64,000 nt of DNA, from the NCBI GenBank assembly GCA_002869385.1, contig PKTB01000006.1:152509-216508 (forward strand), written 5' to 3'. Position 1 is the stretch's first letter. Each line of letters begins with the position of its first letter. The translations under genes and the position numbers were made by a program. Positions 1 to 64,000 of the stretch are shown piece after piece. The DNA comes from Marinilabiliales bacterium (GTDB lineage: Bacteria; Bacteroidota; Bacteroidia; Bacteroidales; ML635J-15). The notes beneath the pieces are model-generated. The model was given only the letters and a program-made list of their open reading frames with translations, searched no databases and was not told where the DNA came from.

Positions 1-1
1 T

Positions 2-613
2 TCAATAGCAAATACTCCAAGCACAATTGCAGGATACGGAATTACTGATGCAATGACTACAGCACATGCTTCAAATTCAATAAATACATCTGATATTACT
101 AACTGGAATAATGCATATTCATGGGGAGATCATTCAGTACAAAATTACTTAGAAAAAAGCGGTGGTACAATGAGTGGAAATTTGAATGCAAGTGGTACAT
201 CCAATATTTCTGGTTTTAATGCAAACATAACGAATAGTACAAACTCTACTTACACTCTTTCTCAGTCTGATAATGGGAAAGTCATAAATATAAACAACTC
301 CGGCAATGTCAGTTTTGTAATTCCTTCAGGCTTATCAGATGGTTTCAATTGTTTGGTTGTACAAAATGGCACAGGTCAAGTAGTCTTTAGTGCAGGATCG
401 GGAGTTACAATACATAATAGACAGAATTTCGACAGAACTGCAGGACAATATGCGATAGCAACAATAGTAAATATAGGTTATGAAACATTCGTTATTTCTG
501 GTGATATGCAATATAATTATGAAGAAAATACAAATTATTTTAATAATATTATTTACCTCACAATTATCAATTGGTCAAATTGTACTACCAGCTTATCAAG
601 GTACATTTTATAG
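2..613 (+). CDS. Partial phage tail-fibre-like / surface repeat protein (5' truncated by window)
   Basis: Open frame from base 2 (SIANTPSTIAGYGITDAMTT...) with the STIAGYGITDA motif typical of tail-fibre-like proteins; C-terminal part overlaps the next gene. Confidence 0.55.
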   Translation, partial: SIANTPSTIAGYGITDAMTTAHASNSINTSDITNWNNAYSWGDHSVQNYLEKSGGTMSGNLNASGTSNISGFNANITNSTNSTYTLSQSDNGKVININNSGNVSFVIPSGLSDGFNCLVVQNGTGQVVFSAGSGVTIHNRQNFDRTAGQYAIATIVNIGYETFVISGDMQYNYEENTNYFNNIIYLTIINWSNCTTSLSRYIL

Positions 614-1253
614 TCAAAATTGTGATTGCGGTATTGTTTATGATTATGATGGAAATATATACAATACCATTATAATTGGAAATCAATGTTGGATGAAAGA
701 GAATCTCAAAACAACTCATTACTCAGATGGAACTGAAATACCTGTCGGAAATATATGTGATTACGAAAATAACCCTACATACTCAGACACATATGGAAAG
801 CTTTATACTTGGGCGTGAATAATGAATGGAGAACTTTCGAGTAATACTAATCCTAGTAATATTCAAGGAGTATGTCCAGTTGGTTGGCACCTTCCTAGCG
901 ATTCTGAATGGATAGAATTAGAAGTCTTTCTTGGCATGAGTACAGCTGATGCAAATCTTGATGCTAAATTAAGAGGAGATATAGGTGGGAAACTAAAAGA
1001 GGTTGGAACTACACATTGGACAACACCAAATACAGGAGCCACAAATGAATCTGGGTTTACTGCCCTACCGGGAGGTACAAGAAACAATGTCGGGACATAT
1101 TCAGGAATAGGACTTTATAATGCATTTTGGTCAGCAACCGAATCAAACTCCATACAATCGCAATACAGACTAATATACTATGACAACACTGCAATATGGA
1201 GAGGTCCTCACATGAAAGTCGATGCAAAAAGTATTAGGTGCATTAAAGATTAG
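519..1253 (+). pseudogene. Secreted FISUMP-domain (Fibrobacter succinogenes paralogous) protein interrupted by in-frame TGA at 816-818
   Basis: MKKIQIILIILFTSQLSIGQ signal peptide at 519; QCWMKENLKTTHYSDGTEIP...YGKLYTWA*IMNGE...QGVCPVGWHLPSDSEW...SIRCIKD; both halves in the same frame. Confidence 0.7.
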
Positions 1254-1378
1254 CATTTTTTATTTTAAATATATCAGCTCCACCAAGCTTACGAAGTAAT
1301 TTCATAAGTTAATCAAAGAAAACATTGAGCAATAAGGATAATATTAAATCTATAAATCGTACAAGTTCAAATTGTGAA

Positions 1379-1406
1379 CCACATCGGTCACCTGTCACGC
1401 GACATC
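1379..1406 (+). repeat. Heptanucleotide tandem repeat (GGTCAYC type)
   Basis: CCACATC GGTCACC TGTCACG CGACATC. Confidence 0.5.
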
Positions 1407-1460
1407 CAACAAACATTTGGCTATTGTTCAATTATTAACTTATTTTGCAAAAAAATAATT

Positions 1461-2126
1461 ATGGCAAAGAAAATATCAATAGACCCAATAGGAAAACTCC
1501 TTGGCTTAAGACATAAATCACATCCATGGCACGGGATAGAAATTGGTGAAAATGCCCCTGAAGAATTAACCTGCTTTATCGAAATGGTACCTACTGATAC
1601 TGTAAAATACGAAATTGATAAAGTTACTGGTTATCTTACAATTGACAGACCACAGAAGTTTTCTAGTATTCTACCAGCACTTTATGGATTTATTCCACAA
1701 ACATACTGCGGTAAAAGAGTAGGCAAAATGAGTGCTGAAGCAGTGAATAAACCCGATGTTGTTGGAGACGGCGACCCGTTGGATGTATGTATCCTAACAG
1801 AAAAAGACGTTGCTCATGGTGATGTTCTTGCAAGAGCTATCCCTATTGGTGGATTCAAAATGATTGATGGTAATCATGCCGATGATAAGATTATTGCTGT
1901 TCTTAAGAATGATGCAATGTATTCCAATTTTAAAGATATAAGTGAATTACCTGAATCTGTTGTTAATCGCTTAAAACATTACTTTCTTACTTATAAAGAA
2001 ATGCCTGGTGAAGTTGGAAAACGTTGCGAAATTGCTCATATTTACGGAAGAGAAAAAGCTCACGAATTAATCAGTCTTGCTGTTGATGACTACAAAGAGC
2101 ATATCGAGAAATTGATGTTTGAATAA
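1461..2126 (+). CDS. ppa: Inorganic pyrophosphatase
   Basis: ORF 1374-2126; likely start ATG 1461 (MAKKISIDPIG...); GDGDPLDVCIL motif. Confidence 0.9.
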   Translation: MAKKISIDPIGKLLGLRHKSHPWHGIEIGENAPEELTCFIEMVPTDTVKYEIDKVTGYLTIDRPQKFSSILPALYGFIPQTYCGKRVGKMSAEAVNKPDVVGDGDPLDVCILTEKDVAHGDVLARAIPIGGFKMIDGNHADDKIIAVLKNDAMYSNFKDISELPESVVNRLKHYFLTYKEMPGEVGKRCEIAHIYGREKAHELISLAVDDYKEHIEKLMFE

Positions 2127-2133
2127 AATGTTT

Positions 2134-2154
2134 GATGACCGATGACGGATGTCA
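2134..2154 (-). repeat. Heptanucleotide tandem repeat (GGTCAYC type, reverse orientation)
   Basis: GATGACC GATGACG GATGTCA. Confidence 0.55.
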
Positions 2155-2212
2155 GATATTGGGGAATGCTAGAAGGCCGAAGTGGAAAATATTAATTACA
2201 AGTTTACTACTT

Positions 2213-2254
2213 TCTGATTTCTGTCCTCTGAACTCTGACTTCTGATTTTCCGAT
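2213..2254 (+). repeat. Heptanucleotide tandem repeat (TCTGAYT type)
   Basis: TCTGATT TCTGTCC TCTGAAC TCTGACT TCTGATT TTCCGAT. Confidence 0.7.
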
Positions 2255-2277
2255 TACTAATTACAAACATTTGCCGA

Positions 2278-3522
2278 TCACCTACTCACCAAGCCCTCCT
2301 CCCCATTTATCGCACCGCACATAATCTTCTCCGGAGTTTTATCTGCACTATTTACATATTTAAATGACTTACGTTTTACAATATACCTATCCTTACGTTT
2401 ACGGTATTTAAGATCCAACATTGATTCATCTGCAAGGTAAGATATGCCATGCTTATCTGTTGAAACAACAACAACTTTTGGCTCTTTAGTTAAATCAACT
2501 TCATCCAGCTTATATGTTCGTCTTTTTATATTATCACCTCTCGAGAGATACATTTCATCTGGATAAATTTGACAGACATCTGATGATTTAAAACCTCTAA
2601 TCTTAACTTCCGGACCGGTTTTTTCACATACTAAACCAAAGGTTTTGTCAATATTCATTCCTTTAAATTCACTAACTTCAAAAACATAATACGAAGGATT
2701 TCCTTGTTCGAATGACAATTCTGCTTCATACTCCTTCCAAACTTTTCCTTTCTTTTCTCCATTGTCCTCAAAATATAATTTCATATCTGTATCATATTCT
2801 TGTCCTTCTAATAAAGGAATTTTAATTGTTACCTTACTTCCTCCGTTTTGTTGAACAACTTCGTTATCAATTTGTGGTTTCACATATAACATCCCAGCAG
2901 AGCTTAAACAGTTTCCATCATCCGTTTGCAAACTACTTCCGTTATTTAATATATCACAAATTTAGTAAACCTCATTAATTTCAAAATCAACATCAGATAA
3001 TTTATAAGGGAAAAATGCACCTGCTTCAATTTCGATTACTGTACCTTTATCTGTCTCTATTACAAGGTCCGGCTCATATTCTTGCCAGATTTCTCTTGTC
3101 GACTTATCATTTTCCTCTACATATAAAACAGATATTAATACACTTCTGTTTGCACTTAATTCAATAGTATTTTCATCTGAAATGAGAGGCTTATTCTCTC
3201 CAAAATAATCCAAAACGACAAGCTCAGGATCAATCCCTTTTGAAATTATATATTCATAAACGGCTTCCACTCTGTTTCTAGACAGTAACATATTTGAATC
3301 TTCGTTTCCTGTTGAATCAGCTCGACCATATAAATGTATTTTATAATCCGATTCGCTAATGATTTCACATAAACTATCTAAACTCTGTTTGAAAACTTCG
3401 TGAATTTCATATTTATCCACATCAAAAAGGACTACTCTGTTAACTAATTCCTGTGCTGATAAAAAACTGTTTAATAAAAAAATAACACTCAGGCTGGCGG
3501 CAAAATTTCTTAGTGTTTTCAT
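2278..3522 (-). pseudogene. OmpA-like C-terminal domain secreted protein, interrupted by in-frame TAA at 2962-2964 (minus strand)
   Basis: ORFs 2962-3522 and 2278-2931 share a frame; readthrough ...EINEVY*ICDILNNGSSLQTDDGNC...; LYGRADSTGNEDSNMLLSRNRVEAV OmpA-like motif. Confidence 0.65.
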
Positions 3523-3733
3523 AATGTCTTATTTTTAGTTAAAAAAATGCATAGCAGTAGCGGAACCGAAGAAAACGGATAAACAAAAATGTGTATTTTG
3601 GAAATGATTTCTTACTCCCTCAAAAGTAAAAAGACTTACTTTCTACGCTGCTTTATCTTTAACGCCAAAAAGAGCTTATTTATTGTAATTTTTCTAATTT
3701 TTAACAAAGAATGCAAATGAAACACCTGCCATT

Positions 3734-3761
3734 GGTCATCCGTCATCGGTCACCGGTCTTT
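3734..3761 (+). repeat. Heptanucleotide tandem repeat (GGTCAYC type)
   Basis: GGTCATC CGTCATC GGTCACC GGTCTTT. Confidence 0.65.
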
Positions 3762-5200
3762 TTACTAACCACCAACCAATTAAACAAGATCATTGCAACA
3801 ACAGTTACTCCACCAATTGCAGCAAAAATCATCCAGATATTATAAGGCTGATAAGTGTTCCATAAATAGACAGTAAGGTCATGACCGTGAAGATTCATTA
3901 GTTCTCCTGCCCTATTTATATAATCAGTTTGGCTAAACGAATCAGATATTTCAGGTATATCCAAGCCCCGTTTCTCTACTTCCATTTTCAATAGGGTGAT
4001 TTTGTCAGAATGTTTTTGATAGACGCTTCCCGACAATATTCCGGCAAAGAAGTTTCCTCCTGCCATAGGCAAAAAACTGCACCCCATATAAAGAGCTGTT
4101 TTACCAGGAGGAGCGATCTTTCCAATATATTCTGTAATCTTTGGAGATCCCGCCATTTCGCCTAATCCAAATATCAAAATACTTATAAATAAGAACATTG
4201 GATTATTTGTTATAAAAGTTAGCGACAGACCGATTGTAGAAACAATAAACCCACTAATCATTGAGTGAATTGGTTTCATTTTCATTACAACATATGAAAT
4301 AATCAGTTGAAAGATAATAATGTACATTGCATCAATATTTGTAAGCATTTCAGCGGCAATTGTCTTTTCCTCTGTTCCGATTTGCTCAGCTAACCAAGGC
4401 CATATTCTGTAAATATTATCATAAACAACAGATGTGTCCATCCATTGATCAATAAAAACAGGTAAAGTATAAAACAGCTGATTATACATTGTCCAAAAAC
4501 CAACAATAATCAAGAGAAATAGTACAAATTTTAAATCTTTCAGCGCTTCAATTATATTTCGAAATATTGTTTTTATTTCTTCACCAAAAGTTTTAGTAGA
4601 TTCTTCTCTTTCCGGTTCTTTAAAAAACAAAAGCACAATTATCATATTAAATACTATTACTCCTGCCGATATATTGAAAACATTAACCCATCCACTTTGT
4701 CGGGCAAGTGAAGCAACTATCGGACCTACAAATGCACCAATATTCACAATCATATAAAATATTCCAAATCCCATTGATGAAGTTTCGTCATCTGTAGTTT
4801 TAGCAACACATGCAGAAATAATCGGCTTAAACAAAGCTGCTCCAAGAGCTAACATAATGAAAACTGCAAAAACCGATTCGTATGTCGAAACACGCCCAAG
4901 TAGAAAATATGAACTAGCAATCAATGTATATGCAATTATTAGAACTTTTTTATAGCCAATTCTATCTGCAATGGCGCCTGTTATGACAGGGAGAAAATAC
5001 AAAAAACCAACAACTGAGCCCATCATCATTCCCTTTTGAGCTTGTGTAAAACCTAAAGCTCCTGTATCGGTAGAGCCTGTAAGGTAAAGAGCAAAAAGCA
5101 TAAACATTCCATACCAAGCCCAACGTTCAAATAGCTCCATAATATTTGCTACCCAAAATGTTCTTGGAAATTTCTTTAGTATCTTGACAAATTTTGGCAT
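3743..5200 (-). CDS. MFS / POT-like peptide transporter
   Basis: 485 aa with many TM segments; ELFERWAWYGMFMLFALYL and GAIADRIGYKK motifs. Confidence 0.8.
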   Translation of the reverse strand: MPKFVKILKKFPRTFWVANIMELFERWAWYGMFMLFALYLTGSTDTGALGFTQAQKGMMMGSVVGFLYFLPVITGAIADRIGYKKVLIIAYTLIASSYFLLGRVSTYESVFAVFIMLALGAALFKPIISACVAKTTDDETSSMGFGIFYMIVNIGAFVGPIVASLARQSGWVNVFNISAGVIVFNMIIVLLFFKEPEREESTKTFGEEIKTIFRNIIEALKDLKFVLFLLIIVGFWTMYNQLFYTLPVFIDQWMDTSVVYDNIYRIWPWLAEQIGTEEKTIAAEMLTNIDAMYIIIFQLIISYVVMKMKPIHSMISGFIVSTIGLSLTFITNNPMFLFISILIFGLGEMAGSPKITEYIGKIAPPGKTALYMGCSFLPMAGGNFFAGILSGSVYQKHSDKITLLKMEVEKRGLDIPEISDSFSQTDYINRAGELMNLHGHDLTVYLWNTYQPYNIWMIFAAIGGVTVVAMILFNWLVVSKKTGDR

Positions 5201-5216
5201 AATATTTTCTTTGTCA

Positions 5217-5224
5217 CAAATCTA
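5217..5224 (-). promoter_or_regulatory. Bacteroidota -7 box TAnnTTTG
   Basis: TAGATTTG on minus strand, 17 nt upstream of the MFS gene. Confidence 0.5.
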
Positions 5225-5356
5225 TAATATTATTTATAAATGGTAAACTTTAAATTATAACATATTGAATAGTTAGTGATGGAACCTAAAGAAAGGGCTA
5301 AGTCACACTCCATACCCTATGATTATTGTTCCATGCAAATAAATTAAATATTTTTT

Positions 5357-5364
5357 TATTTTTG
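5357..5364 (+). promoter_or_regulatory. Bacteroidota -7 box TAnnTTTG
   Basis: TATTTTTG 26 nt upstream of ORF 5390. Confidence 0.55.
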
Positions 5365-5389
5365 TGATGAAATTTAAGCTAATAAAACT

Positions 5390-6694
5390 ATGAAAAGACT
5401 TTTTTACTTTGCCCTATTTGCAATTATTTCAATTAATGTAGCAGCATTTGACTTTGAATTAAGCTCAGTTGTTAAACATCCTGACAAAAACGAAATATTT
5501 ATTGCAGGAACATTTAAAACAATTATTGTTTTAGATTCTGAAACAGGAAAAACAATACGTACATTTGCTGTTGACGAACCTATTTCAGACATAGAATTTA
5601 ATCAGGATGCGAGCATGCTACTTGCTCAGGTAAAATCAAAACTTTTTTTATTAAATCCTGAAAGCGGAGAAGAGTTGTTTTCTAAAAACGGATATAGTTT
5701 TCAGCTATTTGAACAATGTCCATACTTTATTGAACTAAAAGCTTACGGAGATACAAAAGTCATCTTATATGACAGTAAAAACACAGACGTCGTAAAAGAA
5801 ATCCCACTGAATTTCCAACCAAAAGAATGTGCTTTTGATAAAGAGTTTAACAATATCTTTATTACTTCTGCAAAGATTGAAATCGGGAATTCAGAAGAGA
5901 AAAAAACACTATCAGGAAAAGTTGAGAAATCCGAATCATATAATTGTTACAATTCAGCCTATATTAAGAAGCAAGACGATGGTTTTGGATCATATATTTT
6001 AAAATTTGATATTAAAAATGATGAAATTTCAAAAAAAATAACTTGTCCTTTTGACTTTACTGCAACTTACGGATTTTCCTTACTACCAAAAGGAAACGAA
6101 ATATTTATTGCTGACTGGGATATGGTAATAAAAGTAGACAAAAAAGATATTAGCACAGCAATAGAGTGTGAGGATGCTACTTTTAATTATGCTTCAAATT
6201 TCTCTGATAATGAAAACTTCATTTGTATTGCATCAACAAAAACAGGCATATTGTACGATATAGAAAATTCCGAGTGGAAAGAATTTGATTTGCGAGATAG
6301 TTTTGAATTTGCATACACAACAGATATAATAAGCTATGACGAAAAGATATGGCTCTTATCAAAAGATTATACACTAATTGCGATGAATTATAGCGGCGAA
6401 AAGCTTGATAACTTTAAAATTGATGACGCAGGTGACGAAGGATTTAATGTCTATTACCACAATGGCTATTCAAAACAGGAAGACCGTGACAAAGAAGCAG
6501 CTATAATAAATTCTCTTTTAACAGAAATGTCGTTTGAAAATATAAATCTGGAAGATTATATCGGCAAAAGTGATGTAGTATTAGCAAACTTTAAAACAGC
6601 TACCGAGGCTCAAAACTTCTGTAAACAACTTAAAGACAATAAATTACAATATGTAACTAAAATTGCTCCAGCTGACAGAAAAACTGAAAAGTAA
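5390..6694 (+). CDS. Secreted beta-propeller/WD40-like protein of unknown function
   Basis: Signal peptide MKRLFYFALFAIISINVAA; HPDKNEIFIAGTFKTIIVLDSETGK propeller-like blades. Confidence 0.55.
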   Translation: MKRLFYFALFAIISINVAAFDFELSSVVKHPDKNEIFIAGTFKTIIVLDSETGKTIRTFAVDEPISDIEFNQDASMLLAQVKSKLFLLNPESGEELFSKNGYSFQLFEQCPYFIELKAYGDTKVILYDSKNTDVVKEIPLNFQPKECAFDKEFNNIFITSAKIEIGNSEEKKTLSGKVEKSESYNCYNSAYIKKQDDGFGSYILKFDIKNDEISKKITCPFDFTATYGFSLLPKGNEIFIADWDMVIKVDKKDISTAIECEDATFNYASNFSDNENFICIASTKTGILYDIENSEWKEFDLRDSFEFAYTTDIISYDEKIWLLSKDYTLIAMNYSGEKLDNFKIDDAGDEGFNVYYHNGYSKQEDRDKEAAIINSLLTEMSFENINLEDYIGKSDVVLANFKTATEAQNFCKQLKDNKLQYVTKIAPADRKTEK

Positions 6695-6726
6695 AGATTG
6701 TTTAGTATAACATAACATTAACAACT

Positions 6727-6775
6727 GGTCACCCGAAATCGGTCATCGATCATCGGTCACCCGTCATCACTCACC
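6727..6775 (+). repeat. Heptanucleotide tandem repeat (GGTCAYC type), seven units
   Basis: GGTCACC CGAAATC GGTCATC GATCATC GGTCACC CGTCATC ACTCACC. Confidence 0.8.
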
Positions 6776-6841
6776 CTTTGATCTAAAAATAACATCCCAT
6801 ATCATTTATTTAATGATTTTTTCTTATATTGCATTCATTGA

Positions 6842-9800
6842 TTGAGAAATAGCTACGACATGAGAAGATTTTTTACTTTAGCATTTATAATGCTCACTAT
6901 TACTGGCTTTGCACAATTAAGAACAAGTGTAATCTCCAGCTTTTCTGAAAATGAAACAAGTATAATAGCATATAAAATTGATGAGCCTGTTATTCGCGAT
7001 GTAAATGGTGGATATGGATTTATCCTCAAAACTCCCATAGAGTTTACATCTTGTGCTGTCGGTTGGAAGTCCAGTACAAATAATTATCCTGCCGGACTAT
7101 TTTAGCTTGTTTATAAAATTCATAAACCTGGAAAAGGTTGGACCGACTGGCAAATTGATGATGGATTTACAAATCCGGGTGATGCACGAACAGATTTTTA
7201 TCAATCTGACCTACTTTTTGGAATAGATGAATATACTCATGATTCAATTGAGTTTTATATCCACTGTCCTGAAGGTGAAGAGATTACAGAAGTTTATTTA
7301 ATTCTACAAGATATTAGTAAATCTATTGATGCAGATGCTATTTTAGAAGGCGACACTAATGGTTCTAAAGCATGTCCAGAATTACCTGCAATTATACCAC
7401 GATCAGAATGGTGCGGTTCATATACTTAATGTCATAATCCAACTTATGCTGTTACATACAGAACTCCTACACATACAGTTATTCATCATGGTGCAAGTCC
7501 TGATTCATACACAGATGGGTATGCGATAGTTAGATCTTACTGGAATTATCATGTAAATTATAATGGGTGGAGCGATATAGGGTATAATTATCTTGTTGAC
7601 AAATACGGAAATCTTTTCCAAGGAAGGCACAATCCAAGTATGCCATACACAGATGTTCATGGTGCACATGCAGTGTATTCAAACACATATTCTATCGGCG
7701 TTAACTTTCTTGGGAACTCCGATGCTCCTGAAACAGCCCCAACAACTCCACAATTGCAAAAATGTGCCGAATTTCTTGCATGGTGGTTCGATTATAAAGG
7801 CTACGACCCATTATCATCAGCAAGTATTTTAAACCAAGCAGGAACAGAATGGATAACAGAACCTTTAATTTGTGGACACCGTGATGTAAATCCGGGCGGT
7901 ACAACATGTCCCGGAGATGCTTTATATGCACTTTTACCAGACATCAGAACTTCAACAAATCAGATAATCATTGATTGTTCAAGTCCGTCAGATACAGAAG
8001 CCCCAACTACATCAATCTCTACTGACAGAAATTGGTATAATTCAGAATTCGAAGTAATGTTTTCTGATGCCGACAATGCTGGTGGCACAGGTGTAAAATA
8101 CAGCTTTCATCAAATAATGGACTATGATGGCACTGAATGGAGAGCAAATTCTGATAATGGTTTCTTTAATGATAACTTCACATCAGCTATACATAGCGAA
8201 TGGACTCAACTTGATGGGACATGGTCAATAAATTCAGAACATTTACTACAATCAGACGAGACAACAAGTAACTCTAATATATATGCAAGTGTAAGTCAGG
8301 AAGCAGGGAATACTTATCTTTATCACTGGCAGCAAAAATTATCCGGTTCTGGTGCAAACAGAAGGTCAGGCATGCATGTTTTCTGTAGTGATCCAACAGA
8401 TAGTGGCCGAGGTGATTCATATATGATCTACCTTAGAGTTGACAAAAACACTGTTCAGATTTATGAATATGATGATGGTTCATATGCTAATCCTGACGGA
8501 TGGTTAATCACTGAAGATTTTACAATTGATGTAGACACCTGGTATGATGTTAAGCTTATAATCAATACAAATACCGGAATAATCGATTTATATATCGATG
8601 ATGTTTTAGCTGCTTCAGCAACTGATATTACCCCTCTTACAACAGGAATAGCTATTTCTCCACGCACAGGTGATTGTCAAACAGAGTATGACGACATTAA
8701 AGTCTATACACATAGAAATAATACAATAGATGTCTTGCCTGTAATCTCAACAGAGGCCGACATACGTTACCAAAGCCCTTCTACAACTGAAGAAGCCGGA
8801 AGAATTAGAACGATTTTAATTGATAATGCAGATAATTGGTCAGAAAGTGTTTCTAAAAATATCTTTACAGATTTTGATGCTCCATCAACAAGTATAAATG
8901 TTAGCGGAAGCTGGCAAACTGATGATTTTACAAGTAATTTCACAGATACCGATGATTTAAGTGGTATAGAAAAAAGTTTGTATTGTGTATCAGATTTTAA
9001 TGGATCAAAATGGACTGCAAATATGGAAAACGGATTTGCCTACAATTCATTTGATTCAGAAATCGGTACTGAATGGACTAGTCAAGTAGGAACATGGACC
9101 CAGTCATCAGGAAAATTAGTACAAACAGACGAAACAGAAGGTAATACAAACTTATATGCTTATTTACAACAAGATCTATCAAACAGATATTTATATGAAT
9201 TTGATTTAACAATTGACGGAACTGATGCTAATAAACGTGGTGGGTTCCACTATTTCAGTGATGATCCTACACTAACAAATCGCGGAAATGGTTACTTTGT
9301 TTGGTTTAGATGGTCAAGTCAGGAATTAGAATTCTACAAAGTTACTGATGATGTTTTCTCACTAGAAAAATATTACGATATCGAATTAATTGCAGGACAA
9401 TCTTATAACATCAAAGTAATTTACGACAGAATTACAGGTGATACTTTTGTTTATATGGATGATATCTTAGTTGGTGAATACAAAGATTCCGAGCCGTATA
9501 ATACAGGTAATTATGTTTCTTTCCGCAGTGGAAATTCTAACATGTCAATTGATAATTTTAAAGTTTACAGATCCAGATATCCGGATGCAACAATTACATT
9601 ATCAGAAACAACAGATGACATCAGGTACGAGAGTGTCTCGCCCGGCAATGACGCGGCTATGATATATTCAATTGTACACGACTCTGCCAAAAATATTTCA
9701 GCTACTACAACTATTGGAGTCAAAGTTGACTGGACAGGACCAATAACCAGTGGATCTGTTTATGATGGTAGTTCAACAGATATTGACATCACCTACGAAC

Positions 9801-11617
9801 TTGGTGAAATTTCAGGCAATTTGGATGCATTTACCGATGCAAACTCATCAGTTGTTGCTTATCATTATGCAGTGGGAACCAGTCCCGGAGCAACAGATTT
9901 AATTGACTGGACAGATAATGCTTTATCTCAAAGTTTTACTAATTCGAGCGTTACATTAATTGCAGGAAACACATATTATCTTAGTGTTAAAGCCGAAAAT
10001 GGTGCTGGATTATTCTCAGATATTGAAGTTTCTGATGGATTACTGGCTGAAGGCATTACTTGTCCAAATGACACAACAGTATGTTTTAACTCTCCGGATT
10101 TTCCTTATGAATGGGGGGACCCTGAAGGTGGAAGCTTTTTTGGAGCTGGCTTTATGGGAGACAATTATTTTTCTGCAATGGTTGCAGGACCTGGTATTTT
10201 TACAGAAATCTATGAATATGGTTCTCAAACATGTGAGTTTTTCATTACAGTAAATGATGTGCCTTTTGTCATGTGCCCTGAAGATGTATATCTTCCAGTA
10301 GATGATCCTGAATGTACTATCACTGGTGCGTTGCCAATTGGTGGAACTTATTATTACAATGAAACTCCTGTTACAAGCTTTGATCCTTCAACAAATGGTA
10401 TTGGTACTTACACGATAATCTACGAGTATGTTACTCCCGAAAATTGCTCTGACTTTTGTACTTTTAATATATTCGTATACGAGCCTCTGGCTGTAAACTG
10501 TCCTGAAAACATGAGTGTATGTATAGATGATGCATCATTTACACTTTCCGGAGCTACACCTCCGGGAGGTAGCTACTCAGGAACTGGTGTAAGTGCAGGA
10601 GTGTTTAATCCAGCAGTTGCTGGTGCCGGAGAACACATAATAACATATACCTACGATACCGAATCGTGTAATTTTACTATTACCGTCAATGATTTACCTG
10701 AAGTTATTTGCCCTTCTGATATAGATGTGACTACTGATGATAGTCAGTTTACACTTAGTGGAGCAACACCAGAAGGTGGAACATATTATATTGGTGGTAA
10801 TCCTATAGTTGACTTTAATCCATCAGTTTACGGTGAGGGTGATTTTGAAGTTACATATCTTTATTCTGATGAATGTGAAAATTCATGCACATTTATTATT
10901 CACGTAACAGAAATTATTGAAGTAACATGTCCTGAAAATTTCTCAACTTGTTTAAATGATGAACCAATAAGTCTAACTGGAGCTAGTCCTGAAGGTGGAA
11001 CCTTTATAGGTCCTGGAGTTGATGCCGGAGTCTTTACTCCTGAAAACGCAGGCACAGGAGAACATGTTATTACATACTCCTACGATTTAACAGATTGTGA
11101 ATTTACAATTACAACTAATGATGTTCCTGTTATTATATGCCCTGAAGATATTACTGTTACCTATCAGGATTCTCCTTTCCCATTAGAAGGTGGAGAGCCT
11201 GAAGGTGGAATTTACTCAATTGATGGAACACCGGTATCATATATAAATCCTCCTTCATACGAAACAGGAGATTACGAAATATTATACACCTATACTGATC
11301 CATTAACGGGATGTTCAGAATCTTGCACTTTCAATCTAACAATTACTCCTTATGTGTTTATCAATCAGGAAGATTTGATTGAATTTGACATTTTCCCAAA
11401 TCCAAATACAGGAACGTTTACAGTCTTATGTGTGGATGAACATAAAGATGCAATAGTAGAATTGTTTTCAATAGAGGGCAAATTAATTCATTCAGATATT
11501 TTAAATAAAGATATTAGAAGACTAGATTTTTCAATGCCTGAATTAAATTCCGGCATATACTTTATAAGAATATCATATGAAGATTTTATAAAAAATTATA
11601 AACTGGTGATTAGGTAA
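6842..11617 (+). pseudogene. Large secreted N-acetylmuramoyl-L-alanine amidase (PGRP-like) with laminin-G-like domains, CPxx repeats and T9SS type A sorting domain; interrupted by TAG 7103-7105 and TAA 7427-7429
   Basis: Same frame from 6842 to 11617; between stops ...AIIPRSEWCGSYT*CHNPTYAVTYRTPTHTVIHHGASPD...; CGHRDVNPGGTTCPG; C-terminal FPNPNTGTFTV...YKLVIR. Confidence 0.75.
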
Positions 11618-11641
11618 TTTTAATAAAATTTGATAAAATCT

Positions 11642-11649
11642 TATTTTTG
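11642..11649 (+). promoter_or_regulatory. Bacteroidota -7 box TAnnTTTG
   Basis: TATTTTTG 50 nt upstream of ATG 11700. Confidence 0.45.
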
Positions 11650-11699
11650 TTTGTTTTATAATTTTTACTAAATTTACACCTTGAATTAACGCACTTGTT

Positions 11700-12218
11700 A
11701 TGCAAAGAGGAATTCTGTTGACCTTATTTATTTTGGGCTGTTTTATTGTATATTCTCAAGAGAATAATCTTGATGAATTTGTTGAATCTCAACAAAACAA
11801 ATTAGTATATGATGAGTCGAAACTTATTCAGGCTCCAAATACAAATGTATTTTTAATTCCACCTTAACATTTTGTACCTGATCCAAATATAAATGGTTTC
11901 GTACACCCCGGCTCGGCAACCACAATACAGGTTGTTGAAGTTCCCGGTAAAGACCTAAAGCAATTAAATGCTTCTATGAGTAAAGACTATATCAATTCTC
12001 AAGGTGTAACATTTATTGACAAACAGAATATAACTACCGAAACTGGAAACAAAGCAATTATGTATACTGTTCATTTTACTTCAAACGAACTGGAATACGA
12101 GAGAATAATGTTTTTTACCGGTGATGAAAATCTTATTTGGATTAACGTTAATTATCCTATAACAATAAAAAAACTTATTTACCCTGCTGTTGAAGCATGT
12201 CTAAAATCTGTACAATAA
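11700..12218 (+). pseudogene. Small secreted protein interrupted by in-frame TAA at 11865-11867
   Basis: MQRGILLTLFILGCFIVYSQENNLDEF...VFLIPP*HFVPDPNINGFVHPGSATTIQVVEV... continuing in frame into ORF 11976-12218. Confidence 0.6.
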
Positions 12219-12220
12219 CC

Positions 12221-15200
12221 ATGAGTAAAAGAATTAAAAACATATCACTCCTGTTAATTACAGTATTTACATTTTCAACAGGAGCTTTTGCCCAAAATGA
12301 TTTGGTTCATGAGATGTGGTATTCATCCTATGACCAGAATATGTGGGGCCCCGATTCAGCGTACGGTATAAATGTTGACCATACCTTTTTTGATATAGAA
12401 ATAGATGAATCCTGGGGTTTTTCTGAAATTGAAGAATTTCTAGGCCAACAATTTGGTGTCGGAATGGATTTAGGCATTTATGCACTTCTTAGATCTTCAT
12501 TTGAAGCACACGGTTTCTACACCGGCAACTTCAGTCTAGACTACCCTATTGCTGTTACTATGGACTTCCCCGAAGATGCAACTTTTAATTATGGGGGACC
12601 AGCCACTATTCACTCTTCTTACGAAGTCACTGATGGATGGATGCTGGAAACCGAATTTCCACCCGTTGGTGTAATTACACTAGATTTGGAATACGAATTT
12701 AATCCATTTATGGATATTCTCGTTTGTGTCTTTAGTTGTGATACAATTCATCTTATCCCGGCAGCAGTACAGGTTCCACACACATTGGATACATTATTTC
12801 ATATTAATGCTGAAACAGAATATGCTATTTATCCATGTTATGTTGGAGATGAATTTCAGTTTTGTCACGACTACGAGCTCCCGATAGATATTGATTTTAC
12901 TGATCTGGTTGGATTCAACTTTGAAGCACATGTTGATTTACCTTACGTAGAAACCGAAGATTATATTGAAGAAGGCACAAATTGTTTAATTGCACAGGGA
13001 GATGATCCCTATATGGATATTAACTTGGATGTTATAGGATTCCTGTACGTAATGGCAGGCTTTATTCCAGAGCCTGAAGGGCCACAAATTCAGGAAGCAA
13101 TAGACTTCCTGAACGACACAATTTCTTATCCATTAAGTACTCCATTGGGAGATATCTCTTTTCAGATAGAATATTCGCTTCTAAGTGTTGATTTCATTAT
13201 TACAAATACTTTGAATCAAGATATATATTTCTGTCCGACAATATGGGCAACACTTGACTTCCCGGTTGAAATGGAATGGAGTGTAACAGATCCAAACAAT
13301 GGAGATATCGAAGTTGAAAATGGATTCGGAGATACTATTACATTCGCTGTAGGAAATGACCTTACAATTCAATATCCATGTCATGACTGGGATAGCATGT
13401 ATGTCGGTTGTCAATATAACATACAGCCAACAATTCGAAATCACACATGGGATAGTATTGCATTTTCATTTGTAATAGAAGCTTTAAGTGCTGATATTAC
13501 AATTGTCACACCTTTTAAATCGACAATTGCTCCTGCAACAATGCCGGAGTTCACTCTTCCATTCGAAGAAGAGGTTCCACCAAAAGCTCCCGAAATTGAG
13601 TATGCAGGATATTACGATGATTCTGAAGAAAAAGATATTGGTCCCTGGCATATAGGACCGCTGTTCGAATGGACAATAAGTCTCGGATATGTTCCCGTAA
13701 CCTGGTTTGATGAAACCTGGGAATTAATGTGGTTCGAGGAAAATATTGAATTCGAAGGGACTTATATAAAACCATATGATAAATCAGAAGTAAATGCTCT
13801 CTTATTCACAAACGGTTCATATTGCTATGGCCAACCATACGACTATATTTATGCAGAAGCACAAAATGGAATTGAACCATACGATTTTGAATGGTCTACA
13901 GGAGACCTAACATGGGATTTATACACTGACACTGACAGTATCTATGCCGTTCCTGGATATTACATGGTTACAATTACCGATGATAATGATTGTGAAAGTT
14001 ATGACTCATTAACTGTTGCAGTAAATCCACCTCTAGTACATTCATTAACACCAACTGATCTTGATTGCTATGGATTCTTCACCGGTGCAATTGAAACAGA
14101 GATAAACGGAGGGACTCCTCCATATTTCTTTGATTGGTCAAATGGTAGTGAAGAACAGAGCCCTGATGAGTTAACCTCAGGATGGTATTACGTAACAATA
14201 TCGGATTTTGTAAACTGTATGATAACTGATTCGGTATTCATTGACCAACCTGATTCACCGGTAACGATTGATTCTGAAGCAACACACATTCCTTGTCATG
14301 GTACGGATTATGGTTCTATTGATGTTACATTATCCGGAGCAACACCGCCATATACTGTAGAATGGTCAAGTGGTCAGACATATCAGGACCTTGACAATCT
14401 TCCTGCAGGATATTACACCATTTCTGTAACAGATGCTAACGATTGTCTATGGTCTGAAACAATACAAATTATAGAACCCGATTCCTTAATAACAGAAATC
14501 ACATCATCCAACATTCCATGTTTTGGTTTAGATAATGGAACTTTAAATGCACAAACTGACGGAGGGACACCTCCATATACATATCATTGGTTCCATGATT
14601 TAGGACATAATACTCCTATATTAACAAATATGCACCCGGGATTTTACTTTGTTTCTGTAACTGATGCAAATGGTTGTTCCGATACATCAAGTGCATCAAT
14701 TTCTCAACCGGACGAATTAATCCTTGACTTTATTACATCTCATGTAAATTGTAAAGGTGGACACGATGGTTATATTATTGTCTCACCATCTGGTGGTGTT
14801 CCTGATTATGGTTTAGTTTGGAGCAATGGCTACTTTACTGACTCTATTGGCAACTTGCCTATAGGACCTTATACAATTACAGTTACTGATGATAATGGTT
14901 GTCTAAGTATTGAAACAATTACAATTACAGAACCTCTATATTCCTTGGACGCTAACTTTACAGAGATAAATAATGTTAGTTGTTTTGGTTTCTCAGATGC
15001 TAGTGCAAATGTACTACCGACTGGCGGCACATCGCCATATATTGTTCAATGGGAAGATGGTGTAACTCAAACTGATTTTTATGGAACAGATCTGCCTGCA
15101 GGTACATATTACAATATTACCGTAACAGATGATAATGATTGTGTTTACTTTGACAGTATAATGTTCACACAACCTCCACTATTAGTTTTAAATGGAACAA

Positions 15201-16120
15201 CTTCACCTGTTGAATGTGGAGTATCTGCCGGTAGTGGTACTGTTACACCTGAAGGTGGAACCCAACAATATTCATATTTATGGTCTAATAATGAAACAAG
15301 CCAATCAGCAAATAATCTTCCAACCGGAGAAGTTTCCGTAATAGTTACAGACTATCAAAATTGTGTTTACACATTATATCTTAATGTTGATAAAACAGGT
15401 AAGATTTACGGCTCTTATGCACTCCTTGAACCAAATAACTGCTTTAGAGATAGTATTGCTAAAGCTGTAGCATATTTGCCTGATGGTACTGCTCCATTGA
15501 GTTTTATCTGGTCAGACGGACAAACTACAGACACTGCCATAAACCTTCCAGCAGGTAATTATCTTGTTTATGCATCTGATAAATATAATTGTTCTGATAC
15601 AATTGAAGTACTTATCAATCATCCTGATTCAATAAATCCAAATTTAATTATTACTCAACCATCATGTAGTAATGTTTACGATGGTGCGCTTGAAGCTGTT
15701 CCTTCAGGTGGCACTCCTGAATATTTATATTACTGGGATACCGGTGATGATAGTAATAAAATTTCAGAAATAAGAGATGGGTATTATACCTTGACTATTA
15801 CAGATGCCAATAATTGTTAATTCATATATTATATAGATTTAAATGAAGCTGAGTATTGTGTAACTGTTTATAATACAATCACACAAAACAACGATGGTGC
15901 TAATGATACTTGGATAATTGAAAATATTGAACAATTCCAATTTAACGAGGTTTGGATTTTTAATAGAGTTGGGAATGAAGTATTCCATGTAGAAGGATAT
16001 CAAAATGATTGGTATGCAACATTTAATGGTAAAGATTTACCTGAAGCTACATACTATTATATCATCGACCTTGGTGATGGTAGAGACCCAATTAAAGGAC
16101 ATGTAACTATAATAAGATAG
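12221..16120 (+). pseudogene. SprB-like repeat adhesin with CHU_C / T9SS type B C-terminal domain, interrupted by TAA 15818-15820
   Basis: About nine SprB-like repeats (C.G..DG....GGT.PY...W..G); readthrough continues ...DANNC*FIYYIDLNEAEYC...NNDGANDTWIIENIEQF...VWIFNRVGNEVF...GHVTIIR to TAG 16118-16120. Confidence 0.75.
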
Positions 16121-16125
16121 ATAAG

Positions 16126-17070
16126 ATGAAGCAGAAATATATAAAATATATAATTATAGTTTCGGGTTTAATTTTACTGAACTTCACAAATCTATTCGGA
16201 CAGCAATTACCTCATTTTAGAAATCCGTATTTCAACTTAACTGTCATGAACCCTGCAACACTTACTGTTACAGACATACCTGACATTATGCTTGACCATA
16301 GAGCCCAATTGATTGGATTTACAGGAGCTCCAAGGATATCAACCCTATCCGGCAAATATCTTTTTAGAGAAGATATGGGAGCTGGCGCCTACATAATGAA
16401 CGATACTTACGGTATTACACAACGTCTAGACTTTAGTTTAGATTATGCATACCTTTTAAAAACAGAACAGTTTCACTTAAGCTTCGGACTGGCATGGACA
16501 TTGACTCAATATAAGATAAATGGAACTGAAATAAGTATTTACGATTCTTACGACCAGGTAATAAATCAAACAATTGACGATAAAACTTGGAAACCTGATG
16601 CAAACGCAGGAATATTTATTTACAATAATAATTTTTACGCAGGTTTTTCTGTACTTCAATTGTTTAAAACAAAATATACATTTTTCCAGAGTACTAATGA
16701 AGTTCCAGGTTTAATACAAGATCAAAGACATTTTACTATTTCAGGTGCTTATAATATTTATGACTCTCAAAACCAGCATAAAATATCTCCTTTTACAAAT
16801 ATTTATCTTGCTAAAGGAACCCCATTTAAATTTGACCTCGGTGCAAATTATTCTTACAAATCATCATTTCTTTCTTCACTATACTTGAGTAAAGGAGATG
16901 CATTAGTTTTTTCAGCAGGATATAAGTATGACAGATACTACTTTTCATACTCATTTGATTTTGTCTTATCAAGAATAAAGAATGTAAGTAGTGGAGCTCA
17001 TGAAATTTGCATCGGAGTTTATTTAAGCAAACCTGAAACTACAACTGTTGGATCAAATCCAATGTTTTAA
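16126..17070 (+). CDS. PorP/SprF family type IX secretion membrane protein
   Basis: QQLPHFRNPYFNLTVMNPATLTVTD start; directly downstream of the adhesin. Confidence 0.8.
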   Translation: MKQKYIKYIIIVSGLILLNFTNLFGQQLPHFRNPYFNLTVMNPATLTVTDIPDIMLDHRAQLIGFTGAPRISTLSGKYLFREDMGAGAYIMNDTYGITQRLDFSLDYAYLLKTEQFHLSFGLAWTLTQYKINGTEISIYDSYDQVINQTIDDKTWKPDANAGIFIYNNNFYAGFSVLQLFKTKYTFFQSTNEVPGLIQDQRHFTISGAYNIYDSQNQHKISPFTNIYLAKGTPFKFDLGANYSYKSSFLSSLYLSKGDALVFSAGYKYDRYYFSYSFDFVLSRIKNVSSGAHEICIGVYLSKPETTTVGSNPMF

Positions 17071-17166
17071 AATTATTCAACTCTAAGATAGACAACTTTA
17101 AGCTTTTTTTTTCGTTTTAATAATAAAGAAACTGAAAATATTTGGCACTCTTCAGTTTCAAATTTT

Positions 17167-17174
17167 TATATTTG
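17167..17174 (+). promoter_or_regulatory. Bacteroidota -7 box TAnnTTTG
   Basis: TATATTTG upstream of the giant adhesin (true start may be 17204). Confidence 0.5.
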
Positions 17175-17182
17175 TGCTGTAG

Positions 17183-20100
17183 ATGCTTACTAAGTATTTG
17201 AAAATGCTAAAATTAAAAACATCTTTATTGGTAATAACTACGTTATTGCTCTTGCATTTTAATGCATTTTCTCAGTGTTTCAATCCAGAAACGCAAAAAC
17301 CTTCTTATGCAGTAAACGGAACTAATATTGAGTCTAATGTAGGCACCTGGGAAACAATAGGACAAAACTACAATGCAAAAGACTTTGTTATCTTCAATCT
17401 TAAGGGTGGCTTTACATATGAATGGGAAGTTTGCGGAAATACAAATTTTGAAAATCCAAACATTTCTTTATTCAGAGAGTCCCAATTTGATACTCAGAAC
17501 CTTATCTATACTCAATCAGGAACATGTGCCAGTATTTTTTATATCGCCCCAACAAACCAAACCGTAAGCCTACTGATTAGCAATTCAGATTGTTCTTCAA
17601 ATACTACAGATTTAATATTAAAATGGAGAACAACCTGTAAACCTTCATATTTAACAAAAGCCACAACAGACCATGGTGGTGCTGATTGGATTATCAGTGC
17701 AGACCAATTTGTAGATGGAGACCATATAAACGTTGGAAGTTTTATAATTAACTCCGGAGTAACAGCTACATTATCCAGTGCATCATTTCATGTTGAAGCT
17801 GTTGATATCATTATTAACGGTACTATTGATGGAAACTACAAAGGTGATCCCGGTGGTATTGGTGGTATTGGAGGAAGTACTTCAATCGGTTCCGATGGTT
17901 CATGTAGCTCTGGTGGTGTCGGACAGGCAGGTACTGACGGGTCAGGAAGTGGCCCCGGATTTGCCGGTGGAGACGGTTTACTGGGTGGGTGCACATCTCT
18001 TAATTGCACAGCATGTACTGATGGCTATATTGCAGGAAGTGGTGGTGCAGGAAGTGGTGGTGGTGCAGCACATTATGACGATGGAAATATTTCACAATCA
18101 GGAGCACAAGCTGCTGATGTAAATGAAACATCAGCTATTGGCGGATTTGGTGGAAACGGACCTTGGTTTGCATCATTTGCCTATGGGGATGATGTCTCTG
18201 AATCGGTAATGCAAGGGTCCGGTGGTGCCGGTGGCGGAGGTGGTGGCGGTGGCTATACCGCAGGAACAAATGGTGGAAATGGAGGTGCCGGTGGTGGTAT
18301 GGTCGAACTTATAGCATCAAACACTGTAACAATAAGTGCCACAGGAGCAATATACTGCAACGGATACGATGGTGAAGCCGGCGGTAATGGCGGATATGGT
18401 TCTCTTGACAATTCATACGAATGCTTTGATGACGGATATCTCGAAAGTACAGATAATTGCGGTGCCTGTCCTGCAATAGGAAACTATTATGGATCCGGTG
18501 GTGCCGGAGGCGGTGCCGGAGGTGGCAGTGGTGGTGGAATTTTAATATCTTCTGCTGACCTTGCGACGATTCTTGGAATTCTTGAAGTTGCCGGCGGTGA
18601 AGGCGGTGATGCAGGTTATCCAAACTCTACTCAGGGAGCTTGCTTTAGAAATGCCAGAGGAGGATCCGGTGGTGGTGGTGGTAGAATAAAAATATTTAGA
18701 AATCCATGTTTGGAGAATCAAATTAACCCAACAATAAATTTATTAGGAGGGTTACCAGGAGCATCAATTGGTGGTAGCGTTGAAAGAGCTGCTTCAGGTA
18801 TTAAGCTATTACTTGACCATCCTAGTTATGTTCCTTTTGACGAAGGTGCTATCGCAACAGATCAGGATATATGTGTTAGTGGCGTTCCTGACCCAATTGC
18901 TGTTTCATCAGTACCTACAGGAGGTATTGGGGTTTACACATATCAATGGTTGCAATGTACTGCTGCAGATTGTACTAATCCCCCGGTTGGTTATACTCCT
19001 ATTGGTGGAGCAACATCAGACAACTATACTCCTCCTGCCCTAACAGGAACTGTTTATTATTCTCTAATGGTCCAATCCGGAAGTGAAGAATGTCGTGAAT
19101 GGACAGAACCGGTAATAATAAATGTTCATCCTGATCCAAGTATGTCAATCCTTGCATCAGAAAACGAAGTATGTGAAGATGAACCTCTCAGCATTACAGC
19201 AACTGTAACAGGTGGATTTGGTTCTTGTACTATACAATGGCAGTATTCTGATGATGGTGGTTCTACCTGGAATGATGTTGGAACAGGAGCTCTCACTTAT
19301 GATGTACCAACAGATGTCGCATTTACAGACAGACAATATCGTGCAACTTATGACTGTACTGCTGATGGTTGCGACTTTGAAATATCTAATATTGAAATAA
19401 TAACTGTTGCTGAGGCTCCAGAATGGGATGTAATAAATGTAACACCTCCAGAAATATGTCTGAGTGGAGAAGTAACATTTGATGCAACAATCACCGGTGG
19501 CTTGGGTGGTACAATTGAATGGTTTATAAGCCCATCAGGAGCCGGAACATGGTCAACAGTCACATCTCCTGACAATCCGGATGTAGGCGCATGGGATTAC
19601 CAGCCCGTCTATACTCCTGACGGTGCAGGATGTGATATTGATGATGCTCCGATAAATACAGTTAATGTTGTTGAAGACCCAATAATTAGCATATCCACAG
19701 CAGACACAGAAACTTGTGAAAATGATCCTTTAACTCTAAATGCATCTGCAAGTGGTGGTTCAGTAACTTGTTCTTATCAATGGCAATATTGGGACGGAGC
19801 TTCTTGGGTTAATGTCGGAACAGACTCTGATACATATATTTTACCTGCAGACAGTCCGAGTGTAGGAACTACTCACAGATGCCTTTACACTTGTGATGGT
19901 GAAGGTTGTGATCAGGCAATTTCAAATGAACTTATTATTGTTGTTCTTGAAAATCCTGATGTTGTTGCAACAGCTGACCCAAATCCTCAATGTTATGCAG
20001 AACCTGTCGATCTATCAGCAACAGCAAGCAATGGTACCGCTCCATATTCTTATGTTTGGGACAATGGCCTTGGAGCAGGACAAAATCACACAGTCAATCA

Positions 20101-23100
20101 AACAACAAATACAACATACTCTGTTACTGTTACAGATGATGATGGTTGTACTGCAGAAACAAGTGTAGATGTTGTTGTCAACGAATTGCCAAATGTTATA
20201 GCAAGCGCTACTCCAAATCCGGTTTGTGCAAACCAACATGTAGATTTAACTGCAACAGGTAGTGATGGAACATCTCCTTATACTTATGAATGGGATAATG
20301 GATTAGGAGTAGGACAAAATCACACTGTAAATACTGCATCAAGTACAAGCTACACAGTAACAGTATACGATGATAACGGTTGTTCAAACGAGAATACTGT
20401 TAACGTACAAGTCGAAGATATTCCAAACCTAATTGTAACAGAAACGTCACAAGCTACTTGTGGTGCAGAAAATGGTGAAGCAACAGCAACACCTTCTGGA
20501 GGAACAGCACCTTACGATTACCTTTGGGATAATGGAGATAATAGTGCTGATGGAATTGCAGAAAATCTCCCTCCTGGATTAATCGGGGTAACAGTTACTG
20601 ATGATAACAGTTGTACTGCCTCAGGTTCTGTTACAATTACCAGCCCTTCCAGTATAGTTATTACCACAAGCGAAATAACACCTGTTACTTGTTATGGTGG
20701 AAATAATGGTGTTGGTAATATAGATATTACAGGAGGTACAACTCCTTATGATGTTACTTGGACAAATGGGACTACTAGTGGTAGTAGTTCAGGAATTGGT
20801 GAAGGTAACTTTGACATTACAAATCTTACCGGAGGTTTGTATCTCATAGAAGTTACTGATGCAGATAATTGTGTAGAAACCGAAACTCTTACAATAAACG
20901 AACCTTCAGAAATAACATTAAATACAAATATTACTATTGAACCTGATTGTTTTAATGACACTGATGGTGAAGCCGAAATCACAGTATCGGGTGGAACAAC
21001 AAATTATGACATTACTTGGGATAATGGATCTGTTAGCGGTTCTCTTACAGGGGTTGACGGAGGACCACATACATTAACCAATCTTGATGCCGGCACTTAT
21101 GATGTTTCTGTTACAGATGCAAATACATGTACAGCTTCGTTTACATTTGATATTATCCAACCTGATGATATTACTATTACCCCTACAATGACAAGTGAAC
21201 CATCTTGCTTTGGATTTGATGATGGAGCAGCAACAGTAAGCATCTCAGGAGGAACATTAAATTATGACTTTACTTGGGATAATGGTTCTGTAAACGGCTC
21301 CATGACAAATGTTGACGGAGGACCTCACAGCCTAACAGATTTGGACGTTGGGACATATACAATAATCGTAACAGATGCAAATTCGTGTACTCAATCTACA
21401 ACTTTAGATATAACAGAACCTGAAGAGATTGATATTACATTAAGCCTAATCCAAGATGTATCTTGCTTTAATGGAAACGATGGCTCTTTAAGTGTATCTA
21501 TTACAGGAGGAGTTGCAGATTATGATATAACATATGATAACGGTTCAACAAGCGGAAGTCTAATAAATGTAGGAACTGGTCCTAATAATATTTCAGGTTT
21601 GGATTATGGAACTTATGGAGTTAGTGTTTACGATAATAATGGCTGTAGTTCTTCTGGTAGCATAGATATCGACGAACCATCTGAAATACTACTTTCAGCC
21701 AGCATGACTACCGATGTTTCTTGTTATGGCTATTCAGACGGTGAAGGTGAAATTAATGTCTCTGGTGGCACTGAACCATATGATTTAGACTGGGACAATG
21801 GAACAACTTCGGGTAATTTAACCGGAGTATTAAATGGAACTCATTCAATAAGCGGATTAACAGCTGGAACTTACACTGTAACAGCAACAGATAACAACTC
21901 ATGTACTATAACAACAACATTTGATGTAACCGAACCTCCACAAATAACCAACACAATTACAATAACTTCACATGCTAACTGCTATGGAACAACAGACGGT
22001 GGTTTTGATATTCTTATTTCCGGTGGAACAGCAAATTACAATCTCGATTGGACAAATGGAACATACTCAGACAACCTGACAAATGTTGATATTGGGCCGC
22101 ATCACATAACTAATATTCCAGGTGGAAACTACTCGATAACAATTACAGATGCCAATACTTGTGAGCAAATTGAGACTTTCACAATAACTGAACCTACAGA
22201 ACTTTTGTTAACGGAAAATGCCAATACAAACGTTTCTTGTCTTGGGGTAACAAACGGAAGCATCGAGATTGACATAAATGGGGGGACTCCTTTATATGAT
22301 TTAACTTGGGACAATGGCAGCACCAATGGTAGTATGACAGATATAACCAACGGTACTCAAAACCTTACAGATCTCGATGCAGGCACCTATAACATTGTTT
22401 TAACTGATAATAATGGCTGTACAACAGATATTGATGTTTTAATAGAAGAACCTGCAACAATCTTGGAATTAAATATTTTAAATATTACAGATGCAAGCTG
22501 CGTTGGTGTAAGTGATGGTTCAGCAATAGTTGAGGCAACAGGAGGTGTCAGCCCTTATTTATATTCATGGGACGATCCTAATGGTCTTAATGATCAAATT
22601 ACAAATGTAACTGCCAACACATACAATGTAACAGTTACTGATGATTGGAACTGTAGTGTAACAATTCCTGTTACAATTGGGCAACCTGCAGATGGGTTAG
22701 CTGCAACATATACAACTACAGAAGTATCATGCCCCGGAGGAAATGATGGTGAAATAATCTTATCTCCTACAGGTGGAACCGCTCCTTATACATACAATTG
22801 GGATCCGGATGTGTCAAGTACAGAAACTGCTTCGGGACTTACTGTTGGTGCTTATGATATTACGATTAATGATGCCGGAACCTGTGAGCTTATTATGTCA
22901 ATTGATGTTGAGTTAGACCCGAATGCATTATCTGTTGAATTCATCAGTTCAGATTCTGTAAGTTGTTTTGGCCTTAATAACGGGAGTCTTACAATTCTGG
23001 CAAGTGGAGGTCAGGCACCTTATAACTATTTATGGAGTAACGGACCAAATATTGTTACTACCACCGGACCTGCAGGTGATTATACAATTTCTGTTACTGA

Positions 23101-26100
23101 TGACTTAGGTTGTATCGTTACTGCTGACTCTACAATTTATGAACCTGATGAATTAACAAGCAGTGTTTCTGCATTTAATGATGTTAACTGCCATGGTGGA
23201 TCTGATGGTGATATTACTATTGAAGTTTTAGGAGGAACACCTACATATACATATTATTGGGAAGATGAATTTGGCTTAAATATGGGTATAACAACTGCAA
23301 CGGCCTCATCTCTTATCGAAGGGACATATTTTATCACAATAACTGATGATAATGGATGTGGTCCTGTAGAAATCTCACATACAATAAATGAGCCTGCTGC
23401 AGACTTGTCTGTTTCAATAAATGAAGTCAATCAACCTACATGTAATGGTGATTCTGATGGTTCAATTACTGCAATAGCCGCCGGTGGAACATTGCCTATA
23501 ACTAATTATAATTGGGAAATCCCTATAGATTTCTTCAATGGTCAAACCCCTGCAGGACTAGAAGCTGGAAATTATGAAGTAACAATTATTGACAATAATG
23601 GTTGTACAGCTACAAATACATTTACTCTAAACGAACCTGATATTCTTGATGTCAACATAACTATTAATGAGCCTTCATGTAATGGTGATTATGATGGTTC
23701 TGCTCTTGCAAGTGGTATCGGAGGAAATGGCACCTATACATATCATTGGGAAAACACATCAGGAGCAACTCTATCTGATATTGACCTTGTAGACAACCTT
23801 CCTATTGGCACATATTACTTAACTGTAGCAGATATTTTAGGATGTAGCATAGAAACAAATATAATTATTAACCAACCTGATATCCTGGACGCAAGTTTAA
23901 GTGGAACAGATGTATCCACATACGGCAATAATGATGGTTCTGCCACAGCTAATCCGACTGGTGGAACTAACCCATATACTTACGAATGGGAAAACCAGGC
24001 AAATCCGGGTATTATCATCTCCACAGATCAAACTGCAGACAATTTAGTTACAGGAACCTATTGTGTTACAGTTACGGATGATAATCTTTGTACTTTTAGT
24101 TATTGTATTTTAATTGATCAACCACCTGACCAATTAGCAGGAGTTTTAGCAAATCATGATGATATTTCATGCTATGGATATGACGATGGTAGTATAACAA
24201 TAAATGGATATGGTGGCACACCTCCATATATCTGGACATGGGAATATCCTCCTGGAAACGTAATTGGTACAGGTCCAACTATTAGCGACCTCGAACCTGG
24301 AGATTATTATTTTACAATTGCCGACCAACTAGGATACGAATGGGATACCATAATTACAATTTCTGAACCTACAGAATTTGTTTATAACAGTATTTCTAAT
24401 TCTAATGTGTCTTGCAATACTGGTTCTGATGCATATGTAGAAGTCCAAGTAAGTGGAGGAACCGCTGATTATACCTATTCATGGGGAAATACAAGTGGTC
24501 CAATACCTCAAAACAATGACACTATTTACAATGTTCCTGCTGGTAACTATTCCGTTACAATTAACGATGCAAATGGTTGTGGACCTCTTTATGCAAATAC
24601 AACAGTCACAGAGCCCGATGAGTTAACAATAGATATTAACTTGGTTAATATACCACTATGTAATGGTGATTCAAATGGTGAAATTAGTTGTATAGCAAGC
24701 GGAGGAACACCTGCTTATACCGATTATTCATGGGCAGTACCAATTGAAACATATACTGGGACAAACCCTAGCGGACTTGCCGCAGGGGATTACACTGTTA
24801 CCGTTACAGACTCAAACTCTTGTACTGCAGAAACTACATATACTTTAAATGAGCCTACTTTACTTGGCGCAGATTTATCTGCAACACAAACTACCGGATT
24901 TGGATCATCTGATGGTGAAGTTTCTGCGTTTGGTACTGGAGGGACTCCTGTATACAACTATGAGTGGGAAGATCAAGCTAATCCTGGTATAATTATATCT
25001 ACAAATGAAACTGTTGAAAATCTACCAGCTGGAACCTATTGTGTAACAGTTTATGACAATAACCTTTGTGAATATTCAGAATGCATTGAAATTGTTGAAC
25101 CTGAAGAACTTCTAGTTACAATAGATGACACTCAAATAGACTGTAACGGTAATGATAACGGTAGTGTTACTGCAATTGCTACAGGTGGTGTTCCTGAATA
25201 TTCATACGAATGGAGAAATAGCAGTAATGTGTTAATCAGTACAGATCAAACTGTGAATAATCTTATTCCGGACACATATTATGTTACTATTACTGATAAT
25301 TATGGATACACTGCGACTGCAAGTGTTGTTATTTCAGAACCAGATGAGATAATTTCTCCTATTGCAACTATTTCTCATGCAAGTTGCTATAACTATACAG
25401 ATGGAAGTGTTACTCTAAACGTTTCAGGTGGTGTAATGGCCTATAATATGACCTGGTATGAGGAAAATACTCCATCAATTATTCTAAGCACAAACAGTAT
25501 CTTGAATAATGTTGCTGCTGGAAATTATGTCTTTAGCATGACAGATGCTAACAATTGCCCTCATGACACAACAATAAGCATAACCGAACCTGAAAGTATA
25601 GATATTATTAGCGTAGAAACACACGATTTACCATGTCCTTATGATATAGATACAGGTTGGGCAGTTGTTGATTTTGAAGGAGGAAGCCCTGATTACACTT
25701 TCACATGGACTGATGAAACAATGACCGATTTAGCTGTAAATAACGATACGATTTTAAATCTAACACCTGGAAACTATACTATAGAGATTAATGACGCTAA
25801 TGGCTGTCCATCAGACACATATGATTTTGAAATACTTATTCCTGAGAGCTTCAACCTAAGTGGAATAACTGATTCTGTAAATTGCTATGATGGTTCTGAT
25901 GGAAGTATTGAAGTAACTCTTACTGGTGGGACGCCAGATTATTCTTATTCATGGACACCAGATTTGGGCGATACAAATAACCCCTCAAATTTAACTGCAA
26001 ACACATACGATCTTATCATCACAGATGGCAACTCATGTACTATTAACGCAACTTACGAAGTAGGTCAGCCCGATGCTGCTTTAAGTATTATTACTGCATT

Positions 26101-28495
26101 AACAGATTTTATTTATTGCTATAGCGATACAACAGCTTCAGTACAATTAACTATTAGTGGTGGCACATTAGACTATACAGTTGATTGGGAAAGTCAAACA
26201 GATGAAGGCTCATATACTCTCGATACTGAAGGAAATAGTACAATAGAAAACCTTGGTGCAGGAGATTATACAATAACTGTAACTGACAGCAGAAATTGTC
26301 AAATAACTGATAATATTACAATAGACCAACCAAACGATATCATTTACGAATTTACTGATATTATTGAACCTAGCTGTCATGGTTTTGATGATGGTTCGGT
26401 AAGTATTTTAGCTAATGGCGGAACAGGGACTCTTAATTATTTATGGGACGAAATGGCTAGTCCTGTAACTCATGAAGACTATAACAATATTATTGCAGGA
26501 TGGCATTATATCACAATTACTGATGCTAACAACTGTCAAAAAGAAGATTCTGTATTTATTGAACAACCAGAGCGTTTAACTTCAAACCTAACTGATACGG
26601 TCTGTGTATTATGTTATGGTGACACAACTGCTAATACAATGATTAATATTACAGGTGGTACGGTTGACTACTCTACAATCTGGTATAACTCTTCATACGA
26701 AGAAATAGGCAATGATACATGGATATCTAATCTTGGTTCAGGAGAATACTATTTAAGTGTTACAGATGCAAATTCATGTGTTTATGAAGATACTTTAATA
26801 GTTAGTGAGCCTCCTGCCCTATCAACAATATTAGATTCAATAAATCCTTCGTGCTATATGTATCAGGATGGTAAAATATGGGTTACTGTAAGTGGTGGTA
26901 CTCCTGGCTATAATTACGAATGGGATACCCCAGGTGCAATGAATACAGATACTGTTTACAGTGTTCCTGAAGGATGGTGGTTTCTAACAGTTACAGACTC
27001 TCATTTATGTAGCATAACAGATTCTATCGAACTACTGCATCCGGATGAAATTGAAATTACCGATCTTACAACACATGTTGATTGTGATGCATTTATGGGA
27101 ACATCTACACTTAGTGTAACAGGTGGTACCGAACCTTACTCCTATTTATTGTCAACAGATGATGAAACAGAAATTGTTGTAAACCTTCCGGGTGGTGAAC
27201 ATCAGGTTCAAGTTACCGATGCTCATAACTGTGTGCAGAATCACACTATAGATGTTCCGGTTGAAGGAAGTCTGGATGTTGAAATCTGGCAAACAGAATA
27301 CATTTTATGCTATGGTGATTATACTGCAGACATCCATGCTGAGGTATACGGACATCCTCCGTTTAGCCACGACTGGAATTATCCATCATTAGACACATCG
27401 CATTTATATAATATACCAGCAGGTGATTACGAAGTTATTATTACTGATAGTTGGAACTGTGTTGGAGATACTACTTATACCGTAGAACAACCTGATGAAA
27501 TTATAATCGAGTTTACTACTCAAAATGTTCTTTGCCGAAACGACTCTACTGCTTGGATAAATACACAAATTACAGGAGGAACCGGCTCATACAACCTTAA
27601 TTGGCAACATACAGATGTTGATAATCCAAATATATATAATTTGCCTGTAGGAACTTATTACCTTGCTGTAACAGACGGAAACGATTGTTTTGCAAGTAAT
27701 TCTGTTACAATCACTGAACCTGACTCAGCTCTATTTGCTACTGTAGCTTCAACAGGGACAACATGTTTCGCTTCAAATGACGGACAAGCTAGTGCACAAG
27801 GATTTGGTGGCACACCTCCATACTCCTATCATTGGGCAGGACCATATAATCATATTATTGATACTGCTGTAACAAGTAATAATCTATATCCGGGTTACTA
27901 TGAATTGACAGTTTCTGATTATAATAATTGTACATATTACAATAGAGTTCCAATTGAAGAACCCGGCCCGATACAAATAAATATTGCCGAATATATGGGG
28001 CCTTCTTGTCTTGGAAATACTGATGGATTTGTTCTTCTAGATTCAATCACCGGAGGTACACCTCCATTCTGGATCAGAGTCTCTGGAAACCAGATAAGTT
28101 GGGAACAACCATCCTTGCTAATTGATAGTCTTGCAGGCGGATCATATCAAATAGATGTTATTGATGCAAATAATTGTATACAATATGGGAACTCAGCACT
28201 CGTTAATCTTATAGATGCAAATATAGATTGTTTACAAATTCCAGCCGCATTTTCACCAAATGGTGACGGACATAATGATGAATGGCAAATTGACAATTTA
28301 CATATGTTCCCGAAAATATTGATTCAAGTTTACAATCGTTGGGGACAACTTCTTTATGAAGGAGGTGCTTATGATGGATTCTGGGATGGAACATTTAACG
28401 GTAATCCTGTTCCAACAGGTTCTTATCTGTATCATATTGATGTTAATATAAATGATTTACCTCCACGGGTAGGAACCGTAACAATTGTGAGGTAA
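17183..28495 (+). CDS. Giant (3770 aa) SprB-like repeat adhesin: Gly-rich N-terminal region, Ig-like domains, ~34 SprB-like repeats, CHU_C T9SS type B domain
   Basis: Repeats of the form VSCYGYSDGEGEINVSGGTEPYDLDWDNG...LTAGTYTVTATDNNSC; C-term FSPNGDGHNDEWQIDNLHMFPKILIQVYNRWGQLLYEG...GTVTIVR; PorP/SprF genes follow. Confidence 0.9.
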   Translation: MLTKYLKMLKLKTSLLVITTLLLLHFNAFSQCFNPETQKPSYAVNGTNIESNVGTWETIGQNYNAKDFVIFNLKGGFTYEWEVCGNTNFENPNISLFRESQFDTQNLIYTQSGTCASIFYIAPTNQTVSLLISNSDCSSNTTDLILKWRTTCKPSYLTKATTDHGGADWIISADQFVDGDHINVGSFIINSGVTATLSSASFHVEAVDIIINGTIDGNYKGDPGGIGGIGGSTSIGSDGSCSSGGVGQAGTDGSGSGPGFAGGDGLLGGCTSLNCTACTDGYIAGSGGAGSGGGAAHYDDGNISQSGAQAADVNETSAIGGFGGNGPWFASFAYGDDVSESVMQGSGGAGGGGGGGGYTAGTNGGNGGAGGGMVELIASNTVTISATGAIYCNGYDGEAGGNGGYGSLDNSYECFDDGYLESTDNCGACPAIGNYYGSGGAGGGAGGGSGGGILISSADLATILGILEVAGGEGGDAGYPNSTQGACFRNARGGSGGGGGRIKIFRNPCLENQINPTINLLGGLPGASIGGSVERAASGIKLLLDHPSYVPFDEGAIATDQDICVSGVPDPIAVSSVPTGGIGVYTYQWLQCTAADCTNPPVGYTPIGGATSDNYTPPALTGTVYYSLMVQSGSEECREWTEPVIINVHPDPSMSILASENEVCEDEPLSITATVTGGFGSCTIQWQYSDDGGSTWNDVGTGALTYDVPTDVAFTDRQYRATYDCTADGCDFEISNIEIITVAEAPEWDVINVTPPEICLSGEVTFDATITGGLGGTIEWFISPSGAGTWSTVTSPDNPDVGAWDYQPVYTPDGAGCDIDDAPINTVNVVEDPIISISTADTETCENDPLTLNASASGGSVTCSYQWQYWDGASWVNVGTDSDTYILPADSPSVGTTHRCLYTCDGEGCDQAISNELIIVVLENPDVVATADPNPQCYAEPVDLSATASNGTAPYSYVWDNGLGAGQNHTVNQTTNTTYSVTVTDDDGCTAETSVDVVVNELPNVIASATPNPVCANQHVDLTATGSDGTSPYTYEWDNGLGVGQNHTVNTASSTSYTVTVYDDNGCSNENTVNVQVEDIPNLIVTETSQATCGAENGEATATPSGGTAPYDYLWDNGDNSADGIAENLPPGLIGVTVTDDNSCTASGSVTITSPSSIVITTSEITPVTCYGGNNGVGNIDITGGTTPYDVTWTNGTTSGSSSGIGEGNFDITNLTGGLYLIEVTDADNCVETETLTINEPSEITLNTNITIEPDCFNDTDGEAEITVSGGTTNYDITWDNGSVSGSLTGVDGGPHTLTNLDAGTYDVSVTDANTCTASFTFDIIQPDDITITPTMTSEPSCFGFDDGAATVSISGGTLNYDFTWDNGSVNGSMTNVDGGPHSLTDLDVGTYTIIVTDANSCTQSTTLDITEPEEIDITLSLIQDVSCFNGNDGSLSVSITGGVADYDITYDNGSTSGSLINVGTGPNNISGLDYGTYGVSVYDNNGCSSSGSIDIDEPSEILLSASMTTDVSCYGYSDGEGEINVSGGTEPYDLDWDNGTTSGNLTGVLNGTHSISGLTAGTYTVTATDNNSCTITTTFDVTEPPQITNTITITSHANCYGTTDGGFDILISGGTANYNLDWTNGTYSDNLTNVDIGPHHITNIPGGNYSITITDANTCEQIETFTITEPTELLLTENANTNVSCLGVTNGSIEIDINGGTPLYDLTWDNGSTNGSMTDITNGTQNLTDLDAGTYNIVLTDNNGCTTDIDVLIEEPATILELNILNITDASCVGVSDGSAIVEATGGVSPYLYSWDDPNGLNDQITNVTANTYNVTVTDDWNCSVTIPVTIGQPADGLAATYTTTEVSCPGGNDGEIILSPTGGTAPYTYNWDPDVSSTETASGLTVGAYDITINDAGTCELIMSIDVELDPNALSVEFISSDSVSCFGLNNGSLTILASGGQAPYNYLWSNGPNIVTTTGPAGDYTISVTDDLGCIVTADSTIYEPDELTSSVSAFNDVNCHGGSDGDITIEVLGGTPTYTYYWEDEFGLNMGITTATASSLIEGTYFITITDDNGCGPVEISHTINEPAADLSVSINEVNQPTCNGDSDGSITAIAAGGTLPITNYNWEIPIDFFNGQTPAGLEAGNYEVTIIDNNGCTATNTFTLNEPDILDVNITINEPSCNGDYDGSALASGIGGNGTYTYHWENTSGATLSDIDLVDNLPIGTYYLTVADILGCSIETNIIINQPDILDASLSGTDVSTYGNNDGSATANPTGGTNPYTYEWENQANPGIIISTDQTADNLVTGTYCVTVTDDNLCTFSYCILIDQPPDQLAGVLANHDDISCYGYDDGSITINGYGGTPPYIWTWEYPPGNVIGTGPTISDLEPGDYYFTIADQLGYEWDTIITISEPTEFVYNSISNSNVSCNTGSDAYVEVQVSGGTADYTYSWGNTSGPIPQNNDTIYNVPAGNYSVTINDANGCGPLYANTTVTEPDELTIDINLVNIPLCNGDSNGEISCIASGGTPAYTDYSWAVPIETYTGTNPSGLAAGDYTVTVTDSNSCTAETTYTLNEPTLLGADLSATQTTGFGSSDGEVSAFGTGGTPVYNYEWEDQANPGIIISTNETVENLPAGTYCVTVYDNNLCEYSECIEIVEPEELLVTIDDTQIDCNGNDNGSVTAIATGGVPEYSYEWRNSSNVLISTDQTVNNLIPDTYYVTITDNYGYTATASVVISEPDEIISPIATISHASCYNYTDGSVTLNVSGGVMAYNMTWYEENTPSIILSTNSILNNVAAGNYVFSMTDANNCPHDTTISITEPESIDIISVETHDLPCPYDIDTGWAVVDFEGGSPDYTFTWTDETMTDLAVNNDTILNLTPGNYTIEINDANGCPSDTYDFEILIPESFNLSGITDSVNCYDGSDGSIEVTLTGGTPDYSYSWTPDLGDTNNPSNLTANTYDLIITDGNSCTINATYEVGQPDAALSIITALTDFIYCYSDTTASVQLTISGGTLDYTVDWESQTDEGSYTLDTEGNSTIENLGAGDYTITVTDSRNCQITDNITIDQPNDIIYEFTDIIEPSCHGFDDGSVSILANGGTGTLNYLWDEMASPVTHEDYNNIIAGWHYITITDANNCQKEDSVFIEQPERLTSNLTDTVCVLCYGDTTANTMINITGGTVDYSTIWYNSSYEEIGNDTWISNLGSGEYYLSVTDANSCVYEDTLIVSEPPALSTILDSINPSCYMYQDGKIWVTVSGGTPGYNYEWDTPGAMNTDTVYSVPEGWWFLTVTDSHLCSITDSIELLHPDEIEITDLTTHVDCDAFMGTSTLSVTGGTEPYSYLLSTDDETEIVVNLPGGEHQVQVTDAHNCVQNHTIDVPVEGSLDVEIWQTEYILCYGDYTADIHAEVYGHPPFSHDWNYPSLDTSHLYNIPAGDYEVIITDSWNCVGDTTYTVEQPDEIIIEFTTQNVLCRNDSTAWINTQITGGTGSYNLNWQHTDVDNPNIYNLPVGTYYLAVTDGNDCFASNSVTITEPDSALFATVASTGTTCFASNDGQASAQGFGGTPPYSYHWAGPYNHIIDTAVTSNNLYPGYYELTVSDYNNCTYYNRVPIEEPGPIQINIAEYMGPSCLGNTDGFVLLDSITGGTPPFWIRVSGNQISWEQPSLLIDSLAGGSYQIDVIDANNCIQYGNSALVNLIDANIDCLQIPAAFSPNGDGHNDEWQIDNLHMFPKILIQVYNRWGQLLYEGGAYDGFWDGTFNGNPVPTGSYLYHIDVNINDLPPRVGTVTIVR

Positions 28496-28507
28496 TTACG
28501 TAATAGT

Positions 28508-29431
28508 ATGAAAATGAAAAGATTTTTAATATATATAATTTTTAGCCTTTTTGGTGCAAGCGCCTTCTCCCAACAGCTTCCATTATATAGTCAGTACCTT
28601 GAGAATAACTATATTTTGAACCCGGGAGTTGCAGGATCTGAGAAGAATTTCTCTACATTAAAGCTAAGTGTACATAAACAATGGATTGGAATTCAAGAAT
28701 CTCCATCAACACAATATGTTAGTTTGCACCATCTACTAGGTAATGATATGATGGGTGTCGGAGGTATGATTTTCCATGATACTTTTGGTCCAATTAGAAT
28801 GATTGGTGTTCAATCAACCTATGCATACCACCTCAAAGTCAACAATAAACTCACAGTTTCATTCGGCATGAATGCTATATTTATGCAATATATTTTGCGC
28901 ATATCTCAGGATGACTTTTATGGATATGAACCAATATTAACGCGTGAAAGAACTAGTTTTACAGTTCCAGATGCTAGTTTTGGTGCATATGCATATTCTA
29001 AAAATTATTGGGGTGGAATATCAATTATGCACGTTCTACAATCTAAAATGAAAATTACAGGTACCTGGATGGACGATTCAAACAAAATGGTAAGACATTA
29101 TTTTGTTATGGGTTGTTATCGTTTTGCTTTTCCAGGACAATATCATTTGGAGATTGAGCCTTCAATTCTTATGAAATTTACTGAAACTACCCCATTACAA
29201 ACAGATGTTAACATTAAGCTACATATAAATAAAAGATTTTATGCCGGATTATCAGTTAGAGGTGGAGACTCATTTGTAACCATGTTTGGATTTACTTTTG
29301 AAGACTATTTCTTTGGTATGGCATACGATTGGACATTTAGTGATCTTGCTGCACATACCTCTGGTTCTCAGGAACTTGTTTTTGGCTGGAATCTTGGAAT
29401 TAAAACACGTAAAGGAACCGCTTTTTACTAA
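28508..29431 (+). CDS. PorP/SprF family type IX secretion membrane protein
   Basis: QQLPLYSQYLENNYILNPGVAGSEKNFSTLKLSVHKQWIGIQESPSTQ motif. Confidence 0.9.
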   Translation: MKMKRFLIYIIFSLFGASAFSQQLPLYSQYLENNYILNPGVAGSEKNFSTLKLSVHKQWIGIQESPSTQYVSLHHLLGNDMMGVGGMIFHDTFGPIRMIGVQSTYAYHLKVNNKLTVSFGMNAIFMQYILRISQDDFYGYEPILTRERTSFTVPDASFGAYAYSKNYWGGISIMHVLQSKMKITGTWMDDSNKMVRHYFVMGCYRFAFPGQYHLEIEPSILMKFTETTPLQTDVNIKLHINKRFYAGLSVRGGDSFVTMFGFTFEDYFFGMAYDWTFSDLAAHTSGSQELVFGWNLGIKTRKGTAFY

Positions 29432-29480
29432 AAACTACAATTAATTACGTTTTTTTTGTTGTGCGTATTAAAAAATAGCT

Positions 29481-29488
29481 TAAATTTG
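29481..29488 (+). promoter_or_regulatory. Bacteroidota -7 box TAnnTTTG
   Basis: TAAATTTG 53 nt upstream of ORF 29542. Confidence 0.45.
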
Positions 29489-29541
29489 TAAACGAGTGAA
29501 TTTTGTTATTAATTTGATTTTTAAATATTAACCGCCGTCAT

Positions 29542-30459
29542 ATGAAAAGAATATTACTAATTTCTATTTTCTTTTTGTTTGCATTTTCCAGTTTGCTTAA
29601 TGCACAGCAACTTCCATTATATAGCCAATATATGATGAACGATTTCTTTATTAACCCTGCTATTGCCGGTAGTAAAGACTATTCGCCTGTTCTATTAAGT
29701 ATTCACAAACAATGGATTGTAATCAACGAATCTCCTTCTACACAAACTTTAAGTGGTCATACAATGTTGGAGAATAATAATGTAGGTCTTGGAGCTATTA
29801 TTTTTAACGATGACTTTGGGCCTGAGTCTCATATTGGGTTACAAGCAATTTACTCATACCATTTTCATATTGACAGATTAAACAAAATCTCACTTTGTTT
29901 AGCAGCAATTGCTATGCAATACAAAATGGATCAAAGATTCTTTAATCTAACAATTTATGACGATCCTGCAATTACATATATGGTTGAGAAAACTATTGTT
30001 CCTGATGCAACATTCGGTGTTTATGCATATGGTAAAAAATATTATGCCGGTATTACTGCTGCACACCTTTTTGAATCAAAACTAAAAATCAACAGAAACC
30101 TCGATGATAATACAATGGTTCGTAACTATTTCGCTATGGGTGGTTATAAATTCACATTCCCTAATTCACCACAATTTGAAATAGAACCATCAGTCTTAAT
30201 TAAGATGACTGAGGTTACTCCTCCTCAATTTGATATTAACATTAAAATGTATTATGAGCAAGATTATTGGTTTGGAATGTCAATTCGTCCAGAGGACTCA
30301 TTTATAGCAGCAATTGGTTTCAAACACAAACAATATTACTTCGGTTATGCTTATGACTTTACATTCTCTGATTTATCAGCATACACTTTCGGATCACAAG
30401 AAATTATCTTTGGTATGAATATCGGAGAAAACACACGTAGAAGTCGTAGCTTCTTCTAG
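29542..30459 (+). CDS. PorP/SprF family type IX secretion membrane protein (tandem paralog of 28508-29431)
   Basis: QQLPLYSQYMMNDFFINPAIAGSKDYSPVLLSIHKQWIVINESPSTQ. Confidence 0.9.
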   Translation: MKRILLISIFFLFAFSSLLNAQQLPLYSQYMMNDFFINPAIAGSKDYSPVLLSIHKQWIVINESPSTQTLSGHTMLENNNVGLGAIIFNDDFGPESHIGLQAIYSYHFHIDRLNKISLCLAAIAMQYKMDQRFFNLTIYDDPAITYMVEKTIVPDATFGVYAYGKKYYAGITAAHLFESKLKINRNLDDNTMVRNYFAMGGYKFTFPNSPQFEIEPSVLIKMTEVTPPQFDINIKMYYEQDYWFGMSIRPEDSFIAAIGFKHKQYYFGYAYDFTFSDLSAYTFGSQEIIFGMNIGENTRRSRSFF

Positions 30460-30482
30460 AAAAGTTTAAAACTATATATAAA

Positions 30483-30514
30483 TAAATGCCGGTTATTGAC
30501 CGGCATTTATTTTT
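30483..30514. terminator. Bidirectional intrinsic terminator
   Basis: 11-bp perfect stem TAAATGCCGGT / ACCGGCATTTA, loop TATTG, followed by TTTTTG; between convergent genes; right part overlaps the end of engB. Confidence 0.75.
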
Positions 30515-31101
30515 GTATTCAAATCTTCTATATAGCTCAATATTTCTTCTTTCACACGCTTTGTAACTGACGAGCTAATAAAGTTTGGTGGTAATGTCTC
30601 CCAGTATTCAGCTAAAGTCTCTCTATATTTATCTATTTGCTTTTTTAATGCGTTGACACCTAGCTTATCAGCTTTAGTAAAAATTATTCCAAATGGTACT
30701 CCTTTGCTTCCCAACCAATTTATAAACTCCAAGTCTATTTTTTGTGCATCATGTCTACTATCTATTAATACAAATATACTTACAAGATTTTGTCTATTTA
30801 ATATATAATCATCGATCATTTTTCTGAATTTTGCCCGCATTTTCTTTGAAATTTTAGCAAATCCATATCCAGGCAAATCAACCAAATACCAATTTTCATT
30901 TATAATAAAATGATTGATCATTTGTGTTTTACCCGGATTTGATGATATCTTAGCAAGGCTTTTATTATCTGTAATCATATTTATTAATGATGATTTACCG
31001 ACATTTGATCTACCTATAAATGCATACTCATTTAAATCGGGTGACGGACATTTTTTATAGTCCGTATTTGACATTAAAAACTTAGCTGTTTTAATAATCA
31101 T
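30493..31101 (-). CDS. engB: Ribosome biogenesis GTP-binding protein EngB/YsxC
   Basis: GRSNVGKSSLIN, DLPGYGFAK, FTKADK motifs. Confidence 0.93.
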   Translation of the reverse strand: MIIKTAKFLMSNTDYKKCPSPDLNEYAFIGRSNVGKSSLINMITDNKSLAKISSNPGKTQMINHFIINENWYLVDLPGYGFAKISKKMRAKFRKMIDDYILNRQNLVSIFVLIDSRHDAQKIDLEFINWLGSKGVPFGIIFTKADKLGVNALKKQIDKYRETLAEYWETLPPNFISSSVTKRVKEEILSYIEDLNTKINAGQ

Positions 31102-31107
31102 ATACTT

Positions 31108-32460
31108 CTAGTTTTCATATATAATTTCTTCAAGAAAATCAAATAGTTTTTCCTCATTATAAGGTTTGGCAACTATCTTCATATCCTTGTCTACAATAAT
31201 CATCCAAGGAGTTGCAAATACAGCATAATCAATTACTATATCTCCGTCCCAACCTTTATACTCACAAATAACTTCCCAAGGCATTTCATTTTCCTTTAAA
31301 AATGCATCCAGTTCCTCTTCTTCAGAATCAATAGATACGGCGATAATGTCCATATTGGCTTTTGCAAAGATATTTTTTGATGCTGCTAAATGCGGCATTG
31401 TAATTTGACAATGTTGACACCAAGTTGCCCAGAAAATTATTAAAGTATAATCTTTTTCCATCTCAGACAAAGTATATTCTTTCCCGGAAACTGTCTGAGC
31501 AGTAAAGTCAGGAGCTGTTGCTCCTACAGCTAGTGCTGTATTATTCTTTATTCGCATCTTAAGAGTTTCGTTTCCATCACTACACAAATCACCATAATCA
31601 ACACTAATCTTTGCAGCAGCTTCATCAAGACTTAAGGATTCAAATCCTGAAAGGATATATTCTAAAACAAAATTAAATATGGCAGGTTCACCAAAAAATA
31701 TTTCATCAAGTATTGTTTTAGCAGCATTATAATATACATCCTGATCATTACTTCTAAATATTTTAAAATAATTAAGCACTATCTCATTATAGGCATCAGA
31801 ATGTAATAAAACGGTATCTTCCATTTTATAAAACTCAAAATACTTTTCTTTAAGATAGCTTATTTTTTCAGGCTCACTATATTTCTCAGGAACAGGAATA
31901 ATTCTAAATGCAGTTAAATATCTGCCAGCAAAACTCTCAGGATTTTGTTTTATTACATTATCAATATGCCTATTTTTTAACTTAATTTCCTTCGACAACT
32001 CTTTCTGGACTCTTTTATAGAATTTACCATCCGGATAAATCTCTAACATTTGAGTTAAAACATCAATCTTATAATCATAGATATAGTTCTCAACATAATA
32101 ATCATAAAGTTGTGCGTTTTCTACAGACTGAATAACTTCCATATTATATTGGGGATTCTCAGGCCTGGTCTTTATGTGTACATCCTCATTATTATAAATA
32201 ATATCAAAATATGATTGATTCTCAAGGTAGATTCTGTACAACCCTATTTCACTATCAAAAAATTTGTATGTGAAATTCCCATTACTTCCTGTTCTGATTG
32301 TTTGAACCATCTTACTTTCTTCCCCAAATTGGGTGCAGATATTCAACTCCCTGTTTGGATATCCCTCAATAACTCCACTAAAAGTATGCTGTGCATATGA
32401 TACAAACACAACAAATATTAGTAATAATCCTATAAATGCTCTTTTCATCAATTTATCCAT
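31108..32460 (-). CDS. TlpA-like thioredoxin-fold oxidoreductase with N-terminal DUF4369-like region
   Basis: FWATWCQHCQITMPHLAASK active site; signal peptide. Confidence 0.75.
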   Translation of the reverse strand: MDKLMKRAFIGLLLIFVVFVSYAQHTFSGVIEGYPNRELNICTQFGEESKMVQTIRTGSNGNFTYKFFDSEIGLYRIYLENQSYFDIIYNNEDVHIKTRPENPQYNMEVIQSVENAQLYDYYVENYIYDYKIDVLTQMLEIYPDGKFYKRVQKELSKEIKLKNRHIDNVIKQNPESFAGRYLTAFRIIPVPEKYSEPEKISYLKEKYFEFYKMEDTVLLHSDAYNEIVLNYFKIFRSNDQDVYYNAAKTILDEIFFGEPAIFNFVLEYILSGFESLSLDEAAAKISVDYGDLCSDGNETLKMRIKNNTALAVGATAPDFTAQTVSGKEYTLSEMEKDYTLIIFWATWCQHCQITMPHLAASKNIFAKANMDIIAVSIDSEEEELDAFLKENEMPWEVICEYKGWDGDIVIDYAVFATPWMIIVDKDMKIVAKPYNEEKLFDFLEEIIYEN

Positions 32461-32522
32461 CTATAAAAAAAGGCTGCTATAGGGTATCCCGTTTGCATCC
32501 TTATGTAAATATTTAAATCAGT

Positions 32523-34940
32523 TTACTTCTTACATGTTTCACACCAAAGCTTTTTCACCTCAGTATTTACAAAAGTCTGTACCGATAATTTATCTCCTTT
32601 AAACAGATCACAGAAGAAATCCGTATCCTTTTCCTTTATCTTCGTCAGAGCATAATAGAAATTCTTAGAATGAACTTTATACTCTACCTTTGAACATGCT
32701 GTAGCATATGATGTCAATAAAACATATTGAACGTGCTCATCATAAATCCATGGTTCAAGTAGTCTAACAGCATATTCATAATCACCGTGATTAATAAAAA
32801 TACTTGACAATTTAAGTGCATTCTCCCATGAAAGCTCTTCAAACTTAATAATCTCTTTGATTTTACTTACACGTTCTGTAACCAATGGGTGATTATATCC
32901 AAGAGAATCTTTATATACATCCATCACCTTATATTGAAGCTCAATATTAAGCAAATCAACCAAATCTACTCTTACAGGCGTATTATATATTTTATCTATC
33001 CTTTCTTGTATCTTAACTGCCTCATCCTCATCAGATAAAATATTAAGAGTTACTTCACATAAAATATCATTATACTCAACATAAATATTTTCTTTATCAA
33101 GATTATTTAAATCATCAATCTTTTCCATGTATTCATCATCCAAAGGATCTTCAAAGATAAACTGAGTTAACCAGATTTTATTCATATTAAGTCCGACATA
33201 TTCCTTCCCTTGAGGAATTCTCATATCAGATACAGCATTTTCATTGTATCTACCTTCAACAACACGAATCAAAATATATTTTTGGATAGCTAAGGCTTTA
33301 TCCAATTGCCCTGCTTCAACAGCTTTATTAAATTGGTCAACAACATATATCTGTTCTTTTTCACCTTCAATATCATAAGTAACCCAGATTACAACATCAG
33401 CATAACGGTGATTTTCAAGCATAAACTCCATTTCTGCTGCATGTGAGTTAACATAAGCAACAGCTTCTTCTAGTTCCATATTACAAACTTCTTCATAGAT
33501 AGTTCCCTTGGCATCAGCTTTAAGATCTTTAAAGTTTGGTTCAGTAACAATAGAGTCAACAATACTGGCATTTTGATTCATCTCAAATGCTTTAACAATA
33601 CTTTGCGCTCTCTTACGCTGAAGAACAGCATTCTCTGAAATTGTACCTTCCAATGATGAATATGCGGAGATAAATATCTGATTTATAATAAATGCAGGCT
33701 CATTTAGTGCATTAAGAACAGGAACCATGTCTTCAGGATCATATTCGTATTTTGCTTTCTCGAAAGGAATACGGAATTTCAACTCTGTGCTTGTTGCTGT
33801 TGGCGCATATTCTGGAACTCCTGCAGGTAAAATTGTATCTGGTAATAAACCTATCTCAGGAACAAAATCATAAAATTTATCATCAACATATGATGGTGGC
33901 ACATTATAACAAACATGCTTATCTTTGATGATCATTAGGTTAAGTTCAACATCTTCAGGCCTAAACTCTAATGGTAATTCGCCTAGGATTACCTCAAGTT
34001 TTGTAACTTTATTTCTTCTTCCTTCACCAGGAGCAATATTTTTCTTGTAGATTTTCTTTGACCACACTCGTTTGGTCATATAACCAATATTAACCTGAGA
34101 ATAATCAGCTAGATTTTGCCCACGACAGTTATTAAATTGTTCTTTTTGAATAATATCAACAGCTAGAGCATCTTTTTTACCTCTTAAGAATCTTCTAAAC
34201 TTTTTTAGGTCATTATATTTAAAAACAATCTCACCATTATCATTTATATATAGATGCTGTTGAAGATCCATGTAATTAGGCATTTTACGACCTACTTTTT
34301 TACATGCTCTTTCATAATAAGGTTTTAAGCCATATTTTTTTGTTGTCACAGGAACTGTCAACTCTCCAGAGATATCTCCAGAAGGCATAAAACTAGCATA
34401 ATTACCAACATACATTGAGACAAACAATTTCTTGCCTTTCTCATCAACACGTCCTGCTGCTCCGGCAAAAAAGTATTTTTGTGAAAACAAAGTTCTTGAA
34501 TACTTACTGTTAGCCCATTTCTGAACTAATTCATCAGCGAGCGCATCATAACTAATATATTCGTTAGAAACTTTAATGGTTGCTCTTCCAATAACCTCAT
34601 CTCCAACACCTGTTCCACCTACAAGATACAATCTATCTCTTACAGTTTTATATTTACCTCCTCCTTCAAGACTGGCTTTTTCATCCTCAGCCATTATCAT
34701 TGCATGCTCACGTGCAGGTTTCATTAAAAACTCACTTGGCTCATAACCTTCCAAGCCTATTGAATCCATATAATAATTCAATTTATATAAAAGAACATCC
34801 TGTAAAAGTTTGTCATTAAACGCTGCTGGGTCAATAGGATCATCACTATACACATCCCCATCCATAAATCTTTTCTGTGCTTGCAAACTCATTGTCATAA
34901 CAAGCAAAACAAGTGTTGAGAAAATAAAAAGCCTTTTCAT
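32523..34940 (-). CDS. Secreted protein with CAP/SCP-like N-terminus, OmpA-like region and C-terminal helical repeats
   Basis: LLQDVLLYKLNYYMDSIGLEGYEPSEFLMKPAREHAMIMA (CAP-like); IFISAYSSLEGTISENAVLQRKRAQSIVKAF (OmpA-like); TPR-like C-terminus. Confidence 0.5.
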   Translation of the reverse strand: MKRLFIFSTLVLLVMTMSLQAQKRFMDGDVYSDDPIDPAAFNDKLLQDVLLYKLNYYMDSIGLEGYEPSEFLMKPAREHAMIMAEDEKASLEGGGKYKTVRDRLYLVGGTGVGDEVIGRATIKVSNEYISYDALADELVQKWANSKYSRTLFSQKYFFAGAAGRVDEKGKKLFVSMYVGNYASFMPSGDISGELTVPVTTKKYGLKPYYERACKKVGRKMPNYMDLQQHLYINDNGEIVFKYNDLKKFRRFLRGKKDALAVDIIQKEQFNNCRGQNLADYSQVNIGYMTKRVWSKKIYKKNIAPGEGRRNKVTKLEVILGELPLEFRPEDVELNLMIIKDKHVCYNVPPSYVDDKFYDFVPEIGLLPDTILPAGVPEYAPTATSTELKFRIPFEKAKYEYDPEDMVPVLNALNEPAFIINQIFISAYSSLEGTISENAVLQRKRAQSIVKAFEMNQNASIVDSIVTEPNFKDLKADAKGTIYEEVCNMELEEAVAYVNSHAAEMEFMLENHRYADVVIWVTYDIEGEKEQIYVVDQFNKAVEAGQLDKALAIQKYILIRVVEGRYNENAVSDMRIPQGKEYVGLNMNKIWLTQFIFEDPLDDEYMEKIDDLNNLDKENIYVEYNDILCEVTLNILSDEDEAVKIQERIDKIYNTPVRVDLVDLLNIELQYKVMDVYKDSLGYNHPLVTERVSKIKEIIKFEELSWENALKLSSIFINHGDYEYAVRLLEPWIYDEHVQYVLLTSYATACSKVEYKVHSKNFYYALTKIKEKDTDFFCDLFKGDKLSVQTFVNTEVKKLWCETCKK

Positions 34941-34964
34941 CTACGGTATTTATTTGGTTAATAT

Positions 34965-34972
34965 TATTTTTG
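34965..34972 (+). promoter_or_regulatory. Bacteroidota -7 box TAnnTTTG
   Basis: TATTTTTG upstream of ORF 35041. Confidence 0.4.
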
Positions 34973-35040
34973 CCTAAAATAATAAAATATATTTATTTGG
35001 AAAACATAATTGGAGTTTTGCTATTAACATCTTATAAACT

Positions 35041-35421
35041 ATGTATGAACAAGTGAGAATAGACAAATACTTATGGGCGGTAAGAATTTATAAAACAAGG
35101 AGTTTGGCAAGTGATGAGTGTAAAAAAGGACATGTTCTAATTGACGATGCTCCGGTAAAACCATCTAAAATGATCAAACTAAATGATAGAATAGATATCA
35201 AATTCCCACCAATGATACGTAGTTTTATTGTAACCGGACTAATAGAAAAAAGAGTTTCAGCAAGCCTGGCTAAAGAAAATGTTAAGGAAATAACTGAGCA
35301 AAGTGAATTTGATAAACTTTCAATGACCAAAAACAATTATATACTAAGAGATAAAGGTACAGGAAGACCTACAAAAAAAGAAAGAAGAATTATTGATAAA
35401 TTTAAACATAACGAAAAATGA
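35041..35421 (+). CDS. S4-domain RNA-binding protein (Hsp15-like)
   Basis: RIDKYLWAVRIYKTRSLASDECKKGHVLIDDAPVKPSKMIKLND. Confidence 0.88.
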   Translation: MYEQVRIDKYLWAVRIYKTRSLASDECKKGHVLIDDAPVKPSKMIKLNDRIDIKFPPMIRSFIVTGLIEKRVSASLAKENVKEITEQSEFDKLSMTKNNYILRDKGTGRPTKKERRIIDKFKHNEK

Positions 35422-35948
35422 TTATTGCAGAACAAAAGAAAAAAGAAAACATAGTTGAATATATTCTTTATATCCGTCAGATACAGGAAATCTTAAGAGC
35501 GAATAAGTTTGATATTAACAAAATCGAAGAATTAGTTATTAACAAATATGATGTAAGTGATTCTATAAAAGATGAAATCAGGAACTGGTACACTGATTTA
35601 ATCTTGGCAATGAAGCAAGAAAAAATTGAAGAATCCGGTGATTTAGAACTAATCAAGATTCTAATTAAAAATCTCGACTATATACATGACTCTTTATTAA
35701 AAGACCCTGAAGATTTTAAACATAAAGAGCTATTCAGATGGGCAGAGCCAAACATTAAAGAATATCGAAATCTGTCTAATGCAGATAAAGAGTCTGATGT
35801 TGAAGTCTGCATTAATGCAATTAATAGCTTATTATTATTGAGGCTTAAGAATCAGGCAATTTCAGAAGAAACTGCTCAGGCAATGCAAACTTTCACAAAT
35901 CTACTTGCTAATATTGCTTTGCACTATCATCAAAAAGATGTAAACTAA
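35418..35948 (+). CDS. Hypothetical protein, ATGA-overlapped with the S4 gene
   Basis: 4-nt start/stop overlap with the preceding CDS; helical protein, no recognised family. Confidence 0.6.
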   Translation: MIIAEQKKKENIVEYILYIRQIQEILRANKFDINKIEELVINKYDVSDSIKDEIRNWYTDLILAMKQEKIEESGDLELIKILIKNLDYIHDSLLKDPEDFKHKELFRWAEPNIKEYRNLSNADKESDVEVCINAINSLLLLRLKNQAISEETAQAMQTFTNLLANIALHYHQKDVN

Positions 35949-36985
35949 TCGTATTTGGGGTTATACTCTGATAAATTTAGAATTTTTTGGTAATCGTTTT
36001 CTTCCATTAACTCGGGAACAGATACATTATTATTATCCATATAAGCTCTTACAATTTGTAAACCAATCCAATTTGCGACTCGTGGAGGGCTATCTTGACC
36101 AAATTGATTTGTATATGGTGCATTTTCAACAAACTTTTTTATTGTAAGATAATCTGTAACAAACAAAAGCTTATTTTCGACCAGGCTTGTCCAGATATCT
36201 CTTTCAAAATGATAACAAAATGCTAGCTGTTCCTCTGTAAACTTATTCTTTCTTGCCTCATCAAAGTCAGGATACATTGCATCAAGAAAATAGAGAATCT
36301 TACCATTATAAATCATAAAATTCAACAAATTCTCTTCGCTTGCATTCATAGGGTACTTATCTTGTGCCCATGCTGTCATTACATCTATAGGAATTTGAGA
36401 TTCTGTCATTTCTCTTTTTGCATATTCCGGTATTCCCAACATATCATACAACTCGCAGTCTTCACCAAGATATTTATCCAAACCTACTCCAATAAAACCT
36501 TCTGTAATAACAACAGATTGATTAAAACCTGCAACAAATGATACTATCCTCGGCACATTAACATCAGGATAATAATATATAAGGTGTTTAAACCCTTCTG
36601 TCAACTCATTATTCAAATCGGAACAATCAGAGTACTTTTGATCTACCTGTGTACTTGCTTCAACAACAGCATAATCATTCAAAAATGTATTTAAATAAAC
36701 CAAGTAAGATGAGTTATCGATTCCACCAATACCTATTATATCATAATTATATACCTCAAAAAAGTATCCGTATTTATCATAAATATTTTCAACTTCTTCA
36801 AAAGAATTATTTATCTGCTTAATATCCCGATCGAACCTTTCAATCTTGACTTCAAGCTCGATATCTGACACATCAACATCGAGTGGATTACGATTAACAA
36901 AATGCCTAATTACAAAAAAAGCAACAACTCCCACTACAGCAATTATGATAATATAAATTAAATTCTTTTTCATTTTACCTTTCAA
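35945..36985 (-). CDS. gldB: Gliding motility lipoprotein GldB-like
   Basis: KIERFDRDIKQINN..., YYPDVNVPRIVSFVAGFNQSVVITEGFIGVGLDKYLGEDC...; next to nadE. Confidence 0.75.
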   Translation of the reverse strand: MKGKMKKNLIYIIIIAVVGVVAFFVIRHFVNRNPLDVDVSDIELEVKIERFDRDIKQINNSFEEVENIYDKYGYFFEVYNYDIIGIGGIDNSSYLVYLNTFLNDYAVVEASTQVDQKYSDCSDLNNELTEGFKHLIYYYPDVNVPRIVSFVAGFNQSVVITEGFIGVGLDKYLGEDCELYDMLGIPEYAKREMTESQIPIDVMTAWAQDKYPMNASEENLLNFMIYNGKILYFLDAMYPDFDEARKNKFTEEQLAFCYHFERDIWTSLVENKLLFVTDYLTIKKFVENAPYTNQFGQDSPPRVANWIGLQIVRAYMDNNNVSVPELMEENDYQKILNLSEYNPKYD

Positions 36986-36999
36986 AAGAAAATTATTTT

Positions 37000-37007
37000 T
37001 ATTTTTG
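37000..37007 (+). promoter_or_regulatory. Bacteroidota -7 box TAnnTTTG
   Basis: TATTTTTG 34 nt upstream of ORF 37041. Confidence 0.5.
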
Positions 37008-37040
37008 TATTAAATATACTAATTAAAAAACCATAAAGAT

Positions 37041-37739
37041 ATGAAAAAAATTGTTGTTTGCATACTAGCAATCGTTTTAAGCGGTAGCATCTTCGCTCAG
37101 AAAATTTCAGGTGGATTATTTTTCGGTCCAACAATGTCATGGATGAGTACTGACAGTAAGACCATTACAACTGAGGGAATGAAATTCGGATATAATTTTG
37201 GTGCATTATTGGACATCAATCTTATCGATAATTTTGCAATTTCTACAGGTGTTAAGTTTAATAATATGGGTGGAACCGTAAACTTTACTTATGGTGCATT
37301 TGGTGTTGAACCTGACGAAGGCCCTGCATATGACACCCTAACTGCCGGAAGCGCTATTAAATACAACTTAAATTATCTTGCTATACCTGTTGGATTTAAA
37401 GGTAAAACTAACGAAATAGGTTATCTGACATATTTCCTCAAAGCAGGTGTAACCCCTTTAGTTAACATTAAAACTTTATGTGATGTTAGTGGTTCTGTTA
37501 ACGAAGAGAGTATACTTCTTACCAAAGAGATTTCTTTAATCAATATGGGATGGCATATTGGTGGTGGTGCGGAATATTCATTGTCTTGGAATACAAGAAT
37601 ATTATTCGAAGTTCTTTACACAGGAGGCTTAATCGATGTTGATAATCCTGAAGTATTTACAGATGAAACGATGACATCAAAATCAAATCCAAAGGTTTCC
37701 TTAAGTGATATTCACTTAAAAGTTGGTATTTTATTCTAA
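37041..37739 (+). CDS. PorT-like outer-membrane beta-barrel protein
   Basis: Signal peptide, alternating beta pattern, YFLKAGVTPLVNI, terminal ...LKVGILF. Confidence 0.65.
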   Translation: MKKIVVCILAIVLSGSIFAQKISGGLFFGPTMSWMSTDSKTITTEGMKFGYNFGALLDINLIDNFAISTGVKFNNMGGTVNFTYGAFGVEPDEGPAYDTLTAGSAIKYNLNYLAIPVGFKGKTNEIGYLTYFLKAGVTPLVNIKTLCDVSGSVNEESILLTKEISLINMGWHIGGGAEYSLSWNTRILFEVLYTGGLIDVDNPEVFTDETMTSKSNPKVSLSDIHLKVGILF

Positions 37740-37761
37740 AAACAAACTATTAATATAATGT

Positions 37762-37788
37762 ACCCGGGCAAATCACCCGGGTTTTTTT
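37762..37788 (+). terminator. Intrinsic terminator
   Basis: ACCCGGG-CAAATCA-CCCGGGT stem plus T-tract. Confidence 0.85.
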
Positions 37789-37802
37789 AATTTTTAGCTA
37801 TT

Positions 37803-39455
37803 ATGAAAATCGCATTTGCACAGCTTAATTACCATATTGGAAATTTAGAATCAAATTCAGCAAAAATTATTGATGCAATAGAGCGCTCAAAAAAACAATC
37901 AGCAGATTTGGTAATATTTTCCGAGCTATCTCTCTGTGGTTACAGTCCTCATGACCTTTTAGAGCATCAGGATTTTATCGATAAATGCAAAGATTACACA
38001 AGCATAATAGCAAAACATACACAAAATATTGGTGTTATTATTGGTGTTCCGACTCTAAACCCCAATCCAAAAGGGAAAAATTTATATAATTCAGCTGTTT
38101 TTATAGCAGATGGAAAAATACAGGAAACTTTTAATAAAACCTTACTTCCTACTTACGATATATTTGATGAGTATCGACACTTTGAACCTAATGAAACATT
38201 CAAGCTGCTTGAATATAAAGGAAAGCGAATTGCAGTAACAATTTGCGAAGATCTTTGGGATGAACAAAGGACTTATGGTAATTTCAGTAAGGAAATGCTT
38301 TACAAAAATAGCCCTCTGGAGCATTTGTCAAAAATGAATCCGGATTTTGTCATTAATATTTCTGCTTCTCCATATTCATACAATCAGGCATCTAATAGAA
38401 AAGATATTTTAATCAATAATGCTAAAAAATACTCACTACCTATAATCTATGTTAATCAAACCGGGGCAAATACCGATTTAATTTTTGACGGTGGTAGTTT
38501 AGTAATAAACAAGCATGGTGAAACAGTTTTTGAGGGAAACTATTTTAAGGAAGATTTTGCAATAATTAAATCTGATGAAATATCTACAAGTGAAACTATA
38601 AAATGTACCGAGCGTAATAAATACGCTGATATCTACAATGCTTTAGTTCTTGGCATTCGCGATTATTTCTACAAATCAGGTTTTAAAAAAGCTGTATTAG
38701 GTCTTTCGGGTGGTGTTGATTCTGCATTAACACTTGCAATTGCAGTTGGTGCTTTGTGTGCCGAGAATGTTACAGCTATTTTAATGCCTTCTGCATATTC
38801 AAGTTCACATTCTATTGATGATGCAATTGATATGGCACAAAGATGTAAAATTGATCATCATACGATTAGTATTGAAGAGAGCCGTTTAAGGTTTGAAGAA
38901 ACAATGTCTAGTGTTTTTAAAGGTACTAAAGCTGGAATTGCAGAAGAAAACATTCAAGCACGACTAAGAGGCAGTATTTTAATGGCTTATTACAATAAAT
39001 TTGGATGTATATTATTAAACACTTCCAATAAAAGCGAAGCAGCTGTAGGATATTCTACACTTTATGGGGATATGAACGGAGCTTTATACGTACTTGGTGA
39101 TGTTTATAAAACAGATGTTTATAAACTTTGTCATTATATTAATAAAAATATTGCAGACATAATTCCTGAAAACACTATAACAAAGCCACCATCAGCAGAA
39201 CTTCGACCTGATCAAAAAGACAATGACTCATTACCTGAATATGACATATTAGACAAAATTCTTTTTGGATATATCGAGCAAATGTTGCCAGCAGCAGAAA
39301 TAGAAAAGATTGTTCCTGACAGAGAAACCATAGACTTTGTAATTAAGATGGTCAACAGAACTGAATATAAAAGATACCAGTCGCCTCCTATTCTTAGAAT
39401 CTCATCAAAATCATTTGGTTTTGGTAGAAGAATGCCGATTGTAGCAAAATTCTGA
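37803..39455 (+). CDS. nadE: Glutamine-dependent NAD+ synthetase (carbon-nitrogen hydrolase + NAD synthase)
   Basis: N-term FAQLNYHIGNLESN; LGLSGGVDSALTLAIA; GYSTLYGDMNGAL. Confidence 0.95.
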   Translation: MKIAFAQLNYHIGNLESNSAKIIDAIERSKKQSADLVIFSELSLCGYSPHDLLEHQDFIDKCKDYTSIIAKHTQNIGVIIGVPTLNPNPKGKNLYNSAVFIADGKIQETFNKTLLPTYDIFDEYRHFEPNETFKLLEYKGKRIAVTICEDLWDEQRTYGNFSKEMLYKNSPLEHLSKMNPDFVINISASPYSYNQASNRKDILINNAKKYSLPIIYVNQTGANTDLIFDGGSLVINKHGETVFEGNYFKEDFAIIKSDEISTSETIKCTERNKYADIYNALVLGIRDYFYKSGFKKAVLGLSGGVDSALTLAIAVGALCAENVTAILMPSAYSSSHSIDDAIDMAQRCKIDHHTISIEESRLRFEETMSSVFKGTKAGIAEENIQARLRGSILMAYYNKFGCILLNTSNKSEAAVGYSTLYGDMNGALYVLGDVYKTDVYKLCHYINKNIADIIPENTITKPPSAELRPDQKDNDSLPEYDILDKILFGYIEQMLPAAEIEKIVPDRETIDFVIKMVNRTEYKRYQSPPILRISSKSFGFGRRMPIVAKF

Positions 39456-39558
39456 CTTCGTAATATGGAATTAAAATAATTATTGTATATTTAGCATACA
39501 AAAAGCAAAATCGTAACACATTTTGAAATAAACTGTTAAAAACTATAAGATTAAAATC

Positions 39559-39918
39559 ATGAAGAAAACTGTATTTATTATTTTGAGTTTAGCATTAATT
39601 CTAATGGTAACATCATGCGGAGGACCAAAAGCAGATGTAAAGAAAATGTTAAAAATGTATGAGGATTACACCGAGGTTGCAAACAAAGCTGTGGAAGACA
39701 AAGTTCTTGATGATAAAGAAGTTGAAGAACTTAACGAGATAATGGCAGACATTGAGGAGTTCGGTGAGGAAATGGATGAAAAATACGAAGATGACGAGGA
39801 TGCAACAAAAGAAGCTGAAGAATATCTATCTGATGAAAAGAATGCAGAAATTGTCAAAAATTATACAAAAGCATTAATGGCACTTTGGGATTGTGAAGGT
39901 GCTGAAAACTTAAATTAG
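39559..39918 (+). CDS. Small acidic lipoprotein, paralog 1
   Basis: Lipobox VTSCGG; similar to the next two ORFs (LMALWDCEGAENLN). Confidence 0.7.
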   Translation: MKKTVFIILSLALILMVTSCGGPKADVKKMLKMYEDYTEVANKAVEDKVLDDKEVEELNEIMADIEEFGEEMDEKYEDDEDATKEAEEYLSDEKNAEIVKNYTKALMALWDCEGAENLN

Positions 39919-39963
39919 GCATTAAAGAATATAAATTATTGAAAAAAATTTATAATTTATTTA

Positions 39964-39971
39964 TATTTTTG
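39964..39971 (+). promoter_or_regulatory. Bacteroidota -7 box TAnnTTTG
   Basis: TATTTTTG upstream of ORF 40041. Confidence 0.5.
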
Positions 39972-40040
39972 TTTGAAATTTATAAAAATTTGCTTTAATT
40001 TACACTTTAAATAATTTTATAAACTTAAATTTTATCAATT

Positions 40041-40406
40041 ATGAAAAAAATCGCTATTTTATTAGGCTTAGCAGCTTTCATTCTTACTTTAGCATCATGT
40101 GGTGGACCAGAAGCTGACGCGAAAAAAATGATCAAAAAAATTGAAAAGTACACTGAAGTAGCAAAAGAAGCTGCTGAAGACAAAAAACTTGACGATGGCG
40201 AGATCGAAGAACTTAAAAAGTTAGCTGACGAACTTGACGAGTTTGAAAAAGAAATGGACGAAAAGTACAAAGACGACGAAGAAGGAAAAGAAGCAGTTGA
40301 CAAGTACATGGAAGACAACAAAGAAGAACTTGAAAAAGTTTACGAAGAATTCTTCTCAGCTATGATGGCTCTTTATGAATGTGAAGGTGCTGACAAACTT
40401 GAATAG
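40041..40406 (+). CDS. Small acidic lipoprotein, paralog 2 (GAC-biased codons)
   Basis: Lipobox LASCGGPEAD; MMALYECEGADKLE. Confidence 0.75.
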   Translation: MKKIAILLGLAAFILTLASCGGPEADAKKMIKKIEKYTEVAKEAAEDKKLDDGEIEELKKLADELDEFEKEMDEKYKDDEEGKEAVDKYMEDNKEELEKVYEEFFSAMMALYECEGADKLE

Positions 40407-40430
40407 TATGTAGCAAAAAAAGATAAAAAG

Positions 40431-40453
40431 AGGCTGTTTCTACAGCCTTTTTT
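40431..40453 (+). terminator. Intrinsic terminator
   Basis: AGGCTGT-TTCT-ACAGCCT followed by T-tract. Confidence 0.8.
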
Positions 40454-40473
40454 TGTACCTGTAAATATATTTT

Positions 40474-40902
40474 ATGAAAAAGACAATACTATTATTCTCT
40501 GTAATGGCCTTTATCGTTTTGGTTTCATGCAATAATGATAAGAACACTTCAAATGATAAAAACGATGAGACAATCGAAGATGTTAAAGTTAATACTCCTG
40601 AAGAAGATGTTCAGCATATGGTCGGTTTAGTTGAAAACTTTACTGCTATTGCAATGCAGGCAATGCAAGACAATTTCATTGACGATAAAGAAAGTAATCA
40701 AATAAATCAACTCAGCATTGAAATCAATGATTTTGAGAAAATGATAGATGAAAAATATCAGAAAGATGAAGAAGGTGCAAAACAAATAGAAAAGTACCTA
40801 AACGAAAATATGGAAGAAATCGAACTGATATATGAGCAATACTATGATGCTATTTTTAGTTTATATAAATGCGAAGGATCTGAAAAAATAAATATTAAAT
40901 AA
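40474..40902 (+). CDS. Small acidic lipoprotein, paralog 3
   Basis: Lipobox LVSCNN; IFSLYKCEGSEKINIK. Confidence 0.7.
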   Translation: MKKTILLFSVMAFIVLVSCNNDKNTSNDKNDETIEDVKVNTPEEDVQHMVGLVENFTAIAMQAMQDNFIDDKESNQINQLSIEINDFEKMIDEKYQKDEEGAKQIEKYLNENMEEIELIYEQYYDAIFSLYKCEGSEKINIK

Positions 40903-40908
40903 GAAACC

Positions 40909-41316
40909 ATGTCTGCAACGAAAGCAATCTTGTTTTTATCTGGAATTATACTTTCAGTAAACGCATATTCTCAAAAGCACCAGACTCCGGGGCCAATGCC
41001 ACACAAAAGTGTAAAAGAAAGAATGGAAATGATAGATAAAAAGATTTGTCAGAAGCTTGAGATAACTGATGACCAAGAAACTGCTATCAAAGATGCTTTC
41101 TATCAATTTTATAAATCAATGGATGAGTTAATGCCAAAACCGGATGATAAACATCCTGCAGGTCCTCCTCCAAAAGACAAAATTGAAGATCTCAAAAAAA
41201 TTAGAGATAATAAGATTAAAGAAGTATTAGCTCCTAAAACATATATAAAATACTTAAAACTGGAAAGGAAAACTAGGCCTCAACAGCCTCAAAATGCACC
41301 ACCTCCACCTCGATAA
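40909..41316 (+). CDS. Small secreted Spy/LTXXQ-like helical protein
   Basis: Signal peptide; KICQKLEITDDQETAIKDAFYQFYKSMDELMPKPDDKHPAGPPP. Confidence 0.55.
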   Translation: MSATKAILFLSGIILSVNAYSQKHQTPGPMPHKSVKERMEMIDKKICQKLEITDDQETAIKDAFYQFYKSMDELMPKPDDKHPAGPPPKDKIEDLKKIRDNKIKEVLAPKTYIKYLKLERKTRPQQPQNAPPPPR

Positions 41317-41317
41317 G

Positions 41318-42208
41318 CTAATCAGTTACTGAGGTCGAATCTGCATACTCTACTTCAAACTGACCGCCGGTTATGGATAAAGTTTGCTCCTCACTATCAA
41401 CATAATTAAAGAAGAATGTTCCTCTTGCAATTCTGGTGCTTTCATTATTTTCAATTACTGTAACAGAGCCATTTACACCCTCAAACTCATAAAATCCATT
41501 TTGGAATACAGCATAAACAGGACAATCTGCATTAATATATTGCACCCCGGCTGTAACAGTTGCAGGCAACCAAAGTGTTACACTTTCCCAGGCTTCGCTT
41601 CTGTCCACCTCACCTTTAATTACAATGGCAGTATCATTACGATAAGCTGTTATTTCTGCTGCAGTCCACTGCTGAACATGATCTGAAAAAATAAATATAT
41701 TATCAAATGAGCTTGTATCAGAAATATTATAGTATTGATAAGGTACATTTGTAAAATTACCATCTGCAATAGTTTTAAAGGTCATATCTGATGTACGATA
41801 TGCCTTAAAATTAAAGTTCCCGCTCATAGTTTTAGCTTCTTCATCGATTGAAGAAACACGAATAAAGCCCGAACCATTTTCACTATTTACAGTAGAATAT
41901 CTGGTTGCATTAGCGCTCATATTAGGAATAAACTCAGCATAATGCCCATTTGTCTGACTCATCGTATATTCACCAATTTCAGCAGCATTCACATTAAGTA
42001 TAATAGTCTGTCCGTTTGCCGAAGTACCATAAATTTTCATGGTATAATCAGTTAGAATTGCATGTGGATCAGGACTCCGCCAATTCGAGCTATTTACCAT
42101 ACCATACATTACAGGATTTTGTACAGGGCCTGTACTTCCACCACCACAAGAACTCAGATATATCATAAAGATAAATACTGATAAAATGTATATCGCTCTA
42201 ATTTTCAT
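41318..42208 (-). CDS. Lipoprotein of unknown function
   Basis: MKIRAIYILSVFIFMIYLSSCGGGSTG lipobox; start at 42208 favoured by -7 box at 42224-42231. Confidence 0.65.
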   Translation of the reverse strand: MKIRAIYILSVFIFMIYLSSCGGGSTGPVQNPVMYGMVNSSNWRSPDPHAILTDYTMKIYGTSANGQTIILNVNAAEIGEYTMSQTNGHYAEFIPNMSANATRYSTVNSENGSGFIRVSSIDEEAKTMSGNFNFKAYRTSDMTFKTIADGNFTNVPYQYYNISDTSSFDNIFIFSDHVQQWTAAEITAYRNDTAIVIKGEVDRSEAWESVTLWLPATVTAGVQYINADCPVYAVFQNGFYEFEGVNGSVTVIENNESTRIARGTFFFNYVDSEEQTLSITGGQFEVEYADSTSVTD

Positions 42209-42223
42209 GAGACTAATTTTTAA

Positions 42224-42231
42224 CAAAAATA
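42224..42231 (-). promoter_or_regulatory. Bacteroidota -7 box TAnnTTTG
   Basis: TATTTTTG on minus strand, 16 nt upstream of start 42208. Confidence 0.5.
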
Positions 42232-42361
42232 AACTATTTTAATCAACCTCAAAACTGTTTTTATCTTAAAAACAGTATTTTAAACTGCATTATTACTTAT
42301 AAAACGCAATTTTCTACAAAAGGTTGGTTACTAAATGTAGTTTATGTTGTATAAAAATAAT

Positions 42362-42611
42362 CATAGTACATGACAAAAAATTGTAATTTGAAAAATAAAC
42401 CAATTGATTTTCCACGAAAGCCCGTTAGGGCTTAATGTTTGTAACCCCAGAGACCGGTGTCTGGGGTTACAAATATATTCACACTATTTTTGTCGTATAT
42501 CTTTGCTGTAACTGAGGTACGAAGGTATGCAAAGATTATGACAACCTTTAGCTCATGAGCTCCGATAAATCGGAATAAACTTTGCGAATAAAAAATTTGT
42601 CATGTACTAAG
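42362..42611. mobile_element. MITE/REPIN-like non-autonomous element with terminal inverted repeats and internal hairpins
   Basis: TIR TAGTACATGACAAA (42364-42377) / TTTGTCATGTACTA (42596-42609); flanking 9-bp direct repeat AAAAATAAT at 42353-42361 and 42612-42620; internal hairpins. Confidence 0.7.
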
Positions 42612-42691
42612 AAAAATAATATCACATTTCTAACTACATAACAGTATTAGGGTATTGTTTGACTGGAATAGAGCATAAAAGCAAGTCCTCT

Positions 42692-42719
42692 TGCCCAATG
42701 CCCTATGCTCTATACCAAA
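42692..42719 (+). repeat. Heptanucleotide tandem repeat (TGCCCTA type)
   Basis: TGCCCAA TGCCCTA TGCTCTA TACCAAA. Confidence 0.55.
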
Positions 42720-42805
42720 TCAGCATAAAGAAACTATCCCAAGATGTATCCACCGAAATAAATACAAAATACCTTTCGCAGCTATGATTGTTCATCTAAA
42801 AAAAC

Positions 42806-42813
42806 TATTTTTG
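42806..42813 (+). promoter_or_regulatory. Bacteroidota -7 box TAnnTTTG
   Basis: TATTTTTG 25 nt upstream of ychF. Confidence 0.5.
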
Positions 42814-42837
42814 CGAAATAAATATATTTAAACGAAA

Positions 42838-43935
42838 ATGGGATTACATTGTGGAATAATAGGAATTGCAAATTGTGGTAAAACAACACTTTTCAATTGC
42901 ATGTCAAATACCAAAGCTGAAACTACAAGTTTTGCTTTTGCAAGTAATAAATCAAATATAGGAGTAATTAATGTTCCTGACTCAAGACTGGCGGAACTTG
43001 AAAAACTCCAGCCTACTGAAAAGCTTGTATCCGCTACTGTTGATATTGTTGATATACCAGGCTTGGCAAAAGGTTCGAGTCATGGTGAAGGTGTTGGAAA
43101 CACTTTTCTTGCTGATATCAGAAATGCCGATGCATTAATTCATGTTGTTAGATGTTTCGATGATGATAATCTTCCTCATATCGAGGGCTCCGTAGACCCG
43201 GTAAGAGATATAGAAACTATTGATCTTGAATTACAAGTAAAAGATCTTGAATCTGTTGAAAAAAAGATTGCAAGAATGGAAAAGCTTATTAAAACCGGTG
43301 ATAAAGAAGCAAAAGTTGCTATCGAAGTTTTAAAAGTTTATAAGGAGCATCTCGAAAACATGCAAAATGCAAGAACCGCTCCTGTTAAAGAAGAAGATAA
43401 AAAATATGTAGCAGATCTTTCTTTGCTAACAATGAAACCGGTTATGTTTGTTTGCAATATTGATGAAACTTCTATTGGTAAAGGAAACGCATATACTGAG
43501 GCTGTTAAATCTGCAATTACTGAAGAAGGTGTTAAAATACTAGATATTGCTGCTGCAATTGAATCAGATATTGCAGAACTAGACACACTTGAAGAAAAAA
43601 TGGAATTTCTTCAGGATTATGGATTATCAGAACCAAGTGTTAATATATTAATTCGTGAAGCCTACGATATGCTTAATCTACATTAATTCTTTACTGTCGG
43701 CCCAAAAGAAATAAAAGCCTGGACGATAAAAAAAGGTATGAATGCCCCAGAAGCTGCGGGAGCAATACATAGCGATTTGCAAAGAGGTTTTATACGTGCT
43801 GAAGTAATGAAATACTCAGACTTTGTTGAATTAGGCTCTGAAAATGCAGTTAAAAGTGCAGGAAAATTCCATGTTGAGGGAAAAACATATATTGTCGAAG
43901 ATGGTGATATCCTGCACATAAGATTTAATGTTTAA
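42838..43935 (+). pseudogene. ychF: GTP-dependent nucleic-acid-binding protein YchF (OLA1), interrupted by TAA 43684-43686
   Basis: [68 protein letters not shown]...ILHIRFNV in the same frame. Confidence 0.9.
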
Positions 43936-43947
43936 AAAAGATACATA

Positions 43948-45312
43948 ATGGCAACACAAGTATCAATACCAAAAGGAACACGTGACTTTGGTCCCGAAGA
44001 AATGACCAAAAGGAACTATATTTTTAATACAATTAAAACCGTATTTAACAAATATGGCTACTCTCCTATTGAAACGCCTGCTATGGAAACATTGGCAACA
44101 TTAATGGGGAAATATGGAGAAGAAGGTGATAAATTACTATTTAAGATTTTAAACTCCGGGAATTATCTTAATAAAATTGAAGATACAGACTTAGACGAAA
44201 ATAATTTAGCTAAGATTACTAATAAAATCTCAGAAAAAGGTCTTCGTTATGACCTGACAGTTCCTTTTGCTCGCTTTGTTGTTCAACATCGTAACGAAAT
44301 AACATTTCCTTTTAAAAGATATCAGATTCAACCGGTTTGGAGAGCAGACAAACCTCAAAAAGGTCGTTATCGTGAGTTTTTCCAATGTGATGTTGATGTA
44401 ATTGGATCAAAATCATTATTAAATGAATTTGAGCTTATTCAAATTATTGATGAAGTATTTAAAAAACTTGATATTAATGTCACAATAAAAATAAACAACA
44501 GAAAAATCCTTGCTGGTATTGCCGAGGTAATTGGTGAATCAGATAAGTTTATTCCAATTACAGTAGCTATTGATAAAATCGAAAAAGCAGGTTTGGAAAA
44601 GGTAATTTCTGACCTTAAAGAAAAAGGATTAAGCGATAATGCTATCAACAAATTAAAGCCTGTATTAGAGATTAAACGGAATACAAAAAAAAGCATTTAT
44701 TTTCTTGAAGGGATGTTATCAGAAAGTGAAACAGGTATGAAGGGTATTGAAGAAATCAAAAAAGTTTTCTCATACACTAATATGTTTGAATTCAAAGCAA
44801 ACATTGAACTCGATTTAAGTCTCGCAAGAGGTCTTAACTATTATACAGGAGCTATTTTTGAAGTTAAAAGCGACGATGTTGAGATCGGAAGTATTTGTGG
44901 TGGTGGTCGTTATGATAATCTTACTGAAGTTTTTGGCATGAAAGACATTTCAGGTGTTGGTGTTTCATTTGGTGCGGATAGAATTTATGATGTTATGTCT
45001 CAACTTGATAATTTCCCCAAGGAGGCAAATAAAACGACTGATGTATTATTTGTAAATTTCGGTGCAAATGAAGAAGCAAAATGCCTTGAAATTGCAAACG
45101 ATTTAAGAGCAAATGGCTTAAGCTGTGAAGTATTTCCACAAAAAGCTAAATTGGATAAGCAATTTAAGTACGCTAACAACAAAAATATACCTTTTGTAAT
45201 CGTATTGGGCGAAGAAGAGATAAAGAGCGGAAAACCGGCTGTAAAAAATATGATTACAGGTCAACAGTAAAAAATTCCGGTAAAAGACCTTGCCAATTAC
45301 ATTAAATCTTAA
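43948..45312 (+). pseudogene. hisS: Histidyl-tRNA synthetase with premature TAA at 45268-45270 (last 13 codons downstream in frame)
   Basis: [17 protein letters not shown]-equivalent [34 protein letters not shown]; readthrough TGQQ*KIPVKDLANYIKS. Confidence 0.9.
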
Positions 45313-45348
45313 ATATTAGAATATTTAAATTATTGATCCTAAGTTTTA

Positions 45349-46641
45349 TCAGGACTCGAACATTTTCTTTATTTCAGGTTTTTCAACCTCAATAATTGTA
45401 AATATACCCAACAAAGTTCCAAGAGGGGCATTCATGCATGCAAGTCCTGACATAACAATACAAAAAACTCTATTTTTCTTTTGTTGAAGATATCTTCCAC
45501 AAAGAATATTTAAAACTCCTACAGCAGCTACAAGAACAAAGCCTATAAGTCCAAATATAAGTAACATACCTCCGGCAAATTGCATTTCCATATCTCCATC
45601 ACTAGTGCCTCCCAAAATCAATCCCAATCCAACTAAAACATAAATTAAGATAAATAAAGCTGCTAAAAACTTCAATCCTCCCCAAACATAATGCAATGTA
45701 GCAAGCGTATCAAGATGATTCTTTACTGGAGGTGGAGGAACTTGTTGATTTTGCTGAACACCGGCAGGAGGTGGAACGTACTGATTATGATTTCCTGTAT
45801 TCTGAAAACCTCTTTCATTACTATTATCATTTGAGGTTTGAACCGGTTCCGGTTGAGGCTGAGGCCCCTCTTGATTATTTTCAGGATTTTCATTCATTTG
45901 GAGTCCACTTTCGTTATTTGTTACATTTGTATTATATGCATTATTCATTTGTGTATTTTGATTACTTACAGGTTGTTGTTCAGGTTTTACTTTATATTTA
46001 GCAAGATTTTTTAGTCTGACAAATCCATAAACATACATAAGAATTAGAAATCCAATATATGTCCATGTCATCCATGGTACTCCGGCCATAATTAAGAAAT
46101 CGTAGATTCCATGCAATAGCCAAGGGACAATAAATGCAAGTATCAGATAAATACCACGATATTTGACGTCAAACTTAGCTCTACCTATGTAATAACCCAT
46201 TGCGATTCCAAAAATAGCATGCGCAGGTACAGCTGTTATCATTCTTAACAAACCTGTTGTAAAACCATAACCGGTAACATACATGATATTCTCAACCGCG
46301 GCAAATCCCATTGACACAAAAACTGCATATACTATTCCGTCAAAACGTTCATCAAATGCTTTAGCCCACCAGGCTATAACAAAAGTGAAAAACAGTTTCC
46401 AAAACTCTTCGATAAATGCCGCCTGAACAAAAGCTGTATATGCGACCTCATATAAGCCACCCAGATATCGTAAGAAATAGTCTGAGAAATAACCTACAGT
46501 AAGTACTGGAATAACTGAAAATGCACCTGACAGAAATAAAAAGAAAAGTAACCAAAAAGGCTCCTTATTATATTTATCACGATAATAAATATAAGCTAAA
46601 ATAACTATAACAGGTGCAATTGCAAGTTGTACATAAATCAT
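45349..46641 (-). CDS. PrsW-family intramembrane protease-like protein with extra C-terminal TM domain
   Basis: YRDKYNKEPFWLL, FIEEFWKLFF, VPAHAIFGIAMGYYIGRAKF, WLLHGIYDF motifs. Confidence 0.8.
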   Translation of the reverse strand: MIYVQLAIAPVIVILAYIYYRDKYNKEPFWLLFFLFLSGAFSVIPVLTVGYFSDYFLRYLGGLYEVAYTAFVQAAFIEEFWKLFFTFVIAWWAKAFDERFDGIVYAVFVSMGFAAVENIMYVTGYGFTTGLLRMITAVPAHAIFGIAMGYYIGRAKFDVKYRGIYLILAFIVPWLLHGIYDFLIMAGVPWMTWTYIGFLILMYVYGFVRLKNLAKYKVKPEQQPVSNQNTQMNNAYNTNVTNNESGLQMNENPENNQEGPQPQPEPVQTSNDNSNERGFQNTGNHNQYVPPPAGVQQNQQVPPPPVKNHLDTLATLHYVWGGLKFLAALFILIYVLVGLGLILGGTSDGDMEMQFAGGMLLIFGLIGFVLVAAVGVLNILCGRYLQQKKNRVFCIVMSGLACMNAPLGTLLGIFTIIEVEKPEIKKMFES

Positions 46642-46653
46642 GATGACTGTGTT

Positions 46654-47898
46654 TTAGTTAAACCTAATTGAATCTGCAGGATTAATTTTTGAGATTATTT
46701 TTGCAGGTAATATCATTATTAAGACTGTAATAATTAGTGAACCAATATTTAAGCCTAAGATATATAAAATATCTAAATTAATAGGCACTGTGGCTACATA
46801 ATATGATTCAGGGTCCAACTGAATCACACCAGTATATTTTTGTATTAAGCACAAACCTATTCCAAGAACATTTCCAATTAACAAGCCTCTGCTAATTAAG
46901 AATCCTGCAAAATACACAAAGACCTTTTCAATTTGAAAATTTCTGGCACCCATACTTTTCATTACACCAATCATATTAACACGCTCCAAGATAATAACAA
47001 GTAATCCCGAAACCATATTAAATCCTGCTACTGCCAACATGAGTATTAAAATAATCCAGACATTGATATCTAATAGTGAAAGCCAGTCAAAAATTCCCGG
47101 ATATTCATCCTTAATACTTCTAACCTGAAGCAGACTTCCATCAGGGCTAAAATTATTTCCTACCAGTCTGTTTACATCTTTTTCATACTCTATAAGATTA
47201 TTAAAATCTTCTACTTGTATCTCAAAACCTGTAATTTGATCATCATCCCAATCGTTTAACTTGCGAAGATGTTTAATATCAACAAGAATAAATAGCTTAT
47301 CAAGGTCGACGAGTTGTGTATTATAAATTCCGGCAACTGTAAATTTCCTCATTCTTGGAGGGTCCTGAATAAAATACGCTCCTATATCGTCTCCTACTTC
47401 AAGTTGTAAAACCTTTGCGATATACTCGGATATAACAACATTATTTATTTTACTGGAATCGTTAATAATCAAGGTGTCACCTCTTACCATATACTGCTTA
47501 AAGAACTGCCAATTATAATCAGTGTCAATACCTTTAAAAACAACTCCGTGCAATTCCTCCTCTGTTTTTGCAATTCCGGCTTTGACAATAAACTTATTTA
47601 CAGATCTTATACCGTCAATTTGTGTAATATCGTCTAACCAATCCTGCTCTTGAGTAATTGGGAATGTTTCATACGAAGAATTGTTATCATAATTCACAAT
47701 CTGTAAGTGTGAGCCAAAACCAATAACTTTTTCAGAAATTTCATTTTTAAATCCTGTAACAATAGCAACAGAAACAATCATCACCGCCAATCCTATAGCA
47801 ATTCCACCAATTGCAACTGAAACAATAGGTCTGCTAAAACTATTTCCTGTATGTTGTTTACTTACAAGACGCCGTGCTATGAAAAGCTCAAGATTCAA
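46654..47898 (-). CDS. LolC/FtsX-like ABC transporter permease
   Basis: FIARRLVSKQHTGNSFSRPIVSVAIGGIAIGLAVMIVSVAIVTGFKNEI; MKSMGARNFQI. Confidence 0.85.
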   Translation of the reverse strand: MNLELFIARRLVSKQHTGNSFSRPIVSVAIGGIAIGLAVMIVSVAIVTGFKNEISEKVIGFGSHLQIVNYDNNSSYETFPITQEQDWLDDITQIDGIRSVNKFIVKAGIAKTEEELHGVVFKGIDTDYNWQFFKQYMVRGDTLIINDSSKINNVVISEYIAKVLQLEVGDDIGAYFIQDPPRMRKFTVAGIYNTQLVDLDKLFILVDIKHLRKLNDWDDDQITGFEIQVEDFNNLIEYEKDVNRLVGNNFSPDGSLLQVRSIKDEYPGIFDWLSLLDINVWIILILMLAVAGFNMVSGLLVIILERVNMIGVMKSMGARNFQIEKVFVYFAGFLISRGLLIGNVLGIGLCLIQKYTGVIQLDPESYYVATVPINLDILYILGLNIGSLIITVLIMILPAKIISKINPADSIRFN

Positions 47899-48031
47899 TT
47901 TCTTTTTTTTGTAAAAATAATAAAATTCTATTCTTTACACATGTAAAACCTTTACAATATGTTATAACTTTTATTTGAAAAGTTTGTTAATAAGCTGTAT
48001 AAAATTAATTCATTTTTAAACTACTATACAT

Positions 48032-48039
48032 TATCTTTG
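48032..48039 (+). promoter_or_regulatory. Bacteroidota -7 box TAnnTTTG
   Basis: TATCTTTG upstream of ORF 48129. Confidence 0.45.
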
Positions 48040-48128
48040 TATTAAGTTTACAATTAATGAGTTATTTGATAATAATTAATGTGTAGATTTGTAGAATTAA
48101 ATCTTGCTGCAATTAAATTATTTGAGGA

Positions 48129-50990
48129 ATGAGAAAGATTTTTACTTTATTTTTAAGCATATTAATGCTTTGTATTCTTGGCACTGCAACTGCACAAGAA
48201 TACAGAATCTATGGAAATGTCATTGACACTGATATTGGAGATGCTTTGTATGGAGCAAATATCATGTTAGATAATGGAATGGGGATATCTACCGATCTGG
48301 ATGGTAGTTATAGTATTGATGTTCCTGCTGGAACTCACAAAGTAACAGCATCTTTCGTTGGATATGGTTCTGTAACAAAAACTATTGTCGTAAAAGACAA
48401 AAACGTACGTGCAGATTTTAGTCTTTCTCCAGCTATCCTTCAGGAAATTACTATCGTTGCAGATGTTGCAAAATTTCGAGAAACTCCTGTTGCATTTTCA
48501 AGTATAAAACCTCAAAAGATAGAAGAGGAACTTGGTCAGCAAGACATCCCAATGCTTCTTAACAATACTCCTGGAGCTTATGCAACTCAACAAGGTGGTG
48601 GTGATGGTGATGCTCGAATTACAATTCGTGGTTTTTCTCAACGTAATATTGCTATTATGATTGATGGTGTTCCTGTTAATGATATGGAAAACGGTTGGGT
48701 ATACTGGTCAAATTGGTTTGGTCTGGATAACGTTACAAGAAACATTCAGGTGCAAAGAGGTTTATCAAGTTCAAAACTAGCTTTACCTTCTGTTGGTGGA
48801 ACAATGAACATTATAACAAAAGGTATTGATAATAAACGTTCTGCATCAATCAAACAAGAAGTAGGTTCCGATATGTATTTAAGAACCTCTGTAATGTTAA
48901 ATTCAGGAACCATTGGTAATGGATGGGGATTTACTATGGCTGGATCATATAAACAAAGAGATGGTTGGGTTGACCAAACTTGGTCAAGAGCAGGTTTTTA
49001 TTATGCAAAAATACAAAAACGCACAGGAAATCACCTAATATCTATCGATGCAATGGGTGCTCCTCAGGAACATGCTCAACGAAAATACAAAAAAGAAATC
49101 GACAGATATAATTTAGCTTATGCTCAAAGTCTGGGAATAGATACAGATTACTATTATAGAACAAATGGTGACACTATTGCCAAAGAAAACATGAATAAAG
49201 GATTACAATACAATCCGTATTGGGGATATGTAAACAGATGGACATTAAGTGAAAGTGGAGATACAATTTGGGGTGGTCAGGAAATGTTATCTGAAAAAGT
49301 TAATTATTACCATAAACCAATGTTTACTATTCGTGATTTCTGGACAGTAAACGATAATTTATACATCTCTAATATTGCGTACCTTTCAATTGGTAAAGGT
49401 GGAGGTACAGGTCTTGACACGCAGTCAGGAGTTACCTTTGACGAGAATGGACAATTAAATTTCCAATCAATCTACGATAAAAACAGAGTAACAAATTGGA
49501 ATTCAGCACTGGGAGATTTAGGAACCGGATTTCCAGTTGGTTACCAGTCAAATAATTTCTTAAGAAGCTCAAATAACGAGCATTTTTGGTATGGATTATT
49601 ATCTACAGTAAATTACAATATCACAGAAAAAATTGAATTATCATCAGGTATCGACTTAAGGTCATATCGCGGAGCTCATTACGAACAAATATATGACCTT
49701 TTAGGTGGAGATTATGCAATAGAGACTACAAATAGAACAAGTACAAGTAAATTTAAAACCGAAGATGATATTATCAGCTACCATAATGATGGCTTAGTAA
49801 ACTGGGGCGGAGTATTTACTACCTTAAAATATAAAGAAGGAAGATCATCCACTTTTATAAACCTTACCGGCTCCTATTCAGGTTACAAACGCATTGATTA
49901 TTTCAAGAAAATGGATCTTGTGTTTGAAGATACAATTATGAATCAGGCTGTTGGATATTCATTTGCAAATTTACTTGATACAGAAGGAGCTTATGACACT
50001 GTTTATTACAATGGGCAAGCATATACAATGAACTCAGCCAATGCACGCCATGCTGAAACTGATTGGTATTGGCAACCTGGTTTCACAATTAAGGCTGGTT
50101 ATAACTTTAATATTAACGAAAGATTAAATGCATTTACAAACCTTGGTTTTATGTCAAATGCTCCTAAATTCAATAATATTTATTATTATGATAACAATCT
50201 ATACGAAGCTATTGAAAATGAGAGAGTTCAAGCATTAGAACTTGGTATGGCTTATTTTAGCCCATCATTTTCTGCAAAGATTAACGGATATTATACAATT
50301 TGGGAAAACAAACCATCCAGCGGATTCTCTTATGAGTACAGAGACCCAATAACTGACTTAGTAAGCTATTATTATGTCAATATAAATGGTATGGATGCTA
50401 CTCATATGGGAGTTGAATTTGATTTTATTTATAAATTTTCTGACAAACTTGACTTTCAAGGTTTAGCTTCTTTTGGTGATTGGAGATGGGCATCAGACGA
50501 TTCTGTAAAAGTATATGACAGAGACCAGCAATATGTTGAAACAATATACTACAATGCGAAGAATCTTATGGTTGGTGATGCTGCACAAACACAATATGCT
50601 GCAAGTCTAAGATATGAACCAATAGACAACCTTTATCTAAATGCAACGTATAGATATTTTATGAGACATTATTCTGATTTTAATCCTTTGGATCTGGACC
50701 CAACAGAGAACCCTCAGAATTTCGATGATGATGGCAATCCACTGCAATCATGGCAGCTTCCAAATTATGGTCTTCTGGATTTACATGCGGGATATGGTCG
50801 TAAAATTGGCAAACAATACTATAAAATAAGTTTCGGTGTTTTAAATGTATTGGATGAAATTTATATCTCCGACGCTACAAATAACGACACTTATAACGAA
50901 TATTCCTATTCCGATTTTGATGCAAAGTCTGCATCAGTATTTTTTGGTTTAGGCCGAAGATTTAATGCTTCGATTAAAGTAACTTTTTAA
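48129..50990 (+). CDS. TonB-dependent outer-membrane receptor with carboxypeptidase-like regulatory domain
   Basis: GNVIDTDIGDALYGANIMLDNG..., ARITIRGFSQRNIAIMIDGVPVNDMENGWVYW plug domain. Confidence 0.9.
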   Translation: MRKIFTLFLSILMLCILGTATAQEYRIYGNVIDTDIGDALYGANIMLDNGMGISTDLDGSYSIDVPAGTHKVTASFVGYGSVTKTIVVKDKNVRADFSLSPAILQEITIVADVAKFRETPVAFSSIKPQKIEEELGQQDIPMLLNNTPGAYATQQGGGDGDARITIRGFSQRNIAIMIDGVPVNDMENGWVYWSNWFGLDNVTRNIQVQRGLSSSKLALPSVGGTMNIITKGIDNKRSASIKQEVGSDMYLRTSVMLNSGTIGNGWGFTMAGSYKQRDGWVDQTWSRAGFYYAKIQKRTGNHLISIDAMGAPQEHAQRKYKKEIDRYNLAYAQSLGIDTDYYYRTNGDTIAKENMNKGLQYNPYWGYVNRWTLSESGDTIWGGQEMLSEKVNYYHKPMFTIRDFWTVNDNLYISNIAYLSIGKGGGTGLDTQSGVTFDENGQLNFQSIYDKNRVTNWNSALGDLGTGFPVGYQSNNFLRSSNNEHFWYGLLSTVNYNITEKIELSSGIDLRSYRGAHYEQIYDLLGGDYAIETTNRTSTSKFKTEDDIISYHNDGLVNWGGVFTTLKYKEGRSSTFINLTGSYSGYKRIDYFKKMDLVFEDTIMNQAVGYSFANLLDTEGAYDTVYYNGQAYTMNSANARHAETDWYWQPGFTIKAGYNFNINERLNAFTNLGFMSNAPKFNNIYYYDNNLYEAIENERVQALELGMAYFSPSFSAKINGYYTIWENKPSSGFSYEYRDPITDLVSYYYVNINGMDATHMGVEFDFIYKFSDKLDFQGLASFGDWRWASDDSVKVYDRDQQYVETIYYNAKNLMVGDAAQTQYAASLRYEPIDNLYLNATYRYFMRHYSDFNPLDLDPTENPQNFDDDGNPLQSWQLPNYGLLDLHAGYGRKIGKQYYKISFGVLNVLDEIYISDATNNDTYNEYSYSDFDAKSASVFFGLGRRFNASIKVTF

Positions 50991-51016
50991 ATAATTATTA
51001 ATTAAAAATTTTTAAC

Positions 51017-51907
51017 ATGAAAACAATTTTACTAAGCTTAGCAATTTTATTTGCTATTGGAGCAAGCGCTCAATTAACAACTATTTATGAAATTCAGGGA
51101 CAAACAGATGTTTCTCCTTATGATGGTCAAATTGTAACAACTTCTGGTGTTGTAACATCTTTTGTCCGTGCAGACGGTTTTATTATCCAGGATGGCGAAA
51201 CAGGATGGAACGGTCTTTACGTATTTTATGGTTCAGATGCAGCACCAACAGACATCGTAATTGGTGATGAAATTGAAGTTCAGGGACAAGTATCCGAATA
51301 CTATGGTTTAACAGAACTTGGAAGTATTATTACAACAACAAAGCTTTCTTCAGGAAACACAGTTAATCCAATTTCTCTTACAACAGCAGGAGTTAGCGAC
51401 GAACAATACGAAAGTATGTTAGTTTCTATCAGCGATGCTGAATGTATGTCTCCAGAGCCACTAGAGTTTGGCGAATATGAATTCAACGATGGTTCATGTG
51501 TTGCAACTATTGATGACAAACTATGGAGCTATAATGTTGATAGTGAATGGGATCCTGTACAAGGAGAAAATTATAATGTTACCGGAATTGTTTCTTATTC
51601 TTTTGACCTTTACAGATTATACCCTAGAGACATTAACGACGTTACAGAAGCTTCTGTGGAGATCAATCAAATCGAAGGATTAAACATTTATCCAAACCCT
51701 GTAACTAACGATGTTCTTTATATTACATCACCAAGCAATATTGCTAGTGTAAATATTTATAATATGGTTGGACAAGTGGTAAATACTATCAATGTTTATA
51801 AAACAGATGTTGCTATTGACATGTCAGCTTATAAACAAGGAATGTATATTCTTAAAATTGCTGACTCCCAAGGTAAAATTAATACTCGCAAGATTACTAT
51901 TAAGTAA
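51017..51907 (+). CDS. Secreted OB-fold-like protein with T9SS type A sorting domain
   Basis: VIGDEIEVQGQVSEYYGLTEL; IYPNPVTNDVLYI...GMYILKIADSQGKINTRKITIK. Confidence 0.75.
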   Translation: MKTILLSLAILFAIGASAQLTTIYEIQGQTDVSPYDGQIVTTSGVVTSFVRADGFIIQDGETGWNGLYVFYGSDAAPTDIVIGDEIEVQGQVSEYYGLTELGSIITTTKLSSGNTVNPISLTTAGVSDEQYESMLVSISDAECMSPEPLEFGEYEFNDGSCVATIDDKLWSYNVDSEWDPVQGENYNVTGIVSYSFDLYRLYPRDINDVTEASVEINQIEGLNIYPNPVTNDVLYITSPSNIASVNIYNMVGQVVNTINVYKTDVAIDMSAYKQGMYILKIADSQGKINTRKITIK

Positions 51908-51928
51908 GTATTATTTCACATGATATTT

Positions 51929-51961
51929 ACAGGCTACAAAGAAATTTGTGGCCTGTTTTTT
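51929..51961 (+). terminator. Intrinsic terminator
   Basis: ACAGGCTACAAA-GAAA-TTTGTGGCCTGT (one G-U) plus T-tract. Confidence 0.8.
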
Positions 51962-51965
51962 ATTA

Positions 51966-52592
51966 TCAATAACCTATGTATTTTCTTGCTTTTAATTTGT
52001 TAACCAGAATATCTTCGCTTAAATTGGCATAAGCCCTTGCTGATGAAAATTCCCAATCTGTAGCCTTTTTAACCATTCCTGCTTTTACCGGATTTTGATG
52101 TATGTAGTTAAAACAGATTTGTGGGTATTGCAACTCTTTTTGTCTTGAGTTTATTATAGTACCGTATTGAGTATTGTAAAAGGATGGTGTATAATCTAAA
52201 TTTTGCGTTATACACTCGGCTTTTGTCTCTTTACGAAAAAGTGATCCTGTTCTTTTCTCTTGTTTGTTAATTGCTCGAGTATAAGAACGCAATAAAATTC
52301 CAATTGAATCATTAAATGTTCTTAATTTGCATGCGCCATTGCTAGTCAGGGCTTGACTCAAAGTCAAACCCTGACAAGGCTCTAGCGAAATACTAAGGTT
52401 TATTTTATTAACCTTTACCATCAAGTGAAAATGATTTGGCATCAAGCACCATGCAAAAACATCTGCATAAGGTAAAACATAAGTTTTTATCTTTCCCATA
52501 AAATAAAGATAATTCGCTCTGTTAAAGAAAATTTCCTGTCTGTTATTTCCCTGATTGAAAATATGATATATATAATCTTTCTGAAGATCCAT
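51966..52592 (-). mobile_element. REP-associated tyrosine transposase (RAYT / Y1_Tnp, IS200-like) gene
   Basis: YHIFNQGNNRQEIFFNRANYLYFMGKIKTYVLPYADVFAWCLMPNHFHLMVKV; YTRAINKQEKRTGSLF. Confidence 0.88.
52345..52375. repeat. Palindrome embedded in the RAYT coding sequence
   Basis: GTCAGGGCTTGACT-CAA-AGTCAAACCCTGAC, 14-nt arms with one mismatch/wobble. Confidence 0.8.
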
Positions 52593-52662
52593 TAGAATTA
52601 TTTTACTTCAAATTTAATAAAATTTATGCCTCTGATATATCTATTATATTCAGAAATAATCA

Positions 52663-52797
52663 GGACCCGAAGGGTCCAATATCCATAACCCCACATCTGT
52701 TAAGCAGATGTGGGGTTATGAAAATAAAATAACGGGTTTTTGGCGTGTGTCTTTGCAATAACAAATCCTATGGATATCGGAATTTGTCCGCAAAGAC
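52663..52797. repeat. Structured palindromic (REP-like) element next to the RAYT gene
   Basis: ACCCGAAGGGT; 16-bp perfect hairpin CATAACCCCACATCTG-TTAAG-CAGATGTGGGGTTATG (52684-52720); GTCTTTGC (52749-52756) / GCAAAGAC (52790-52797). Confidence 0.7.
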
Positions 52798-52911
52798 CAC
52801 TTGTATTGAGCTTAGTCGAAATATGACAAAAACATTAAATTTATACAATAATTGTTTATAAACTCGTCGATAACTACTTAAAATATATTGTCTTTTTACA
52901 CTTGAAAATTA

Positions 52912-52919
52912 TAATTTTG
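52912..52919 (+). promoter_or_regulatory. Bacteroidota -7 box TAnnTTTG with upstream TTG at 52888-52890
   Basis: TAATTTTG 20 nt upstream of the transketolase gene; 21-nt spacing to TTG. Confidence 0.55.
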
Positions 52920-52938
52920 CGTTATTAAAACAGAACAA

Positions 52939-53784
52939 ATGGAAAAAATAGAAAGATTAGAACAAATTGCAAGTCAGGTAAGACGTGATTTACTTAGAAT
53001 GATTCATGCGAAAAACTCAGGTCATCCCGGAGGCTCTTTAGGGGTTACTGATTTATTGACATGCATGTATTTTGAGGTAATGGAACACAATCCTGATAAA
53101 TTTGAAATGGAAGGAAATGGCCAAGACTTATTTTTCTTATCAAACGGACATGTTTCAGCGGCATGGTATTCAGTTTTAGCAAGAAGCGGGTATTTCCCGA
53201 TTAAAGAGCTAGGTTCGTTCAGAGCAATTGATTCTCGTTTACAGGGGCATCCAACAACTGCAGAAGGTTTACCAGGTATTCGAATTGCATCTGGATCATT
53301 AGGTCAGGGACTTTCTGTTGCAAACGGAGCAGCTTTAGCTAAAAAGCTAAACAATGACAACAAGTTGGTATACTGCATTATGGGTGATGGTGAAATAGAA
53401 GAAGGTCAGGTTTGGGAAGCTGCATTATTTGCTCAGGCTCGTAAGATTGACAATCTGATTGCTTTTGTTGATTTTAATGGTAAACAAATTGATGGTTCTA
53501 CTAATGAAGTTATGAATTTAGGGGACATTTCGCAAAAATGGAACGCTTTTGGATGGGAAGTAATGGAATGTAATGGAAACATCATGGAAGATCTTTTAGA
53601 TACTATAAATAATGCCAAAGCAAAAACAGGTAATGGCAAACCAATTATGGTAATCATGAAAACGGAGATGGGTAATGGTGTCGATTTCATGATGGGTTCT
53701 CACAAATGGCATGGTGTTGCTCCTAATGATGAACAACTGGAAAACGCCTTGTCTCAGTTAGATGAAACACTAGGTGATTACTAA
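52939..53784 (+). CDS. Transketolase, N-terminal subunit
   Basis: KNSGHPGGSLGVTDLLTCMYFEVM; GDGEIEEGQVWEAALFA. Confidence 0.92.
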   Translation: MEKIERLEQIASQVRRDLLRMIHAKNSGHPGGSLGVTDLLTCMYFEVMEHNPDKFEMEGNGQDLFFLSNGHVSAAWYSVLARSGYFPIKELGSFRAIDSRLQGHPTTAEGLPGIRIASGSLGQGLSVANGAALAKKLNNDNKLVYCIMGDGEIEEGQVWEAALFAQARKIDNLIAFVDFNGKQIDGSTNEVMNLGDISQKWNAFGWEVMECNGNIMEDLLDTINNAKAKTGNGKPIMVIMKTEMGNGVDFMMGSHKWHGVAPNDEQLENALSQLDETLGDY

Positions 53785-55183
53785 AATATCTATTTTGAAA
53801 AAAACAGTTTTAATATTTATCGGCTTACTGATAGCTTTTATTTCAAGCGCTCAGGTTAAGAACTTTGAAGAACCGGAAAAACCTTTAACCCGGATATTAT
53901 TTATATTTGATGCTTCTACAAGCATGATTGAAACCTGGGAAGGTGACAAAAAGTTTTACAAAGCCAAAGAATTAATGTTTGAACTTCTTGACTCTCTGGA
54001 AATCATTCAGGATGATGAGAATATGGAAGTTGCACTAAGGGTTTATGGACATCAGAGTCCTGTACCCCCACCCGATTGCTACGATTCAAAGCTCGAAGTT
54101 GCTTTTGGGCCAAATACTATAGGTTTAATTAAAGATAAGCTGAACACTATCGAGCCAAAAGGAACCACTCCTATTGCATATTCTCTTGGCCAATCAGAAG
54201 GAGATTTTCCTCCTTGTGATGACTGTCGTAATATTATCATTCTTATTACTGATGGAATAGAAATGTGTCAGGGAGACCCTTGCGAGGTCAGTCTTGCTTT
54301 GCAAAAGAAGGGTGTTGTTTTAAAACCTTATATTATTGGTGTTGATATAGAAGTTGGTTTGAAAAACGTTTTGGATTGTATGGGTAATTATTTTGATGCC
54401 GCAAATGAAGAAGAGTTCAAACAAGCTATAAACACTATTGTTGCTCAGGTTACAAACTTAACAACTGTTCAGGTAAATCTCCTTGACGAGAATGGTAAAC
54501 CATTAGAAACAAATGTAGCAATGTCTTTTCATGATAATTTATCAGGAGATATCAGATACACATACATGCATACTATGAACTCACAAGGTAATCCTGATAC
54601 TATTTATCTCGATTTATTATCAGTTTACGACCTAAAAGTTCATACTGTTCCACCAAGATATAAAGACAGTATTAAGCTTAAAGAAGGAATCTTGAATATT
54701 ATCGAAGTCCCATCTCCTCAAGGATTATTATATGTTGACATTCAGGGGGACACTTCTATAAATTCTGATATAAAGTGCATTGTCCGAAAAGCCGGTATTC
54801 CCGAAACTATGTATGTACTGGATGCTGATAAACGACAAAAACTAATTACGGGATTATATAATCTTGAGGTATTAACAATGCCTCGATTGTATTTTGATGC
54901 TGTAAAGATTGAACAAGATGGTTTTAACCATATTATTATTCCTGAACCTGGTGAAGTCATTATTAACTTTAAGGATCCTTCATACGGAACGCTGTTCCAT
55001 GAATATGGCGATGTTTTGACCAACCTTTATGACTTTAAACCGGGACAAACTCATTACAAATTCCGTTTACAGCCGGGTTATTACCGAATAGTTTATCGCG
55101 AAAAAGACAAAAAACAATCAATAAATACCGGTGAAACTAAATTCAGAGTAAAATCCGGAGATTTTAGAGTTGAAAATTTGTAA
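53774..55183 (+). CDS. Secreted von Willebrand factor A domain protein
   Basis: LFIFDASTSMIETWEGDKKF (MIDAS-like), IILITDGIEMCQGDPC; GTG start overlaps the end of the preceding CDS. Confidence 0.75.
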   Translation: MITKISILKKTVLIFIGLLIAFISSAQVKNFEEPEKPLTRILFIFDASTSMIETWEGDKKFYKAKELMFELLDSLEIIQDDENMEVALRVYGHQSPVPPPDCYDSKLEVAFGPNTIGLIKDKLNTIEPKGTTPIAYSLGQSEGDFPPCDDCRNIIILITDGIEMCQGDPCEVSLALQKKGVVLKPYIIGVDIEVGLKNVLDCMGNYFDAANEEEFKQAINTIVAQVTNLTTVQVNLLDENGKPLETNVAMSFHDNLSGDIRYTYMHTMNSQGNPDTIYLDLLSVYDLKVHTVPPRYKDSIKLKEGILNIIEVPSPQGLLYVDIQGDTSINSDIKCIVRKAGIPETMYVLDADKRQKLITGLYNLEVLTMPRLYFDAVKIEQDGFNHIIIPEPGEVIINFKDPSYGTLFHEYGDVLTNLYDFKPGQTHYKFRLQPGYYRIVYREKDKKQSINTGETKFRVKSGDFRVENL

Positions 55184-55205
55184 AAAAACAGAAAAATTTA
55201 GACAG

Positions 55206-56159
55206 ATGAAATATACATTTACCGAAAAAAAAGACACCCGTTCCTGTTTTGGAGCTGGATTACACGAGGCTGGAAAATCTAACAAAAATATTGTTGCACT
55301 TTGTGCCGACCTAACATGTTCATTAAAAATGAATGCTTTTCAGGCAGAGTTCCCGGAGCGTTTTTTTCAGGCAGGAATTGCTGAAGCAAATATGATAGGT
55401 ACTGCTGCCGGTTTAACTGTTGGTGGTAAAATCCCTTTTGCAGGAACATTTGCAGGTTTTGCTACAGGTCGAGTTTATGATCAAATACGTCAAAGTGTTG
55501 CATACTCGAATAAGAATGTAAAAATTTGTGCATCTCATGCAGGACTAACTCTTTGTGAAGATGGTGCAACACATCAGATTCTCGAAGATATTGGTTTGAT
55601 GAAAATGTTACCTAACATGACAGTAATCTGCACTTGTGATTACAATCAGACGAAGGCTGCTACAGAAGCGATAGCTGAGTATGAAGGGCCTGTTTATCTA
55701 CGTTTTGGTCGTCCTAAAGTACCTAATTTTACAGACCCTACAGAGAAATTTGAAATTGGTAAAGCTCAAGAATTATACGAAGGGTCAGATGTAACAATTC
55801 TGGCAACTGGTCACATGGTATGGAAAGCCATTGAGGCTGTTGAAGAACTTGCACAAAAAGGAATCAAAGCTGAGCTTTTTAATATTCACACAATTAAACC
55901 TTTTGACTTTAAAACTGTCTTATCATCTGTAAAGAAGACCGGAGCTTTAGTATGTGCAGAAGAACATATGCTTAACGGCGGATTATTTGATACAGCTGCT
56001 CAGCATATCGTTCAAAACAACCCTGTTCCTATGGAAGCTGTAGCTGTTATGGACACATTTGGTGAAAGTGGAACTCCCGACCAATTGATGGAAAAATACG
56101 GTCTTACAAGTGAAAATATTTGTAAAGCTGTAGAAAAAGTTATCAGCAGGAAGGCTTAA
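55206..56159 (+). CDS. Transketolase, C-terminal subunit
   Basis: FQAGIAEANMIGTAAGLTVGGKIPFAGTFAGFATGRVYDQIRQSVAYSN; start ATG 55206. Confidence 0.92.
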   Translation: MKYTFTEKKDTRSCFGAGLHEAGKSNKNIVALCADLTCSLKMNAFQAEFPERFFQAGIAEANMIGTAAGLTVGGKIPFAGTFAGFATGRVYDQIRQSVAYSNKNVKICASHAGLTLCEDGATHQILEDIGLMKMLPNMTVICTCDYNQTKAATEAIAEYEGPVYLRFGRPKVPNFTDPTEKFEIGKAQELYEGSDVTILATGHMVWKAIEAVEELAQKGIKAELFNIHTIKPFDFKTVLSSVKKTGALVCAEEHMLNGGLFDTAAQHIVQNNPVPMEAVAVMDTFGESGTPDQLMEKYGLTSENICKAVEKVISRKA

Positions 56160-56166
56160 ATATAAT

Positions 56167-56715
56167 ATGAGTAATATAGACAACAAGGAACTACTGGAAA
56201 AGCTTCAAAACAAAGACACCAGAAAAGAAGCTTTTAATCTTGTTGTTGAAAAATACAGCACTCAGCTTTATTATCACATCCGCAGAATTGTAATTGATCA
56301 TGATGACACCAACGATTTGGTGCAAGATACTTTTATCAAAGCATGGACAAATCTTGATAAATTCCGTTTTGATTCTGCTATTTACACCTGGTTATTCAGA
56401 ATCGCTACTAATACCTGTCTGAATTTTATAGATCGTAAAAAAAGACAATTTACTTTCTCTGCTATTAACTATGAAGATGATTTGGCAAGTAAAATAGAAA
56501 CAGATGTTTACTTTGACGGAGATGAGATACAAAAGAAATTACAGAAAGCTATTTTACAACTACCTACAAAACAAAGGTTAGTTTTTAATATGAAATATTA
56601 TGATGAGCTTAAATATGATGAAATGTCAGAAATTTTAAAGACTTCTGTTGGTGGATTAAAAGCATCATATCATCATGCTGTAACAAAAATTGAAAAATAT
56701 TTAAACGAAGATTAA
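56167..56715 (+). CDS. ECF-family RNA polymerase sigma factor
   Basis: DTNDLVQDTFIKAWTNLDKFRFDSAIYTWLFRIATNTCLNFIDRKKR; LPTKQRLVFNMKYYDELKYDEMSEIL. Confidence 0.92.
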   Translation: MSNIDNKELLEKLQNKDTRKEAFNLVVEKYSTQLYYHIRRIVIDHDDTNDLVQDTFIKAWTNLDKFRFDSAIYTWLFRIATNTCLNFIDRKKRQFTFSAINYEDDLASKIETDVYFDGDEIQKKLQKAILQLPTKQRLVFNMKYYDELKYDEMSEILKTSVGGLKASYHHAVTKIEKYLNED

Positions 56716-56747
56716 ACCATTGTCTTTTTCAACTGTCATATAAGAGA

Positions 56748-57176
56748 TTGATTATGAAAAAACTAAGTGACATACCAAAACAAAACAATTTCAAAACTCC
56801 TGATGGGTATTTTGAAAATTTGAACAAGGATATAATGTCTGAGATTGATAAAGAGGAAAAGAAAAAACCTGTTTCAGCATATCAGATATTTAAACATTAC
56901 ATTTATATGGCTGCTGCTATGGTTATTTTGGTCGGTGCCATTAAATTTGGGCTAAATGTTCTTGTAGATCAGGACCCTGTTATTAAACCTGATGTTGAAA
57001 CGATAGCAGATACTGATGCAGTTGAGGCACTTTATGGAATTTACGAAGATGATATTGCTTTTTACTAGTATCTTGAAGAAGATACTGACGTCTATGCAAA
57101 CAATGATATTTCGGATGAAGAGATAGAAGAATATCTAAGCAATTATTACATTGAATATGAACTTATGTACGAATAA
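56748..57176 (+). pseudogene. Putative single-TM anti-sigma-like protein, interrupted by TAG 57066-57068
   Basis: NNFKTPDGYFENLNKDIM, one TM; readthrough DIAFY*YLEEDTDVYANNDISDEEIEEYLSNYYIEYELMYE in frame. Confidence 0.6.
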
Positions 57177-57186
57177 ATTTACCCTT

Positions 57187-57660
57187 ATGAAAACTATAAG
57201 ACTAATATCTATTGGAATCACATTAAGCCTGATAAGTGCTTTTGCTTTTGGTCAAGGAAGAGGACAAAATGGCCACGGCCAACAAAGATTTGATGATGAA
57301 AAAATAAATGCAGAAAAGGTTGCTTTTATTACTAAAACTGTTGACTTGACTGTAAAAGAAGCACAAGTTTTTTGGCCAATTTACAATGAGCATAACGACA
57401 AAATGAATGCTTTATTTCAGGAAGAGCATAAATTATACAGAGATATTAAAATGAATTTCGATGAGCTTACAGATGCTGAACTTACTGAAAAGGTTGACAG
57501 AATGGTAGAAATCAACAAAGAAAAAGCCGAACTCGAAGTTGAATATAATGAGATGTATAAAGAGGTCTTACCAATTAAAAAGGTAGCCTTACTATATCAG
57601 GCTGATAAAGAATTTCGCAAGCATCTTTTACACAAATATAAAGCTCCACCCGAAGAATAA
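57187..57660 (+). CDS. Periplasmic Spy/CpxP-like sensor-type protein
   Basis: Signal peptide from ATG 57187; KVAFITKTVDLTVKEAQVFWPIYNEHNDKMNALFQEEH. Confidence 0.65.
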   Translation: MKTIRLISIGITLSLISAFAFGQGRGQNGHGQQRFDDEKINAEKVAFITKTVDLTVKEAQVFWPIYNEHNDKMNALFQEEHKLYRDIKMNFDELTDAELTEKVDRMVEINKEKAELEVEYNEMYKEVLPIKKVALLYQADKEFRKHLLHKYKAPPEE

Positions 57661-57676
57661 ATTTAACTCAATTTAA

Positions 57677-58195
57677 ATGAGCACGAGTTTTGTTAAAGAT
57701 CAGGATCTTTACAAAAAAGTAATTGAAACAATTTCAAAGGCTAAGAACTTTGTCTGGATAGGGACAGCAGACATTAAGGATTTGCATGTCCATTATAAGG
57801 GCAAAGTTATTTCTTTTTTGGAGGTTTTGGACCAACTTGCAAAAAACAAAATTGAGATCAGGTTATTACATGCTAAGGACCCTGGCGAAAACTTCAGGCG
57901 CAGCTTTGATAAATTCCCTACATTATGGAAATCTATGGAGAGGCAATTATGCCCAAGGGTTCATTTTAAAATTATTATTATTGACGGTAAACTTGCATAT
58001 GCGGGTTCGGCAAATTTAACCGGAGCAGGTTTAGGAATAAAGAGTGAAAACACCAGGAATTTCGAAAATGGATTTATTACTGATGATATTGATCTGCTTG
58101 AGCAAATAATGAATCAATTTGACGAAGTCTGGATGGGTAAATTTTGTAATTTATGTAAAAGAAAAGATTATTGCAAAGATCCGATTATACAATAA
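57677..58195 (+). CDS. Single-HKD phospholipase D-like protein
   Basis: HFKIIIIDGKLAYAGSANLTGAGL matches HxK(x4)D(x6)GSxN. Confidence 0.85.
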   Translation: MSTSFVKDQDLYKKVIETISKAKNFVWIGTADIKDLHVHYKGKVISFLEVLDQLAKNKIEIRLLHAKDPGENFRRSFDKFPTLWKSMERQLCPRVHFKIIIIDGKLAYAGSANLTGAGLGIKSENTRNFENGFITDDIDLLEQIMNQFDEVWMGKFCNLCKRKDYCKDPIIQ

Positions 58196-58272
58196 GTATA
58201 AACTAATTAATCCGACTTTTTTCATAAAGCTTTTTTCCTTATTTTTACTTTATTATTGCTAAACATTTTCTT

Positions 58273-59673
58273 ATGAAGCTTAAAACTCTCTTTTGTTTTT
58301 TATTGTTACTAATTATTTCGTCAGGAATATTTGCTCAAAGAAGCAAAGATGCTATTAAAATTGAGGAATTTATTATTGAGCAGGAATATCAAAAAGCTAT
58401 TGATTATAAAAGTAAGAAATTCAAAAAACTTGATGGTGAATCTATTTACTTAAAGGGTATAGCATTATACTTAAATTCAGAAGACCGAGAGGCTATAAGA
58501 TATTTTGACAAGGCAATAGAAAAAGATTTTAAAGAAGTTGGTGTTTATTTTTACAAAGCCTGGGCACAATTTGAGATACATGAGTATTATGAAGCAATTT
58601 TATCTTTTGAGGAAGCATTAAAAATTGATCCGGCGAACCCTGAATTATATTCGGGAAAGGGCATAATGTACTATTATCTTGATATTCCACAGGATGCTGC
58701 CGAAGCATTTAAACGATCATTATTGCTCGATGACAGCGATCCCACAATATATCAATATCTTGGTCAGGCAAATATGGATATCGGAAACTATGAAGAATGC
58801 ATTGAAAACTATCGTAATGCATGCGAAGGATTTGGTATTGATTCAAAAGAATATCAAAGTTGCCATTATAATATGGCTTTATCGCAGCAGCTTGCGGGTG
58901 TTTATTCTGATGCAAAATTAAGTTTTACAAAACACCTCAAATTATACCCTGACGACTATCAGGCATTAACCAAACTGATCCAAACATGCTACGCTTTAGA
59001 AAATTTTGACGAAGCTATAGAACTTGAAGCACAACTGATTCAAGCCTATAAGGATAAAAAACTACCTCAGCATCTTAATGAGATGTATTGTTTTGATCAA
59101 TTTAATTGGAATGGTCAAAATGTTATGGCATTTAAGGCCTACGAAAAGTACGAAGGCGAACCGGTTATTTGGAAGCATCGATTTTATTTGCTTGATGATG
59201 ACGAAGAAATAATAAAAAAGATAGAAACTCAGTTGGACAGTCTAGACAGCACGACTACTCCTGAGGATAGATATTATTTATCGATGCTCGAAAACGACAC
59301 AATTTATATTTACACTCACTATAATTACACTAGTGACAGCTCGTATTTATCGCTAAAAAATGCTGTTTTGCAGATTTTAAACGAAGAAGTTCCTGCAAAA
59401 ACCAAAATGGGTAACTATTCAGCCTGGTTATCACAACAAAACGAAATACTTCTGGATGGAGCCGGAACATCGTATAAAAAAGCTATAAAAGTCAGTAGTA
59501 TTGCTGAAGAGTATGAATGGTTAGCAAAAAATTATCCAGGATATAAATTTATTCAGCAATCATTAATATTTGAAGATGGCACTCCTTATGATGTATTGGA
59601 GTTTGAACTTAAAAAAGGTGAAAGAAAGAAGATATACTTTGATATTTCGAGCTTTTTCGGTGAAGGATTTTAA
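58273..59673 (+). CDS. Secreted TPR-repeat protein
   Basis: Signal peptide; AILSFEEALKIDPANPELYSGKGIMYYYLDIPQDAAEAFKRSLLLDDSDPTIYQYLGQANMDIGNYEE. Confidence 0.75.
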   Translation: MKLKTLFCFLLLLIISSGIFAQRSKDAIKIEEFIIEQEYQKAIDYKSKKFKKLDGESIYLKGIALYLNSEDREAIRYFDKAIEKDFKEVGVYFYKAWAQFEIHEYYEAILSFEEALKIDPANPELYSGKGIMYYYLDIPQDAAEAFKRSLLLDDSDPTIYQYLGQANMDIGNYEECIENYRNACEGFGIDSKEYQSCHYNMALSQQLAGVYSDAKLSFTKHLKLYPDDYQALTKLIQTCYALENFDEAIELEAQLIQAYKDKKLPQHLNEMYCFDQFNWNGQNVMAFKAYEKYEGEPVIWKHRFYLLDDDEEIIKKIETQLDSLDSTTTPEDRYYLSMLENDTIYIYTHYNYTSDSSYLSLKNAVLQILNEEVPAKTKMGNYSAWLSQQNEILLDGAGTSYKKAIKVSSIAEEYEWLAKNYPGYKFIQQSLIFEDGTPYDVLEFELKKGERKKIYFDISSFFGEGF

Positions 59674-59946
59674 GAATATCCTAGCTTAATAATACATCTT
59701 TGTCACAGAATTTGCCTCCCTACGGTCGATGCAAATTCGTGCGCCAAAGCGCAATCTATACCAATTGTATTTTCAAACGCCGTATAAACAAGTTTGGAGA
59801 TTACAATGGTTAATGCCGATATTACTGTAAAAGGAGCATAACAAATGACTTGTGCTAAGCTTAATCGATATAAATAAAGTTATGCGACATTTTAGAGTTT
59901 AATCGGTATTATAAACATTTCTAATTGGCACTATTACGGAATTTTA

Positions 59947-59954
59947 TACTTTTG
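59947..59954 (+). promoter_or_regulatory. Bacteroidota -7 box TAnnTTTG
   Basis: TACTTTTG 24 nt upstream of ORF 59978. Confidence 0.5.
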
Positions 59955-59977
59955 CTTTTTAATTAGGGAATGATTTT

Positions 59978-60553
59978 ATGAGGAGAACAATATTATTATT
60001 TGTCGGATTATATTTATTATGTATTGGTATTGCAAATGCTCAAAACGATGTATTTTCAAAGGATGACAATTCTTCATCAAAGCACTCTGTATATTCCGAA
60101 TTACTAGGACGGACAATAATTTTTGGATCTATTAATTATGAGTATACTATTAATGATGGCTTTAGCATTGGTGCGGGTTTAGGTGTAAATTCGGTTCTTA
60201 GTGGGCAGACAAATAGAATTAACAACGGTGAAACTGAAACAGGCAAATACTTTGATACCGGAAGTGCTCAGATGTTGTTTGCCAATTACTTTAGGGGTAA
60301 TGACAGACACAAATTATTTTTCACAATTGGAATTACCAATTTCCTACTAACATATCGAAATATATATCCTTCGGAGACTATTGTACAATGGGATCCTCAG
60401 CTCGAATGGAATGCCGGATTAGGATATCAGTTTGCAGGACATAGCACATTTTTAAGGGCAAGTATTTACTGTATCAGCATGCCTGATCCTGTTGGATGGT
60501 TCCCAAAATATTTCCCTTGGTTTGGATTATCTGTTGGGTATAAATTTCATTAA
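59978..60553 (+). CDS. Secreted beta-barrel-like hypothetical protein
   Basis: Signal peptide MRRTILLFVGLYLLCIGIANAQ; aromatic-rich beta pattern ending LSVGYKFH. Confidence 0.55.
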   Translation: MRRTILLFVGLYLLCIGIANAQNDVFSKDDNSSSKHSVYSELLGRTIIFGSINYEYTINDGFSIGAGLGVNSVLSGQTNRINNGETETGKYFDTGSAQMLFANYFRGNDRHKLFFTIGITNFLLTYRNIYPSETIVQWDPQLEWNAGLGYQFAGHSTFLRASIYCISMPDPVGWFPKYFPWFGLSVGYKFH

Positions 60554-60591
60554 TAAAGCTTTCAAAAACAGAAACCAAAGGCTCATTTTAT

Positions 60592-60599
60592 TATTTTTG
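60592..60599 (+). promoter_or_regulatory. Bacteroidota -7 box TAnnTTTG
   Basis: TATTTTTG ending 8 nt before ATG 60607, implying a very short or absent leader. Confidence 0.5.
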
Positions 60600-60606
60600 T
60601 AATACA

Positions 60607-61104
60607 ATGATTTCAGACAATACTAAAAATAACTGGTATGCTTTGCGTACTATCCCCCACAAAGAGCGGCATGTATGTACGGAACTTAATTCCAGAGATT
60701 ATGAGTATTATTTACCGCTATACAAAATCTATTACGACAAGAATAAGTATAAAGAAAAAATTCTTATTTCCTACTACGTCTTTGTTTACTTATCCGAAAA
60801 AGATTTTGAAAAAATTCGATTTATACCTGGTAGTAGAGGTTTGCTTTTATATGATTTTGTCCCAGCAATTGTAAAGCGTGAAGAGATAGAAGTTTTGCGT
60901 TTAATTTGCGGAGAACTGGATTTAGAACCAGAGGTAAATACACTAGTGCCCGGTGAAAAAGTAAAAATCCTAAATGGGGTATTAAAAGGTTATACTGCAA
61001 GGGTTTGCGAATGCAAATCGAACAAATTAGGTATAGAGATATTAGAGAATGGTTTTACCATCTGGATTAACGGAAAAGATTTACTATACGAAAGCGTTAA
61101 ATAA
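60607..61104 (+). CDS. NusG-like / UpxY-RfaH type transcription antitermination protein
   Basis: NNWYALRTIPHKERHVCTELNSRDYEYYLPLYK NGN-like domain; LVPGEKVKILNGVLKGYTARVCECKSNKLGIEIL KOW-like. Confidence 0.85.
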   Translation: MISDNTKNNWYALRTIPHKERHVCTELNSRDYEYYLPLYKIYYDKNKYKEKILISYYVFVYLSEKDFEKIRFIPGSRGLLLYDFVPAIVKREEIEVLRLICGELDLEPEVNTLVPGEKVKILNGVLKGYTARVCECKSNKLGIEILENGFTIWINGKDLLYESVK

Positions 61105-61374
61105 TCTTTCAAATTACTTGTTTTTTTCTATTACTTTACTTATTTTTATGTTGTGTTATGTCAAAAATCTTTGTTTTGACTCAAGTTGTTTAGTTCTACA
61201 TATTTATAGGGGACGAAGCGGAGCTATATTTAATCTAAAAACTCTTTTGCAAGCATTGTTTTAAAAGAATCTCATCAAAATAAATAATTAAAAACACTTT
61301 CATTAAAATTTATTTGCATAGATCATTATTTATGTCTATATTATAATCCCCCTAACGATTATATTTTAATCATT

Positions 61375-62715
61375 ATGATAAAGACAAGAAAAATACAAAT
61401 TAACGGAGAGAATAGATTAGCATTAAGTTTTAGGTATGATGCTGATATTATTTCAAAGATAAAAAGGCTATCAGAATCCAGATGGATAGCAACAAGACGT
61501 TTATGGCATTTACCATATAATCGGATTTCGGCAAATGAATTACGCTTAATTTTTCCGGACATTGAATTACCTGCAGATTTGGTTTCATGCACGATATTTA
61601 AGGATAGCAATAGCAATGATAGATTAATAATTTCGAAAAAAAGACTTTATGTCTTTTCTGATTTTAGTGATGAAGAGATTGATTTTCTTAAATCGATAAC
61701 ATATTGTCGATGGTCATATACTCGTAAGTGTTTTGAGTTACCTAATTATGGAAATAACTTAAGAAAGATTCGTTCATTTTTTGCAGGTAGGTTACATGAG
61801 ATTGAGTGGAATCAATCAGAGTTTGCAAAAGAAGAGAATATAGACGAATTTCATAAAATTATTATTAAAACGCCTGATTATGTTGATCCATTGATTAAAA
61901 AAATGGAGAAATGGTTAAGGTACAGGCGTTACAGTGAATCGACAATACAGTCATATACTGATGGTGTGAGGATATTTTTATCATTTTGTTCACCAAAGAA
62001 GCCTGAAGAGATTGACAATAAGGATATGATAAGATTTGTAAACGAGTATATAGTTCCGAACTCGTATTCATATTCATTTCAGAATCAGGTCATTAATGGA
62101 GCAAAGATATTTTTCCGTGAGGTTATGATGACTGATTTGGATGTAGAAAAATTTGAACGTCCTAGAAAGGAAAGGAAATTACCCAATGTATTAAGTAAGT
62201 TAGAGGTAAAGCGGATATTGGGTGTATTAAAGAATCAGAAGCATCGTACTATTTTAAGTTTAATATATGCGTGTGGCTTAAGGCGTTCTGAGGTTTTAAA
62301 TTTACATCCGGATGATATTGATTCGTCCAGGTTATTTCTTATTATTAGGAACTCAAAGGGTAAGAAGGACAGGTTAGTTCCGATTTCGGAGAATATTTTG
62401 GATATTTTACGTGAGTATTACAAGGTTTACAGGCCTTCTGTGTGGTTATTTGAGGGCAGCACTCCTGGCGAGCGATATTCGGAGCAAAGTTTACAGAGTG
62501 TTTTCAAGCAGGCAATAAAGAAGGCTGGAATCAGGAAGCCTATTACATTACATGGTTTACGACATTCATACGCAACGCATTTATTGGAATCAGGTGTTGA
62601 TCTGCGGTATATTCAGGAGTTATTAGGTCACAGAAATAGTAAAACTACTGAGATTTACACACATGTTAGTAAGAAGAATTTAGGAAACATTCCTTCTCCA
62701 TTTGATTTATTATAG
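61375..62715 (+). CDS. Tyrosine recombinase, integron-integrase-like by context, with N-terminal extension
   Basis: ACGLRRSEVLNL, RNSKGKKDR, HGLRHSYATHLLESG, LGHRNSKTTEIYTHVS catalytic motifs. Confidence 0.93.
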   Translation: MIKTRKIQINGENRLALSFRYDADIISKIKRLSESRWIATRRLWHLPYNRISANELRLIFPDIELPADLVSCTIFKDSNSNDRLIISKKRLYVFSDFSDEEIDFLKSITYCRWSYTRKCFELPNYGNNLRKIRSFFAGRLHEIEWNQSEFAKEENIDEFHKIIIKTPDYVDPLIKKMEKWLRYRRYSESTIQSYTDGVRIFLSFCSPKKPEEIDNKDMIRFVNEYIVPNSYSYSFQNQVINGAKIFFREVMMTDLDVEKFERPRKERKLPNVLSKLEVKRILGVLKNQKHRTILSLIYACGLRRSEVLNLHPDDIDSSRLFLIIRNSKGKKDRLVPISENILDILREYYKVYRPSVWLFEGSTPGERYSEQSLQSVFKQAIKKAGIRKPITLHGLRHSYATHLLESGVDLRYIQELLGHRNSKTTEIYTHVSKKNLGNIPSPFDLL

Positions 62716-62808
62716 AAAAAGATTAATTTTACAAATAGGTATGATAAAAACCATACATACACTCCCCACAGGAAACATTATATGTGATTTTTTCATACAC
62801 ATAAACTA

Positions 62809-62817
62809 GTTATAGGC
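62809..62817. other. Putative attI/cassette junction core G^TTATAGGC
   Basis: GTTATAGGC between integrase and first cassette ORF; exact reverse complement of the GCCTATAAC box at 63724-63732. Confidence 0.6.
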
Positions 62818-62837
62818 AAATTTAAAAAACCAGTACC

Positions 62838-63731
62838 ATGAAAAAAACCACAATTTTTATTATCGCTCTATTGAGCACATTCTTATCGTTTTCTCAAGAA
62901 TATCACAAATTCCCGACATCAAATGCAATCTGGAATTACAAAATAGTTGGTAGTTTATCTTATCCATACGAATGGCCAGTTACTGTCGATCTTGGAGGCG
63001 AAATCACTATAGGCTCATACGACTATGTCGAAGTCTATAGAAATTCATATATAGTAGGAGCTATTAGAGAAGATACACTACAAAAAAAAGTATACTTCCA
63101 TAATTTTACAAATGAAATAGTACTTTACGACTTTTCTTTAGAAGTTGATGATACAATTTATTATTCTACCAACTTAAATTACAACCTTGATTATTACAAA
63201 GTGGTAAACAGTATTAGTACCATAGAAGTCTCTGGGCAATTAAGAAAAGTATGGTATCTAACCAATTCATACATGGACATGCCAGACATATGGATTGAAG
63301 GAATTGGAAGTGTTTATAGATATGGACTACTCTATCCAAACGACCCTGATATTGTAATGGATGCATCAACACCAATTTTTGGTTGTTTTTCACATGACAC
63401 AATTACATATATCGTAACTGATGTTTGTGCATCAGGTTGTCCTTGTAATGATTGGCTTGTAGAAAACGAGGAAAATGTCAACAAAGATGAGATTATAAAC
63501 ATTTTCCCAAATCCAGTTAAAAATTGTTTAAAATTAACTATTAATGACGAAATCTTTTCCTATAAAACACTTCAACTATTCTCCTCCAATGCAAAATTAA
63601 TCAGTGAAATTGAAATAGTCTCAGATCAATTCGAAATTGATATGGGGTCCATGGCAGATGGAGTCTATTACATTAAATTATTGGGTGATAAAAAAACGAC
63701 AATGAAGAAGTTTATAAAAATCAGCCTATAA
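62838..63731 (+). CDS. Putative cassette 1: secreted protein with T9SS type A sorting domain
   Basis: Signal peptide MKKTTIFIIALLSTFLSFSQ; NIFPNPVKNCLKLTI...YYIKLLGDKKTTMKKFIKISL; stop codon lies inside the putative R'' box. Confidence 0.8.
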   Translation: MKKTTIFIIALLSTFLSFSQEYHKFPTSNAIWNYKIVGSLSYPYEWPVTVDLGGEITIGSYDYVEVYRNSYIVGAIREDTLQKKVYFHNFTNEIVLYDFSLEVDDTIYYSTNLNYNLDYYKVVNSISTIEVSGQLRKVWYLTNSYMDMPDIWIEGIGSVYRYGLLYPNDPDIVMDASTPIFGCFSHDTITYIVTDVCASGCPCNDWLVENEENVNKDEIINIFPNPVKNCLKLTINDEIFSYKTLQLFSSNAKLISEIEIVSDQFEIDMGSMADGVYYIKLLGDKKTTMKKFIKISL

Positions 63732-63922
63732 CAACACCTATATGTAATGCGAAAAGCGGATGTAACCGTTCGTGAGTCACGCTTCCGTTCACCGCCAAAT
63801 TTTTTGATTTGGCTTTTACTACAAAATTTAAAAACAAAATACAAAAAATCTGGCTCAGTGGGAACTCTTACGAAGGAATCGCTATTCCTTTTTCGCACTC
63901 CACATAGCTGCAACCGTTAGCC
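63724..63922. repeat. attC-like long imperfect inverted repeat
   Basis: GCCTATAAC (63724-63732) with GTTAGCC (63916-63922); CTATATG (63738-63744)/CACATAG (63901-63907); TGCGAAAA (63748-63755)/TTTTCGCA (63890-63897); CCAAATTTTTTG (63795-63806)/CAAAAAATCTGG (63842-63853). Confidence 0.65.
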
Positions 63923-63942
63923 ACAATATTAAAATTCACATT

Positions 63943-64000
63943 ATGCGAACAATTATAACCTCGCTCTTTTTACTAAACGTATTAATCTGTTTATGTCAGG
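63943..64000 (+). CDS. Putative cassette 2 ORF, truncated by window end (signal-peptide N-terminus)
   Basis: MRTIITSLFLLNVLICLCQ from ATG 63943. Confidence 0.5.
   Translation, partial: MRTIITSLFLLNVLICLCQ

Follow-up and report, generated by a model that had tools for sequence, protein, structure and literature searches.

The closest described systems are the canonical integrons, class 1 and chromosomal (IntI1 and VchIntIA), and the chromosomal integrons of Treponema. In integrons, a circular cassette brings along its own R' half, which makes its opening bases complementary to the R'' that closes it, and known attC sites acquire their strand bias through extrahelical bases. The related recombinases XerA, XerC, and XerD act on dif-type sites that are not accompanied by cassette arrays. 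In Treponema, the integrase, described as IntI, is transcribed toward attI, in the direction of the cassettes (PMC3607928). Within Bacteroidetes proper, a survey named Salinibacter ruber as the sole source of complete integrons (PMC9024848), and among taxon-specific attC models, for which taxa with <50 sites were excluded, none is available for Bacteroidota (PMC8352920).

Here, we describe a locus at the right edge of a 64-kb stretch of DNA (the window). Like canonical integrons, it combines a tyrosine recombinase and an attI with a GTT core with arrays of single same-strand ORFs split by attC sites, own-start complementarity, and a bottom-strand folding bias. It differs from them in having no IntI-specific insertion, in its HARP-like N-terminal repeats, in the separate clade of its integrase, in an attI located 3' of a codirectional integrase, and in fixed A.C/G.T mispair columns. 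Reading the sequence, we are highly confident that the locus is the head of a sedentary, Bacteroidota-specific integron; its catalysis, use of folded single strands, and promoter function are inferred. We found no earlier description of such a system in the open-access literature (the search did not extend to preprints or to most subscription journals).

The locus at the contig end and its putative continuation

The window is the terminal 64 kb of contig C14 (216,508 bases), whose end is the window's right edge, in a fragmented assembly of 28 contigs and 4.25 Mb with 6.8% contamination. A sequence-only reading of the window had proposed a tyrosine recombinase, a secreted-protein ORF, and a 199-bp inverted repeat; all three were confirmed, by profile searches and by recurrence of the element on contigs C8 and C5. 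The following features were assigned (a slash within a core marks the cut).

60607 to 61104, + strand: UpxY/NusG-family antiterminator-like gene directly 5' of the integrase (Pfam, NCBIfam)
61375 to 62715, + strand: tyrosine recombinase (integron integrase, 446 aa; Pfam, NCBIfam, motif and tree analysis)
61396 to 61542, + strand: N-terminal HARP-like repeat 1 (aa 8 to 56; family HMM, E = 4.2e-18)
61624 to 61770, + strand: N-terminal HARP-like repeat 2 (aa 84 to 132; family HMM, E = 4.3e-15)
62701 to 62732, + strand: candidate promoter of the cassettes (Pc), TTTG-N19-TAATTTTA, similar to the Bacteroidota sigma consensus
62735 to 62815, + strand: predicted attI, left part repeat-rich, core CATAAACTA/G/TTATAG; TATAAACnAGTT motif conserved in relatives
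62810 to 63916, + strand: cassette 1, with ORF 62838 to 63731; start GTTATAGGC complementary over 9 nt to the cassette's own 3' core GCCTATAAC
63724 to 63922, + strand: attC-like site of cassette 1, 199 bp; R'' at 63724 to 63732 (GCCTATAAC), R' G/TTA with G63916
63917 to 64000, + strand: start of cassette 2, with a signal-peptide ORF from 63943 broken by the contig end (sequence)

The ORF of cassette 1, separated from the integrase gene by a short leader, encodes a secreted protein with a T9SS Por_Secre_tail, as judged by profile search. BLAST located five further copies of the 199-bp element on C8, at 69 to 94% identity, and a truncated one on C5. The reverse complement of C8 opens with ACCGTTAGCC, the tail of the 199-bp element, meaning that this contig end lies inside a site. 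The last 16 kb or so of C8 hold successive single ORFs on one strand, most of them with a site related to the 199-bp element behind them, up to an rluD-like gene of opposite orientation. Because the C8 end starts with a site tail and then runs for 16 kb as a same-strand array of ORFs and sites, C8 is very probably the continuation of C14 and carries the missing array, the join itself being inferred. This ~16-kb array supports the earlier proposal that the window ends inside an integron-like cassette array. Extending the contig rightward, as had been suggested, proved impossible because C14 ends at the window edge, but the related sites and ORFs looked for there were present on C8.

Two further observations concern sites and cassettes. 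A lone truncated site amid unrelated genes (C5:101641-101780; L007) is possibly an off-array cassette insertion. At L009:8291-15208, paralogous lipoprotein-like proteins (TIEKRSYQPGYYVDWHN) occupy four cassettes, which suggests cassette duplication, and one further cassette codes for a ParE/ParD-like pair.

Cassette starts complement their own ends

At the head of the array, GTTATAGGC at attI lies opposite the GCCTATAAC that closes cassette 1; start and core pair in the same manner in the cassettes of C8 (GTTAGCC/GGCTAAC, GTTAGCG/CGCTAAC, GTTAGCA/TGCTAAC, and GTTACCG/CGGTAAC). Across the window/C8 array, starts matched their own 3' cores at 45 of 66 variable positions, against 30.3 when permuted, a value reached in 0 of 20,000 permutations. 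In 44 homologous loci with enough sequence, an exact 9-nt complement of the GTT 9-mer after the integrase was present at 32 (control mean, 7.5; maximum, 12) and an exact 10-nt complement at 19 (control, 2.3). Furthermore, the main ORF lay on the array strand in 51 of 53 ORF-bearing cassettes. This start/core complementarity is the signature of integron cassettes cut at G/TT.

These data bear on whether the platform has decayed in this genome, leaving an integrase and sites that have lost the ability to recombine. In keeping with decay, sites at the distal end of C8 are truncated (at 9601, 14451, and 16248 in C8 reverse-complement coordinates), and some cassettes show a poorer own match. Against this, the match is exact in proximal window/C8 cassettes, a site on C8 shares 94% identity with that of the window, and the integrase is intact, with all invariant catalytic residues (R303, K328, H393, R396, H419, and Y428) present. 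We therefore consider decay unlikely.

An integrase outside the IntI family

The integrase matched Pfam Phage_integrase (E = 1.8e-41) and SAM_4 (E = 1.4e-16), and its nearest solved structure is VchIntIA (2a3v). It shares with XerA, XerC, and XerD the core fold and a short spacing of catalytic motifs: KGxKxR and HxLRH lie 59 to 67 aa apart (nearly always 64 to 65) in every measurable family member, compared with 106 in IntI1 and the canonical IntI measured. Residues 181 to 242 of VchIntIA align opposite only 20 residues. By motif spacing, the IntI-specific additional domain around patch III is absent from all family members that could be measured. In the tree, canonical IntI, those from the phylum's other classes included, make up a 100/99 clade to which the window family does not belong; the monophyly of the whole new integrase family remained unresolved.

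A merely diverged canonical integron, with an IntI of known family, would account for several features: the best NCBIfam model is the integron integrase TIGR02249 (219.6 bits), the layout is codirectional as in Treponema, and the canonical aadB cassette shows own-start complementarity too. However, the score falls under the 265-bit cut-off, the members measured have no IntI-specific insertion, the IntI clade leaves the window integrase outside, and canonical IntI occur in only 1 of 395 genomes of the class, compared with 109 of 398 in a phylum-wide sample. This explanation is very improbable. On the evidence of insertion, clade, and profile cut-off, the integrase is outside the IntI family. 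The 10-nt core was tried as a distinction from class 1 integrons and dropped, since the aadB cassette has a 10-nt core as well. The sequence-only reading of this locus as a Bacteroidota integron-like system was thus supported, with the qualification that the integron is not a canonical one; its comparison of the codirectional integrase and cassettes with Treponema (PMC3607928) also held.

In most family members, a 49-aa repeat is present at the N terminus in one to three copies. Against Pfam HARP, the best member reached 23.7 bits (E = 3.6e-5; cut-off, 25); in a profile search of the PDB, HARP of SMARCAL1 was the top match (E = 0.0024), and in a Foldseek fold search it ranked first (4o66; E = 0.09). 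The evidence that the repeats are related to the HARP domain is therefore weak, resting on a similarity of sequence and predicted fold, and any function in the integrase is inferred. The HARP domain of SMARCAL1 binds forked DNA; we know of no role for HARP in recombinases. An association of arrays solely with repeat-bearing members was discarded: L042 and L049 have arrays without an N-terminal repeat, so this domain is not strictly needed. The full-length AlphaFold model was poor (pLDDT, 50) and unfit for fine claims.

Relatives in Bacteroidota

Integrase homologues (E <= 1e-60) were present in 163 of 395 sampled genomes of the class (about 41%), a figure that counts integrases and not proven arrays. 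In line with the earlier expectation that homologous integrases elsewhere would be followed by arrays of related sites, an integrase with an adjacent cassette array on a single contig was found at homologous loci (L036, L037, L039, L064, L070, and others). No convincing array was seen near the integrase homologue in L043, L046, L047, or L048. A contig end lay within 3 kb 3' of the integrase in 29 of 46 matches and 5' in 1 of 35 (Fisher P = 5e-9), an excess to be expected because repeat arrays break assemblies. Named relatives include Flavobacterium, Chryseobacterium, and Fulvitalea, and cassette-bearing plasmids also occur in Empedobacter and Bacteroides. Homologues on viral contigs were mostly weaker (<=46% over the core, one short match excepted).

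attC sites with a fixed mispair

The attC of cassette 1 is foldable throughout, with CCGTTA ending at 63919 and A.C mispair columns at A63742 and A63747; its bottom strand folds at -36.5 kcal/mol, compared with -26.7 kcal/mol for the top strand. With DNA folding, the bottom strand was the more stable in all 10 complete sites of the window genome and in 45 of 58 sites of relatives. The sites meet the attC hallmarks of R''/R' cores, L''/L', an imperfect palindrome, a variable middle, and bottom-strand bias. The distance from AAC to GTT was 117 to 119 nt in 42 of 58 sites; relatives' sites mostly measure ~127 bp, and those of the window genome (~195 to 220 bp) are long members of this family. The predicted ~200-bp sites with a GTTRRRY core were accordingly right in length for the window but not for most of the family, and the core is GTTRNNN.

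At position 15 after AAC, in the L stem, 49 of 58 sites have an A.C on the top strand, which is a G.T wobble on the bottom strand; over all sites, A.C and G.T columns on the top strand stood at 115:30. This fixed mispair favors folding of the bottom strand and, to the extent that folding predictions hold, points to bottom-strand use, the use of a single strand being inferred. An Rfam search of the locus returned nothing but a chance mir-208 match. Separately, several sites at L009 (reverse complement, 6816-9700) contain an inserted CCGCCATGGCGG/CCGCCGCGGCGG palindrome pair, as though both site arms had been invaded by a REP-like element.

attI and a likely cassette promoter

The attI motif TATAAACnA/GTT is conserved in relatives, mostly ~95 nt 3' of the integrase stop. 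In the window, crossover is inferred to fall between G62809 and T62810. Directly after the integrase stop, a Bacteroidota-type -7 box (TAnnTTTG) was found at 21 of 60 homologous loci (shuffles: mean, 2.9; maximum, 8), and because of this, a promoter reading into the cassettes likely lies between integrase and attI, its function being inferred from the motif; the window copy of Pc differs from the consensus at one base.

The gene 5' of the integrase matched Pfam NusG (E = 2.5e-11) and NCBIfam antiterm_UpxY (E = 1.5e-21, below its cut-off). A UpxY homologue 5' of the integrase was otherwise present only in L032, L035, L037, and L038, of the window's own lineage. UpxY was consequently dropped as a general part of the system, being confined to these five loci of one lineage. 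In these, the protein possibly aids transcription through the hairpin array, a role that is inferred.

Inferred cassette movement and resistance genes

On a Chryseobacterium plasmid (L103), a single 172-bp ORF-less cassette is found both at attI and after three attC sites with exact GTT edges, its four copies lying at 17077, 19172, 21553, and 24622. Excision and insertion by the integrase are inferred from these natural junctions only. A second attI-like copy is present on the same plasmid (L103:31647-31745). Short homologues without N-terminal repeats adjoin IS91-family transposases (L104:15897-17839 and L023); we rejected the idea that the window gene stems from an IS91 helper. That the repeats are an interspersed, MITE-like family of long palindromes unrelated to the recombinase, itself an ordinary Xer or IS91 helper, finds some footing in these transposase neighbors and in the REP-like CCGCCATGGCGG inserts, but it is barely tenable against own-start/R'' complementarity, an attI motif tied to the integrase stop, single-ORF units on one strand, and an identical cassette at both attI and attC junctions.

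Two clinically important resistance genes, blaVEB and tet(X), lie in DNA that bears this cassette signature. An Aeromonas plasmid carries, in order, a truncated integrase relative, an attI-like leader, and blaVEB-3. Together, L107:4133-5754 (NZ_CP083462.1) and L108:1202-2272 (NZ_MK388209.1) show blaVEB in the first cassette position behind the attI of such a truncated, Bacteroidota-type integrase and, where blaVEB resides in class 1 integrons, a homologous sequence that starts at the same G/TT; the VEB attC is of Bacteroidota type, with a 10-nt match and the A.C column. Elements of 133 to 135 bp flanking blaVEB are known from the literature (PMC10656743, PMC3668210). Both blaVEB-1 and tet(X2) have exact 10-nt matched cassette ends.

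The plasmid-borne "xerD" beside tet(X3) in Acinetobacter, reported from up to 86% of 249 genomes (PMC8635130), is likewise related to the window integrase and truncated, and tet(X3) is the first cassette behind it. In Bacteroides xylanisolvens, tet(X2) shows the pair GTTATGTGCC/GGCACATAAC and is flanked at either end by attC-like sites. The tet(X) gene of Empedobacter brevis is bounded in the same way, but no more than 7 of 10 bases agree between its own R'' and the start. Thus, tet(X3), tet(X), and tet(X2) (L111:4019-6150 [NZ_CP041297.1], L213:698-2030, and L214:2501-3800) are bounded like cassettes of the window integron type. The direction of transfer of the blaVEB and tet(X) cassettes is inferred.

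Discussion

From sequence alone, an attI, an array, own-start complementarity, precise junctions in several contexts, and a mispair favoring the bottom strand are apparent. In the Bacteroidota-specific integron that we propose, the recombinase at 61375 to 62715 would excise and insert circular single-gene cassettes at G/TT, with a double-stranded attI just 3' of its gene pairing with an attC used as a folded bottom strand, and the cassettes would be transcribed from the promoter between integrase and attI. More speculatively, the HARP-like repeats, replacing the missing IntI insertion, may help to grip attC in its folded single-stranded form, and RNA polymerase may be able to pass the hairpins thanks to the UpxY-like protein encoded upstream. 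It is conceivable, though we doubt it on present evidence, that this is a second, independently assembled integron, in which a Xer-like recombinase without the IntI insertion gained HARP-like fork-binding repeats for folded single-stranded sites, spread across Bacteroidota, and became the source of the blaVEB and tet(X) cassettes in proteobacterial pathogens.

With integrase homologues in about 41% of sampled class genomes, a large gene-capture system in Bacteroidota seems to have gone unnoticed; the probable reason is that the models used for searching require the IntI insertion. With this system, one can test whether the recombination of folded single strands depends on that insertion, and this Bacteroidota integron type is a concrete candidate origin for blaVEB and tet(X).
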